Source: Anadara kagoshimensis | Lineage: Eukaryota; Mollusca; Bivalvia; Arcoida; Arcidae | NCBI GenBank assembly: GCA_021292105.1 | Contig: CM037871.1 | Location: 60,286,866-60,350,865 of the forward strand | DNA: 64,000 nucleotides | Direction: 5' to 3' | Shown: positions 1-64,000 of the stretch, in pieces | How the letters are laid out: every line of letters begins with the position of its first letter | How positions within the stretch are numbered: the first letter of the stretch is position 1 | Made by a program: the position numbers and the translations under genes | The notes under the pieces: generated by a model | What the model saw: only the letters and a program-made list of their open reading frames with translations | Databases searched by the model: none | What the model was told of the DNA's origin: nothing

Positions 1-203
1 TATTGGAGGAAAAATTATTATATTATCTTGCATGTGTCATTATGACAAAAGAATTATGTTAAATTTAAGTTTGGTAAAAATTGTTACAAGGAAAAGTCCG
101 AGCGGCAAATGTTACATATACTAAACCATATTAAATGCACACATCGTATATGAGTTCTTTTAAATGTGTAATATACATGTATTTCTTAATCTGAAATATA
201 GTC

Positions 204-345
204 AGGTTAGACACGTGCAATGCCACCAGGAAAATGAAACCTGGTGCTCTTAAATGGTAAGCACCTCCAGTTTAGCTAGCTACAGCCGCAACGTGTGTAA
301 TCAAAATAGAAAAGGAAAGTTCACAATCGAAAAAATGAAGCCATC
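204..345 (+). repeat. Family A dispersed repeat, internal part
   Basis: Carries the family core 'gtaagcacctcc..gtttagctagctac' and 'cgtgtgtaatcaaaat', diverged. Family A is the commonest repeat in the window. Its order, best seen at 42012-42350, is: an 'aaacaaacatactaatcc' start, 'ttggaactgacaagttagg', 'cttccaccagggaagtgaggccgggtgctcc', the core, 'ggaacatggaactatgggacgtcaaa', then a tail with 'tgatgacg' and 'gcaatatccc'. No coding capacity and no pol III boxes were seen. Confidence 0.8.
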
Positions 346-1194
346 CCGTCTGTCATAAAGTTTCGAATGTAGCCTTTCGTGGGAGTCATAGTTAAGTTAC
401 AAGTCTAAATATGAAGCAGGAATCAGTCGTATCACTTGGATAGATGGCATTCACATAGTCTCCAAATGTAGGATTGTTCAGAGACAGAACGTCATATACT
501 ATATATATGTATGTGGAAATAAATAATTAGGCAACAGTCTTTTCTCCAGATTTAACAAGGTTTTGAATAAATTCTGCTTCATAAGAATAAAGAAATAAAT
601 CAAAAGACAATTATTAATCGTAACATTAACGTCAAAATAAACTAATATTAAGATGTCATTGACAATATTAAAATGTCAGACAATGTAATAACAAATGCAT
701 GTATTGGCAAAAAACATTGACCTGCCCGTTTGACCTTTCAGGAATATTCTTATAGGATTAGGATAGTCAAATACGTGGGTGACTTGATATGTTAAGATTT
801 TCAGTTGGTTATAATATAGATGTATTCACAATAGATATTATTAGTGTTCCAAGTATGAAGGTGAAAACAATTTATATAGTATATATTAGGGGCTAATATT
901 TTGGCCTAAATCGACACATTTAAAAAAATATAAGAATGAATTGTAGTAGATTGGCCTTCTATCGCACTACTAGTTTATTGAATTCTCTTGAGGAGCCAGA
1001 AACCTTTTTAAAAGCCTTATAACAAAATGATTTTGAATAGTGTGGTTCAAGTAATGTTTTGGAGCCCGCTTGTTTTACAACCATTGACCCATCTAGGTAT
1101 AAATATAATAACACACAAACATTCCAAAACATGTTAAAACAATACTGAAAGCGAAGTTATTTTATAAAAAATGTCATAGCATGTATTGCCCATG

Positions 1195-1365
1195 AATTTC
1201 CACCATAGAAGTGAGGCCGGGTACTCCAGAAGGGTTAGCATCGTCTAGCTACACCAGACACGTGTGAAATCAAAATGGAGAATGAAAGGAAAATGGAACT
1301 ATAGGATGTGAATTATATACAAGATAATCATGGATACAGAGATATCATAACCTAATCATGCATTT
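1195..1365 (+). repeat. Family A dispersed repeat
   Basis: Reads 'tttccaccatagaagtgaggccgggtactcc', then a shortened core 'tagctacacc..cacgtgtgaaatcaaaat', then 'gaatgaaaggaaaatggaactat' and 'gatacagagatatcat'. It misses several bases of the core including the full TAGCTAGCTA. Confidence 0.8.
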
Positions 1366-1588
1366 TAATACAGTAAGACTAGAAATCTTTTTAAAAGACA
1401 ACTATAAGTTGTAAGATAAATGAATGCAAAGACAAATATAAACTGTCTCAATGATATCTAAATTGTCATCTTCAATTCTATAAGAGAGAACAGCACATAC
1501 ATGTGTATATATCTTATTCTAATGTTGAAAATCCAACGATTTCTTCTAAATATAGAAACGAATTTCCAAATGTATGATTTTTGCCGAT

Positions 1589-1597
1589 AATATATAT

Positions 1598-1644
<47 letters not shown>

Positions 1645-1652
1645 TTATATAT
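1589..1652. repeat. (AT)n microsatellite
   Basis: Nearly pure AT alternation with two 'ataata' phase breaks. Confidence 0.95.
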
Positions 1653-1704
1653 CGCATATGTGACAGTTTAATCCCATGGGATAAGTGGTACGATATTTCT
1701 TCCA

Positions 1705-4700
1705 TATCGCACCCGCGTGAGCACGTGTATAGGGTATCTTAGTACAACGGGGACTACTTTCCAATAATAGTAAGGACGAGTGATATCATCACATTAGATT
1801 TATTCCCCTAACAACTGATTTCTACAATTCTTAATACTATTTTATTATTATTATGTGTTATGAAAAATTGTTTTAGCAAAAATCATGCTTTGCTGCTAGT
1901 ACAAATTTGAAATTATCATATTTTAAAATATCAGAAATTGAATTGTTGGTCCTAAATCGCATTATTTTGTTATAAAATGTCTCTTTAAGAGTATATAGTC
2001 TATTATATAGAAAAGTCTATTATATAAAATTCTTAAGAAACCAATTTCTTAAAATAGTGTTGGTGGTTCGATTGGGAAATTTTGTCAAAGCCGATGACTC
2101 GTATATATACATATATGACTTATATAAAAGAATTATTTCAGTTAAAAATGAACCTAAATACTTAATGCAGGAACATGTATGTAAAAATCAGGCTGAATGT
2201 ATTTACATATATAAAAAGGACACTTTTTTAAATCAATATTGTAGTATTTAGATTTCTGTGCTGGCGACCAGCCTAGAAACTTGCCAGTATTCTATCAAGC
2301 ATTTACTGTTTTTCACGACACATTTCTTACTTGCCTTTGAGCATTTACTGTATTTGGCAATAATGAGGCTATCAAAATGAAGTAATTGAAAGGCATGTTA
2401 CGGACTAGATAACGACGCTTGGTCATCGATGGTGTGAAATTGTTAAAATCCGTTTACGTATTTTGTTTAAAAGCAATCATTTAGTTTTATAGAATTTAAA
2501 TTATTTCAATTTATTGATGGAAATGAGTTTCTTTCACCGGAGGACATATGGAATTGACTTCTGTTTACATTTTTTAAATGTTCACTTGAAGGAGAATTTA
2601 ATATTTATTATTCATGAATTTTTAGTGAAAATATCGAACTATTTTTAATCCTTGTAAGACGAGAAATATCTAAAAACTTTAAGGTACAATTGTTTCTTGT
2701 ACATGCAATCAAATTATGTATCGTCACGACAATACAACATACAAATAGGACAATTTCGCTTAATCCTTGAATAGTGCTTGCATTACTGAAATATGTACGC
2801 TTTTTACAAATGCGTATTGTTTTCAGCATATCAAAATTAATTTTAATATATCGCTAGTAATTGGAATATTATGCCTTATTTTAATAGGGGAAATGTTAAG
2901 GATGATGGAATGAAATAATTATCAAGGTAAAAAGACAGATTAAAGTAACAGTTTTTTAAAGACGCGTAAATCAATTTTTAAGCACGGCAACAGTGTGTTG
3001 TAATTATACCTAGAAGCAGAAACAGCAATGTCTTTTTTGCGCAAAATAACCTCGTTACATAACTATTTTAGTGTAAGATTGTAACTTTAGTGTAGTGAAA
3101 ATCGACAGATAATATTCGTTGATGGATGTTAAAATCACGTGTGGTGTAAACAACAAGTGTTGAAGTCTGTAGCCTCCATCGACTTGTTGCTTGGCAATTT
3201 CCAAATATCTTTTTTCGCGCTAAAAGGAGATTAAATGTTAAGTGAGACTCTAGTTCCCATTAAATTTGTTTAGGGAAAACACTATTTTATATCTACTCGT
3301 ACAAAGAGAAATTGTATTAAAAGTGTTCTGATAGCTTTGTTATATCATCACTATGGATATGCTTTTTCAGGACAACGTTTTCTCTGGCGGCATATTGTGC
3401 AGCGAACAAATTCCAAAAAGTTTGTGCACTTTTAATAACTATATCAAGATGAGGTAGTAGACAATAGCTATCGGTTATACGTCCTACAAAAACCATGTGG
3501 TAAATACAGCATTCCGAGGAAGAGTTTGTGTTTTTTATTATAGTAAAATCTCACTTTCTATGCATACTTTGTACAAAACACTCACTTCTAAGTGTAATAA
3601 TGACAGACAAAGGCTATAATCGATAAACTTATTACATTGTATTGCATGACAACAGACCATTTCAATTGCCTAAAAACGATCTTTTCTTTAATTCTAAGAC
3701 ACAACAGGCAATTTAACTTATTATTTTAATAGAATAGATAATACATGTACTGTATAGACAGTGAATATAAAAAATGAATAATTCATTTTATGTCGGTGTA
3801 CTCTAGTATTTGTACCATAATGACTTAACGATATCAATATTTTCAGTAATATAGTATACAAAAAACATGCACACAGCTTTTGTTCAGTTTGTTTCGAAAG
3901 AAGAATTTGTAAAAATAGGACCGGAATACAGTTAACCGTTATGATATCATAAAGCATACATTTATTCAAACGAGGCACCACATGCTTTATGAATATTAAG
4001 TACGAAGTATCTATTGAATCCTTTAAGAGCTTTGTTTAAAAAAAATTTCAATATTTATCCCTACTATAGGGTCATTAGGGAATATACCTTCACTCAAATA
4101 TCTCCACTCTTCAACACTTGACATCAATGTTGCAAAATAACATTAGACTTGACCTTAAAGTGTAGAAAAAAGTTGGTATACATTGTGTAAGCATTATGGA
4201 CGTTGCATAGTGTACAATAAACTATCACATTTCTGGCTAAACCTATGACTTAGATTATTTAATATAGATGAAATATATTCACAAAACGGCTGCAATCAAA
4301 AGAACAGAGATAGCAGCATCCTGAACAAAATATGAATATGAAAACATACTGAGACGAGATACATACATACGTATTACATATGAATATGAAAACATACTGA
4401 GACGAGATACATATATATATATATATTTCAAATTTATTTTCATTTTTGTGTATTTAGGTGTTGTTATATCTCCATTTAAAAGCATACTGAATATTTTAAA
4501 CAGGTTATGAAAAATATACCGAAAATGTTATGAAAACATAGCTGTATCTAATTTTGCCGAGGTCAGACATCCAATACCTTATCATAATATCATAATTTAG
4601 TATCTTATATTTCTATTTCGATTCATATTTGCACACAATTTTCTTCATGAATCGGATATATCTTTGATTACGGTTGTCTTGGAAATGGCATTGTCTTTAC

Positions 4701-5278
4701 CAATAAAATAACTGAATTATGAAATCAAATTAAGGCTAAATTGTGATATTTTCTGGTTTCTGTAAATGTTGTTTCTGTATTTACATAGTTTTCTCTTTAA
4801 TTTTTCATATCAAATATCTGTAGAAATAAGTACAATAACAAGCATGAACAGAGCTTCTGCTTAAGAATGGAAATATTTCTTATATTCTTGTTATTGTCGA
4901 GTTTTGTTTGTTTTGAAAAATAGTTGCGTTGGTTATTCAAATAAATATCTTCTAATTTGATCAATATATTGATTCACCCACTTTCAAATTCTTTTATTGG
5001 TTAATTAGAAAAGTAAGCTTTGTAATATATAAACTCTCTCTCTATCTTTCTCTTTCTCTCTCTTACAGTTCAACTTATATTCTATACGGTTCCAAACATA
5101 ATGTGTAATCGAAACATTATGATCAATCAATCACTAAAGCATACAGTAGTTCACGAAAACTAGGATAATTTGTAAAATTTTGTCAGCTCGACGTCATAAC
5201 ATTGTAATTGCATTCAGAAAAATGTCACTTCTAATTTGTTAAAAAATATAAACAGATTTCTGACTGAGTGTTGGTAAT
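1705..5278. other. No recognisable gene
   Basis: AT-rich DNA with frames of under 90 codons that match nothing known. Apart from the 49-bp duplication at 4325, nothing is seen. Confidence 0.6.
4325..4412 (+). repeat. 49-bp direct duplication
   Basis: 'tatgaatatgaaaacatact' + 'gagacgagatacat' occurs at 4330 and 4379 without visible change, then runs into a short (AT)n. Confidence 0.85.
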
Positions 5279-5356
5279 CATCAAAAACAAACATACTAAT
5301 CCATTTCCGAATCACAATCCAGAAGCAAAGTAAAAACTTTGGAACTGACTGGTAAA
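5279..5356 (+). repeat. Family A 5' fragment
   Basis: Only the 5' end is present: 'aacaaacatactaatccatttccgaatcacaatcc' in pieces, then 'aaaactttggaactgac'. It stops before the core and abuts a family-B fragment. Confidence 0.7.
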
Positions 5357-5440
5357 TTAGGATATAACGAAATCCTTTAGGTACTGGGATAATTTGTTTT
5401 TGTTATAGGTCCTATTTTGATTAAAGTTTGATAAATACAA

Positions 5441-5488
5441 CGGATTAAATTCCTCATCACTAGTGCGCGGACGAAAGTTGTGGAAATC
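5441..5488 (-). repeat. Family B fragment
   Basis: 'aattcctcatcactagtgc' matches the family-B 3' region. Family B consensus order: 'aaggtatactccctcatgca', 'ttggtaaaatatattttggtcc', 'ttttggtccaagcactactg', 'gaggaattgtgttccgaaac', 'ccgtctagtgctgtaaaatt', 'aaaactggtataatatgt'. Confidence 0.5.
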
Positions 5489-5665
5489 AAAATAATTGTA
5501 CTTTGTTGAAATTAGAAAAACGGAAGTACAAAAAAGTATTTTACCAAAACTATCAAAGGCAATACGATCTAAGAAATAACCATTATTTTGTACGTAGCCT
5601 TTAATAAGCATTTATTTGATTTAATTATATCACATAATTCTCCCGTTTATTGATGTAATAAAACG

Positions 5666-5687
5666 GTGTAATATTTTCATATTACAC
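5666..5687. repeat. 9-bp perfect inverted repeat
   Basis: gtgtaatat (5666-5674) and atattacac (5679-5687) form a perfect stem with a 4-base loop. A third 'gtaatat' follows at about 5697. Together with the hairpin at 5727 it makes a structured 100-bp leader before the Crypton ATG. Confidence 0.6.
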
Positions 5688-5726
5688 AGGTAGCCATGTA
5701 ATATCACTTGATTGTGACGTAATCAA

Positions 5727-5760
5727 TTCTCACGCTTCTGATTGGTTTAAAGCGTGAGAA
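5727..5760. repeat. 11-bp stem hairpin upstream of Crypton fossil
   Basis: ttctcacgctt (5727-5737) pairs perfectly with aagcgtgagaa (5750-5760) around a 12-base loop. It lies 57 bases before the recombinase ATG. It could belong to the Crypton 5' leader or be an older hairpin; Cryptons have no terminal inverted repeats. Confidence 0.7.
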
Positions 5761-5817
5761 AAATATTCCTACGCCATTCACGTACTTCTTTTTATTACAA
5801 CTTTTACTACGTCCAAA

Positions 5818-7305
5818 ATGGCTGTATTTGATGTTGGGGATACTGTAAAAGTAGACGGAGAAGGAATTGGTATAGTGAAAGAAAATACTAGTATCCCTAA
5901 AGGGTTTGCAACATTCTATGATGTAATGATCTGTGGGACACAATTTGTAGTCGAATTAGAAAGCAGTCGCTTGACAATTGTCGCCCCACCTGAAGTTGAC
6001 CTTCATCACAGAAGACGGACCCTGGGCAGTCTGATGAAACTCCCGGACAAAGCAGGTTTATTCATGTATCTAATGAAGATATACAACCTTTCATTGAAAG
6101 TCTGGCCAACAAAAACATTTTGTCAAAGACCCACTATGATTTGAAGCTTTTATACAAATTTTTTGAGTTACCCTTTATTAACGAGAAACGAAAAATAAAC
6201 GAAATATCACTACTTGATTTGGCCTCTCTTGTGTCCAGATTTTTTTTATTAGTGTAAAAAAGCCGATGGATCTGACTATGAGCCTAACTCACTTAAGGGA
6301 ATGAAACAAATAAATAAAAACAAGCAGCTTTGGGTAATTTAGCACGCAAAAGTGACCCCGTCGAAAAAGATGAAGTGGATTTATTATGGTCAAGTGGCCA
6401 ATAAGGATTGCATTCTCATGACACCATACTACAAACATTGTGATTTTACAATACTGTCCACTTCCGTTTACGAGGGTCATCTGAACACCACCAAATGTGT
6501 TGGGAAGATGTTGCTTTACAATCTAAAACTGACGGTCACGAATATTTAAAAATGACCGAAAGGCAAACTAAAACAAGAACTGGGATTAATCCACGTGATA
6601 TGAGTGTTGTTACATCAAAACTCTAAGCAAATTAAGAAAATCCAGATCCTTTTACAGTAAAATTTATAAGAAATATGCAGACAAACGTCCATCTGATTAT
6701 TGTCAGCCAGATTCGCAATTTTCATTGCTTCATCAACAAAACACAACACTGCTCCTGGTGATATGTGGTTCAAAAAACAAAATGTTGGGTTAAAAAAACT
6801 TTGCAATTTTATGAAACGTATGGTTAAAGCTGCAGGTATAGAGACTGATAAAAAATTAACAAACCACTGTGCACGAAAATATCTTGTGCAAAAATTAAAT
6901 GAAAGTAATGTATCCGCCAAATCATGCAAATTTCAGGACACAAAACATTTCCTTGATAGATAACTACAGTCACATCAACCATGATCAGAATTAGCAGATT
7001 TCCCGACTTCTACATACAGAAAATGAAAATTCAGTCATACTTTCATCTTCAACTGCAAATATAGGAAATATTTTACATCCAACCAGCCTAAATCAACAGT
7101 GGCATCAACTTTAACTGTGGCATCAACTTTGCCAATGACATCATCAAATCTTCATGTTTTTGGTGGATTCCAGAATATTTTCGGTGCGCCGGTATCTGGT
7201 GGTAACTTCAACATTCATATTCATCAATCTAACCCACAGATGCCACCAAGAAAACGCATCTGTAGGCGAATTATTGAATCCGACAGTGACTCTCAGTCTC
7301 AGTAG
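5818..7305 (+). pseudogene. Decayed Crypton-like DUF3504 tyrosine recombinase
   Basis: Fossil of a DNA-cutting tyrosine recombinase of the kind carried by Crypton transposons and by the domesticated KIAA1958/ZMYM/QRICH1-type DUF3504 proteins. It starts with ATG in a good context (CAAAATGG) at 5818, and the first 80 or so codons are open. Family motifs then appear in changing frames: EKRKINEI (6183-6206), HFRLRG with the likely first catalytic Arg (6459-6476), ERQTKTRTG (6558-6584), NHCARK as the HxxR motif (6862-6879), SGHK as the second His (6933-6944), and NYSHIN with the catalytic Tyr codon at 6965-6967. A Ser/Thr-rich tail ends in a basic PRKRICRR patch and an acidic-Ser stretch (7099-7305). 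At least six frameshifts and several stops break it, so it cannot make the enzyme. Motif recognition is from memory of the family. The N-terminal part before about 6070 is assigned by continuity only. Confidence 0.85.
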
Positions 7306-7649
7306 AAAGATCAACACACAGTGACATCATTTGTAGTGGTCGCGCCTAATGACGTCATATAAAAACTATGTCAGTCTGTTATTTTAAGACTTTTGAAGAC
7401 TTTCCAATTCTTTGAAAAATAATTTTGATGAATTCGAAGAAATATAAGATAATTTGAACTTACATACTGATTTTGTCTTTTTTATTTTAGGTGATAAATT
7501 TACTTTTACTATAACTAAATAGAACTATATTCTTACTTGCGCAGTTAAATTGGAGGTGATTTGTCTGACCTACATAGAAATCAGCTGTTTCTATATGGCA
7601 TCAAATAATATGTTCATGTCATTGTGACTCGGTATTTTGAGTTATGTGA

Positions 7650-7724
7650 TATATAGAATCTTATACTCGTGAGGGTTTAATATGAAATTTATTAAACCCC
7701 CACTCGTCTAAGATCCTCTATATA
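7650..7724. mobile_element. 75-bp fold-back element
   Basis: Left 'tatagaatcttatactcgt' plus 'gagggtttaat' pairs with right 'attaaacccccactcg' plus 'tctaagatcctctatata', about 32-bp arms with a few mismatches and a loop of about 10 bases. Typical of a very short MITE or a MITE end; it lies about 270 bp past the Crypton fossil. Confidence 0.65.
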
Positions 7725-9357
7725 TTTTACCCCCCTCTGTGTGAAGACCTCCGATTGTTGAGATTTAAAAGGACATCGCCATTTTTCCTATTCATTTGGC
7801 ATAATGGTATAAGAAAGAAAGAAATGGCCAATTATTCCAAGATAACTAAAAAGAGCATCAATTTCATTCATACCTCAGTGACTAATGAAGACATTTATGA
7901 ATACTAATAGTAACTGATAACATTTATATCTGAGTAATATCTTCTATAACTAGACACAATGAATTCATCTACAGAAAAAATGTATATGTTTTGTTCAAGG
8001 TTCTGTGACTTGTACAAAAAAGCTATGTCAAATCGATGGCGCAATTTTTATTTTATTTTCCACTCTTGGAATTCTGGCTTCTATACAATTATGCCTAATA
8101 AAACACTTTCCCTTGCTGTGCTTCAAACTACGAGTTTTCTCTGTCTTTCATTTGTATCCTCTTTTTAGCCATATATCATGTATATTGCAATCCAATTTTG
8201 AAGCTTTGTCCTTCAATTTATTTACAATCCAGGTATAAGTATGTTTTTTATTCAGATAATTTCTATCCTTAATGAACTGATATTTCTTACCCCCAATCCT
8301 CAGTTTCAGTTTTGACTTAAGAAAACTGCATGTCATTTTGGTCATTTGGATGAGTTGCAACTTTACTGATGTTATGGTTGTGGCTATACTGGTTTGTAAG
8401 TATCAGTGTTTCACTAACATCATAAACACTCAATTACAATAGCAAAATCAAAATTTGTTACTGGATAACATTTATTTGGGAACAGCCAACGCAATGAAAA
8501 ACAGGAGACAAAAAGTTACAGAAAATTCTAACAAATAACAAAAACACGTATTTGAACTACCGATGATAAATCCCTCTATTAGAAACGGGTTTTTGTTCAA
8601 TAGTGTTGTAAAGAAGAGCTAATTATTTTAATGGTTGTATAACCAGTACAAACTTCTATATTACAAGTACGTGTGATAAACCAACTTATTGATACCCATG
8701 GACCGATGATAGTTCTGGCATTCCTCACCTAAATATATAAATAAAGCGATACTTTGCTCCTTGATACTTTTTTAAAAATTAAGTCAAGATGTATCTGTTA
8801 TATACAAATGTATATTTATATCGTATATATTTTTGAATGTTTATGTATATGCTAGGAAACATTACAGAATGTATTAATATAGATCATGAATAAAAATACA
8901 AATACCAAAAATGTTTCTTTAAAGATATCGCCTCTAAAACTGGACAGTATAAAATTTAAAACTTCAGTGATTGTTACTATCAAACATATTGGGTATTTTA
9001 TTCTCGCTATCACACAAAGAAATATTTCTACCACGTTCATGCTTTTTTCAGTATAAGAATTTATTAATTTACATGTGTGCCAATGTTCTAAACGATTTAG
9101 GAGCTATTGACATAAAAAACGAATGCAATAAAGTAGGATAAAATTACGAATCATTTATATGTTTTCATTCACATGTTTAAATATTTTATGTTACAATTAC
9201 AAAGCGTTTCCATCGTTATACAAATATATGATAAGTTTGTTCACCTCCGACATGTTTATTATTTGAAAATTAAAAAACCTTCGCCTAAAGCGATTGTGTG
9301 AAAATGTATAAAACATAAACTGCTCTCTACATTTGCTGCTAGTTAAAAACTAAATAT
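7725..9357. other. No recognisable gene
   Basis: AT-rich, only short unrelated frames; no repeat shared with the rest of the window was seen. Confidence 0.6.
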
Positions 9358-9556
9358 TCTCTAAAACTAACGTATACTGCCTCAAGCAAAGAATTTCCGT
9401 ACATAAATGGTCAAATATATTTTGGTCCTTGGATATTTTTTCAACGTCATGACAAAAATGGTTTCACAACTTTGGGCCAAACACTGTTGATGAGGAATTG
9501 CATTCCGATACGGCAGTTTAGTGCTGTTAAGTTAACACTGGTAAAATATGTAATAT
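9358..9556 (+). repeat. Family B dispersed repeat
   Basis: 'tatactgcctcaagcaaag', 'caaatatattttggtccttgg', 'actgttgatgaggaattgc' and 'cactggtaaaatatgtaat' follow the family order over about 200 bp. Confidence 0.75.
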
Positions 9557-10372
9557 TTAAACAATTGGGATATTTTTTCTAAACACTGGCGTCCATTTTG
9601 ATACAGTGTATAAGCGTTATATATGAATGAGAGACCTTTGTTTTGATCAGAAAGGCGACTATATAACTATTTACCGTATTGATTCTAGTCACATCTGTAT
9701 TGACCAATTAAAAGGACACTCATGCCTTGTTTTTGTTAGTAAGGATCTCTTAAAACAAAAAAACCTGATACCAATATAATGTCTTGTGGAAGCTTTTAGG
9801 CATAAAAAACGATTAAAGTGACCATCGTCTGTGCTGGACTGATTAAAACTGTGCTCTGGGCAGTATAATAATTATGTGTACTAAATGTTCTGTTTACAAA
9901 GAAAAAATAGAACAGTTTCTGAGGCCAAATTGGTTGTTAACATGTTGATAAGATGCAAAATTCAATGTTTTTTTCTGAAATCTGTAGCAAAATCCCTGTA
10001 TTTTAAACATGCTGGTGTCTAGACTAATTACTACAGAAATGTTAACTTAAATATACCTTATACCAGACAAACATGGCAGACATGGCAGAGGTGTTCAAAG
10101 CTTGATTAGCTCAATCAATATAAACTTCAAATAGAAACAACCACTGCATCATTATAAGAAACAATTTTCTTCAATTTGATGGAAACCTGTTTGTTACTAT
10201 TCATTTTGTCTTTGTTATAGTAACTTGTTTGTTATTAAACACTGATTAATATTTAAAACTGTCTGCTCCCTAAATTTTGAATTTTGAATTATTTTACAAA
10301 CTCTTTAAGTCTAGAGATGACGGGGATTCTGATAATATTGTTAGGCACCCTACATACTGCAAACAGAAATAA

Positions 10373-10446
10373 ACTGCATCAAACATCAACAAAATGTTAA
10401 TTTGTGATAGACAACACATTTGTTGTGTTTTTGTAGAATGTTTCAA

Positions 10447-10479
<33 letters not shown>

Positions 10480-10590
10480 GATGAAGTTCTATCTCTTAAT
10501 TATCCTAATTTGGATATTATCTGGATGCCACCTGTCTTAGCGAGCTTTAACCAAAAGATACGACTGGTTAAGGTTACATTCATATTATAA
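10373..10590 (+). repeat. Family C copy with long poly(A)
   Basis: 'agacaacacatttgttgtg' and, after a run of about 31 A (10448-10479), 'agttctatctcttaattatcc', 'tttggatattatctggatgcc' match in order the copy at 49540-49830. The poly(A) stands where the other copy has about 130 bp. Confidence 0.65.
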
Positions 10591-10665
10591 TTCATAATTA
10601 ATGAGATTAATGTTATATATTAAATCCGTTTATCTAAGTAAGGTGCTCCTTTAATGGACCTCTCA

Positions 10666-11113
10666 TGTCCTTGTCCTAGTTTAGGTAAATTTTTATGTCA
10701 CGCACCCGTATAAAGCACGGTGTTATATATCGCCGTTATTTGGCAGTGCCGCCTGTGTCCTTGTCCTGAGTTTAGGTCAACTCTTATGTCACGCACCCGT
10801 ATAAAGCACGGTGTTATATATCGCCGTTATTTGGCAGTGCCGCCTGTGTCCTTGTCCTGAGTTTAGGTCAACTCTTATGTCACGCACCCGTATAAAGCAC
10901 GGTGTTATATATCGCCGTGATTTTGCAGTACCGCGTGTGTCCTTGTCCTGAGTTTAGGTCAACTCTTATGTCATGCCCCTGTATAAAAGCACGGTGTTAT
11001 ATATCGCCGTGATTTTGCAGTACCGCGTGTGTCCTTGTCCTTAGTTTAGGTCAAATTTTATGTCATGCCCCTGTATAAAAGAACGGTGTTATATATCGCC
11101 GTGAGTTTGCAGT
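10666..11113 (+). repeat. 5-unit satellite, 91-bp period
   Basis: Units begin with 'tgtccttgtcctgag' at 10666, 10756, 10847, 10938 and 11030. Each has 'ggtcaactcttatgtca', 'gtataaagcacggtg' and 'ttatatatcgccgt'. Units 1-3 (cgcacccg) differ from 4-5 (tgcccctg, one extra A), so the array grew in at least two steps. No open frame runs through it. Confidence 0.9.
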
Positions 11114-11582
11114 TTTTATCAAGATTTTCACCCATCCTTCCCTTCCCTTTTCATTGTATAGGTTACTGAAATGGATAAGTATGTTTGTTTTTGATTGCTG
11201 CTGTTGTTTGTTCTTTATAATTCAGGGTACTTGTATATGTATACCTACTTTTGAAGATTGGTCCATATTACGTCACGGCCGAATACAAGAGAAACTGATT
11301 GCTGATTTTTAAGTTCATTGTAAGGACTTCGAATATAAAGACTTTGAATGGCATATTTTTGCGCTACCAGCCTATTTAAAATAAATTGAAAAATCATACA
11401 TTTTATGCTGTACAACTGATACCAGGATACAACATATTTTATTTTCTAAGGATGCCCATTACAGACTCATTTGGAGTCTCGGCTCCTTCACATTCGCCGT
11501 GGCCAGATTACGCCAATAAATATAAATAAATATATATGATTGTTTTTGTTGTTTTTTAAGCCAATAAATTTACTCCTTATTT

Positions 11583-11645
11583 CTCCCCATTTTATTATAC
11601 TGCCTCGATATAAGTGAAATATTTTGACTGGAGCTTAGCGCACCA
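11583..11645 (+). repeat. SINE tail fragment
   Basis: 'actgcctcgatataagtgaa' and 'atattttgactggagc' match the 3' end of the SINEs at 29264-29590 and 32262-32572, but the final 'gttaaac' has changed to 'gcttagc'. Confidence 0.5.
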
Positions 11646-13015
11646 ATTCTTATTTTTTATCATTGAGCACTTATCTTTGATAATTATACCAAGCATAATA
11701 ATCTACATTTGAAGATGTATGACCAAAGGGATTACAATATTTTATCTATTGTTAACTAGACTTTTACTGCTACTGCTGCGGATACAGTTACTGTTATTGT
11801 ATGGTATGATTCCACTACAAGAATTTTATACAACAAAGCAATATGTTGTAGGTATATTTTAAGCCTTCTCTCTCCTAGAACCGAATTGCCTATTAGCATT
11901 TTTCTTCCTTTCTTTTAGTTTTGTTATGGCTTCAGTTGCTTGACCGTTTATTAGATATACGCCTTCTAACTAAGATTGCTTTGTTTTACTTGTTTTTCAT
12001 GTACAAACACTTCCTTTGATGGATCTTGTAAATGTTAAATGTGTACAAACTCTTCGAATTGAAATGACTTTTCGTGCATATAATATTGGAAACAAATTGC
12101 CTTTAATTGATAAATATGCATGTTCTTTATCATAATTGGAAAATTATAGCATGTCTACTTTATCATATGTTCTTTGACAGGTTAAAAAATATCAATTAAA
12201 TATTTCCTCTAAATTGAAACTCTCTACAATTTCGACAAGAACAAAATTAATTATTTTTGTCAAGACAAATGGAATGATTGACATAAAAATAATTCAAACT
12301 AATCTTTAGTTACAAAGCATTAAATATTGTTATTTAATTCAAATACAATCAAAGTATTTTAAGAAGTATGTCGTTACATATTAACATCTTAATCATTACT
12401 GTTATTTTGTGCATTGATAGTAGAAAACATTAAACAGATGTATGGTTTTTTATACTTTGTAACACAGATTAAACTTCGGTGTTATTGGACGGGAAGTCTA
12501 CTCTCTTACGTCGGGGGGCATTTGTGTTATATTGACATCATCACAAACAGATGAACATTTCCAATCACACAGGGTATAATACAGGATTTGATAAATATAA
12601 TGTGGTACGTTATGTCAAGGTAAATTTTGCAAAATGTCCCGTCTCTTGTATTTTGATAAAGTTGTTAGAAAAGAATAAATTTCAGGTACATAATAAAAAC
12701 GTGTGAAGTTCTAGTGAACCATGTATAGTTGGAAAATGTACTGGTCTATTGATTTAATTTGAGGTCCATTTATATTTGCTGTTTTGTAAAGCCTGATATT
12801 TATACTGGTGACGACTAGCTAAAATTCACCCTCGGGACTAGATAACCCTATCCTATCAATTATCAAGGAGGGGCACATTGTACCATGTATGATTAATTAT
12901 ATTGAATTATCAGAACGTTGTTTATAAAACAACAACAACAACAACATTCCTATCCATATGCAAATCAACAATTCCAAAGCAATTTTAAAAAATTTCAGCT
13001 GTTGGTTAACATGTT
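11646..13015. other. No recognisable gene
   Basis: AT-rich. A short (AAC)n lies at 12929-12946 and a faint relative of the 15428 inverted-repeat element at 12830-12880. Confidence 0.6.
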
Positions 13016-13165
13016 AATTTTCACCAAGGACGTGAGTTCAGGTGCTCTGGAAGGGTAAGCACCTCCTGTTTAGCTAGCTACATCCGTCATGTGTAAAATC
13101 AAAATTGAGATTGGTAGGAATATTGAACTATGGGACGTCAAACACATCCATGGTGATTTTATATA
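13016..13165 (+). repeat. Family A dispersed repeat
   Basis: Contains 'gaagggtaagcacctcc' and 'tgtttagctagctac', then 'atcaaaattgaga' and 'gaactatgggacgtcaaa'. The E-box position reads catgtg rather than CACGTG. The 90-codon frame that starts at 13089 begins inside it and is fortuitous. Confidence 0.8.
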
Positions 13166-13707
13166 CATGCACATATTATTATTTATCAACTACATTGTGA
13201 GGACGACCATAAAAAAATCAGTTTCTCTGTCTGAGACATCTTTGTCACGAGAAAATACCATTGTTATTTTATCACTTACGATGTTTATTTTATTGATATG
13301 TGAATTCAATTCTCTCAATACTTTAATAACCTTTAAAATGTCTCCCGCATTATTGGTTTAGAGAAAACATGACAATTATCTCTCAGGAAATATCCTTCAA
13401 AAAATTTCATAACATCAGCAAGATGTTGAGGTCATTGCCTTATTGCCTTCTTTGATTTTTTTAAAATCACTGTAAGATATTTAAACAACAAGGCATATGC
13501 ATTATGACTTAATGCAATAAAAACTAAGGGAAGGTAGTCACATATTTTCAAATATATTCTTTAAAATTTTATCTTACATTTAATCCTTACACGTCTCCAG
13601 ATTTTGCCTTAAATATAACTTATGATGTCTTAATATCACAATAGCGTGACTGTTGGTAATGTAAATGCCTGATAAATATAGCATATACTTTTTTATATAT
13701 TATTATT

Positions 13708-13832
13708 ATACCAGTTCTAATATTACAGCACTAAACGGTCGTTTCGGAATATAATTTTTGTATTTCCACATTTTTGGTCTGAGCACTACTGATGATGAAC
13801 GACAGTTAAGTGCTGCAGAAATGTAACAGGTT
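13708..13832. repeat. Family B copy in fold-back arrangement
   Basis: 13708-13755 reads as reverse-strand family-B 3' end ('accagttctaatattacagc'), while 13775-13830 reads as + strand 3' region ('gagcactactgatgatgaac', 'agtgctgcagaaatgtaac'). The two ends face each other. Confidence 0.6.
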
Positions 13833-13973
13833 CAGTCATGTACAATTACTAGTTTTTATATTATCTAACCTTAATTCCTAAAATTTTAGATTAACATGAC
13901 AAATACCAACAATATATCTACCATTTTCTTTCATAGCTGCCTATGTAAGATATGGTTTTCCCCATGTGAGATT

Positions 13974-14140
13974 AATAGAATCTGTCACCTGTTTGTGACC
14001 GATACCGCATGATCTCAGTCGAGGGTGATGTGATGTAACATATCCCAATCGAGGCTTTGCCGAGATTGGGATTTGTTACATCACGTCACCCGAGACTGAG
14101 ATCAACCCGTATCGGTCACAAACAGGTGACAGATTCTATT
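13974..14140. mobile_element. 167-bp hairpin element, copy 1
   Basis: Arms of about 80 bp: 'aatagaatctgtcacctg' to 'caatcgagg' pairs with 'ccgagattg' to 'caggtgacagattctatt', with a small loop 'ctttg'. Fold-back or MITE type. A 76-codon frame at 14057 is accidental. Confidence 0.85.
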
Positions 14141-14487
14141 TCTCGTACCATTAAAGTGTTTATAACTGATACGCACAAGGCAAAACACATACCCTCATGG
14201 GACCTCTTGCATTCCTTTAGACACCTAAAGCATTGTACAAATCCGCCCTTTGAAAATAATCCCATCGACAACTCTTCAAAATTTTAAAATATCAACGATT
14301 TTGTATTCAATGCAAATATGAAACAACTGTGACAATAAAATAGTTTGAATTAAATAAAATAAAACATATAATTTGAAAATAAATAAAGAAATCTTTTGTT
14401 TTGATGACGTCATGCGCAATGATCGGATACGTCATCCTGATTGTTCAATTGTCGCGTTAGGCAGTACCAGACAAACTGGACAAGACT

Positions 14488-14655
14488 AATAGAATCTGTC
14501 ACCTGTTTGTGACCGATACCGTATGATCTCAGTCGAGGGTGATGTGATGTAACATATATCCCAATCGAGGCTTTGCCGAGTTTGGGATATGTTACATCAC
14601 ATCATCCGAGACTGAGATCAAACCGTATCGGTCACAAACAGGTGACAGATTTTAT
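14488..14655. mobile_element. 168-bp hairpin element, copy 2
   Basis: Second copy of the hairpin at 13974, with a few changes in each arm ('gagtttggg' for 'gagattggg', 'gattttatt' for 'gattctatt'). Confidence 0.85.
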
Positions 14656-14998
14656 TTCTCGTACCATTAAAGTGTTTATAACTGTGATACCTACAAAACA
14701 AAACACGTACCCTCATGGCGCCTCTTGCATTCTTTTGGGCAACTAATGCATTGTACAAATCCGCCCTTTGAAAATAATCCCATCGACAACTCTTCAAAAT
14801 TTTAAAATATCAACAATTTGTATTCAATGCAAATATAAAACAACTCTAACAATGAAATATTTGAATAAAAAATAAAATAAAACACATATTTGAATAATAA
14901 ATAAAGTATCGCTTTGTATTGGTGACGTCAAGCACAACGATCGCATACGTCATCCTGATTGTTCTATAGTCGCGTGAGGCAGTACCAGACAAACTGGA

Positions 14999-15111
14999 CA
15001 AGACAGAAAAATCTAGCACTGGCGTGTGCGTGAGATTTTTCTGTCCGAGGTACGAGAAAGAAAAATCTAGCACTGGTTTGCACGTGAGATTTTTCTGTCC
15101 GAGGTTCGAGA
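14999..15111. repeat. Two tandem small hairpins
   Basis: 'agaaaaatctagcactgg'..'gtgagatttttctgtc' occurs twice (15004-15045 and 15058-15102), each able to fold on itself, each followed by 'cgagg(t)(a/t)cgagaaa', which echoes the 'ttctcgtacc' of the 515-bp unit. Confidence 0.8.
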
Positions 15112-15427
15112 AACGCGTATCTCACATGACCGCGTGACCTTGAGTGACGTTTCGATCAAAAGACAATTACATGACGTCATCATGTTGAGAACATGGCGTC
15201 ATATTGCGGGAAAATGACATCCAATCTTTCAAAATTTAGAAATTTTGAGTGCATTTCAAATGTTAACTATTGGATTTTTATACATGTTGTATAAACCAAA
15301 ATCCGGTACAATCTTTCCAACGGTCTTACTTATTTCAAAGAAGAATGTCGAATTACAAAGTAAGATTTTTCAAACATGGCGTCGATGTCTATGTTTATCG
15401 TACGTGAAGCCAAATATTGGCACTATT

Positions 15428-15574
15428 CCATTATGAGTTTATCCATGTAGGACAGGTAAATCTCACCCTCGGGGTTGAACATTTCTGTTCAGAGACTCGG
15501 TAATCCTTGTCGCAGACTAAAATCTTCAACCCCTCGGGTAATATTTCCCTATCCTACATGGATACGTATAATGG
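15428..15574. mobile_element. 147-bp inverted-repeat element
   Basis: 'ccattatgagtttatccatg' through 'ctcggggttgaa' pairs with 'ttcaacccctcgggtaatat' through 'catggatacgtataatgg': about 50-bp imperfect arms and a loop of about 45-50 bp. 12830-12880 has a faint relative ('caccctcgggac', 'accctatcctat'). Confidence 0.75.
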
Positions 15575-15747
15575 ATTCTTATAATCTCCAGGATTTTTGA
15601 TAAGTTGATATGTTCATCACATTGGTCACTGTGAAACCGACTATATGCGTATGTTCATTATCCAGTGAGCAACTTTGTCTCAACTTTCATTCTAAGTAAG
15701 TTAAAAAGTAAGTAATGAAATCGTTATCAAAAACACACTATCAATTT

Positions 15748-15835
15748 CCACAGGGAAGTGAGATAGGATACTCAGTAAGGGTTAGCAATTCCTGTCCAGT
15801 TAGCTAAAACCTCCAAGCGTGAAATCAGCTTATTT
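15748..15835 (+). repeat. Family A, badly decayed copy
   Basis: 'tttccacagggaagtgaga', 'agggttagca' and 'cagttagctaaaacc' follow the family order with many changes. Confidence 0.55.
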
Positions 15836-16019
15836 CCCGGTTTCAATGGTACACATATATAAAGAAAATGGGAAACAATTACAACTTACAACTTCTGAAA
15901 GAAACGCATCTCTTATTTTCCAAACTATACACAGGATGAAATAACTCTCCTGTTTATTGTGTAACCAGTAGGTGATCTGATGACGAAACGCATTAAAAAT
16001 TAAAATAAAAAAGTGAAAT

Positions 16020-16360
16020 AAAATTCTTGGCTCATAACAATTGTGTGGCGGAAAGGGCTCAATAGGTGGTCAGGTGGCCCAATCGGTAGAGCGTATGTTA
16101 GTACATGTATTGTGAAGGTCCCGGGTTCGAATTCGGTTACGCCGCTGTTACATTTGGGGAATCATCCGACCCTGGGCATTGGCTGACCAACAAGTTGGTC
16201 CCAGGGGTGGAACCCGCTGGTTTCGATTCAAGGGAGTTGAATAGAAAAAAGATGGGAGGAATTTGGCGGTCCGTGTAGCTCAATCGGTAGAACGTCCCGC
16301 TAGTATTAGGAAGCTCCCGGGCTCGAGTCCCGGTGTAGCAGCTGCATTTTCCCCTTTCCT
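16020..16360 (+). mobile_element. Dimeric tRNA-derived SINE
   Basis: Two tRNA-like heads. First: A box 'tggcccaatcgg' (16075-16086) and B box 'ggttcgaattcg' (16124-16135). Second: A box 'tagctcaatcgg' (16276-16287) and B box 'ggctcgagtcc' (16320-16330). A spacer between them has 'gaccaacaagttggtcccag'. Neither head has pairing acceptor arms, so these are retroposed, not tRNA genes. RNA polymerase III would be the ancestral driver. Confidence 0.75.
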
Positions 16361-16487
16361 GTTAGTACATCAAAAGTAGCTATCCCCTCTTCTGATTTAC
16401 AAATGCTTGTTATTCTTTTTTCATATATAATTATTATCATCATAATATTATTTTAATGCATATTAACATCATTTTCTGGAAGGACCT

Positions 16488-16515
16488 ATTTATTTATTTA
16501 TTTATTTATTTATTC
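16488..16515 (+). repeat. (ATTT)n microsatellite
   Basis: About seven 'tttatt'-phase units at the 3' side of the dimeric SINE region. Confidence 0.9.
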
Positions 16516-16793
16516 TATATACGTATTTATTATAAATAAATATAAGTAAAAGTCTGAAATAATTATTGTGAAAAATGATGTTTTTAAAAATTTTCTAAAA
16601 ATTATAGATATTTATGAATTACGAGATTATCAACATCTTAAAATAAGGTGTGTAAATACACAACTACTGTTGCAGTTAAAGGGTTGGTAAATATACAGGA
16701 AGTGTCGGTATACCTGTCTCGTTAGTTAAGTGGATTGGGTACACTCCGATATACAACTAGTCAGTCAATATTGAGGGTTTAATTACAGGTGAC

Positions 16794-16794
<1 letters not shown>

Positions 16795-16834
<40 letters not shown>
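16795..16834 (+). repeat. (ATA)n microsatellite
   Basis: About thirteen uninterrupted 'ata' units. Confidence 0.95.
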
Positions 16835-16837
<3 letters not shown>

Positions 16838-17515
16838 CTTTATTCTCATCAACCGTAAATGTTTTTTTTTTTTCATGACTGGCCATGGTGTAATGTCTCC
16901 TCGTCTTATGTTGTTTCTTGCAATCGTTGCTAATCGCAAAACTTCTTGGTTGAAATGCACGATCTGAAGGTCAAGGCTGTCGATTATACATTTTTAAATA
17001 AATTGCAATTTTTAATTTTGTCTTTGATCTGTACGATTTCTGTGCAGCAAATGCATTCCCTCTCAGTGTTCATTGCTCGGCAGTTTCATTATATGTCCCA
17101 AACCTACAAACGATGATCATTATCTATAACTTCGCATGAATCCGATTTGAATAAATTCTCTGGTTTACTTTCAGTTCCCTAATATTCTGACTCAAAATCA
17201 AAAAGATAATGCGCCATTTCTAATAATATGGATAAGTAACAACTCGTAAGATGCGACACTTCAGTATATATAAACAGTAGTTAGGAAGAGTGGTTGTTCA
17301 CACATGACGTCACAACTTGTTTTCGTACCTCCCGATTGAAGAGTTCCAAAATGGCCTGAGGTTACGAATTTTGATTTTTTAAACTTCTATATCTTTTTTA
17401 TTTCGGCGAATAAAAAGGTGAAATTTTCAATATAATAATAATTTAACATAAATTTTCATATTTTGATCAAATTGGCTAGACTTCAGTGTCCCTTTAAGAA
17501 TGAAAAGAAAAGAGA

Positions 17516-17705
17516 ATTATGGATCGTCAACTATAACCAGGACAATTTTAGTTATGTATAAATACATAAATACCAGCAGTACTGCGACGACTATTATAAA
17601 TGTCTGAGGACCTTAATAAGCTTAGGTTTGCAATATCTATGAGCAAAAGGTTATTTGCAGGCGACTTGTTTCGTCACATAAAGTTCTCGTAGAGGAAACA
17701 AATTG
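17516..17705 (+). repeat. Family A 3' tail fragment
   Basis: Lacks the core. Matches the tail: 'ggatcgtcaa', 'ctgcgacgac', 'aataagcttaggtttgcaat' and 'ttatttgcaggcgacttg', ending 'agaggaaacaaatt'. Confidence 0.6.
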
Positions 17706-18164
17706 TTAATTGTGAAAATCATACATCCATGTGTAATATTATAAACTACAGACAAAACGAAAACACTTCTTAATAAATTTGTACCCTGATGTTGCCGGTA
17801 GACTTTTCTCGAACAATACTAAACGTTAACCAATTCAAGCGTACGTCAACAGTAACAGTAGGAACGCCAAAGCCGCTGGCGTAGGGATTCATTAAAATTT
17901 GTGATCTTGCAAAAATGAGATAAAATTGGGCAAAAAATGGCGAACCTTTGAACGAGGCAAAATCGGGAATTGTGTTCAATATATCATCGGATGTTATGAC
18001 CAAAGTTATAACATAAAAAATCAGAATATATGAAACTCGTTCACAACTACTTTTAACAATGCCGGTTACATTTTAATATCTTAATTCAGAGATAAAAACG
18101 AGTCACTGACTAAAATTAAAAAAATTGTTCTTCACAAGATTCCTTCCCATTTATCGCAACGCGC

Positions 18165-18280
18165 GTGCACCAGAATGATTTTTATATCAAAAGAAAGATC
18201 TTTTTGCAATGCACATTTTGATATATAATTCATCAAATAATTTTCTTTACACAAAAAGTGTCCAAGTTTTAAAGGTGAAA
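18165..18280 (+). repeat. Direct repeat of 21300-21410
   Basis: 'gataattttctttacac'-type block 'aaaaagtgtccaagttttaa' (18237-18274) recurs without change at 21370-21407. Flanks ('gcaccagaa') also agree loosely. Confidence 0.75.
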
Positions 18281-18642
18281 AAAATCGCCGTCAGTCCGGA
18301 TTCTTGGGTACGGGTCGGGTCCATTTTTCGTCTAATTTGACCTATAAATTTTGTAAGTACTGCTTCCTAGCTGTGTTCTATATTTAGTTTGGACACACAG
18401 AAGACGCAGAATGGCATTTACGATTGAAATTAAGTACGTTTAGGTTAAAATTATCATCTTTTTCGTCAGACTTCTCATAGAATTTGCCGGATTTTAGGGC
18501 CTACTTTCAGTCTCCATGTTAAAACTCGGCAATATGCCGCTTCGACCGTTCATTTCACAAACTAAAAATCCATACGACAACCACATGCGCAAAATCTATG
18601 TTGATTGACCACGTACAGTGTATTATAAGTGTTAGTTGAATT

Positions 18643-18837
18643 GTGGAATTAATGGCAATAGATAAATCCGTTTATTTAGGATATACGATTTGGGCCCCAG
18701 AGGCTTTCAGAAGGCCCTTCACTTCTCAACTGTGGCAACCTTTGCCTTGTGAATTTCAGTCATTACAAGCTGATATTAACAACCTGATCACTGAATCAGT
18801 AAAGTTGAGACTGAATTATTCTTTCATATTAAGCTGA
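18643..18837 (+). other. Unrecognised 64-codon open frame
   Basis: Longest frame in a repeat-poor stretch (18.4-20.3 kb), no family recognised. It contains a Trp/Pro-rich WAPEAFRRPF and a hydrophilic second half. The DNA just upstream (18530-18600) is slightly less AT-rich with 'catgcgcaa', which resembles an NRF1-type promoter motif. It may be chance, a UTR, or a terminal exon. Very uncertain. Confidence 0.15.
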
Positions 18838-18839
18838 CA

Positions 18840-20422
18840 AAGAAAGAGAGTGCATTTTACTTTGAAAACATACCCTGTGCAAACACTAGCCTAACAGTAG
18901 CTTGGCCACTATCACTTTTTCACTCTTGATTGACCCCAACCCATGTTAAATTTCCTGCAGGTAAATGCAATAATATGATTTAACAAAGACTTTAATATAG
19001 CCATTAAGGTTTTGCTTAAACTATTAATGCTGGATAAGCTTTTGTCAAGTAAATCAGCACTTAAAAGTGAAGATATATACTATATTCCAAAATTTAAATG
19101 TCTGGAAAATTTATACTGTCCCTGATTTAGTCAATTTGATTAAATTTTAAATTCTGATTTGCCAATAAACTATTTATGTTTAAATAACAAGAAATTATAA
19201 ATTTGTTAAATAATTTAGCAAGAATATTTAATATTATTTGTTAATTTTGGTGTAGTCTAGTGTTTATATTTCAGATAGACTGAAATAATGTGCCTTTCAT
19301 GGCCTAATAAAGATTTCCTTCTAGCTAAATTATTAAATCTCAGTTCCAGGAGAAATTCCTGTGTTTTTTAAGACGGTTACAGCACTCACATACAATTGCA
19401 ATACTGAGATATTGGCTAAAACTTCAAGGAACCTAGCCATTTGAGTCATGCAAGTTGATTTAAATACATGTTCATTCACATATGTTTACTTGAGGTTTCA
19501 CATATGCAGCTGAAAAGCTTACACTTGCAACATTCAAGTTCAATCAACCAACAACAAACCATAAAAACCACTGAAAAGTGAAAAAGAAGAGGCAATGTCA
19601 CTTAAATTGACAGTTTGAGACCACTGATTATAAAATTCCCAAAAGCCATGTAAGATTAGAAGGTTAGTAATTGCACTCCTAATAAATTAAAAAGTCAACA
19701 AACACCTATTCAACTTGTCACATTTCACAATGCCTAATTCCCTTTGTTTTAAGTTTGCAGATAAAAGTAGAATGTGCATTTGCATATGATATTCAAATTA
19801 ACAAATGAGGAAAATAATTTCCTAAAACTGAAACAGTATATGACTGGCTAGTTAAATCTCAAATTTAAAATGCAACCAATAATAAATTAAATCTGTTTAC
19901 TAAAATGCTACTTATGGATATATAGCCAGTTTTCAAAACCCATATGTTCAAATGGCATAGACTGCATACTCTATCATTGCTCCAAGACTGAAAGGGAGAG
20001 ACATCATTTGCTTACCACATATCATAAAAATAATTAAACTTCCAAATTGTATAGATGAACCACAAAAACACCAAAAAAGTTCAAGGTAAAACAATCTTCT
20101 TTTTCTCCTCGGGTATTGTTTTTTGAAAATTTTGCAAAGGGGTGGTGACACTGGTGTTGACTTTTGAAACAGCTCCATATATGTGCAATGTGTGTATATA
20201 ATATATTTTCAGTATTTTTTACTGAATAAATGGTCACACACCCAATATACACACATGGGCAGCCAATGCAATAAGACAACAGATGTACTTGTTTCAAATT
20301 TTCTATAGCTAAGTCTCTTTATGCCCATTTCTGCCTGCATATTTTAAATATGTTAGTACTTGATTTTGGTTATGGCAAGCAAAAACAACATCATGTCATC
20401 CATCAAACCTGATATATGGTAT
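18840..20422. other. Repeat-poor stretch, no recognised gene
   Basis: Unlike its surroundings this 1.6 kb has no copy of families A-G. Two overlapping reverse frames (76 and 87 codons, 19948-20297) have no recognised domain. It could be intronic or UTR sequence. Confidence 0.5.
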
Positions 20423-20664
20423 ACAGTATAACCTTTGTATAAAAACCACCCAGGGGACTGAGCCAAAGTAGTAGACTTTATATAGATGGTCACCTTAAAC
20501 ATGTATTGTTGATACTGATATACAAATGAGTGACTGTAAAAGGTGGTCTTTATTTACATTAGACAGGTGGAATATATATGGAAGGTCATTACATAGTAAA
20601 TTCCATTGGGGATATTTCATACTGGTTGCTATAGACAGGTGGTCTTTATAGCAGGTTATACTGT
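20423..20664. mobile_element. 242-bp MITE
   Basis: Ends 'acagtataacctttgtat' and 'gcaggttatactgt' with adjoining 'aaccacc'/'ggtggtc' form inverted repeats of about 27 bp with few mismatches. Internal 'ggtggtctttat' recurs twice. Nested in the 17852-21729 stretch. Confidence 0.75.
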
Positions 20665-20899
20665 TTTGCAAAATTTATTTCAAAACTCATTTGTTAATTA
20701 CTCTGAATTAGGATAGTGGTTATTTATTATAATATTAATGTGAACATTCAGTTTACATATGTAAGTTATTTAAAGATTCAGTCTGTATGGTGGTAATATG
20801 TTCATTATGGATAAATGACTCCTTGGAGAATATACTGGTTGCATTGATTGTGAAGGTGATCTTATGACTTACGGTGTTTCAAAATATGCTCTACTGAAC

Positions 20900-20903
20900 A
20901 TCT

Positions 20904-20971
<68 letters not shown>

Positions 20972-20984
20972 GAGGGAGAGAGAG
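20900..20984 (+). repeat. (CT)n-(CA)n-(GA)n microsatellite
   Basis: CT tract with two phase breaks, then about ten CA, then 'gagggagagagag'. It causes overlapping low-complexity frames on both strands. Confidence 0.95.
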
Positions 20985-21119
20985 TACGAAAATGCAATAA
21001 AAGAGAGACAACTCTTGATAGCGTATGCATACAAGGTTTGACATGTAGGTAACCGATCAGTGTTTAGATTATATTACTTTGTCTAAGGATTTTTATTGAA
21101 AACTTGCGAAACTTGGTGA

Positions 21120-21705
21120 TTTGAATATGTGACTTAATGATTCTCTTAACCGGTATCGCGTGAATATAATTTAAACACGTTGCAATGTCATTTCCATCTA
21201 CACATTCGTACACCGATCATCGCGGGGGCAGCCATATTTGTTTACATTGACAACCAAATGTACCATTCAGATTTTCGCTGTTTTAAGATATTTACACCTG
21301 ATGCACCAGAAAAATTTTGGATTGAATTTAATTTTGGATGTGTTATTGTATGTTTTACAAAATATCGAGTGATAATTTTCTTTACACAAAAAGTGTCCAA
21401 GTTTTAAAGATTTACAAAAAATCCCTAGGGTTTTTGTTGCGACATCAGTTGGCGTCAAGAAATCGAATATTTTGTGTGAATAATAATGTTTTATATCAAA
21501 TTTAAACCCAAATTCTAAAATATTGGTTATTCTGGCATATAATCCACTGGTGCACGGCGCTGAACTATATTTTATAATGTTTTATCGTTAGTTTAAACAC
21601 GGGGGACTTTTTCGGCCATCAGACACTTGTCAAAAAGTAATCCCAATTTTCAAAACGGCGGAAGGATAAAAAATTGTAAAACCGAAACACAATTCTCGAA
21701 AAAAG
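21120..21705 (+). repeat. Dispersed repeat family F, copy 1
   Basis: 'ggtatcgcgt', 'attctaaaatattggttatt', 'gacttgtcaaaaagtaat', 'aaaacggcggaagga' and 'gaaacacaatt' recur in the same order at 60225-60600. No coding content was recognised. Confidence 0.65.
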
Positions 21706-22504
21706 CCGGGTTGGCGTTCCTACTGTAAGGGATTTGATAATCAGGAACCTTAATATGATTGTCTGTTTTCTTGTTCTTGCAAAATCATGCACTATTTTAG
21801 AAATTAATTATTATAATCAAACAATTCATTGTAAATTGTAAAATAATAATCCGACACACATTCCCCTGTCCTTTTCAATTTGACTGACCGTGGTGTTATC
21901 ATCTGGCTATTATAATAATATTCTAAGTCTTACCAATATTTTTTCTCATATTTTATTGTCTATATTTTTAATTTGTACTGTCAATATATCGGTATTAAAG
22001 TAAAAACATAGTATCATATATTGGATCATTCGTCACATTTTGATTGCATGAAAACGATTTGGTTCGTCGAATAGAAATTAATATTCCCCTTGGTATCACA
22101 TTTTATTTCACTAAGTACCTTTAAATAGATTAGGGACTTTCCATGACGTCATCGATTTCGATTTTACTGATGTTCTCTCTGATTGGATAAGATTTGTGTA
22201 AAACCCCTATCAGATTACTTTTTCATTCATTTTGTTCGCGTTAGTTTTCGTTATCTTTATCTTATATGTCGGGGATCTTCACAATCGGGAGAAGGGTTTA
22301 CATATAGAACTTTGAAACTTAAACTTGACCAAGATCAGATGAATATTCATTAGTTCATATTCCGGGGCTAGGGTCGGAGATGGTTTCTACATTTCTTGTA
22401 AATGTAATCGTTAGTATACAATAATAAATCACTGAATTTAGTGTATATATGTAATATTGGACACACTCCTATTAATAACATCAATAAAATACATTATAGG
22501 ATAT

Positions 22505-23079
22505 CACAAACTCAGTAGGCAATAATTTCGTATTATTGTCAGAAAAATACTATAATTGTCAAATTTCTTAGAGTTAAAATTTGAAATTTCTCAAAAACTA
22601 AGGTATACTCCCTCATGCAAAGTATTTCCTTAGCTTTATTTGGTAAAATATATTTTGGTCCTTTGGGTAGCTTTTCAATATCTTCATTTTGGTCCAAGCG
22701 CTACTGATGAGGAATTGTGTTCCAAAACGGCCGTCTAGTGCTGTAAATTAAAACTGGTATAATATGTAATTTAAACCCCTGAGCCGATATCTCTGCTGGT
22801 GGCTAACACAAACTCGGTAGGCAATAATTCGTATTATTGTCATAAATATACTATAATTGTCAAAAATTCTTGCAAGTTAAATTTTAAATTTCTCAAAAAG
22901 TAAGGTATACTCCCTCATGCAAAGTATTTCCTTAGCTTTATTTGGTAAAATATATTTTGGTCCTTTGTGTAGCTTTTCAACGTCGGTTTTATAATTTTGG
23001 TCCAAGCACTACTGATGAGGAATTGTGCTCCGAAACGGCCGTCTAGTGCTGTAAAATTAAAACTGGTATAATATGTAAC
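22505..23079 (+). repeat. Two family-B copies in tandem, 302-bp period
   Basis: Units start with 'cacaaactc(a/g)gtaggcaat' at 22505 and 22807 and run in the same order: 'tactataattgtcaaa', 'aaggtatactccctcatg', 'tttggtaaaatatattttgg', 'actactgatgaggaattgtg', ending 'actggtataatatgtaa'. They differ by scattered substitutions and by 'ggttttataattttgg' against 'cttcattttgg'. A 45-bp linker ('ctgagccgatatctctgc') follows unit 1 only. Confidence 0.85.
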
Positions 23080-23660
23080 TATAGATAATACTTCGGTGTG
23101 ATGTTATGTTATAATGTTATAATATAGCTGATCGAGCATTCGTTTAAATCAAGTACCTGGAAATCAACAATAGACTTAAAATGATTAACAATAAGTTATT
23201 AGATAATTTGAAAGTTTGTTATTTTCGAAAATGTAAATATGTCATTTCTATCACTATTTGTACGTCGATGTACTACATGTACGTTTATATCCAGTTGTTT
23301 TGCAGAGATTCAATATAAAAGTACTAAAAGCAAAGACAACCTCGTCACAAGAGTTCCTGTTTGGTCAATAGATATATGTCAAAAAAATCTCTTCAGATTA
23401 TTTTCTTCAAGAAAATCGTTTTTCGATTCCCATTAATTCTAGCATTTATATCCAATGTGATTATGCATTTATCTTTACGTTCACATTCATTCGTATCTGC
23501 GTAAAGAAACCAAGTCCAATACCATAAAAAGTGTTAGGTACAAACATCAGAAAACACAATTTATGTCAACAGCACCCCTTTAAAATTAGTTTACAAATGA
23601 CCTAAGACATCTTTATTATTACTACAATTTTTATGATCCTCAAAACATACTAATCTTTGT

Positions 23661-24125
23661 GATAATCACAATCCCATAGCAAAGTTAAACTTTGTCACTG
23701 GTAAATTCAGTTAAAAACGTTAACATTCACAAGGGGGTGCTGTTGAAGAACCGTGTGTTCTGGAAGCACCTGCTGTTTAGCTAGCTACACCCGTCACGTG
23801 TAAAATTGAAATTAAGAATGAACGGAATATGAAAGTATAGATCGTCAAATATATTCAGAGTAATAATTTTAGTTACAGAGAATCATACTTTTAGCATGCT
23901 ATATCAGCCACGTATGTAATCAAAATTGAGGATGAAAGAACATTGAACTATTGGACGTCAAACATATTATATATATATTATATTTTGGCGACAACATAAA
24001 CATAAACAGTATTGTGATGACGACGATAAAAACTTGATCAACTTAGGCTTGCAATATCCCTACGTCAATAGTTTATTTGTAGGCAGCTGTCTTCGGTGTA
24101 TACAGATTCTATAATAGGAAAAAAA
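23661..24125 (+). repeat. Family A, long copy with internally repeated core
   Basis: 5' part at 23661-23705, core 'cacctgctgtttagctagc' with cacgtg at 23755-23810, then a second core-like stretch ('gccacgtatgtaatcaaaat') at 23908-23970. The tail at 23975-24125 has 'tgatgacgacgat', 'cttaggcttgcaatatccc' and 'ggcagctgtcttcgg'. Either two nested insertions or an internal duplication. Confidence 0.75.
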
Positions 24126-24514
24126 TTGAATCGAGATTCTTTTTTTGCGCCATAATTATACGGTTGTATATTTTGACGCGTTTGATGAAGTAATTTAATT
24201 TTAAAACTTCCAATTCATACCGCAATGCTAAATATCACATAAATTTAATTAATGTCTCAGGTGTCAATTTGTGTTTCACAGAGAACTGCATTTAAATATC
24301 GTGTTCCTTAAAAACAAATGTGGATTTAAATAACTTCAAAATCAATTGATTGGTTCATTACGGATACAACATTCAAAGAAAATAGATTTCAAACATACTG
24401 AAATGTCAACATCAAAAGATGAAAGAAATTGTAACAATGAATTTCTTTAAGGTAATACATGACCAACGACCACTAAATACATGAGCAATGCATTATCATT
24501 CAATATTAGAAGGG

Positions 24515-24680
24515 AACTGTAACTTACAAGCTAAACAGGGGTTTTCCCTACCTAAGCACCCGGCCTCACTTCCCTGATGGAATTTTGCGTGCCTTACCAG
24601 ACTTGTCAGTTCCAAAGTTTTCCTTTGCTTCTGGATTGTGATTCGGACATGGATTTGTTTGTTTTTGATTACATGTATGT
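24515..24680 (-). repeat. Family A, 5' half
   Basis: Reverse-strand copy: 'aagctaaacagg', 'taagcacccggcctcacttcc', 'ttgtcagttccaaag', 'ggattgtgattcggacatgg'. Ends at the family start. Opposite orientation to the copy 390 bp upstream. Confidence 0.8.
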
Positions 24681-24689
24681 ATTACCTGA

Positions 24690-27600
24690 CAACATCCAAT
24701 GCATACAGGAACAAAAAATACACGAAACAATGCCAAACAAGGCAAACAAGATAAACACATATCGGGGCAAATGTGTATGACCCAATAAAACTATGTAAAA
24801 AAATAATGTAAACCAAATAGTATAAATGTAAACTATAAAAATATAAACAATTTCAGAAAACATTAAAAAAAAAAAAGAAAGAAAATGGTAGAAAAGAAAT
24901 TAAACTCTACAAAACATAAGAAATCATTATTGTTAGTTTATCGTTGACATTTCTCCTGTTGGCATGGCTTGACGACTTTCAATACCTTCGTCATCAACTG
25001 TGTTATACGGTATTTCCTTAAATGTTTAACGATATGCAATGCCTGTTAGATAACAGAAAGAGCTGTGGTTTACAGTACTCTCTCAAATGTTTAACTTTAT
25101 GCAATGTCTTTACATTACAAGAAAAACAGCCTTACGTTAACCTTGTTTTATTTTTACATTCGTAGTTAATTGTAATTCAATTCCCAAAACCGTCCTTGCT
25201 TTTTCATTTATTTGTAAATTTTATCTTTCAAAACATAAAACCATGTTATTGATGTCTCGTTTTCTAGTTTTATAGGAAGCAAAACAATAATACGGCAGGA
25301 ATAGCAAATGGTAATAAGGTACTTTTTTACACATATAACGTTCTCTTTCTGTGCAGTAAGTCACTCTGACAGGCATTTTACAAATGGGTCTACATCACAT
25401 TTAATTTGAACAATAATGTAAATACTTCTCAATAACAGTGTCAAAAGGACAAATCACCAAAAGAATGACTATCGAGTCATGTTGTTTATAAAATCGCCGC
25501 GCCACTGGAAATTCAATGGTATTAATATAAATGCAAAGTGCTTTTAGAATTGATTTTTCTTAATTTTTTATCTGACCCCCGAGAATAAACAAACGACATT
25601 TCGGCCACTCGATCATTCTATAGATAAGTGTGTTCTTCTATAAGTGTGAATAAAGATATATATCATTTTAATACAAAACTAGCACGACGCAATAATTCTC
25701 ACACTTCCATGTAATATAAACACGTAATGTAAAATACTTTAATTGTTTAATACTTCGCCATGCTGTAACTTTTAGGTTGTTTTGCTGTTGAAATTGCTGA
25801 AACTTTATACTAATTCTGATATCCACATTAATTATTGTAATATAATAGTTTACAAAATCCCTATTAACACGACTAAATATCGATGGATGTTAATATCTAT
25901 ATATGTGCAAGGTAAAATCTTTGAATGATGAGAACATGTTATCAAAATGTAAGTCTCAAATTCATAGTCAATTAATTGGCTATGTTTCATCACCCACACC
26001 TTTTTTTGTTTTGTTTCTTCTTTTAATGCTTTGACACAAGAATTTCTTTTAGATTCGCCTTTAGACTCAACAATTCGGGCACAGATTTTTGAAAGATAGA
26101 TATAAAACCCTGTAGGAATTTTTCTATCTTTTTAATATTTTTAATCAAGAAGATCTGTAACTTTTTTGCATTTTTGTTGACAAATCAGTTTTCAAAAATA
26201 AGAAACGATTAGGGTAATAAAATTAGCAAGCTCCAAATATGCATTATTGATTTATAAGCAAGTTATGATGCAGGAAAGAATATATTAAAGTTTTAACATT
26301 GCCTCAGAGAAGTATTTTTTTTTTAAATTTTAGTCATAATGCAAGAATAATTGCCATGAAAACAAGAGCTATTAAAACATCAAATTAACGCCGTGTTGAT
26401 AAAATTAAATTAGACATCTATTTTACTCATAGTTGAACGTTTGTGTGCAAAGGCATCATGGATCATATATATCCAATAAAAACCCAAACCCATACCGTTA
26501 GCGTTCAGACACCATATATTTTTGTTTATTTACTGGTCTTCGAAATTGTTTCGGTCGCATTATCCATTTCTACAAAATTTTCTTTTCTTGTTCTCTATTA
26601 TTGTTTCTTGGTCTGCAGTCGTTTTTTGTTTCTACCCATGATTCCTGCCTGACATCGGGGCCATCCCCAATGGCAAAAACATCAAATTATCAATATTGTT
26701 TTCAATGTTTTTAGTTATATATTTTTACGGATCACTGGTTGTTAAACTAGTGTAATGGTTAAATACCCTCTAACTGTTGTCGGTTTAATTGTCTATTGCT
26801 GTATACATTTGACAGGTGCAAAACTGTTTAAAACCGTTTTCATCTTTATTAACATCTATTATCTTGGTCATATACGATAGACAAAAAGTTGTTGCTGTGT
26901 AAATCAAAACTTTGCAAAAAGAGCCAACCAACATTAAATATTTCAAATCGAGAAGAGCATTGTACATTCCGTATTAAAGAATTGTTAACGTGATCCTTTG
27001 TTATTAAAAATGCGTCTTTATTTCAAACTGATGTTTTTAACCAAAGTAAGACAACGTCCTAGGATGATATAGTATGCAGTTATTATTATTTATATCTTAG
27101 TATTGACAGAAATGGGAAATTGATGTGAAAGTGTAAACTGGTATTCTGTAAAAGCAATGCAGCTAGCTTTCGTTTCGCGGAATTTGTTATGAACGTTTAT
27201 AATTCCAATTTTATTTCGCTTAACGTTTTTATAGCTCTAATTGTTTTAAGATAAGAGAGGCATGAACACTATCTGATCCAAACAAATTCCTCAATATTAA
27301 CCCTCAACATGGGGCACTATTAATACACTGTTAACCCTCTCAGTGTAAACAATAAATGTCCACCAATGATATCAGAATACACGTATTTTGTAAGATTGGT
27401 TTGTAATAAGCGATACAATCTCCCCCTTCCTTGTTTTTATGTTGTTCTTATCTAAATCTTGTTTTCATTGTACCTTTATCTACCATTCCTCTCTTTGTCG
27501 CCTCTGATTATCTTTACAATGACCAGACTTAGACAAATATGTTGTTTGTTACATTTGATTTGTATCATAGACATAGACTCATCCCAAACATTCTCTGTAT

Positions 27601-27812
27601 CTTTCATAACATGAAGTGCGGTGCGCCCCCAATTATGTTATGACAGGGGCATCCTGTTACAGACACAAGAAATAGAGAATTGTCAGTTTGGACTTGTTTG
27701 TCTGCGACATATACGTAAAATAAAGAGAATGTGGTCAAATTGTCTGCGACTAATGTGAAGATCGTGTTTTTGTGCACTTTTTTTGTCAGATGCATCTTTG
27801 ATAATCGACAAT
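24690..27812. other. No recognisable gene
   Basis: AT-rich with short frames only. A loosely repeated 'aatgtttaac..tatgcaatg' occurs at about 25020 and 25085. Confidence 0.6.
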
Positions 27813-28013
27813 ACAGACCTGTTGAAATTTTAATACTAATCTAACCAATTCGTGCAGAATAGACAGTTAACTTATGTCGCCTGTTAGCTATAACTTAGTA
27901 GATGCTATATATCTTTCGGCAGTTGTTTTGGTCGCTATCTATCCATATCTCGGTCACAAGTCCGCTGAGTTTTAACTCGTTGACTCAATGTTAAACTTTT
28001 GACAGGTCTGTAC
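27813..28013. mobile_element. MITE family G, copy 1
   Basis: Left 'caatacagacctgttgaaat' pairs with right 'aacttttgacaggtctgta' plus 'ctg'. About 200 bp. Same ends as 31698-31911 and 38403-38633. Confidence 0.75.
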
Positions 28014-28550
28014 TGTATTTGTAACTTAGTTTTTGTATACCAGTCTACAATGTAACTGAACATTGGTAAAATATATTTTATTTCATAAGAAGTTTATATT
28101 AAACAGTGACCGTACCTAACATCGTGCAATTTAAAAAGAAAACTATGTTTGAAATGTTGCACCTGTTTAATACGATATGAAGTCTTTAATAAAAACAGAA
28201 AATTATCTTGTTTTATGAGTAATTAGTTTATGATTTATTTTACACCTTACAAATTTCACAGCATTTTGTCCGAATAAAGCTTAATGAATATGATTTTAGT
28301 TAATGTGGCTGTTGATTTCATCGTCTTGCAGTGTAACATACTGAATTTGAAAATATAATAAACAAGTAAAAATGTTATTTAATATGGTTTAACAGACGTC
28401 TGAATGTTGAAATTAAACATACTTCTCCTTTATTATTCATTACAGTGAAAAAGTAATAATATCCCACTGTAAACTGTTTAATTAAGGAGTTATAATTCAA
28501 TATTTTGAAAAGTAGGTAATTATGATGCCTCTATCAAAATTATTCCGGAT

Positions 28551-28586
28551 ATATTTATTTATATTTATTTATATTTATTTATATTT
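28551..28586 (+). repeat. 10-bp repeat atatttattt
   Basis: Three full units and a partial one, immediately before a family-A copy. Confidence 0.9.
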
Positions 28587-28589
28587 GTC

Positions 28590-28805
28590 CAATAGTTCCA
28601 TGCTCCTTTTATTCTTAACTTTTATTTCACACGTGGCGGGTGTAGCTAGCTAAACAGACTCGACGTGCTTACCCTTCCGAAGCACCCGACCTTACTTCCC
28701 TTGTAGAACTTCGCGTGTTCAACTCAATTTGTCAGTTTCAAAGGTTTTACTTTGCTTTGGGTTGGGGTTGAGATTTGGGCAGCGATTGGTATGTTTGTTT
28801 TCGAT
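28590..28805 (-). repeat. Family A, 5' half
   Basis: 'cacgtggcgggtgtagctag' core with intact CACGTG, then 'gcttacccttccgaagcaccc' and 'gtttgttttcgat' at the family 5' end. Confidence 0.8.
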
Positions 28806-29263
28806 TAGTCAATGCTACAAATGATTAACAAATACATGGCTGGTTAAAATATCTCTACATATATGCAGTTCTCCTTCACACTTGTATCCTCGTAGGCCGT
28901 AAATTTCCATAATTAACTCCTATACAATTAACGTACTCTTAAAGTTTAGACATTTTTGTAGATCATTATACAAGGGTGTTGCTAAAGGCTTGAAGACATA
29001 CAGATACTAAAATTTCTATTTTTGTTTGCCATTCATTATTTTTGACATTTTAAAACTCCAACATACGTCAAAAGCCTGTAGTTATCTAGTTATTCTTTTG
29101 ACGCATTGACTATCTAAAATAGAAAAAAAATGTGTAAATGAAAAAATTTACTAGGCCAAAGCCAACGAAATCTAGAACACGAAAAAGTAATGACAAAATC
29201 GGAAAAGCCAAACAAGAAAAGACAAACATATACTATGGTTTATAAAATACCCGAATGAGTTGA

Positions 29264-29590
29264 GTAATGGTGTTTAACGTCCCAGTCAAGAAAATTTCAC
29301 TTTTATCATGACGTCGCCAGCTATAGACGAAGGTGTCGAAATTTTGCATGTGCGTTGCACTGATGACATTATAAAGCAGGATTCTTTATCGTGCCAAGCC
29401 CACCGCACGGAACCTCGTTTATTTAAAGTTCCCATTCGAAAAAAAGAGGCTTTCATTTCGTAATTCCGAGTGCTTGGCGAAAGAACAGCCACTACTGATT
29501 TTCAAGTCTTGGATCAGACTCGGTGGGGTTCGAACCCACAACCTTCCACTTACAGAGCGAGCACTCTACCAACTGAGCAATCACAGTAGT
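29264..29590 (-). mobile_element. tRNA-derived SINE, near full length
   Basis: Read on the - strand: A box 'tgctcagttggtag', B box 'ggttcgaacccc', then 'ccaagacttgaaaatcagta', 'gaattacgaaatgaaagcc', 'cggtgggcttggcacg', ending 'cttgactgggacgttaaac'. About 325 bp, the length and order of mollusc SINEs with a conserved central domain. The central-domain family name cannot be confirmed here. Confidence 0.85.
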
Positions 29591-29704
29591 TAATCATGAT
29601 CCGAATGAATTAAAGTTTGCAGCGATAAAGTAGCATTGGAAATCCTCTATTATCCCGCTTATTGTACGAATTATGATCCAAATATGCAGAAGCGACCTAC
29701 AATT

Positions 29705-29800
29705 TTAATTTTCAATTAATTTAGTGACTTTCATTTCGTAATGCCGAGCGCTTGGCCTAAGAACAGTCACTACCCACTTTCAAGTCTTGGGTCAGAGACA
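29705..29800 (-). mobile_element. SINE fragment
   Basis: 'tttcatttcgtaatgccgag', 'cgcttggcctaagaacagtc', 'ctttcaagtcttgggtcaga' match the middle of the SINE 115 bp upstream. Head and tail are missing. Confidence 0.75.
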
Positions 29801-30146
29801 ACAGATACATGAAACAAAAGGGCAAGACATAAGAAACCATAACAAGTACATGAGTATATAAAATTGACACTGTGCTGATAATGCATAATATGAATGTTAT
29901 GATATAACTAATTTAAATGTTCATTTTATTTTATATACTTTCTCACACACTGCTGTAGGTCAGTTACAGTAAGATTAACACTCAAGTGCTTATTGACTTA
30001 TTGAACAGCTGGACATCACATTATATGTCTCTCTCCTCTCTCCCTCTCTCTATTGATACAGTTAACCACGCTTACAAGAATGTGTTGATGTTTCTTTGTT
30101 TAGTTTAATTTAGATAGAGAATAAAATTGTAGTCTAAACATATAAG

Positions 30147-30440
30147 TCGTGCTGTAGTTATACCTCCCGCTTAAAAAGTGGGGGGTATATAGTGATAGGG
30201 GTGTCCGTCCGTGTGTCCGTCCGTCCTTCCGTCCTTCCGTTACACCTTAGGGTACCTATCTCTTATCCGCAACTCCTACTAAACCCCTCAATAGATTTTC
30301 ATGAAACTTTCACACAATCTTTGTGATATAACGTAGATGTGCACCTCCTATTTAAAAAATTGATCCGATGGATTTTTTTATGTGGGGGGAGCAGGGGTAT
30401 TTTTTGTGAGCTTCTGGCTCACAGTTTTTCTGGTCTTATA
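30147..30440 (+). repeat. Dispersed repeat with CCGT-rich block
   Basis: 'atacctcccgctt' faces 'gtggggggtat' as a terminal hairpin, then 'gtccgtccgtgtgtccgtcc', 'ttcatgaaactttcacac', and 'gtgagcttctggctcac' as a second hairpin. This layout is common in mollusc genomes; class unknown. Confidence 0.6.
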
Positions 30441-31017
30441 CGGTGTCAAGAACAAAATGTGTTAAGGATTTAGTACTATTAAAGTACTAAAAGTATCAAA
30501 CTATAATGTTTATACAACAAGATATATACTGTCATACAATATAGCCAGCAGTAGAACCAATGAATACAATGCTCATCAAAATAACATGAATACAGTATAA
30601 TATTACAGAACAATAAACATAGTACTAAGTTTAATATCACTTCAATAATCACTTTTTATCTAATGTTATGTTCCGTTTGTTTTCATTAGATATAGTTCCT
30701 TGCTGCTTAGCATTGTTACGTACATCCTTTTGCCTACAGATATCTATATAACCGATACTTCGACATAGAAGATTTCTTATTAGATGCGACGATCTTTAAG
30801 CAAAATTATATTTATTGTACGAATCGAACTAATTAAATTTGAAACATCTCAACAGAAACTGTAAGCTGTCATTGGTTCTAGATTACCATACTCTTACCGT
30901 ACGTAATTTTATATCCATGTATATCTTTAACGTGTTATTTCTTAATTATATTATTGTATATTTTATTCTTTTGTTTTAATGAGCAGAAAAAACGCAAATG
31001 CATGCTGTCGTAACCGC

Positions 31018-31057
31018 AAATAAATAAATAAATAAATAATTAAATAAATAAATAAAA
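31018..31057 (+). repeat. (AAAT)n microsatellite
   Basis: About ten units with one 'aatt' break. Confidence 0.95.
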
Positions 31058-31199
31058 ATCCCAGCATATCATAACGAAATAAGAAACAAACAACAATAAG
31101 TAAGCTATGCTACAAAAGCAAGCTTTAACAAACTGGGAGATATAAAATTCAAACACGTAATTATCCTGCATACAATGATTTGCAGTGACACATGTACAT

Positions 31200-31405
31200 T
31201 TTCTTTTTTCTTTTCATTCTCATGTTTTATTTTACACGTGGCGGATGTAGCTATCTAAATGATGTTTACCCTTCCGGAGCACCCGGCCTCACTTCCCCGG
31301 TTGAAATGCACTTGTTTAACTTAATTTGTCATTTTTCATAGTTTTTACTTTAATGTTTATGATTCAGGTTTGAACATAGGTCGGCATGTTTGTGTTTGGT
31401 ACAAT
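31200..31405 (-). repeat. Family A, 5' half
   Basis: 'acacgtggcggatgtagcta' then a deletion of about 15 bases in the core, 'cccttccggagcacccggcc', ending in 'cggcatgtttgtgtttgg'. Confidence 0.8.
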
Positions 31406-31697
31406 GATATTTTAAGATTGTGTGTTTGATTGATTTATAGATTGACCATTGCAATAAGACACAAATCTTTACTACGATACAGTGATACATACTGGTCTGA
31501 TTATCAGATAAATAAGCGGCTAAGTAATTACTAGATGTACTACCTTCATCTTCGATATCTGATAACCGATCAACCTTCCTAACGATACCATTCAGAATAT
31601 GTCATAATTTAACATAACAAGGACAATTATAGCAACATCCCTAAGACCTGTCATAATTGTCAAAGAGGCTTCAAACAATATCAGTAATCAAATAACT

Positions 31698-31911
31698 ACG
31701 GTACAAACCTGTGAAAAATTGAACACTAATATAAGGTAATGAGAAGGGAGTCGGTGCCGAAAGACTGAGGTATGAAGAGCCAGTGACCGAAAATATGACG
31801 ATAAAAAGATAGGAGGTTCGAAAATCTGATGCTTACAACGAAACAAGATAAGTTGTCAATACGGCACGAATTAACTAGCCTAGTGTTTATCTTTCGACAG
31901 GTCTGTATTGC
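31698..31911. mobile_element. MITE family G, copy 2
   Basis: Left 'ggtacaaacctgtgaaaaat' with 'tgaacac'; right 'gtgtttatctttcgacagg' with 'tctgtattgc'. The interior has 'cggtgccgaaagactgagg' and 'agccagtgaccgaaaat'. Confidence 0.75.
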
Positions 31912-32261
31912 AGGAAGGTGATAATAAAGTTATTAAATATTTATTCAAACAGGTATCCTTAACTAGTGTCCTTGAAGTGTGTTACATCTCTGAAGTGTGT
32001 TACATCTCTGAAGTATATTATCAAACTAAATTTCTAAAATTGCTACCAAGAAAATTAAAATAGAAACAATATATATATATATTTTTAAATAGGTAGGACA
32101 AAAAATGTGATATTAGGTATTAGATCATAAAAATGTTATTTTATTAGGACAAAAAGATTAAAAATTTGCCATTTTTGAGAAAAAATCAAACTGATCATTG
32201 AAAAAATATTTCGTGTCATGCTGTAACACCAGATACATTATATGTTAGTATTTGCTCAGTA

Positions 32262-32572
32262 TAAGCAATCCTCTCGGTGGGTGGGAGATCGTGGGTTCGA
32301 ACCCCGACAGGGTCTGACCTAAGACTTGAAAGTGGGTAGTGAGTTGTCTTTCGTCAAGTACCTGGCATTACGAAATGAAACTCACGGTTCTTTCGGATGG
32401 GAACTTAAAATAAACGAGGTCCCGTGTCACGGTGGGCTTGGCACGCTAGAGAACCCTTCTGTATAATGTCATAAGCGCAACGCATAGGCAAACTTTTTGC
32501 ACCTTCTACTATATCTGACGACGTCTCGATATAAATGAAATATTCTTGACTGGGGCGTTAAACAAACTCTTT
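32262..32572 (+). mobile_element. tRNA-derived SINE, head truncated
   Basis: B box 'ggttcgaacccc' (32294-32305) is intact but the A box region is lost. Then 'ctaagacttgaaagtgggta', 'ggcattacgaaatgaaactc', 'cggtgggcttggcacg' and 'cttgactggggcgttaaac'. Same family as 29264-29590, opposite strand. Confidence 0.85.
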
Positions 32573-32574
32573 AC

Positions 32575-33222
32575 AAACTGAAGGATTTGGGGTTCAAATA
32601 ATTGTAGCCGTACAGATATAATGTAATACAAGGCATTCTTTGTACGAACCAAACAATTTGGCTATATTTTTAAGTAACATGTTCCAGATTTTGATGATTA
32701 CACGTACAGCTAACAAGTGAATGGAAGAAATCAAAATGAAAAGCACAAAGTTAACAAAAACTTGAAATTAAGAAGTATATTCAAATTGTGTAATTGGTAC
32801 ATTATTTGTAAACTAAGTGTCTTACATTGTGTGATGTAGTATTGAGTGTCAAAACCTTATAGTATACCGCAATTAAATAACTTTTTTACAGGTTGAAGAA
32901 TTCCAGTTGCTTAGAAATAAACAATACGCATAAAGCCAGTACACGTGTTATACCCTATATAAGCGGTTAAATTGAAGCATGTAGTCTAAGATTTTTTACT
33001 TCTTATAACAATTATAAATATGTTACAAGGTACATAAGAACTGTATCAGCATCATAATTGACTAAGTCTTACCATCAATCATTGATTTTATGGTAGGATC
33101 AGTTAGCGTGTTAAGTCTATGAGCTGGCTGCCTGTAGCAGTTTTATATAAGAGATCTACATATCCCTAGATCCAATCAGCAATAAGTGATGGTGTATTGA
33201 TAAACATTATGTTGTCCAGCTT
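32575..33222. other. No recognisable gene
   Basis: AT-rich; nothing seen. Confidence 0.6.
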
Positions 33223-33510
33223 TTATTTGATAAGATAATTCTTTTCCTTAATTGTAGACAGGTGAAGCAAAATATTTACACACAGAATATTTCTGTTCTG
33301 ATTTCCGCGTCCGAGTTCATAAGAAGTAACGGGGACACTCCAATTTCCTTGTCCGAATTGATGCAAAGTTACGGAGACGCCAAAATATTCCAGAAACGTG
33401 TGTACATGTTTACGGTCGGCTTCTGAAATTGATGAGTAAATAGGACACGTTATTGTGCATTGTGCCAATATTTCCCATTCATTATAAGAGTCCGTAAGAC
33501 GCGTTCTCAC
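33223..33510 (-). other. Unrecognised 95-codon open frame, stop overlaps AATAAA
   Basis: Longest unexplained frame outside recognised repeats. Residue composition is protein-like and not low complexity (..SYNEWEILAQ.., ..GNWSVPVTSYELG..), with an internal near-repeat FGQGNWS / ELGRGNQN. The stop codon TAA lies inside an AATAAA, which would be a polyadenylation signal. No family is recognised, no splice acceptor is obvious, and no second exon was found. It may be a terminal exon or chance. Confidence 0.2.
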
Positions 33511-33984
33511 GTAAAACAGAACTCGTTAGACAGAGCATTAACTCCGATCTGTGAATATTAAGTTTGTAAAGAGACTAACTTTGCCGTTTTATTTTCAAAT
33601 ATTTTAACTGATATATTGTGATATTGTCTAGAAAGCATCATTGGATGGAATGACATTGCTTAAGTTTTCAAATCAATCTAATTTATATTCAGGAAGACAA
33701 TCATAATTATAATATATTTCTCATTAGTGCCGTAACGATACTGCAAACATTTTATACTTTATTAACTTCTCAAGGTTGGACATTATAGATCTTACAGTTT
33801 TAAGATTGAACAGTGAGCAGACTGGTCCAAGTCATAAGGTAAGTTGCGTTTGTTTCACAAATATTGCAAGAGCATGCTCTAAATTTTGAATTAATTTAAT
33901 AATATATTTATGACATACGTACATACGCACAGACATACATACAGACAGATAATTGAATGGGTTATAGTAACCAGTTTCCTGATT

Positions 33985-34120
33985 CACCTAGCCATATATA
34001 AATACACATGTACAGTCAAACATTCCTTTACAGGGCACCACTATTGTAGAGCCACCTAGCCATATATAAATACACATGTACAGTCAAACATTCCTTAACA
34101 GGCCACCACTATTGTAGAGC
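33985..34120 (+). repeat. Two 68-bp direct repeats
   Basis: 'cacctagccatatataaat'..'caccactattgtagagc' occurs at 33985 and 34053 with only two or three differences. Confidence 0.9.
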
Positions 34121-34264
34121 CACCTGTCTGTAAATAACAATAAAATTTTATTACAGTTGATCTTTACTCATTTTATTTAAACCTGTATATAAGGGCCACT
34201 TGTCAATTAAGGCCACTTTCACTGTCTCTTAATCGGTGGCCTTTATAGACAGTTTGACTGTACA
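34006..34264. mobile_element. MITE with duplicated left end
   Basis: 'acatgtacagtcaaac' (34006-34021, again at 34074-34089) is the exact inverse of 'gtttgactgtacatgt' beginning at 34252. The interior has 'taagggccacttg' and 'ggtggcctttatagac', so it is related in layout to the MITE at 20423. Confidence 0.75.
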
Positions 34265-34269
34265 TGTAA

Positions 34270-35175
34270 ATGATACCAAAATACTTATTTAAGTTTTATT
34301 TATCAATTTAATTCATTTTAAAACACATTCTTATTTATAATGAACCCCAAAAATTCAGTGTTGGATAGAACGAAACAAACCACTTAACATTTATGTTTTT
34401 ATCTGTATCAGTTGCTTGATGTAAGGTATCTTTACATTATATTTACTGAATGTCATGCAAAGTTTTTAGACAATTTAATTTACTCATTGCAAATAATATT
34501 TTACCAAGTTAAAAAAATGAAACATAAAATTCTGTAACTACAGAAATTATGAAGCTTAAAGTAATTCAAAATTTTGTTATTAAAATGATGTTTTTTCACG
34601 GAACATTACAAAATAAGCAAATACGTGTATTTCTACTGCAATAATTGTATCTCTATTGCAATAAATTGTAGTTTTTTACATGTTGAGATATTATTTGAAT
34701 ATGATTCAAAATGACAGAGCAGCAATGGCTTAAGTTGTTGCGTCGAACTAACGTGTTTATTTAATGTTCTATTTCTGAATGAAAACAAACCGACAACATA
34801 CGTTATTGCATTAGGAGCGTTGGAGAAGTAGGAAAGGTTTTTCCCATCAACTAGTACTTGTGTGAGTTTGGTAGATAATCTACATGTACATTTATTGATA
34901 AAGTATCGTTTTTTAGAATGGAGTTAACATTTACACATTTTCATTTGATCTTGTACAACCAGTGTTGGCGTTACTTTTAGAACGGGTTTTGTCTTGCTTG
35001 CACTTTTTAATACAGTGTTTTTCAGAAACGTTTAGAGATATTTTTTCTTCAATTTGCGAGCCTAGAAAACTTCATTAGCTTACCACGAAGTTCATTTATG
35101 TGTCAGCTAAATGAACATCTCCAATCAAAGTAGAGGTGATAAACATTTGTTTAACATAAGTACTTGTACTGCTGT
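34270..35175. other. No recognisable gene
   Basis: AT-rich; nothing seen beyond a small 'tgcaataa' duplication near 34640. Confidence 0.6.
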
Positions 35176-35178
35176 TTT

Positions 35179-35312
35179 GATTTAGATATTATTTATACAA
35201 TTATCTATGTCCAGGATTGTCTTGGATATATTTGTCGTCCCATTTGATTTAGATATTATTTATGCAATTATCTATGTCCAGGATTGTCTTGGATATATTT
35301 GTCGTCCCATAG
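35179..35312 (+). repeat. Two 67-bp direct repeats
   Basis: 'gatttagatattatttat'..'tttgtcgtcccat' at 35179 and 35246, with one visible difference (ataca/atgca). The second merges into a family-A copy, whose own 'gtcccatagttt' may have caused the duplication. Confidence 0.9.
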
Positions 35313-35500
35313 TTTCATGTTCCTTTCATTCTCAAACTTGATTGCGCGTGTTGCGGATGTAGCTAGGTAAACAGAGGGCACTTGCCCTTCCAGACCACCC
35401 AGCCTCACTTCCCTGGTGGACGTTTACATGTTATACCTGATTTGCCAGCGTAAAGATTTTGCTTTATTTTAGGACATGGATTAGTATTTTTTATTTATTT
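35305..35500 (-). repeat. Family A, 5' half
   Basis: 'catgttcctttcattctcaa', 'gttgcggatgtagctagg', 'ccagcctcacttccctgg'. It follows a 67-bp duplication directly and sits 55 bases before the TA-flanked element at 35556. Confidence 0.75.
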
Positions 35501-36174
35501 AATTACTACAAGACTAACGAGTATTAATGTAATGATGGATGCATCATTACAAATAAGGCGCCCAAACGAATGAAAATCAAACCCTGTATTCAGAACACTA
35601 TTAGGAAGACTTGTTATTTTGTCGCTTTTTTCAATGTTCATGGCAACGGCTGTCATTTTGAAAATTTTAAACCTTTAATTAAGTTCTACATACAATAGAA
35701 AAAGGGCAGAGACATTCAATGACTTTTTGCCATTCTTAAAATGACAACTAAAATATGATCACTTAGCATAATTTATTTTTATTTTAAGATTAAATTTTAT
35801 ATATAGAAGTAGTACATGAATCCAATTGGTTGAAATTCAAACAATAGGCAAAGTTGATTGACATCACCTATACCCAATATCACAACCTGTTGTTTTGATG
35901 AGCTAATGATATATTGATTTTAAATTAATCCAAGCATTTACCCATGTAATGTCATACTGATAACTAAATGCAGCTACTCTATCGAATTGAATAATAAGTC
36001 ATGTCCCAGGGATAACTGACTATTAGTGTTGCTTATAAAAAAGATTTAGCTTGAGAGCTTATGGACATGGATCAGTGATTACTTAAGTATCCTTGACAAT
36101 GAAAATCCATGCTTAGTTTTAATTCTTAAAAAAATGACAGCAACCATCCCATGAAGAAAACTATAGTTTGAGGA

Positions 36175-36605
36175 AGGGGATCCCAAAGTTAGTACCTAGA
36201 CCTACGTGTACCCACCCTCCTATTGGAATGACCATATGGGTTTACTTTAGTATCAGTCTATTGGAATAAGAAAATATACATGTTAGGGGTGGCGATCTCA
36301 ACTGATCAAAGGTTAGTACCCAGCCCCGCCTGTCCCCTCCCTCCTATGGAATAACGTCAATGGTATTTCTGCAGTATCACTCTATTCAACTTCTAAAACT
36401 GAACCAGAAAATATATAGTTTCAGAGTGGGGATATCAACCATTTAAAAGTTAGTACCAAGCCCCGCCCGTCCCCACCCTCCATCAGGAATGACCCTATTG
36501 GAATTTATTTAGTATCACTCTATTCAACTTTTCATGTAGAACCAGAAAATATATAGTTTATGGGTGGGGATCTCAAGCGTTTAAAAGTTAGCACACTGCC
36601 CCGCT
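36175..36605 (+). repeat. Degenerate tandem block, about 115-140 bp period
   Basis: 'gtggggatctcaa'-like starts at about 36175, 36286, 36424 and 36562, each followed by 'aaagttagtacc', C-rich 'cccgtccccaccctcc' and 'tagtatcactctattcaac'. It lies inside the TA-flanked element, upstream of 'gtgaagtttggttaagattgg'. Confidence 0.75.
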
Positions 36606-36888
36606 CATCCCCACCCCTCCCTGATACCTCAGGGAAAATCTTGTGATACAGACTTATGCATCTTGAGACACTAATTATGAATATATATGGTTTAATAGTA
36701 CAAAATAAAGTAAGATGGCAAAATTGATCAATTTTGTTTTAAGACCCCACCCTCCTGCCCCTCCCCTAATGACCCCATGGCCATTTTGGCTTGGCCTCTG
36801 GAAAAGAGAATGGGGATCAACCTTCATGTGAAGTTTGGTTAAGATTGGACCAACGGTCTTCGAAAAATGGATTGGACAAGTTCATGGC

Positions 36889-36991
36889 CGGAAGAAGAAG
36901 AAGAAGAAGAAGAAGAGGAAGAATAATAAAAATAAAAATAATAATAATAATAATAAGAAGAATAAGAATAAGAAGAAGAAGAAGAAGAAAC
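36889..36991 (+). repeat. AAG/AAT microsatellite
   Basis: (AAG)n grading into (AAT)n and back to (AAG)n, broken by single GG and AAAAT. It produces long low-complexity frames on both strands that are not genes. Confidence 0.95.
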
Positions 36992-37685
36992 GGTGCAAAA
37001 ACAGTAAGTCGCCAAACTTCGTTTGGGCGCCTTAACTACATTTCTATCGATAACAACAAATGTAAACAAACAAAACGTAAATAACAAAGACATGTCAAGT
37101 TCCTGGCAATAAAGTTTGATAAGATATCTTGAATAACGAGATCAGGAGAAAGATAACCATATATGAAATTGCATTGCATCAAAAAGCTATTTGCGACATC
37201 CCTCTCATATGGACGGCTAGACCATTTTTACCAAAACCTAATTACTTGCAATGAATACATTACGTTTTTCGTGCATTTTGAGCGAAAGTTGAATGACAAT
37301 TAGGCTGATAACATCTTCTAAAATACGATCATTTTCTATGCATTGTTGTTATTCAATAATATGATTTTGTCTTTACAAAAGCTTCGTGCAATCTACACGA
37401 TAAGATGCACCATTAATGACTGGCACACCTATTTGTAGCCGTAAAACATTTTCTCAGCCATATATACATATTGAACGAATCCAGTCCTCAGCTGATTGCT
37501 TGAAATATTTCATCTATGGATAAGATCTTGGCGCGAAAGGTGTTTGGTGGGTAAAATGAAATAAGACGGACAAAGAAATGAAGACATGGGGAAGAAAAAC
37601 TACAAAATATTTTTAAATAATTCCTCAAAAAATATTTTTAAAAAATCGTTAGGTAGATTTGGCAAAATTCAATTTGGTCTGTTTA

Positions 37686-37772
37686 TGTTTCTCAATTCAA
37701 CAATTTTGGTTTGAGCATTTCTGATCGGAAACAGCCGCCTAAATTACCAAATTAAAACTGGCTTCGTAATAT
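37686..37772 (+). repeat. Family B 3' fragment
   Basis: 'ctcaattcaacaattttggt', 'tgagcatttctgatcggaaa' and 'caaattaaaactggc' match the 3' part, diverged. Confidence 0.55.
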
Positions 37773-38040
37773 AATAATAACCACAATGGAAAAATAAATG
37801 TTGAATTTATAAATACGTTTACTGTCTCGACTTCTATCTCAACACGATATCGAAATGTAACACGAAAATATTTCTGACCAAACGTCGAAGTTTTAAAAGA
37901 CAAATAAAAATACAATAATGTTAATGTAAAAAGTGAATTAATTTACATTTCCACATTTTTCCACACGCCATTATGTCATCATCCAGTTATATGTTATCAT
38001 TATTAAATAACAGGACATAGGTTCAGATACTGAGCACTAA

Positions 38041-38074
38041 TATATAGTATATATATATATTATATATATATATA

Positions 38075-38111
<37 letters not shown>
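38041..38111. repeat. (AT)n microsatellite
   Basis: AT alternation with three phase breaks, about 70 bp. Confidence 0.95.
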
Positions 38112-38112
<1 letters not shown>

Positions 38113-38402
38113 AAAATCTTGACGCTGCCTTGGGCCTTTTCACATTGTCGATTTAGACTTGAATTAAAATGAACATTAGCTATCAATGGTCTATTATTCG
38201 ATTGTTGTTAAAATATGAAGGTTTTTATGCTAAGAAAACTATGGATACTTCGACAGTAGAAGTAGTTCCTGCAAGTGCAAATTTACACGCGATGCTATTA
38301 ATTTTGGTCTCAATATACAAGTATCCATATTGATGGAATTGAATTTATAAATTGATAGCTTGTTTTAATGACTGTGTAAATATTAACCATACAGCTAAAT
38401 GT

Positions 38403-38633
38403 ACCGTACAGACTCCTCGTCGAAAATTTAACACAGTGTTTACTGAAGTGGGAGCTTGCTTGGCGAGTGGCTGAGACACGGAAGTCGAAGCACGCTCGCT
38501 TGGCGAGAGACTGGGGTATGGATAGGAAGTGCCCCAAAATCTGCCGCGATAGACACATAGCAGCTGAGGAGGAGCCGACATAATATCTCGAACTGGCTCT
38601 AATTTGTGAGGTAAACATTTAACTTTCGACAGG
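38403..38633. mobile_element. MITE family G, copy 3
   Basis: Left 'accgtacagactcctcgtcg' with 'aaaatttaacac'; right 'aacatttaactttcgacagg' with 'actgtactg'. The interior is less AT-rich ('cttggcgag' twice). Two overlapping reverse frames (up to 102 codons) lie in it and are accidental. Confidence 0.75.
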
Positions 38634-40458
38634 ACTGTACTGAAGGTTTATCTCATATTTTGTTTCGTTGCTCGGATACATAAAGTATAAAACGCACGTG
38701 TTACTAATAATAGTAGGAAGTTATATTTAAGATTTCTTTACATTAAACATTGCTTTAATTTACATCAGGATGAATTATATAGTCCAGCTTGTCAAAATGA
38801 AATCGTACATTAACACTAATCAACACCAACTAAGCGCATTGGCTTAGTTTTGTGTTTGGTCTGTTTTTTCTCATTAGAAAACCGTGTAACACGACTGAAC
38901 AGTTATATAAGCCTTTGATTATTTTGATTGAAAGTTGAAATAAAATATAATTTATTGCTTAGTTTAAATACAGAAAGTCATTTAGAGCGTCAGAACTAGA
39001 TTTTTTAAAATATATATTTGTATGTATGACGGGGATCGGAGATAAATAGAAGAATAAATTAATTTATCCCCATGAGATAATGCGGTAATGGGTCTTCAAA
39101 GCCGCTCTAATGAACTGTCTAATTACATTACTAAGAAAATAGCAAAACTAGCTCGTTTTGGTACTTCCATCACACATAAAAGTTTAAAGACCGTGGAAGG
39201 TCGGGATGTTCGAACTTGGTCAAAACTTGTCCAAATTATTATGTTTCTGGTGTTTTGCCAAACGATAATTCTGTAAAATCTTGAAACATACACCCAAAGT
39301 CAAGGTAGGCGTTACCCAATAACGACCACACGTTACTAACTTCGTACTAGTTGATCTAGCCGGCTTGGTCACGTGATCAGTAGATAGTCTTGATCCCAAA
39401 GCAGCCACTGCTTGTAACTTTGGGCTATACAATATATTAATGTAAATACGATGTATTTTTGATACTTTATCATAAACGTATTTTCTGCATGTTTAAACAC
39501 GGCTAAATTATGTGGTCCATATCACAGATCGCACATTCCCGGTCGGAAAAACTATCGCCGATCTAACATCGATATCGAAATAACTCCTTTTGTCTTACAA
39601 AGATAATATAGCTGATATCGCTGAGGAGAACATAAAATAATGAACAGACAAGTAAATAAGGCTATATAGCTGTTCAATATAAATTCACATAAGTAAATGT
39701 AAAGGAAATTATTTGGAGCAATGCATTTTCATCTAATTTGGTCAACTCTTGTCATATTCTGGACAAATGTCTGTATTATACATATTTGTTATAGATGAAA
39801 ATTGTACCATATAGTTACTAGTAATAAATCAACATAAAACCTGTATTTTCAATAACGGTTCTAGGACCGGTTGTTATATTCAATATTTAAGAATGAACTA
39901 GTTCCTTGTTTTGTAAAGTTACCATTCTTAAAAAAACCCAGAATATTTAAAGCTTATTTATGCAGAAAAAAACCAAATTAGGGGTTTTGTATATATTTCC
40001 AAAAACAATGAAGGTGTTATAATTTTTTGGGGTTTTTTAACCAAAATTGTTTTTTTCTCCTACAGTTTGATCCGTATAAGTAAAAGTAAAATAAAGACTT
40101 AACTATTAATTGTATGTACATGATCTTGAATACAACTACTATATTTTGTCTACGCACTGGAACGATGAACTTATTCAGTGTATCAGTAACAAGCCAATTG
40201 AAGAGATGTTACATAACATTCAAACTTTTCAACTATTGATTTTATTCTGTATATTGTTGAAGCTATTTAATTTTGATACTTGAGTAGTTTTAATGTCTAA
40301 ATTAGGAGTGATACAATCGGCAGACCGGAAAGACGAACAAAACCGATAAAATTAGATATCCGATGTTGGAAGTAATAATTATCGCGATACCGTTCGGATT
40401 GTGCGAAATTACATCATAATGTCCTTAAATGTCTGATACTCCATAAACACAGGGTATT

Positions 40459-40554
40459 TAACCATTGAACGCTAGCGCGTTATGATTACTTTGCTTTGCA
40501 CGGCAATAGAAGTTATAATACTATAAACGCCATTTCTAGACAGTTCAATGGTTA
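40459..40554. mobile_element. 96-bp inverted-repeat element
   Basis: 'taaccattgaac' (40459-40470) and 'gttcaatggtta' (40543-40554) are perfect 12-bp inverses around a less AT-rich interior ('gctagcgcgt', 'tgcacggcaa'). Confidence 0.5.
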
Positions 40555-41751
40555 TATTTACATTTCTCATTTTTTGAAAAATTATTTTGGTTTATAAATC
40601 CTGAAATAAATTTAAAACAATTGTGTACGGCATGCATTTCCAATCGTTGGAACAGCCAATTTATGACGTCACGCGAAAAAGTGACATCATTTTAGCAAAT
40701 GTAATATAATTATCAATTTATTCAATGGACAAAATCTTACATTATTAGCAACAGAAGTGATCAATAATTTCTAAATTCATATCATTTTCGCCTGTAATTT
40801 CAAGTTTTTGAATAAATAGTTTCCAAATGGCAAGTTTACCCTTCACATTGTGGTGGAAACAGTTAGTTAAATGGCCAGAATTAATGGTTTGAGTAGCCTT
40901 GTACTTTCTTTTCTAGAAAAAGAAATATTATACTAATTAACGAGTTATTGCTTTCAGAGAAATTCTTTTACAGCTTTCTCTATTTAGAAGACGGCTATTT
41001 AATTGACAATCTTGTCATCGCTAGAGCTGTATCATAAAGTTCTAATACGAGTCAAACTATTTTCAGAAATTAATTGGCAACTACTGAGCTTATTGGGGTT
41101 TCAAGTTTCTACGATGAGATATGTCTGCTGTGATAAATTATCAATATACGTATCTACAATCTAGGTTTTATGATAATTTAGATCTAGGAAATATTAACAT
41201 CTGAATATTAATAAAAGACACCGTAGAACGTATAGAAAATGAAGCATAATGATGATAAATGAGTCATCTGGAAGCAAAATTAACCTCAAACACTTTGTAT
41301 AGACCTATTGTAGTTCGATCACTTAATCGATGAGGAATACCGACGTGATTTATAAAGATCACTGAATACTTGTACCAAACCTTGGTTTTCATTACTGTTA
41401 TATTGCCAATTGTTAATCTGTTGCTTTGTAACATGTACTGAAATATTTCATGTTATGAATATATTATGTTTTTACATATTAAGTCTACAACCCGTCCAGT
41501 TTTTAACGGAGATGTGTTTGAATTCAGATGATTCAGATGGTATCATGTATGCTTTATTAATTATGGATTTTTCCTCTGGGGAAAAGGGCAACTTTTTAAG
41601 GTACCCGGTGTAGTTTGACAGAACTGAGAAAACTTAGCAAGTAAAGCCAACTCAGCATGTACTTTTTCTTAATCGAACTAAAGTTGTACATATAACTTTG
41701 TTATTTAGTTTAACTATATGACTTAACCTGTTTTAACTTTGCATTACAAGG

Positions 41752-41792
41752 CGGTCGTTTTAAAATTAAATTCCTCATCAGCAAAAAGAGTA
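41752..41792 (-). repeat. Family B fragment, short
   Basis: 'ggcggtcgttttaaaattaa' joined to 'attcctcatcagc'. Only about 40 bp. Confidence 0.45.
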
Positions 41793-42011
41793 ATAGTTAT
41801 GTAACTTCTTACTTTGAAGAGGAGGTACCGGTATTATTGTAGAATGTATTTATACTATTTTGGTTATCCTGAAGTTATTCACTTCACAATACGATAAATA
41901 AACATACATCTACTGGTACAAGAGCGTTGTCTATCAAAATACATGTAGCTTTAATGCGACTAAAAATGTGACCACAATTATACACGTACTTGGTCTATCA
42001 ATAAAAAAACC

Positions 42012-42350
42012 CCATACTTATCCATGTCCGATTCACAATCAAGAAAACAATGTAAAACCTTTGGAACTGACAAGTTAGGTTTAAACGTGAACTTCCACCA
42101 AGGAAGTAAGGCCGGGTGCTCCGGAAGGGTAAGCACCTCCTGTTTAGCTAGCTTCACCCGCCACGTGTGTAATCAAAATTGTGTAAAAGGAACATGGAAC
42201 TATGAGACGTCAAATACACCCAGGGCAATCCTAGACACAGAGATATCAAACTAATCAACAATGCTGTGATGACGGCCTCGATGAGCCAATGCCTTCAATA
42301 TCCCCGAGTCAACAATTTATTTCCAAGCAGCATGCTTCGATGTACAAAAT
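42012..42350 (+). repeat. Family A, most complete copy
   Basis: Best reference copy, about 340 bp: 5' 'cttatccatgtccgattcac', 'ttggaactgacaagttagg', 'aacttccaccaaggaagtaa', 'ggaagggtaagcacctcctg', 'tttagctagcttcacccg', CACGTG at about 42163, 'ggaacatggaactatgagac', 'cacccagggcaatcctagac', 'gctgtgatgacggcc' and 'gcagcatgcttcgatgtac'. A 76-codon frame at 42024-42254 lies wholly inside and is accidental. No clear terminal inverted repeat or poly(A) tail. Confidence 0.85.
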
Positions 42351-42501
42351 ACTAATGTTGCTCTGAGTACATCCCCTAACAAGTGACTAGGCGTCACCAA
42401 TCGTTACAAGTTGAGCAGTTTTGTTAGCGAAAAATACAAAAACTGATGCTACGAATAAGATTAAACACCATCTTATGATAAAATACTACAGGGAAGACTA
42501 A

Positions 42502-42806
42502 TTCTTCAATTAAAAGTGATACGCTATCAATAGTATATGAAATAATATTTGAAAGAAAGGCAAATTCTTCAAGTAAAAGTGATACGCTATCAATGGTATA
42601 TGAAATAATATTTGAAAGAAAGGCAAATTCTTCAAGTAAAAGTGATACGCTATCAATAGTATATGAAATAATATTTGAAAGAAAGGCAAATTCTTCACGT
42701 AAAAGTGATATACTATCACTAGTAAATAAAATAATGTTTGAAAAAAGACAAATTCTTCTAGTAGAAGTGATGCACTTACACTAGTATTGTAAATGAAATA
42801 ATGATT
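42502..42806 (+). repeat. 5-unit minisatellite, 63-bp period
   Basis: Units start with 'ttcttcaagtaaaagtgata' at 42502, 42565, 42628, 42691 and 42753; the last is 62 bp from its neighbour and more diverged. Because 63 is 21 codons, a reverse-strand frame stays open through three units, but the repeat explains it. Confidence 0.95.
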
Positions 42807-42809
42807 GGA

Positions 42810-43910
42810 GGAACTTTATAAAGATTGTCTGAATTAATAGAGACCTCTGCCTTTTATTCTTTAGTAACTTTTAAATGTCATTTGCCAATCAAACAGCAAA
42901 CAAAATAAAATAAGATTATATGGGTTGTTTCCGGATTAAATACAAGCATTGATATTTACATTCCAATCTTGAATCTCTATACATAAAAAATATTAACACG
43001 AGTATTGGAAAAGGAAATTGACTTTGGCGAACTAAACTAAGCATATTATCGTGTTCTTTTTCTCAGTTAAGATGCGTCCTTCTTTACTCAATATATAGGA
43101 CTTGCAGACAACATACGACATATGACTTTAGCAAACTATGCCAACACGATATCGTGTTTATGAATGTTATCTTTCTTGTTTATCAATAATGCGTGCGTAC
43201 ATACGTGCGTTCATATTTCAACAACAAACAAACTAAACCTGTAGTAAGTTCACAGTGCGTTTTAATATGGCTATTAAATAGAGTCACACTATCCATGAAA
43301 CATTAACATTTTATCCTGTAGACTTAATTGTCTTATTTACTACTTGGACAAATCATCAGAGAACACTAGAGATTAAATCCACACACGATGGCATCAACAT
43401 TGTCATTATATTGTTACACTTTATGGCGTGAATTAAGCTAGATGACGTTCGATATTCTGGACTTGTTATCCGTGTTGAAAGTTGTGAAATTGTGTGTATT
43501 TCAGTCTGTGACTTTATTGCTGTTTTATGACAGATAATGAGCGCAGCAAGAAAACAAGCAGATAAGATCGTGATTATTGCATTGTTTTTGTTTTGACATT
43601 TTTGTCTCAAAATATCCAATCCAATCTACTTTCAGAGAAGTTAATTTTTTCTCAAAAATACTGTCATATATCATTTTTAAATTCAATCATAAAATGCATT
43701 AAAAATGGTATATAACAATAATTCTTTATAAATTTGAGCGGGTGTTTCTTTTATGTTCCCAGACTACTTATCTAGTGTGTACTTATTAAGTATTTTGTTT
43801 GTAGTTTTGTAGAAATGTTGTTTTATATTTGAAAGGCTTTATGACCGTCATTACAATACTGTTCGTAAGTAAGATGCCTCTGTATGCAAAATGTTACGGC
43901 ATATATTTGA
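42810..43910. other. No recognisable gene
   Basis: AT-rich. An 87-codon reverse frame (43356-43619) has one hydrophobic stretch and no recognised family. Confidence 0.55.
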
Positions 43911-43914
43911 CATT

Positions 43915-44100
43915 CCATACTTCCATACTCCTTCCATTTCCAATTCTCAATTTAATGTTACATGTAGCGGCTGTAGGTAGCTAAACAGAAATTCTTTCCC
44001 GTCAGAAGCGCTCGGCCTCTTTCCCCTGGTGGAACTTCAATTTGTCTATTTTCAAATATTTTTCGTGCTTTGGGATTGTTATTTGGATGTTTGTTTTGAC
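43915..44100 (-). repeat. Family A, 5' half, diverged
   Basis: 'ccatttccaattctcaattt', 'tgtagcggctgtaggtagc', 'ggcctctttcccctggtgga', 'gggattgttatttgga'. Confidence 0.7.
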
Positions 44101-44732
44101 TATAACAAAGTAAATGTCTTTCAGCTAGAAATCAGTTTTATATGATACACATTAATACTTCAAGTCATGATCTTAACTCTGTCCACTAACAATACCAATA
44201 TCGGAGGTAATATCTAGTAAGGGTCCGGTATAACTGTCAGGATTGAATGTGTTATTGCTTATATTACTTGACATTCAGTCCTAATGATTCTCTTAAATAA
44301 ACATTACTAGAATTCTACTATTTCCGTATGTCAGAGAGAAATTAACCTCCATTTTGACGACGATATAAGTAAAACAATTTAATATCAACAGATAGCTAGA
44401 AAGTTAATAACGGAGTAGAAAATGATAAATCTTTCCTAGGGACCATACAACGTCCATAAATCTGACTGCGACTGCAATATGCTGGCTTGAAATTATACAC
44501 CATGACTTGAATATATATAATTATAGGTCTTCACAGAAATACCAGTATGTGGTGTAACTATCTTACAAATATATCGATCTATTGCCATACTAAATAGATG
44601 TTACCTATCATTAAATTAGCTTTTATCAATTGGTTTAATAAAGAAGACAATTCCAAATTAATTAATGATTAGTATAATTTGTTTAAGAAAGAGGATTGGA
44701 GGGTTTGATTAAATTTTATCCTAATTACATAT

Positions 44733-44950
44733 TATACCAGTTTTAATTTTACAACACCAGACGGTCGTTTCGGAATACAATTCCTCATCAGTAGTGCTTG
44801 GACCATAATTATGAAACCCATATTGTTTCCAAGAGAATGAAAAGATTACCAAAGGACTAAAATATATCTTGCCAAATTTAGCTAAGGACATACTTTGCAT
44901 GAGAGAGTATACCTCAGTTTTTGAGGTGTTTTGGTTTTTGATAATGCCTA
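44733..44950 (-). repeat. Family B dispersed repeat, good copy
   Basis: 'accagttttaattttacaac', 'gtttcggaatacaattcctc', 'gtagtgcttggacc', 'ggactaaaatatatcttgcc', 'ctttgcatgagagagtatac'. A 115-codon reverse frame (44721-45068) runs through it and is accidental. Confidence 0.8.
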
Positions 44951-45139
44951 AATATAATTGTGCCAAAATATAAAAGCAAACGTTTATGTTTTGTAATGTA
45001 TATTTTATTGACATAGAAAAATAACAATCAATAATGAAATTTACAAAAAAGAAAAACAATAGATACATGTATATCCAACATAGCTAATACTGCAAATATA
45101 AATAACTCAAATATAAATAAATAATATTTACTAATTGGA

Positions 45140-45275
45140 ACTTATTCTTCCGAAGCACCCGACCTTACTTCCCTGGTGGAAGTTCACGTATCTGACTTAA
45201 CTTGTCAGTTCCAAAGCTTTTACTTTGCTTTTGGATTGTGATTCGGACATGGATTAGTATGTTTGTTTTTTATGT
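45140..45275 (-). repeat. Family A, 5' third
   Basis: 'ttcttccgaagcacccgacc', 'acttgtcagttccaaagc', 'ggattgtgattcggacatgg', 'gtatgtttgtttttta'. The core upstream of 'gaagcaccc' is missing. Confidence 0.8.
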
Positions 45276-45644
45276 TTCCTATATAAAATTGAATATTATA
45301 ACGTTTTTGTAATCAACGTGATATAGTTGATGCATTCTGATAGATGAAATGAATGAGAAATAATTACCTAAAACAGTATTGTTATGTGCTACTTTTAACT
45401 TTATAAAAGACTTTAATGTATTTAAATTTTCAGATGTTGGCTCATACTTAGGTATTTTTTATTTTCAATCTTTATGTTCTGTAATCCCAACATATGAAAA
45501 ATAGGGGGTTCCATCACCTCATTACATCTTATATCTGTTTTTTATTTATTTTCTTTATTTCATATTCAATATATACATAACACAAAAAGAACGATAATAC
45601 AACATTACAAATATTTTGATTAACATATATATTAAATAGTTTTT

Positions 45645-45677
45645 AGAGAGAGAAGAGAGAAAGAGAGAGAGAGAGAA
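45645..45677 (+). repeat. (GA)n microsatellite, possible LINE tail
   Basis: GA tract about 40 bp past the stop codon of the LINE fossil in its reading direction; may be part of its 3' tail. Confidence 0.85.
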
Positions 45678-45717
45678 ATAGATTTTCACATTATGATACA
45701 CGATTGTTCTTTTTGTT

Positions 45718-46172
45718 CTATATAACAATACGGTGGATGTGTTGCCATTCTCTTTGAAAATTTTCTAACTTATTTTTGCCTATTGCTATTTCTTTTTCGA
45801 TGTAATATACATCTTTTAAAATATATTTAAACTTTTCAAGAGACAGTTTTTTACCAGTACAACGGGTTTTATAAATGTAATATTTTACATGCATAAGGAT
45901 AAAATTTTTAACTCTATTAAACGATCTGAAATATCCAAAAATTAAACTCATTGTTGTTAGATCTAACAAAATACCATTCGATAAAAAATAGTTTTCTAAG
46001 TCTTCTAAAAATTGTTGTACTATATCGCATTCCCAAAAGAGATGAATAACTGTTTCACTTTCCTGTTTACAAAAACTACACAAAGCCTCTGTTTTAATAC
46101 CTATTTTAAACAAAAAAGAGTTTGTAGCAATATATTATGGATTATTCTGTATTGTCACCCTTCAAAGAAATT
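45718..46172 (-). pseudogene. 3' end of a LINE ORF2 (reverse transcriptase protein), 5'-truncated
   Basis: A 131-codon open frame (46113 down to 45718) begins within the conserved region MFKIGIK..LCSFC and carries a C-X2-C-X8-H-X4-C zinc knuckle (Cys12, Cys15, His24, Cys29, in ..HLFWEC), followed by a long basic, coiled tail. This arrangement is the known C-terminus of ORF2 proteins of L1/Tx1-type non-LTR retrotransposons, downstream of the reverse transcriptase. Homology-like sequence continues upstream to about 46172 (WQYR/IIHNIL-like), but with one in-frame stop and one 1-base frame change, so the ATG is not the true start. The reverse transcriptase and endonuclease are missing: a typical 5'-truncated dead copy. 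Downstream (45645-45677) is a GA/CT-rich stretch that may be its 3' tail. Clade assignment is an inference; an intact zinc knuckle suggests moderate age. Confidence 0.8.
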
Positions 46173-46399
46173 TCTCGCATAGCGATTGGTTAACTTGCCG
46201 GGGTACATGGAACTATGTTCGGAAATCTGCCGGGGTACATGGACGCACGCGACGTTTAGCGGTAAAAGGGAAGTAACTCGTACATCGCTGACGTCTAGTT
46301 ACAGTAAACAAACATGGCGACAACGTACGCAAGTCACACAAAATACGAAATGGAAGTTAAAAAGATCCAACTGGTAACGCTTTGAATGGTGACAAAAAC

Positions 46400-46536
46400 G
46401 TTATACAGGGCTTTGGCAGGTTACACGGCCCCATGTACCCCGTCAAAGATGAATGTACCCTTCGCCTGCGGCTCAGGGTACATAAATCTTTGACGGGGTA
46501 CATGGGGCCGTGTAACCTGCCAAAGCCCTGTATAAC
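46400..46536. mobile_element. Perfect palindrome, 51-bp arms
   Basis: 46400-46450 ('gttatacagggctttggcag'...) is the exact inverse of 46486-46536 (...'ctgccaaagccctgtataac'). The loop has an inner 'tgtaccc'/'gggtaca' pair and a C/G-rich tip. 'gccggggtacatgg' occurs twice just upstream (46196, 46233), echoing the arm, so the element may begin near 46190. It is less AT-rich than its surroundings. Confidence 0.9.
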
Positions 46537-46732
46537 TTATATTGGAACCATTGTATTTTAGAATTTAGAGTAGTCAGGTGAATTATTTTGTATATTTATT
46601 TCCAATCATTTTCAGTTAATTATCAAAAAATGCTTTGCCATTTTTGCCGTGAAGTAGGTAAGATATTATTTTGCTTACATCTCCTTACATCTTACATCTG
46701 TTTTTAAAATCATGTTGGTGTAAAAAGATGTT

Positions 46733-46800
46733 TATCAATACGTACGCCATATCTATTTGAATGGTACCTTTGATAAGATTGATTGATTGACCTTAAAACT
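46733..46800 (+). repeat. Short repeat family D, copy 1
   Basis: 'aatacgtacgcc', 'atctatttgaatggtacc' and 'ataagattgattgattgac' recur at 50757-50830. Confidence 0.65.
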
Positions 46801-46804
46801 GCAT

Positions 46805-48040
46805 TAAATAGAATCAATTTTTAACCATAACACATTCTACAATGAGACATTATTTATACCTTGCCACACGAACGTACGTCCGTCATCATAAATGCAAAAT
46901 TATAAGGTAAACTTAAATCTTATAGTCTTTATATTTTTGTAATGCTCTTTGAAAGAAATTCGTAGTTGTTCATATGTCGGTCATTGCTTTGATCAGTTTT
47001 AAACCTATTAGCTTGCTCTTCACCTTTTAAGACTAAGTCAAACGATTTTATATAAATGTCTTTACAATAATCTAATCCAATCTTATCTCCCTGCGTACTT
47101 GTGTATCATTATTGAACACTACAGAATACAAGTATATACTTACTGTTAATTTGGACCTGTCTTAATTGGATAACAATATATAATCTCTATTTATCTAACT
47201 GATTCGTTATATATGAAAAATAAATATGATTACTGAAAGAAAAGTTATCTCTGTGTCAGATATCGACTGATTCTGACACCGACTCCGTATCTTATATTTA
47301 TGTTTAGTCGGGTCAGCAGAAAAAAGGAATAAAAAAGATTAAGCGATGAACGCAATTTGTAATAAACAAAATATTGATAACGAATATTTGTTATAATTAG
47401 ATAAAAGAGTTGTCAATAATGCAAACACTAGATGGTTAAGTGTTTAAGGGAGCAATCCAATTGTTAATATGTATTATTGATTGCATATAGCTGTAGTCCG
47501 TGTTGTTTCACTTTGTATTATACACTGCAATCTATACATTTTTAAACATGTTGAAAACTTCCTGATCATATTATAGTAGACCAAAAATCTACACAGAATT
47601 ACATTAAATATTGAAAAAAATTCATGCTGGTAAAGCTGGCTGTTTAAATCTTGAAAAATACATCTTTTATCTTTTCCCAAATTAAAAAAATCCACGAAAA
47701 CTTTTTTTCAAGGAAAACCAATTTTCCTGCATACATTTAAATCATTAAGATTTCACTTTAAAATACTTAAAACTCTGATATTGCAACTCCATGTATCAAA
47801 TGTACTGTTTTTCGGCTTTAATAGATTTTTTATATTGATAAATATATTTTTGCCACTTTTTTCAATTTCAATAGGTTTTTTTTCAATATTAAAAAACAAA
47901 CAAACAACAAATCCACGAAAATTGTGGACAAAATCATTTTGCTGCCTACATTTAGATCATTAGATTCAGGTTTCACTTTAAAATACAAAAAAAACCTGTG
48001 CTATTTCAACTCTGTATATCAAATGTGACATGCTGATAAT
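46805..48040. other. No recognisable gene
   Basis: AT-rich. 47660-47800 and 47890-48010 share loose matches ('aatccacgaaaa', 'tacatttaaatcatta', 'ggtttcactttaaaatac'), suggesting a local duplication of about 240 bp spacing. Confidence 0.55.
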
Positions 48041-48041
48041 C

Positions 48042-48108
48042 ATATTGTCATGTGCTTATTTTGAATGCATTATTTTAATAAAAATTCATAGTCAGCACAT
48101 GACAATAT
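48042..48108. mobile_element. 67-bp hairpin, family E copy 1
   Basis: 'atattgtcatgtgct' and 'agcacatgacaatat' are perfect inverses, with further imperfect pairing 'ttgaatg'/'attcata' inside. Confidence 0.75.
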
Positions 48109-48564
48109 AAACATATGGCAAATATAACTTTGTATAGTTATATATTTATGAATGACATTGTAGACCGGAGATATCAGACGTGGTTTAGACGACTATGAAA
48201 TATTTCTAATGACAATCGAACCCAGATTTAATTGAAAGTGGGTGTCGGTTGACCCATGACGTTCAATTGAAACTATAAAACCACCACACTATGGAACAAA
48301 TCCAAACTTAGAAAACTCCGGAAAACCGTGGTGTATAGGCTTTAGAAATAATCACCGCTAAGGCGTCTTGTCATAAAACATAAAACATTATGTTACCAAA
48401 TAGAACGAACAAATGTCATATAAATCAAACATAAACGTAACTAAAGACTGGGAAATGCAGTTGAACACGTAAACTTCCACCATGGAATTTTGGCGTGGTT
48501 CATAATATATGAAATACATATATTTATAAATGGTAAGAATATAAAGTTTATTATATAGTTATAT

Positions 48565-48725
48565 TTGAAGTTCCATATTTCTTTCATTCTCAATTTTCAT
48601 TTCACAAGTAGCGCGGAGCATCCGGCCTCATTTCTCTGGTAGAAGTTCACGTATTTAACTAAATTTGCTAGGTTCATAGTTGGGATTGTGATTTGGACAT
48701 AAAATGGTATGTTCGTCTTGATTGA
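48565..48725 (-). repeat. Family A with core deletion
   Basis: 'gttccatatttctttcattc', 'cacaagtagcg' joined directly to 'cggagcatccggcctc', then 'ggattgtgatttggac'. About 40 bases of core are lost. Confidence 0.75.
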
Positions 48726-49294
48726 TAACAATATCAAAACATTGACAAAATAATATGTTTATTGCCTTGTTATCTTTCTTGTTAAACCAGCTAAATATGT
48801 CATCTGATCCTGGAGCTGTTGTACTTATCAATGTCAACTAACAGACTCATTTTTCTGTCTACCAAACACATACCATATCGAGATTCTGATGTAGTTTTTC
48901 GGTCTGTTAGTGGGCTTTATTACAAATGCGTTTCCTTTTAATGATTCAGCGGTTTTGTTTTGTAGCTAAGGATAAAGGTTTCTCTATGTCTGCAATGTTT
49001 AATGTAAAAATATGGTAAACAAAAAAAAAACGATGATGAGTGCAAAGTCTGAACATTACAATATGTAACAATCTATCTAATATGCGTTCTGGTAATAAAG
49101 CTTATCTTACGCCGGTAGAATGCTTTAATGAGTGTATCAAGAAGGACTTAAGATATAGCCATTTTTCTCGGATAACCCAGGAGGCAATGCATTGCATTAC
49201 TAGATAAACATTTTTATCAAAATTGTCTGCTGCATTAAAAACATTCTAAAGAATTACTTCAAAATATTGCTTCTAATACTTTATCCCGTGTAAA

Positions 49295-49297
<3 letters not shown>

Positions 49298-49342
<45 letters not shown>

Positions 49343-49359
49343 ATTTATTTATTTATTTT
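49298..49359. repeat. (AT)n then (TTTA)n microsatellite
   Basis: About 45 bp of AT alternation runs into 'ttatttatttatttattttt'. Confidence 0.95.
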
Positions 49360-49539
49360 TCTACACTTTACATCACCATCCCTAACTCTTAATCGACAGA
49401 ACGTCTTAAATTATTCACCTGTCATACTTTTACAAAAACTGTAAGCCAAGATACGAATAACTAGAGCTGAATTAGAGTCTGGTTATTTTGTCTAGCATCA
49501 TACGGATTCCAAACTAAAATATACTAAAAATACCATCAA

Positions 49540-49830
49540 TGTTGATGTTTTTGACAGACAACATATTTGTTGTGACTGGTTTTATAATTTTGCAGCAAAC
49601 AATCGGTATAAACTACTCTGCACCAGTGCTTGCTGATTTGTTTCTTCATTCGTTTGAATCAGAATATATGCAGGACCTTGTTAAATCATTCAGCTCTACA
49701 TACAAATAGCGTTCTATCTTAACAATCCTAAATTTGGATACTATGCGATGCCATCATTACGAGCTTGGAATAAAACATACGGCTGATTCTTTAAGAACTG
49801 CTTCACATTTAGAACTAAATCGCAAATATT
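49540..49830 (+). repeat. Family C copy
   Basis: 'agacaacatatttgttgtg', 'gcgttctatcttaacaatcc', 'tttggatactatgcgatgcc' and 'acatacggctgattc' match the copy at 10373-10590. No coding content seen. Confidence 0.65.
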
Positions 49831-49871
49831 ACGCCCACGAAAGGCTACATTTGAAGCAAGCTGTATGCTAA

Positions 49872-50060
49872 ACTTGACGACTTCACACGTTGCAGGTTTA
49901 GCTAACTAAACAGGAGCAGTTTACCCTTCGAAACAACCAGCCTCACTTCCATGATGGGCATCCCACGTGTTTCACTTGTTTGTTGGTTTCAATATTTTAA
50001 CTTTGTTTTGGGATTGTGGTTTGGACATTGATTGGCATGTTTGTTTTTTATATTTACAAT
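49872..50060 (-). repeat. Family A, 5' half
   Basis: 'gcaggtttagctaactaaac', 'cccttcgaaacaaccagcc', 'gggattgtggtttggacatt', 'gcatgtttgttttttat'. It directly follows the family-C copy. Confidence 0.75.
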
Positions 50061-50756
50061 AAAATAAGTAAGGGTATTTCTGTATTCCTAATGTTCTTAT
50101 GTTTTGTTTTTAAATGGCAATAATTATACCTTAAAGTTGTTTATATTTAAAATAAATTCAATAAAATGCATTCTGCAGTATTTATGAACACACCATTATA
50201 AATCATTATTTGAATGAAATTTATTTCTTTTTGTTATGGAAGTATAAAAGAATTGGACATTTTGCACACTGAATAGTTCGCATAATTCACAACAAAATAA
50301 AAAATTAAATTTGTTTCTTATAATTCAATTTTCGGAAATTTTTAACAACAAATCAACAATTTTAACAATACGGCCGTAGCAAGTTAAAAAACAGCAACGC
50401 TATGGCGTAGGAATTCAAATACCTCTGTACGTCATCCTTAATGAGATGATGTCACTGAGAGCCAATCCTTTTATGCAAACGTAAGAAAAAATTCTGACTA
50501 ATCAAAATGCTTTTAACGAATGAACATTGAGTTATAATACAGAATAAATACACTCAAATAGAATGTTATTTTTTAAATAAACATTTGTAATAAACCGTTG
50601 AATAATAGAATTTGTTTATTTTCTTAAAATATCTGGCAAATATAGCTAAGTTACAACAATTCAAAACATCTTAGAATAGATATTGATGAAATAGGAATGG
50701 AGTAGAATAACGGTAATGTCATAGTTAGAGATCACATGTTAACGTTGTCAAATGCT

Positions 50757-50830
50757 TCATATTTTATTAATACGTACACCGCATCTATTTGAATGGTACT
50801 CATCATAAGATTGATTGATTGACATTGAAT
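50757..50830 (+). repeat. Short repeat family D, copy 2
   Basis: 'aatacgtacacc', 'atctatttgaatggtact' and 'ataagattgattgattgac' match the copy at 46733-46800, 4 kb away in the same orientation. Confidence 0.65.
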
Positions 50831-50914
50831 TAATTTCGACCTCGAGTTTTTATATACCATTATAGAACTAGTAGGAAAAGACCCGTGTTCTAAATTAAAT
50901 TTCTAGAGAGGCAT

Positions 50915-51640
50915 TCATTTATAATTCAATATAGGAAAGCTCTTGTGATAAATGTATTTATCAAATTTAAATTAATTTCCACCACGGAAGTTTTCTCAAT
51001 TTTTTAAGCAATAGGAAAAGGTTGTGCATTTCTTAATAAAATAGAGATGAATTGAGATTAGAACAAAGGATTGTTTTCCTGTTTTGTCTTAAAAACATGT
51101 TTTCAGAAAATATGACTTGTCAACATGAAAACCAATTTCGAAATGAAAATTTATATTCAGAAATATATCTTAGAGACGGGGTTTGTGTCTTATCGTGAAT
51201 GCAGAGTGTTATATGAGCATTGATTTCTCTTAATATATTCCTTATGATTAGAAAGGGTATAAATTGAATAAAAACGTAAACAACACTTGTATGAATCTAA
51301 ATTTAAAAGGAATATTTTCATATAAATTGAAGACTTTATAGATGATGTAATCTAGTCAAAAATAAATGCTAAATTTTGAACAACGGAGTTGTGTGTAAAT
51401 ATCACATAGTCGCGTTAGTAAAATATAAAATGAATGACAACACTACTCATATATTAGATTCATTTATAATTCAAATATAGGAAAGCTTTTGTAATAAATG
51501 TATTTATCAAATTTAAATTAATTTCCACAACGCAAGTGTCTTTCAATTTTTGTAGCAAAAAGGTTGTGTATTTCTTAATAAAATAGAGCGGAGTTGTGTA
51601 TAAATATCATATAGTTACGTTAGTAAAATATATAATAAAT
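50915..51640 (+). repeat. Local duplicated blocks
   Basis: 50915-51045 and 51467-51590 match over about 125 bp ('ttcatttataattcaa', 'aaatgtatttatcaaattta', 'aattaatttccac', 'gcatttcttaataaaataga'). 51385-51450 and 51590-51655 match ('cggagttgtgt', 'gttagtaaaatata', 'atgacaac'). Interleaved local duplications. Confidence 0.8.
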
Positions 51641-52110
51641 GACAACAACACTCATATATCTGTGTAAAATAATAGATTGCAGTTATCAAGTTCACCAAAC
51701 AAGTTAAATACAAATATATACAGATGTAATAAATGAGTTGCATGTACTTCTGTACCACCGCGTAACGCACATCAGCTAATATCTCTTAGCAATGTCAATC
51801 CTTGCATAAAATAGTTGTCCACTTCCAAATGTCGATATAAAATACGATTCTACTTTATGATATTCTGTCGCACTAGCAAGACAAGACATTAGAAGGGCAT
51901 AAATCAGGGAAGTGCTATCAAAATAAACTTGAATATTCAGCTCCCAGCTGATCTGCATGGGATTGCTGTAGTTCCTGGAAGAGTCATCTCACTCCACTGT
52001 CGAAAATAAAGAAATATTAAATTGTACGTTAAAAATGTTAATCATTGTTTATTGTTCTTTTGAATGATCATCTCAAAATACTGTGATACTGCAAAGAGAT
52101 ATAAAAAAAA

Positions 52111-52445
52111 TTGACCTGCATAAAATTGTTGTCCAGTACGAAGTACCAATTTTCCATTAAAAATCCATTAATGATTTGAAAATATAAATAATCAAAAACA
52201 AACATACTAATCCATTTCCGAATCACAATCCAGAAGCAGGGTAAAAACTTTGAAACTGACAAGTTAGGTTATACACGTAAACTTCCACCAGGGAATTGAA
52301 GCCGGGTGCTCCAGAAGGGTAAGCACCTCCTGTTTAGCTAGCTACACCCGCCACGTGTGTAAAATAAAAAAGTTGACCTGCATAAAATTGTTGTCCAGTA
52401 CGTATTTTCCATTAAAACCCATTAATGATTTGAAAATATAAATAA
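52111..52445. repeat. Direct repeat pair flanking a family-A copy
   Basis: 52111-52191 and 52373-52445 are near-identical ('ttgacctgcataaaattg'..'tgatttgaaaatataaataa'), differing mainly by an 8-base deletion in the second. They are 262 bp apart and enclose the family-A copy exactly. This can be a tandem duplication of flank plus element, or long flanking repeats of a composite element. Confidence 0.85.
52192..52372 (+). repeat. Family A copy between direct repeats
   Basis: Clean 5' half: 'acaaacatactaatcc', 'ccgaatcacaatccagaagc', 'acttccaccagggaattg', 'gaagggtaagcacctcc', 'tagctagctacacccgc' and CACGTG. It ends right after 'gtgtgtaaaat' and is flanked by the direct repeat pair described separately. 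Confidence 0.85.
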
Positions 52446-52474
52446 ACCAGTTGTGATCATAAAACCTCAATTCT

Positions 52475-52585
52475 CTGTCGAAAGTTCACGTGTTTCACTC
52501 AATTTGCCAACTTCAAAGTTTTGACTTTGCCTCTGGATTGTGATTTAGACATAGATAAGTATATTTGTTTTTTATTATGTTTGAA
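52475..52585 (-). repeat. Family A, 5' third
   Basis: 'gttcacgtgtttcactcaat', 'aacttcaaagttttgac', 'ggattgtgatttagacatag'. Opposite orientation to the copy about 100 bases upstream. Confidence 0.75.
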
Positions 52586-52668
52586 TATAATTTGTGCATA
52601 TTGGTCATCTGTATTACCGAAAGTCCATAGTCAAACACTAACAGCTACAATGAATTCATTACAATTGA

Positions 52669-52942
52669 AATTAGCATCTGAAAGTAACGAATAAATGCTT
52701 GTAAGTTTAACATAAGAGCATTTGAGACAATCAAAACAAAAACCTTTTTATCAATAAAAGATAATTTCAAAATCTTTGAATAGGGATCCATGACAGGGCT
52801 GTTGAATAATATAAACAACCCTTTCATGAGACCCCTAATCATTGATTATCTTTTATTGATAAAAACGGTTTTTGTTTTGATTGTCTTAAATACTCTGATG
52901 TTAAACTTGCGCGCTTTCGTTCGCTACTTTCGGATGCTAATT
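52669..52942. mobile_element. 274-bp hairpin element
   Basis: Arms of about 100 bp: 'aattagcatctgaaagta'..'ttatcaataaaagataat' against 'attatcttttattgataa'..'tactttcggatgctaatt', with scattered differences. The loop carries a second hairpin ('agggctgtt'/'aacaaccct'). A 65-codon reverse frame in it is accidental. Confidence 0.9.
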
Positions 52943-53529
52943 GCAAATTAATATTATTACATTAATTGAACTCGTTAACAATTTGTCACACCCTAAATGC
53001 AAAAACAAAACAAAAACACAACGCACTTTAAATCGTTGTCTTTTAATGAATGATAGTTTTTGTTTGTAGCTAAATGAGCCAAACATAAAATTTCTTAGTA
53101 AACGTTATTAAACTCTAAATGAGGTAACATTTAAAACAAAAGCTGATAATTGCTTTGTTAAACGATACGAAAATGGCACGTTGGAAGACGATGGATCAAA
53201 ATCTTATTCAAATATTTGGTTTATGCTGAAGAATCGGTGTTTAGTTTAGTTTTAATCTTCGTTGTGTATGACATGTGTTTATCATCACCACAGAATTCAT
53301 CAATGACTTAAATTACCGTTAAATGCCTTACATATGACTTTGGGGTTACACTGGGTACATTGAGACAATGTGCCAGGTTTGTATATTTGACCTTCTTGCA
53401 CTTACCATGCCAGTGTTTCACGATGTGTTAAAGCAGTGTCTTGTTCATTTTTATGTTTAGAAATTCGAACCAGATATTTTTATATGGCTTAGAAAATCAA
53501 ACCAATAAGTCGTTAAATGATAATATTCT

Positions 53530-53690
53530 AAACATGTTTTGCAGCACTAGACGGTAGTTTAGGAATGCAACAATCATGGGTAGTATTCTGACCAAAAGTG
53601 TGGAAAATAAAAAAAATAATCAAGATGTTGAAATGAGAAAACAGAAGGACCAGAATTTATTTTACCACATCCTTCTAAGTCACTGCTTTG
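53530..53690 (-). repeat. Family B, decayed copy
   Basis: 'gcagcactagacggtagttt', 'gtagtattctgaccaaaagtg' and 'aggaccagaatttattttac' follow the reverse-strand family order. Confidence 0.5.
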
Positions 53691-53699
53691 AACAATAAA

Positions 53700-54715
53700 A
53701 CATAGCTTAGCTTTATTGACGATTTTAAAATGTATGAAGCAGCAAATTCAACTGTTAAAAAAATTTCCATTTCTCTTATTTCTCACTTTGCACCTATTTT
53801 ACAGAATAGGAATGAACTCTAATATTGGTCCCGATGTTGATTGGCTAATACCTCTTCTTGCCATAAGTAACGGACTGATATTCAGTCAAAGATATAAACA
53901 ATAGCTTTTAATTATCATTTAGATAGAAAATAAGTTAGTTTTGTTAGTTTTTCATACTTAAGTCAATTGTAAAATCAAAAATTGTGATTTTTAAGAATAC
54001 ATGCTTATTATAATGATTGCGACAAAACATTTATGAAAAATTACAGCTTCGTCATGTCAGTTTTGTTGATCCAAATTTTAGACAAAATGATTCGACACTT
54101 TGAACACTAAGTATTTCGACCGCTTTTATTGATTTTCATTTTTAAAGTCTGAATTATCAAGCGATGATATATTGTCACCTTGTATAGAATGGAATTCCAG
54201 GCAAATGAAAACTATCTTAATGTCACTTGTCAGATCATGTTCTTAAATTTATTTCTAATCGTACTTCTGGGGGAATAATTCCATATTTCGGGATTAAATT
54301 TTATAACCAGGAATTGAATTTTATAGCTATCATTTATAAAATGAGAGGAAACATTTGAAAGCTTTTGAATTGATATAGTTAAAAGACAAAACGAAAAATG
54401 AATCGACTCGTGTAAATCCGAGTCTAATGATCCGTATGATTGTAGTCAAACGTTGTAGATGAGCCGTGTTTATAATTTTGCTGGTCGATCTACTTCTGAA
54501 CAAACCCAAAGGGAATGAAAAACGTCTCAAATCTATAAAGTTAACAAGATTAACATTCATTTGGTATAGAAATATTCGCTATCGACACATTGCTATTTTA
54601 ACCCCATTCTCAGATGAGTTTTTTTTACATGAAAACTTGACAACCATTTCTATTGATCTATTGCCCACAAGGCTTAGGATCAGAACCCAAACACATAGAT
54701 ACTTGAGTGTTAGGA
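53700..54715. other. No recognisable gene
   Basis: AT-rich; overlapping short frames on both strands near 54330-54726, none recognised. Confidence 0.55.
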
Positions 54716-54719
54716 AAGT

Positions 54720-55135
54720 TCATTAGCTCGTTGCTTTACTTTAGCTTGATTTGTTGTGTTGTGTTATTAGTGTTTCCTTGGAGCTACTTGCTATTGGTTG
54801 CCCTTTATGATTCTTTACAGCGACTTGGGATGTCCTTGTTGTATCTTTAGAGTGATTCGTTGAGAAACGTCATTGGTGTTTTCTTAGAATATCTAGCTAT
54901 AGTTTCACTTGATGATTCTTTAGAGCAAATTGGGATGTCCCTGTTGTATTGAGAAATATCCTTGATGTTTCCTTACAACGACTTGGTATTGGCTGCCCTT
55001 GGTGATTGCAGCGACTTATTGTATCTTTAGAGTGATTTGCTGTGGATTGACCTTGGTATTTCTGTAGAGCGATTTGCTGTGGTGTGTCCTTGTCCTTTGG
55101 TGTTTCTTTAAGAAGGTTCCGCGGAGTGTTCACGA
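54720..55135 (+). repeat. Degenerate minisatellite
   Basis: Loose repeats of 'cttggtgattctttagagcg', 'acttgggatgtccttg' and 'ttgctgtgg' with irregular spacing. Eroded. A 78-codon reverse frame follows from the repeat. Confidence 0.65.
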
Positions 55136-55525
55136 CATTTTAAAATTACATTCTATTACGCTCTATAACCCTATTTTAATTCTTAATGCTTTGTAATATT
55201 AAACATCAGTCGTTGAATCTAACATTTTAGTATGAAAATAGGTTCTATGAGGCATAAAATTCCTAGATGTTTCCTAATTTAAAATAAGATCGCGATAAAA
55301 TAAAATTACAAAGCAAATGCATAACGATGGATAGAGAATTCAATTAAGAAAAGTGTCAGTTATTTCACAAAGAATATTTAATAGAGTTAGTACTAGGAAC
55401 AGAATGTGATAGGAATTGATTAATCAAACCAATGATTTAAAGTTACGATACAAGGTCAATATATATACATCACTTTCTAGAGGTGAATTCATGGAACTAC
55501 AAAAACTACAACATTGTCATTGTCT

Positions 55526-56015
55526 TAACGACCGTTCTCCCTAATCGTCAACATCAAGCCTAACGACCGTTCTCCCTAATCGTCAACATCAGGCCTAACG
55601 ACCGTTCTCCCTAATCGTCAACATCAGGCCTAACGACCGTTCTCCCTAATCGTCAACATCAGGCCTAACGACCGTTCTCCCTAACCGTCAACATCAGGCC
55701 TAACGACCGTTCTCCCTAACCGTCAACATCAGGCCTAACGACCGTTCTCCCTAATCGTCAACATCAAGCCTAACGACCGTTCTCCCTAATCGTCAACATC
55801 AAGCCTAACGACCGTTCTCCCTAATCGTCAACATCAAGCCTAACGACCGTTCTCCCTAATCGTCAACATCAGGCCTAACGACCGTTCTCCCTAATCGTCA
55901 ACATCAGGCCTAACGACCGTTCTCCCTAATCGTCAACATCAAGCCTAACGACCGTTCTCCCTAATCGTCAACATCAGGCCTAACGACCGTTCTCCCTAAT
56001 CGTCAACATCAGGCC
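55526..56015 (+). repeat. 14 x 35-bp minisatellite
   Basis: 'taacgaccgttctccctaat' + 'cgtcaacatcaggcc', starting at 55526 and every 35 bp to 55981 (14 units). Only two positions vary: aatc/aacc (units 5 and 6 have aacc) and caag/cagg (units 1, 7, 8, 9 and 12 have caag). Almost no other change, so expansion or homogenisation is recent. Confidence 0.95.
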
Positions 56016-56399
56016 TAGGTTTCTATTAGTTCTTTTAGTTGTTTTTGGTGCCTGTTGATTCAGCAAGGTAACGTAAATGTCCTGTGCTACAGTGTCTACC
56101 TTTCCTACTACAGTTTATATCTACAATTCCTTCAAATCTATACATCTGAAATTCCATTAAACTTTGTGGCTTTTATTCCTATGATGTGTAGATGTGTGCT
56201 GTTAGAGATTTTCCTTTAATTGAAGTACCGCAATTCTTCCTTAACTGTTCATAGGTCATCTTTCTAATGAAGTGTAGACGTGTTTCCGATTTAAAACATT
56301 TCATTCAACTGACTTTTTATGTTAAAATACAACTTTAAATTTTAAAATTGGGAAAAGATTGTACATCTATGTATACCTATGGTATGATGTTTTGTTATG

Positions 56400-56579
56400 G
56401 CCAAATTTGCATTATCGCTAAGTTTTGAAGGCGAAGGAGCGATAGTACAGTCGCCCCCTCGCCATCGCATCTTCGGCGTCGTATCTTCGCAACTTCACTT
56501 CTTCGTCATCGTATTTTCGCCATCTCGCTTCTACGCGTTCAGTCCAAAGGAGCGAATAAGCGATAATGCCAATTTGGAC
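56400..56579. mobile_element. 180-bp MITE
   Basis: 'gccaaatttgcattatcgct' (56400-56419) pairs with 'agcgataatgccaatttgg' (56559-56577) with one or two mismatches. The interior alternates cgaaggagcga and 'catcg' motifs. The 94-codon frame at 56397 starts in the repeat and is accidental. Confidence 0.8.
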
Positions 56580-56584
56580 CTGAC

Positions 56585-57665
56585 AGAACACCATAGAAAA
56601 TTCAAATCAACCAAAAAATTCGTATGTAGCAGACAATTGTATTTAAAGACCCCAACAATTCACAAAGTGCTTATGCATTGACTTTAAAATCATTTTGGCA
56701 TTTGGTGGTTTTCAGCTTTGTCATAATACAATTTTACACATATTATCACAGCTATGAATCTTCGCTCAATACATTGTTGTCTGATTTGAATTTGATGACA
56801 TGAGCTAATTACGACATTTAGTATTCCTATTCGTTACGATAAAGATAAAATCATAAAAATAGTCTAGAGAAAACAAATTTATTTCAGAAACATGTACACA
56901 TTACTACTATTTTATTGACTTATGATAGATGTCATAATTGAGTTGATCTTTGTTAACATGAAAAATATTGTATATGTACGTGCATGTCAAACTTGTAAAT
57001 TTCGTGACATGGCTCTAGACAACCAATTTGGGTCATTTTTATTTTTTACTGTCGACCTCCAGACGCCTTCTTTAATGTGATCAATTCTTAATGTAAGTGT
57101 CCGTGTGACTGATAGTGATCAAAATAAGATCAACTCAAATAAAACATTGACCAGTAAGAACCTAAATAAGTATTGACGAGTTTATCTTTTAATTTATCTC
57201 CCTTCAGTGAAATCTTGTATCTGGGAGATATAAATCACTGTCTTCAAGCTAAGTTTTAAAATTGATACTGGTATGACGGATGGCTTAGGTTCGTGAAACA
57301 ACTGATAATGGTGTTCACAGTCTGGATGTTATGCCAAACACTAAGGCTTTGTATCAGAATTTTAAATCTTGTACAAATTGTCTTGCCTCTCTGCCCTAAT
57401 GCTATTGTAATTGAATTTTGATGCAATATATGTCGCATACGTATCAGACGGATATACTTACATTTTCTATAACATTGATTAGCTAACTTATTACTATGAT
57501 ATGTATTTGCAATAGAGAATGCAACCAAGAAAATGAGACAATAAACAATTAAGAAAACAAGAGAACCATAATAAAACTCGGTGGTCCTAACTAACTACCT
57601 TACTTATTGTAGATACAGTGAATACTAAAATACATTGATATGTTAAAAGTATTTACTATCGTATT
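56585..57665. other. No recognisable gene
   Basis: AT-rich; a 90-codon reverse frame (57256-57528) matches nothing known. Confidence 0.55.
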
Positions 57666-57669
57666 TATC

Positions 57670-58552
57670 TTACAACTAGTGGATCAAAAATATGCACTGG
57701 ATTTTCCATCCAGGTTTCTACTTTTGTATACACATCTTACAACTAGAAGTTCATAAAGCAAGAACTTAATCTAGGGGTATACCTTTACAGACTCATTTTA
57801 CAACTAGTGGTCCATTAAACACGTACTTAATCTAGGGGTATACCTTTACAGACTCATTTTACAACTAGTGGTCCATTAAACACGTACTTAATCTAGGGGT
57901 ATACCTTTACAGACTCATTTTACAACTAGTGGTCCATTAAACACGTACTTGATCTAGGGGTATACCTTTACAGACTCATTTTACAACTAGTGGTCCATTA
58001 AACACGTACTTAATCTAGGGGTATACCTTTACAGACTCATTTTACAACTAGTGGTCCATTAAACACGTACTTAATCTAGGGGTATACCTTTACAGACTCA
58101 TTTTACAACTAGTGGTCCATTAAACACGTACTTAATCTAGGGGTATACCTTTACAGACTCATTTTACAACTAGTGGTCCATTAAACACGTACTTGATCTA
58201 GGGGTATACCTTTACAGACTCATTTTACAACTAGTGGTCCATTAAACACGTACTTAATCTAGGGGTATACCTTTACAGACTCATTTTACAACTAGTGGTC
58301 CATTAAACACGTACTTGATCTAGGGGTATACCTTTACAGACTCATTTTACAACTAGTGGTCCATTAAACACGTACTTAATCTAGGGGTATACCTTTACAG
58401 ACTCATTTTACAACTAGTGGTCCATTAAACACGTACTTCATCTAGGGGTATACCTTTACAGACTCATTTTACAACTAGTGGTCCATTAAACACGTACTTC
58501 ATCTAGGGGTATACCTTTACAGACTCATTTTACAAACGTACTTGATCTAGGA
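57670..58552 (+). repeat. 12 x 61-bp minisatellite with worn edges
   Basis: Twelve units from 57798 to 58529, each 'ttacaactagtggtccatta' .. 'acacgtactt(a/g/c)atc' .. 'ggggtatacctttacagac'. One site varies, in order A A G A A A G A G A C C. Diverged units lie before (57670, 57738) and a truncated one after (58530). Confidence 0.95.
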
Positions 58553-58564
58553 CACTACTTTTGC

Positions 58565-60195
58565 AGACCTCCAAGTATTCGACTTATTTCACAACTACTT
58601 ATAAGGTTTTTACCCATTGTGTATTATCGTGCTTTGTCTTGATTTTTTTCCTCTTTTGTGTTTGTGTATACATACTATTGTGCTATTGTTGTTTTGGGAA
58701 GAAGGGATCGCTTTTAAACAAATCGCCACTACAGCCAAATACCACACAGAGAAAAAAGCAATATCTTCACTTAAACATCAGCAATATAGCTATTGACGTT
58801 TTTATAATTGTCAAACGTTCAATTTATGTGGTACACCAGAGATCTACTTACAACTATATAAATGGTGTTTGTTATCGTAATCAGAAGTTGCAATATACGA
58901 TATACCAGTAAAAATAATTAAGTTCATTATAACCCAATACCAACTAGAACAAGTGTCTGGCGATCTGGAATTCGGAATGTTGGAATGTAATCTCCACAGT
59001 ATTAGGTATATGCAGTAGAGGAAATTAAGATTCTGATATTTTCATGTTTTAAGCAGATTATGTTCTAGATAAGCACGTCACGGTGTATCGTCTGCCATGT
59101 TTGTTTTGATGAACTTCGTCATAGTATCTCGTCTCACTTGTTTGTTTTGATGAACTCTGGCACGGGTTGGCTGATTCTATTACTCTATCTATGTCAGCCG
59201 TGAAATTAATAAATCTATCCTGGACAGTATCATAGTCATTAGGATTTGATAAGTGAAAGATGTATACTTAGAAACTGATAAAGCTACGAAAAACAAATCA
59301 CAAAGAGAACTTAAAACACACGAAAAATAAAATATACACCTGAAAAGCATGTCTTCTTCACAATAATGTATCAATTTTATATTCACATGTATAATATATT
59401 TTAATACCTGTTCTTGTTTATCGATTTCCTATTTTTCCTCACAATTTCAAGATGAAAGATTTTTATACTTTGCAATACAGTGCATCTTATATTGAAGAAA
59501 TAGATACAATCTCGTATACGTTTCAACATTTATATTTTAGCACTGAATAACAAGACGATGATGGTACCGTTTTTTAAACTTGATCACTTCAGTAATTATA
59601 AAGACAATACACCTGTGAACTTGATAACACTCGTTATATAAATACCATGCAAAAAATATATGTATTTTTTATATAAACAATTTAAATAATAAAATCAAAT
59701 TAAATTTTGAAAACTTGAAAGTATACAAAAGTGTTAAGTTGCTTGTCATTGATGGACTGCTATATAAAGAAAATTGAAGGGTGAAAGCTGATGGAAACTT
59801 TTAATTTATGTTTGGAAAACATGATTATTTTTTCTATATTAAAAAATCAAAATAGAGAATTTCATATTAATGCTTGACCTTGATTTAAATTCATTTGAAC
59901 ATACATATAGAACTATCCTTTATAATATCACACAGTGAGTCTTGCATTTTTTAAGTCTGTTTTGTCACCATTAGAAAATCCATAGACACTGGTGTGAGAA
60001 TTTATTAAAATTAGTGAGCTGGCAAAAGTGGTTTAAATTTTGTAAACCTTTGGATTACGTAAAATTAGGAATCCATTTATTATTTACTATCATTATCGGT
60101 GCTGTAAAATACAAATGTAATAAAAGTTTTTCATGCTTCCAGTTACTGGTTGATACTATCTTAATTCGAGGCAATCACTGGCGTGGTGATGTATC
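58565..60195. other. No recognisable gene
   Basis: AT-rich. 59095-59165 holds two loose copies of 'tgtttgttttgatgaact'. The 116-codon frame at 58561 opens with TTG and is not supported. Confidence 0.55.
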
Positions 60196-60199
60196 CATG

Positions 60200-60605
60200 A
60201 TTTAGTAACTTTAAGGCTTTTCTAAAACGGTATCGCGTAGATATAAGTACATTTTCATTGGCTGCTAAATATACAATCCAACATGTTTTACAAACACTAA
60301 AGTGGTACTTTGCTTTATATTTTTAAGTGTCCAACTATTGTTGATTGACAAGGAAATTATGATGTTCCTCAGAAGAAATAGATTGGTGTAAAAATCGAAA
60401 GTTATATGTCAAAAACAATATTCCATCAGCAAATTTCAAAAGAATTCCTAATTACTGGTTATTCGACATATAATATAATTATGTCTATTTAAAATTATTT
60501 CGTTTAAAATCAGGTTACTTTTTCGGACGTCAGAGACTTGTCAAAAAGTAATTTCCAAAACGGTGGAAGGAAAAATGTCAAATTGAAACACAATTTTTTA
60601 AATAT
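60200..60605 (+). repeat. Dispersed repeat family F, copy 2
   Basis: 'ggtatcgcgt', 'gttattcgacatataa', 'gacttgtcaaaaagtaat', 'aaaacggtggaagga' and 'gaaacacaatt' match 21120-21705. It lacks the terminal 'ttggcgttcctactg'. Confidence 0.65.
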
Positions 60606-61219
60606 ATTTATTGGAACAGAAATTGTATTGTACAATGAATAAAGCAAAACCACACAACTTACGACCTGCAATTTTATTGGAGGTGTCCATCTAGTTATTT
60701 AATAAATATAAATGGATTCCAAAGTCAGTAAATAACTGGTCACCTAAGTTGATTTACCATTGGTGTATGATTGGCAATTTTCGTTTTGTTATTCTTTTTT
60801 AAGGTTTAAAAATAACTAAATCAAGAATCGTCAAATTGCTCAACAATATCCAGTATTCCAATATATAGCGACTTCAATGTCAAGATTTACCATGACCTTA
60901 GGTTATGGAATAGCGTGTTACTTTCCTGTCCTTCAGTAATGGCTTTTTCCAGTCTACAAGTTAAATCGTGTATCAAAATTACTGACACGAGAAATGGTTT
61001 TTGTCAGCAGTATGTCGTTGTTTTTGAAGTACATATCCTGTTTTGGCTAGGAACACCATAATATATACTGCATCTAGTCACGGTTTATCAAACAGGGGGA
61101 TCTCTGTTAAGTACAAGGCTTTTGCATTGCTTTGCTTGTAAATGAAACTTTGAATACATATGTGTACATGTACTATTGCATTGTCAAATGTATTAGAATT
61201 TGAATTAAATCTTTTTAGT

Positions 61220-61284
61220 TGTGTTGATGTGCTGATTTTGAATTTCTATCAAAATAATGCATTCAAAATCAGCACACGACAATT
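61220..61284. mobile_element. 65-bp hairpin, family E copy 2
   Basis: 'gtgctgattttgaat' and 'attcaaaatcagcac' are perfect 15-bp inverses. Same sequence family as 48042-48108, 13 kb away. Confidence 0.75.
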
Positions 61285-61477
61285 GATTTAACAATAAATC
61301 ATATAGTAAGTATTATAACATGCACATAGCAATGTTTACATGCTGGCTGCTATTATTAACACCAGCTATAAGATAAGCCACTCCCCTACATCCATATAGG
61401 CTTAATTGGTGTACCACCGGATTTTCAAATAGGTCAGCTTCGGCCTTTAAATTAAAAATACACTATTTTAATAGAAA

Positions 61478-61695
61478 TAAGCACCTTCTGTTTAGCTAGC
61501 TACATCGGCCACGCGTAAAATCGAAATTGAAAAGAACATAATGGTATTTGATGTCCAATATACCCAGGGTAATTTTTGATATGGAAACATCATACTTATC
61601 AACAATACTGTGATGCCGGTCATAACACTTTTTGTTGTGTTGATAAACCTGGGTTTGCAATATCACTGGGTCACCAATTTATTTATAAGCATAAA
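61478..61695 (+). repeat. Family A, 3' two thirds
   Basis: Starts at the core 'aagcaccttctgtttagctagc' (in two overlapping pieces), then 'acccagggtaatttttgat', 'caacaatactgtgatg', 'tgggtttgcaatatc' and 'caatttatttataagc'. Confidence 0.75.
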
Positions 61696-62299
61696 TAGTT
61701 TCAAAGCAAAGTATTTTCTCTCTTTCCTATAGGATATCCAGGTCAAAATAAATGACTTGAGTCAACAGGTGTCAACAAGTTTATCCCAGTTACATGTCAT
61801 TTCTTTTTATATTTGCATGATTTGACACGCTTTTAACATGTGCGTGAGTGCTATTTTATTGACATATATGATTTTTATATGGTTATGATAATTTTCCCGT
61901 ATCTTTAAAAGAAATCATCATTTTCAAAAAATATATATAATATATAAAAAATATAAAAACAACATATAAAAAAATAATCTGAAAATAATTAAAACAGAAT
62001 AAGTAAAAAGTTGACATATCTCTTTACTTCAAAGCTTCTTATCAGTATCGTACTAATCGACAAACTTCAACGATTCAACGAAGCTAATTAAATTTTAATG
62101 AATAATGTTTCCAAAATAAAAGTGTAAACCCTTGATTTTTTATCAAACAATAATTGAAAACGTCAGTATATCAATGAACAATTAAGTCTAGTGGCGTTTG
62201 ATAAGCATGCTTTATAACCGTTTCCTTTCGGTACGTTCAAAAAGGCGTTGAAATTTTTATAGAAGAAACTCTTGTTTTCAAGATTCAATAAAGAATAAT

Positions 62300-62760
62300 A
62301 TAGAAGGTCACATTATTTCAGCCAGAGTGCGTCATGTGCCCATCACATGTACATGTAACCAATGCAACTTACCCACGGGGGCGATGGCCAGGACATATCT
62401 CAACCGCTATCTACCAGGATCGAGGTAATAAATATTTAACCTGCTCCAACAAACGAGTAATAAACGCGGCCATTGCAACCTCAAATAACTAGAACTGTCT
62501 CTTTAGAGTCAAATACGCCCGCCCCAAACAGCTACATAGGTATAATGTTTTTCCGCGACCCTGACCTTTCTGATATGACCTTGGTTCAAGGTCATGAGAC
62601 ATCTTTGGACCATTTAGATAATTCATGTGAAGTTGTGTGACAGTCGTCCAAACTGATTATGAGATAGGGTTCGGGCACAATTTTACACGGACAGACAGAC
62701 ATACATGTGCATGGCGCTTCCTATATCCTCCACTTCAAACTAGTTTGTTGTGGTATATAT
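62300..62760 (+). repeat. Probable dispersed repeat with AGGTCA pair
   Basis: A more GC-rich stretch with 'accctgacctttctg', 'tgaccttggttcaaggtca' (62576-62594), 'tagggttcgggcacaatttt' and 'acggacagacagacatac', a layout often seen in mollusc dispersed repeats. Only one copy is in the window, so class is unknown. Confidence 0.45.
62576..62594. promoter_or_regulatory. Everted AGGTCA pair
   Basis: TGACCTTGGTTCAAGGTCA: two extended half-sites (TCAAGGTCA type) facing outward with a 5-base gap. This is the kind of sequence bound by nuclear receptors such as FTZ-F1 or ERR. It lies in a probable repeat, so function is unproven. Confidence 0.25.
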
Positions 62761-62764
62761 GTCG

Positions 62765-64000
62765 AGAATTATAAGGTAGAAATTCCAAGTTTTCTCTTTG
62801 GTATCTTCAATTCACGAGATTTATTGGACAGAAAGAATTCTCTTTGGATCATTTGACAATATCGACGGGCGTGTGAAATTAGTTATTTTTATTGGTAGCA
62901 TTTTATATTATACCACATTAGTATTCTAGTGGCAAAAGAGAATTTCCTTCAGTAATGAAAATTGTATTTGTTTGTGATTACGACCCTGATACAATCTCTA
63001 TCGACCAGCTGGTTGATACATTGATAAAACAATTGTGTTATATATGTCGATATGCATATGACAAATAAGTGATATGTTTGTCATTCATTAAGTACCTGCT
63101 GCTGTGTAAAGCTAACAAATAAATTTCCTCTTCCGTCTTTTGTTTTCAGATTGATTTAATTTATATTTTCCTTCATGTATATTTTATAGTTTTATCAATT
63201 GTGATGTTTTGACGTTTTTTTCTATATTTTAATTTGTCTGTTTACTTTGCTCAGAAAGAAACAAATTCGTCAAATTTAATTAAGTAGAGTCAAAGTGTTC
63301 TGTTTTTTAACTACCGTGATGATGGACATTTGGCGGGTAAAATCCATTTGCGCCATTTTAGCGTCCTTTTCCGCCACAACCTGTTTGCGCCAGTACCGGT
63401 ATATCATTTCTGCACCAACTTTTTAAAACCCCTTAGTCCTTTTGCGACAATATGGTACCTTACTGTCTCACGCGCTGGTGGAGATATGAACAATAATTCT
63501 GGGGACAAATGCTTGGTTGAACTTGTGTTCTTCAATTACAATTATTAATTTTCCTCTATTAGATTCCAACTTTTTAATTTCAACATCCATGTTGTACTAT
63601 TGATTTCAAAACGAAACTCGATTTATATTTCATGTTTTATCAATCTACGATGTAATTCTATCACGATACTACACGTGTATACCGTTACTTATCTTCTTTT
63701 ACTTTTTTTATTATTTATTCTGAACAGAGATCACTACTCACCAAACGTATTTGAAACACTTACCTGTTCACATTTATAACATAAATTACCTGTACAGGTA
63801 AACTGGCACAAAAGACCTTCAGATTCTGGCGGAATTAAAACACCAGACATTTAAATAAGTGGTGGAAATGATACCTCTAAAAATTAAAATATGTAATTGG
63901 CGCAAGAGGACGCTTCCTCATTTAGCAACGACTGTCCTCATGATTGTATGATTGTTAACCATTGACACACACATATATCTATTCAATTTAACAAATAAAA
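62765..64000. other. No recognisable gene
   Basis: AT-rich. 63325-63400 has 'ttggcgggtaaaatcc', 'tttgcgccattttagcg', and 63895 has 'attggcgcaagaggacg', a possible but unproven repeat pair. Confidence 0.5.

Follow-up and report, generated by a model that had tools for sequence, protein, structure and literature searches.

The window locus

The window, by which we mean the whole stretch of 64,000 nucleotides that was analysed (G000:C15:60286866-60350865), contains at positions 5626-7721 a decayed Crypton, that is, a DNA transposon with a tyrosine-recombinase gene, approximately 2.1 kb in length compared to about 2.28 kb in its intact relatives L040 and L041. As such, the finding in the window is ordinary, a dead Crypton. 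Its features are listed below, with A and B denoting the two termini of the element, A' and B' the segments complementary to them, and ICR the internal complementary region.

5626..7721, plus strand: whole element, with ends common to independent copies among L040-L050 and L059-L066; GATCCTCTAT ends at 7721
5626..5640, plus strand: 5' terminus A, TATATCACATAATTC, TATAT core first; 14 of 15 bases complementary to A'
5818..7305, plus strand: broken tyrosine-recombinase gene (DUF3504/Crypton), with 9 frame-shifting indels relative to an intact copy
6459..6476, plus strand: HFRLRG, first catalytic Arg box; Arg invariant in 7/7 aligned families
6862..6879, plus strand: NHCARK, box II His and Arg; Arg invariant in 7/7 families, His in 3/7
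6933..6944, plus strand: SGHK, third catalytic box (His); His invariant in 7/7 families
6962..6979, plus strand: NYSHIN, catalytic Tyr; Tyr invariant in 7/7 families
7639..7653, plus strand: A', GAGTTATGTGATATA, the 5' terminus in inverted form; left half of the ICR
7654..7721, plus strand: what is left of the 3' palindrome (B', loop, B), which as cut spans about 151 nt in intact relatives
7703..7721, plus strand: 3' terminus B, ending ...CTAAGATCCTC-TAT

Most of the original prediction for this locus stands. The four motifs lie where it had located them and follow one another in the order given, distributed over three forward frames, between an open N-terminus that starts at ATG 5818 (MAVFDVG) and a C-terminal Ser/Asp tail, RICRRIIESDSDSQSQ, that ends at 7302. 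The proposed dead Crypton insertion is borne out by the intact copy L041, which matches both DUF3504 and Phage_integrase (Pfam E values of 6.5e-29 and 6e-11), by ends that copies share, and by the existence of empty sites. The intact relatives that were to be looked for in the same genome are L040 and L041, and alignment of copies supplied the ends of the element; the earlier extent of 5640 to 7400 had missed both of them.

A chance match of the motifs is ruled out by the Pfam DUF3504 match, the score of the locus in its own genome, and the existence of a copy (L041) that is 94.4% identical in DNA sequence (1974/2090 aligned bases) and has an uninterrupted frame. The piece 6444-6623 alone matches DUF3504 with an E value of 3e-5 and 24.6 bits, under the curated cut-off of 29.7, and in a profile search of the complete genome (1.115 Gb, 36 contigs) the window locus scores 50 bits, over the cut-off, at G000:C15:60293243-60293527. 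At least 150 DUF3504 places were scored in this genome among 406 candidates, 150/150 of them above the curated cut-off. DNA copies of the window locus are likewise plentiful (at least 80 matches, with 40 scored out of 1055 candidates).

The recombinase gene

The intact copies of the same family (family 1), L040 and L041, have a single long frame each, uninterrupted over 547 codons from stop to stop (527 amino acids from the Met in L041), with the motifs in frame as HFGLRG, TNHSARK, SGHK and NNYSHIN. All residues of the catalytic R-H-R-Y set are thus in frame in L040 and L041 and readable in the window copy. Three intact relatives match DUF3504 with E values of 6.5e-29, 5.1e-24 and 7.5e-32, and Pfam scans of these three proteins gave neither a reverse transcriptase or other enzyme nor a C-terminal domain over the cut-off. 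Across seven aligned families R269, R404, H427 and Y436 are invariant, and the box II His is kept in 3/7; the six other lineages with an ICR that were aligned (L007 was left out) have 31-57% protein identity to family 1. No PDB match of note was found for the first 62 residues (window 5818-6003; best E 0.98) and no Pfam match for the first 108 codons. These 62 residues can be aligned to family 2 and, with a poorer fit, to L068 and L070. In viral contigs, 82 stretches matched a pattern for relatives, and 0 of them encode one.

The largest of the nine frame shifts that separate the window gene from L041 is an 88-bp coding deletion near 6305. An intron at window 6304, where relatives are about 90 bp longer, was considered and rejected; the sequence is coding and open in L040 and L041 and was lost from the window copy and from its sister copy L039 (C15:61.65 Mb). 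The same two copies lack the middle 83 bp of the 3' palindrome. L039 is 95.8% identical to the window copy (1994/2082) and has 9/15 of the indels listed for it, including 6/9 of its frame shifts; the match extends into the flanks, at 94.6-95.7% in three pieces within 5001-8498. Because the two loci share flanks as well as indels, the insertion must already have been broken when the region was duplicated.

The suggestion that decay was uneven, or that the N-terminal part has a separate history, finds no support in the placement of indels, the density of substitutions, or the frames of L040 and L041. The first 178 bp of the frame (1584 bp in all) are free of the 9 frame-shifting indels, an outcome with a probability of ~34% under random placement, and the density of substitutions relative to L041 is 0.048 per base for codons 1-62 and 0.062 for the remainder. 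Both L040 and L041 have the same N-terminus as the window copy, in one frame with the rest of the gene.

Ends of the element and empty sites

According to the aligned copies, family 1 elements start with TATATCACATAACTC (window 5626) and end with CTAAGATCCTC-TAT (window 7721). Flanks were joined for 16 copies and five of these were searched for empty sites, which were found for 4/5. In the two cleanest cases the target is a single TATA (L049) and a single TATAT (L040), and consequently the element is flanked by a direct repeat of 4-5 bp with no other duplication. L041 and L043 matched more divergent targets where the core is less clear; the flanks of L044 matched only L044 itself and its duplicate L046. 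L070 is inserted in a tandem satellite with a unit of ~53 bp (by eye), where the target is TATTT, and the insertion point of L068 is crossed by 23/28 host repeats among those listed, with a 3-bp overlap. Short direct repeats as recombination substrate and no other target duplication, the pattern by which a Crypton is recognised, are thus found at L049, L040 and L070. The related copies are ~2.2-2.6 kb long and have one tyrosine-recombinase gene each. Identity among copies is 98-99.8% in family 2 and 94-99% in family 3. Simple inverted terminal repeats were rejected as a description of the ends, A being repeated inside the element and not at its opposite end, and by eye there is no complementarity between A and B.

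The internal complementary region

The layout of the element is A ... A'-core-B' - hairpin - B, where A' is an inverted copy of A that directly precedes a palindrome ending in B. Since A' stands before B' and B is the 3' end, the segment A'-core-B' is the reverse complement of the B-core-A joint that an excised circle would have. In family 1 (L041), the reverse complement of the ICR reads TATAAGATTC-TATATAT-CACATAACTC, and the ends of the element are CTAAGATCCTC-TAT and TATAT-CACATAACTC.

An ICR is seen in 8 of the 11 Crypton lineages read, with differing A and B sequences: families 1, 2 (L003) and 3 (L008), L067, L069, L070, L007 and L068, the last with ICR and palindrome in reverse orientation relative to the gene. 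As for the other three, L071 and L072 have the palindrome, in sequence that stops short of their 5' ends, and L001 (G000:C5:11018919-11022380) does not show the module on its 3' side, where there is a 47-bp palindrome. L001 has a 111-bp palindrome with CGAG boxes upstream of its DUF3504 gene and could be another reversed form. The sample was not random: L001-L008 are the eight top-scoring DUF3504 places, and L067-L072 were chosen for long frames or a tandem arrangement.

The length of A' ranges from 10 to 26 bases. Across the eight lineages, A agrees with its own A' at 10-12/12 bases, compared to a mean of 7.7 and a maximum of 10 for A' of foreign families. The value of 10 arises between families 1 and 3, whose A sequences are alike (10/12), so that the lineages are not fully independent; the own match of L068 is also just 10. 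In 7/8 lineages the ends were fixed independently of the A/A' match: by multiple copies (families 1 and 2), start and stop positions common to many copies (family 3, L067, L069), a host repeat (L068) or the interrupted satellite (L070). The ends of L007 come from the match alone. In family 3, L067, L069 and L007, A was first located through the match, and independent ends followed for the first three.

As a positional control, 15 bases were compared at 32 offsets at each of 40 random places in the window; the best match was 11 at 9 places, 12 at 24, 13 at 6 and 14 at 1. The 14/15 match of the decayed window copy is therefore weak by itself, and the case for the ICR rests on the sequences of intact copies and of the other lineages. 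This control is blind to short A repeats, because an L070-type element in which two palindromes carry the module gave just 12. Within the single genome read, the end architecture is robust.

A non-autonomous element of the L070 lineage lies at window 13974-15113 on the minus strand, with TTTCTCGAACCTCGG as its 5' end and two tandem palindromes (13974-14140 and 14488-14656), 514 bp apart, each with an A'B' module; its 5' end includes the 54-bp tandem array at 15001-15113. Further palindromes in the window are found at 15427-15575 (149 bp), 46385-46552 (168 bp) and 52665-52946 (282 bp), for which the same control, with its blindness to short A, gave 11-12/15 and no ICR match above background.

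The palindrome and its polarity

Palindromes of at least 78 bp stand beside the gene in 10/11 lineages read. As cut, they measure 151 nt in most intact family 1 copies, 146 in family 2, 167 in family 3, 152 in L067, 149 in L069, 165 in L070, 156 in L068, 178 in L071, 159 in L072 and 78 in L007; palindromes in these elements reach ~190 bp. Most palindromes are directional because the stem is broken where one CTCG box faces another. Counted in one copy per lineage, the ratio of CTCG to CGAG in eight lineages is 6:0, 4:0, 4:0, 4:0, 3:0, 4:0, 1:0 and 2:0, or 28:0 in sum, against a window background of 62:61. The palindromes of L071 and L072 have neither box (0:0). A search pattern for family 1 palindromes was tried on 20 copies and missed two (L061 and L066), and the 18/18 that it matched have CTCG only.

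The polarity is not strictly kept, since it is partly lost in 4/5 further family 3 copies read (L076, L078, L079 and L080), where the boxes in one arm read like those of the other arm. The sequences suggest arm-to-arm conversion, as would be expected if a strand folds and its mismatches are repaired. The predicted difference in folding energy between the two strands is small outside family 1 and at most 1.6 kcal/mol in 9/11 palindromes, the exceptions being family 3 (4.7 kcal/mol) and L071 (4.4 kcal/mol in the opposite sense).

Three family 3 copies (L076, L077 and L078, of the L008 lineage) stop just past the hairpin tip, or palindrome centre, with GTGCGCTG followed by other sequence, as if the palindrome had opened at the tip; in L076 and L078 the left arm partly equals the reverse of the right arm. 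A terminus at the hairpin tip was considered for the elements and not adopted.

Internally deleted copies

The module is kept in internally deleted copies, and in the L067 and L008 lineages it is a sharply bounded unit. Sixteen matches in the L067 lineage share a segment (2291 to 2477-2488) that opens 3 bases ahead of A' and runs to the 3' end; 15/16 have a 5' part nearby, and in the three that were read nothing else matches the full element. In the L008 lineage the module is common to 31 matches, 28 of which begin exactly at 2414, 10 bases before A', and a 5' part accompanies 29 by a hand count from the list of matches as opposed to a reading of individual copies. Family 1 has 14/14 internally deleted sites of one type that keep the 5' 320 bp and a 3' part, as detected with a query that ended before the palindrome; among eight deleted copies read, five have the whole palindrome and the other three lack a portion of it or of A'. 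Deleted types in the L069 lineage have longer 3' parts.

Joints, nested insertions and inversions

Two head-to-tail tandems of L069-lineage elements contain a B-core-A joint in the chromosome. The joint reads TATTTAT (TATTTAA in one of them) compared to TTTAT in the ICR, the core being 2 bases longer. The insertion point of L002, a member of family 2, is the ICR core of an L007-like element. In four colinear copies of the L068 lineage, including L068, the palindrome lies 5' of the gene and its CTCG polarity is reversed; in L070, the N-terminus of which resembles that of L068, it is found on the 3' side. Among the copies read, no single family was seen with both gene orientations. Judged from the list of matches, two L068-lineage copies, G000:C10:35246506-35248723 and 35572150-35574816, have additional end pieces in inverted orientation on the far side of the palindrome; a second palindrome is present at the opposite end in one of the two.

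Discussion

To our knowledge, it is not known how Cryptons increase in number. We propose, with a rough probability of 0.6, that the window element is a dead copy from a Crypton family whose members would be excised as circles and integrated at the core, and in which the ICR and hairpin would constitute a second, foldable attachment site. The parts of this proposal differ in strength. Comparison of the copies establishes the gene content, the insertion at an A/T-rich core without other duplication, and the layout A ... A'-core-B' - hairpin - B. It is strongly indicated, with two B-core-A tandems in the chromosome, that the recombinase joins both ends of the element across the core, giving a circle with a B-core-A joint, which then integrates at a similar short core. 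The role of the hairpin is inferred, and the circle, the single-stranded form and transposition are all predictions from sequence. B' is paired with B in the palindrome and A' can pair with A, so that a single displaced strand could fold into a complete double-stranded attachment site. Such a folded site would be a strand-specific substrate of the recombinase, as for integron attC hairpins and the DIRS1 ICR, and if one strand were circularised and the other stayed in place, the outcome would be copying as opposed to cut-and-paste. We consider this copying route possible, at somewhat less than even odds.

Alternatively, the ICR might work as in DIRS1, where a linear single strand or RNA copy would align both ends on A'B' as a splint or template; the ends would be joined and regenerated there, and the recombinase would only integrate the circle. 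The order and complementarity of the segments are the same as in DIRS1, so far as described in the available part of PMC3266345. However, a single tyrosine-recombinase gene takes up the intact family 1 element, Pfam detects no reverse transcriptase in the three intact proteins, and A' is short (10-26 bases), which makes this reading unlikely.

The yeast 2-micron plasmid has two inverted attachment sites, and recombination between them converts replication to amplification. Two inverted sites could serve Cryptons in a similar way: if the ICR recombined with an end, or if recombination took place inside the circle, the gene segment or the palindrome would be inverted and replication turned into amplification. 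The reversed CTCG and 5'-side palindrome of the L068 lineage (4 copies), compared to the 3' side in L070, are what an inversion between A and A' would be expected to produce. We nonetheless regard the idea as quite improbable: no family has been seen with both gene orientations, and frequent inversion would mix the boxes, whereas 18/18 family 1 palindromes contain CTCG only.

A passive or regulatory hairpin, such as an RNA 3' end, a source of small RNA or a protein-binding array, with A' as a by-product of its origin, would fit the strong hairpins predicted but would explain neither why A and A' agree in 8 lineages nor why the common 3' part of the L067 and L008 deleted copies starts 3 and 10 bases before A'; we think it very improbable. 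A broken host DUF3504 gene (KIAA1958/QRICH1/ZMYM-like) in place of a mobile element, which the best PDB sequence match, QRICH1 at 4.4e-13, might bring to mind, is already refuted by the empty sites, and the many copies, common ends, deleted derivatives and conserved catalytic residues speak against it as well.

Comparison with known systems

Judged by features as described in the available text of Kojima and Jurka 2011 (PMC3212892), the elements resemble CryptonA in being DNA transposons with a tyrosine recombinase only, in their DUF3504 kinship, in the lack of a C-terminal domain match in the three proteins scanned, and in having internally deleted derivatives, which in the L067 and L008 lineages are listed in larger numbers than full copies. 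They differ from CryptonA as described there in the 4-5-bp core, the inverted copy of the circle joint and the palindrome of up to ~190 bp. Unlike domesticated genes, they keep the catalytic R-H-R-Y set. The same source reports that terminal repeats were not found in animal Cryptons, so that the ends of these elements are hard to define, and a recognisable end module offers a way to find both the ends and the non-autonomous copies. A nematode-centred survey (PMC4157794) required repeats, in the part accessible, to be identical and 20 bp or longer, and would for that reason miss A/A'. We found no description of such an end module in Cryptons in the accessible literature, including available parts of PMC6681497, PMC4157794 and PMC5753468; Repbase reports and most subscription papers lie outside this search, and the priority of our description is not certain.

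Among bacterial systems, the integron attC is, in the portion of PMC3053210 at hand, a palindromic site used by a tyrosine recombinase, where bases left unpaired on folding matter for strand recognition; in the elements described here, the unpaired positions are the facing CTCG boxes, and use of a single strand is putative. SE-6945 is described in the available text of PMC9345347 as a tyrosine-recombinase element that forms a circular copy of one strand and leaves no empty donor site, and a hairpin module is absent from that description.

The closest topology is that of DIRS1. According to the accessible part of PMC3266345, DIRS1 has two ICRs near its 3' end whose sequences are complementary to the left and right termini and which overlap at a circular junction of 3 bp, and DIRS1-like elements integrate at an identical short sequence without duplication. 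The shared topology is thus an ICR near the 3' end that is complementary to both termini, with a short circular junction. DIRS1-like elements also have reverse transcriptase/RNase H and inverted terminal repeats, neither of which was found here (three proteins scanned), and the present elements are less than half as long, with a right end that is nearly fully palindromic. Having no reverse transcriptase, RNase H, gag or inverted terminal repeats, they were not filed as DIRS.

The end module points to a testable copying mechanism and is relevant to the origin of the DIRS ICR. Retrotransposons with a tyrosine recombinase have been proposed to derive from a Crypton and an LTR-type polymerase, as reported in the available text of PMC6681497 and PMC4157794. 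We put forward as a doubtful but consequential extension that animal Cryptons as a group may have at their end a strand-polar hairpin that contains the circle joint in inverted copy, and may transpose through the copying of a single folded strand, and that the ICR of DIRS may be inherited from such a Crypton. If so, the DIRS ICR would have come with the Crypton that captured a reverse transcriptase, and would not have evolved for retrotransposition.
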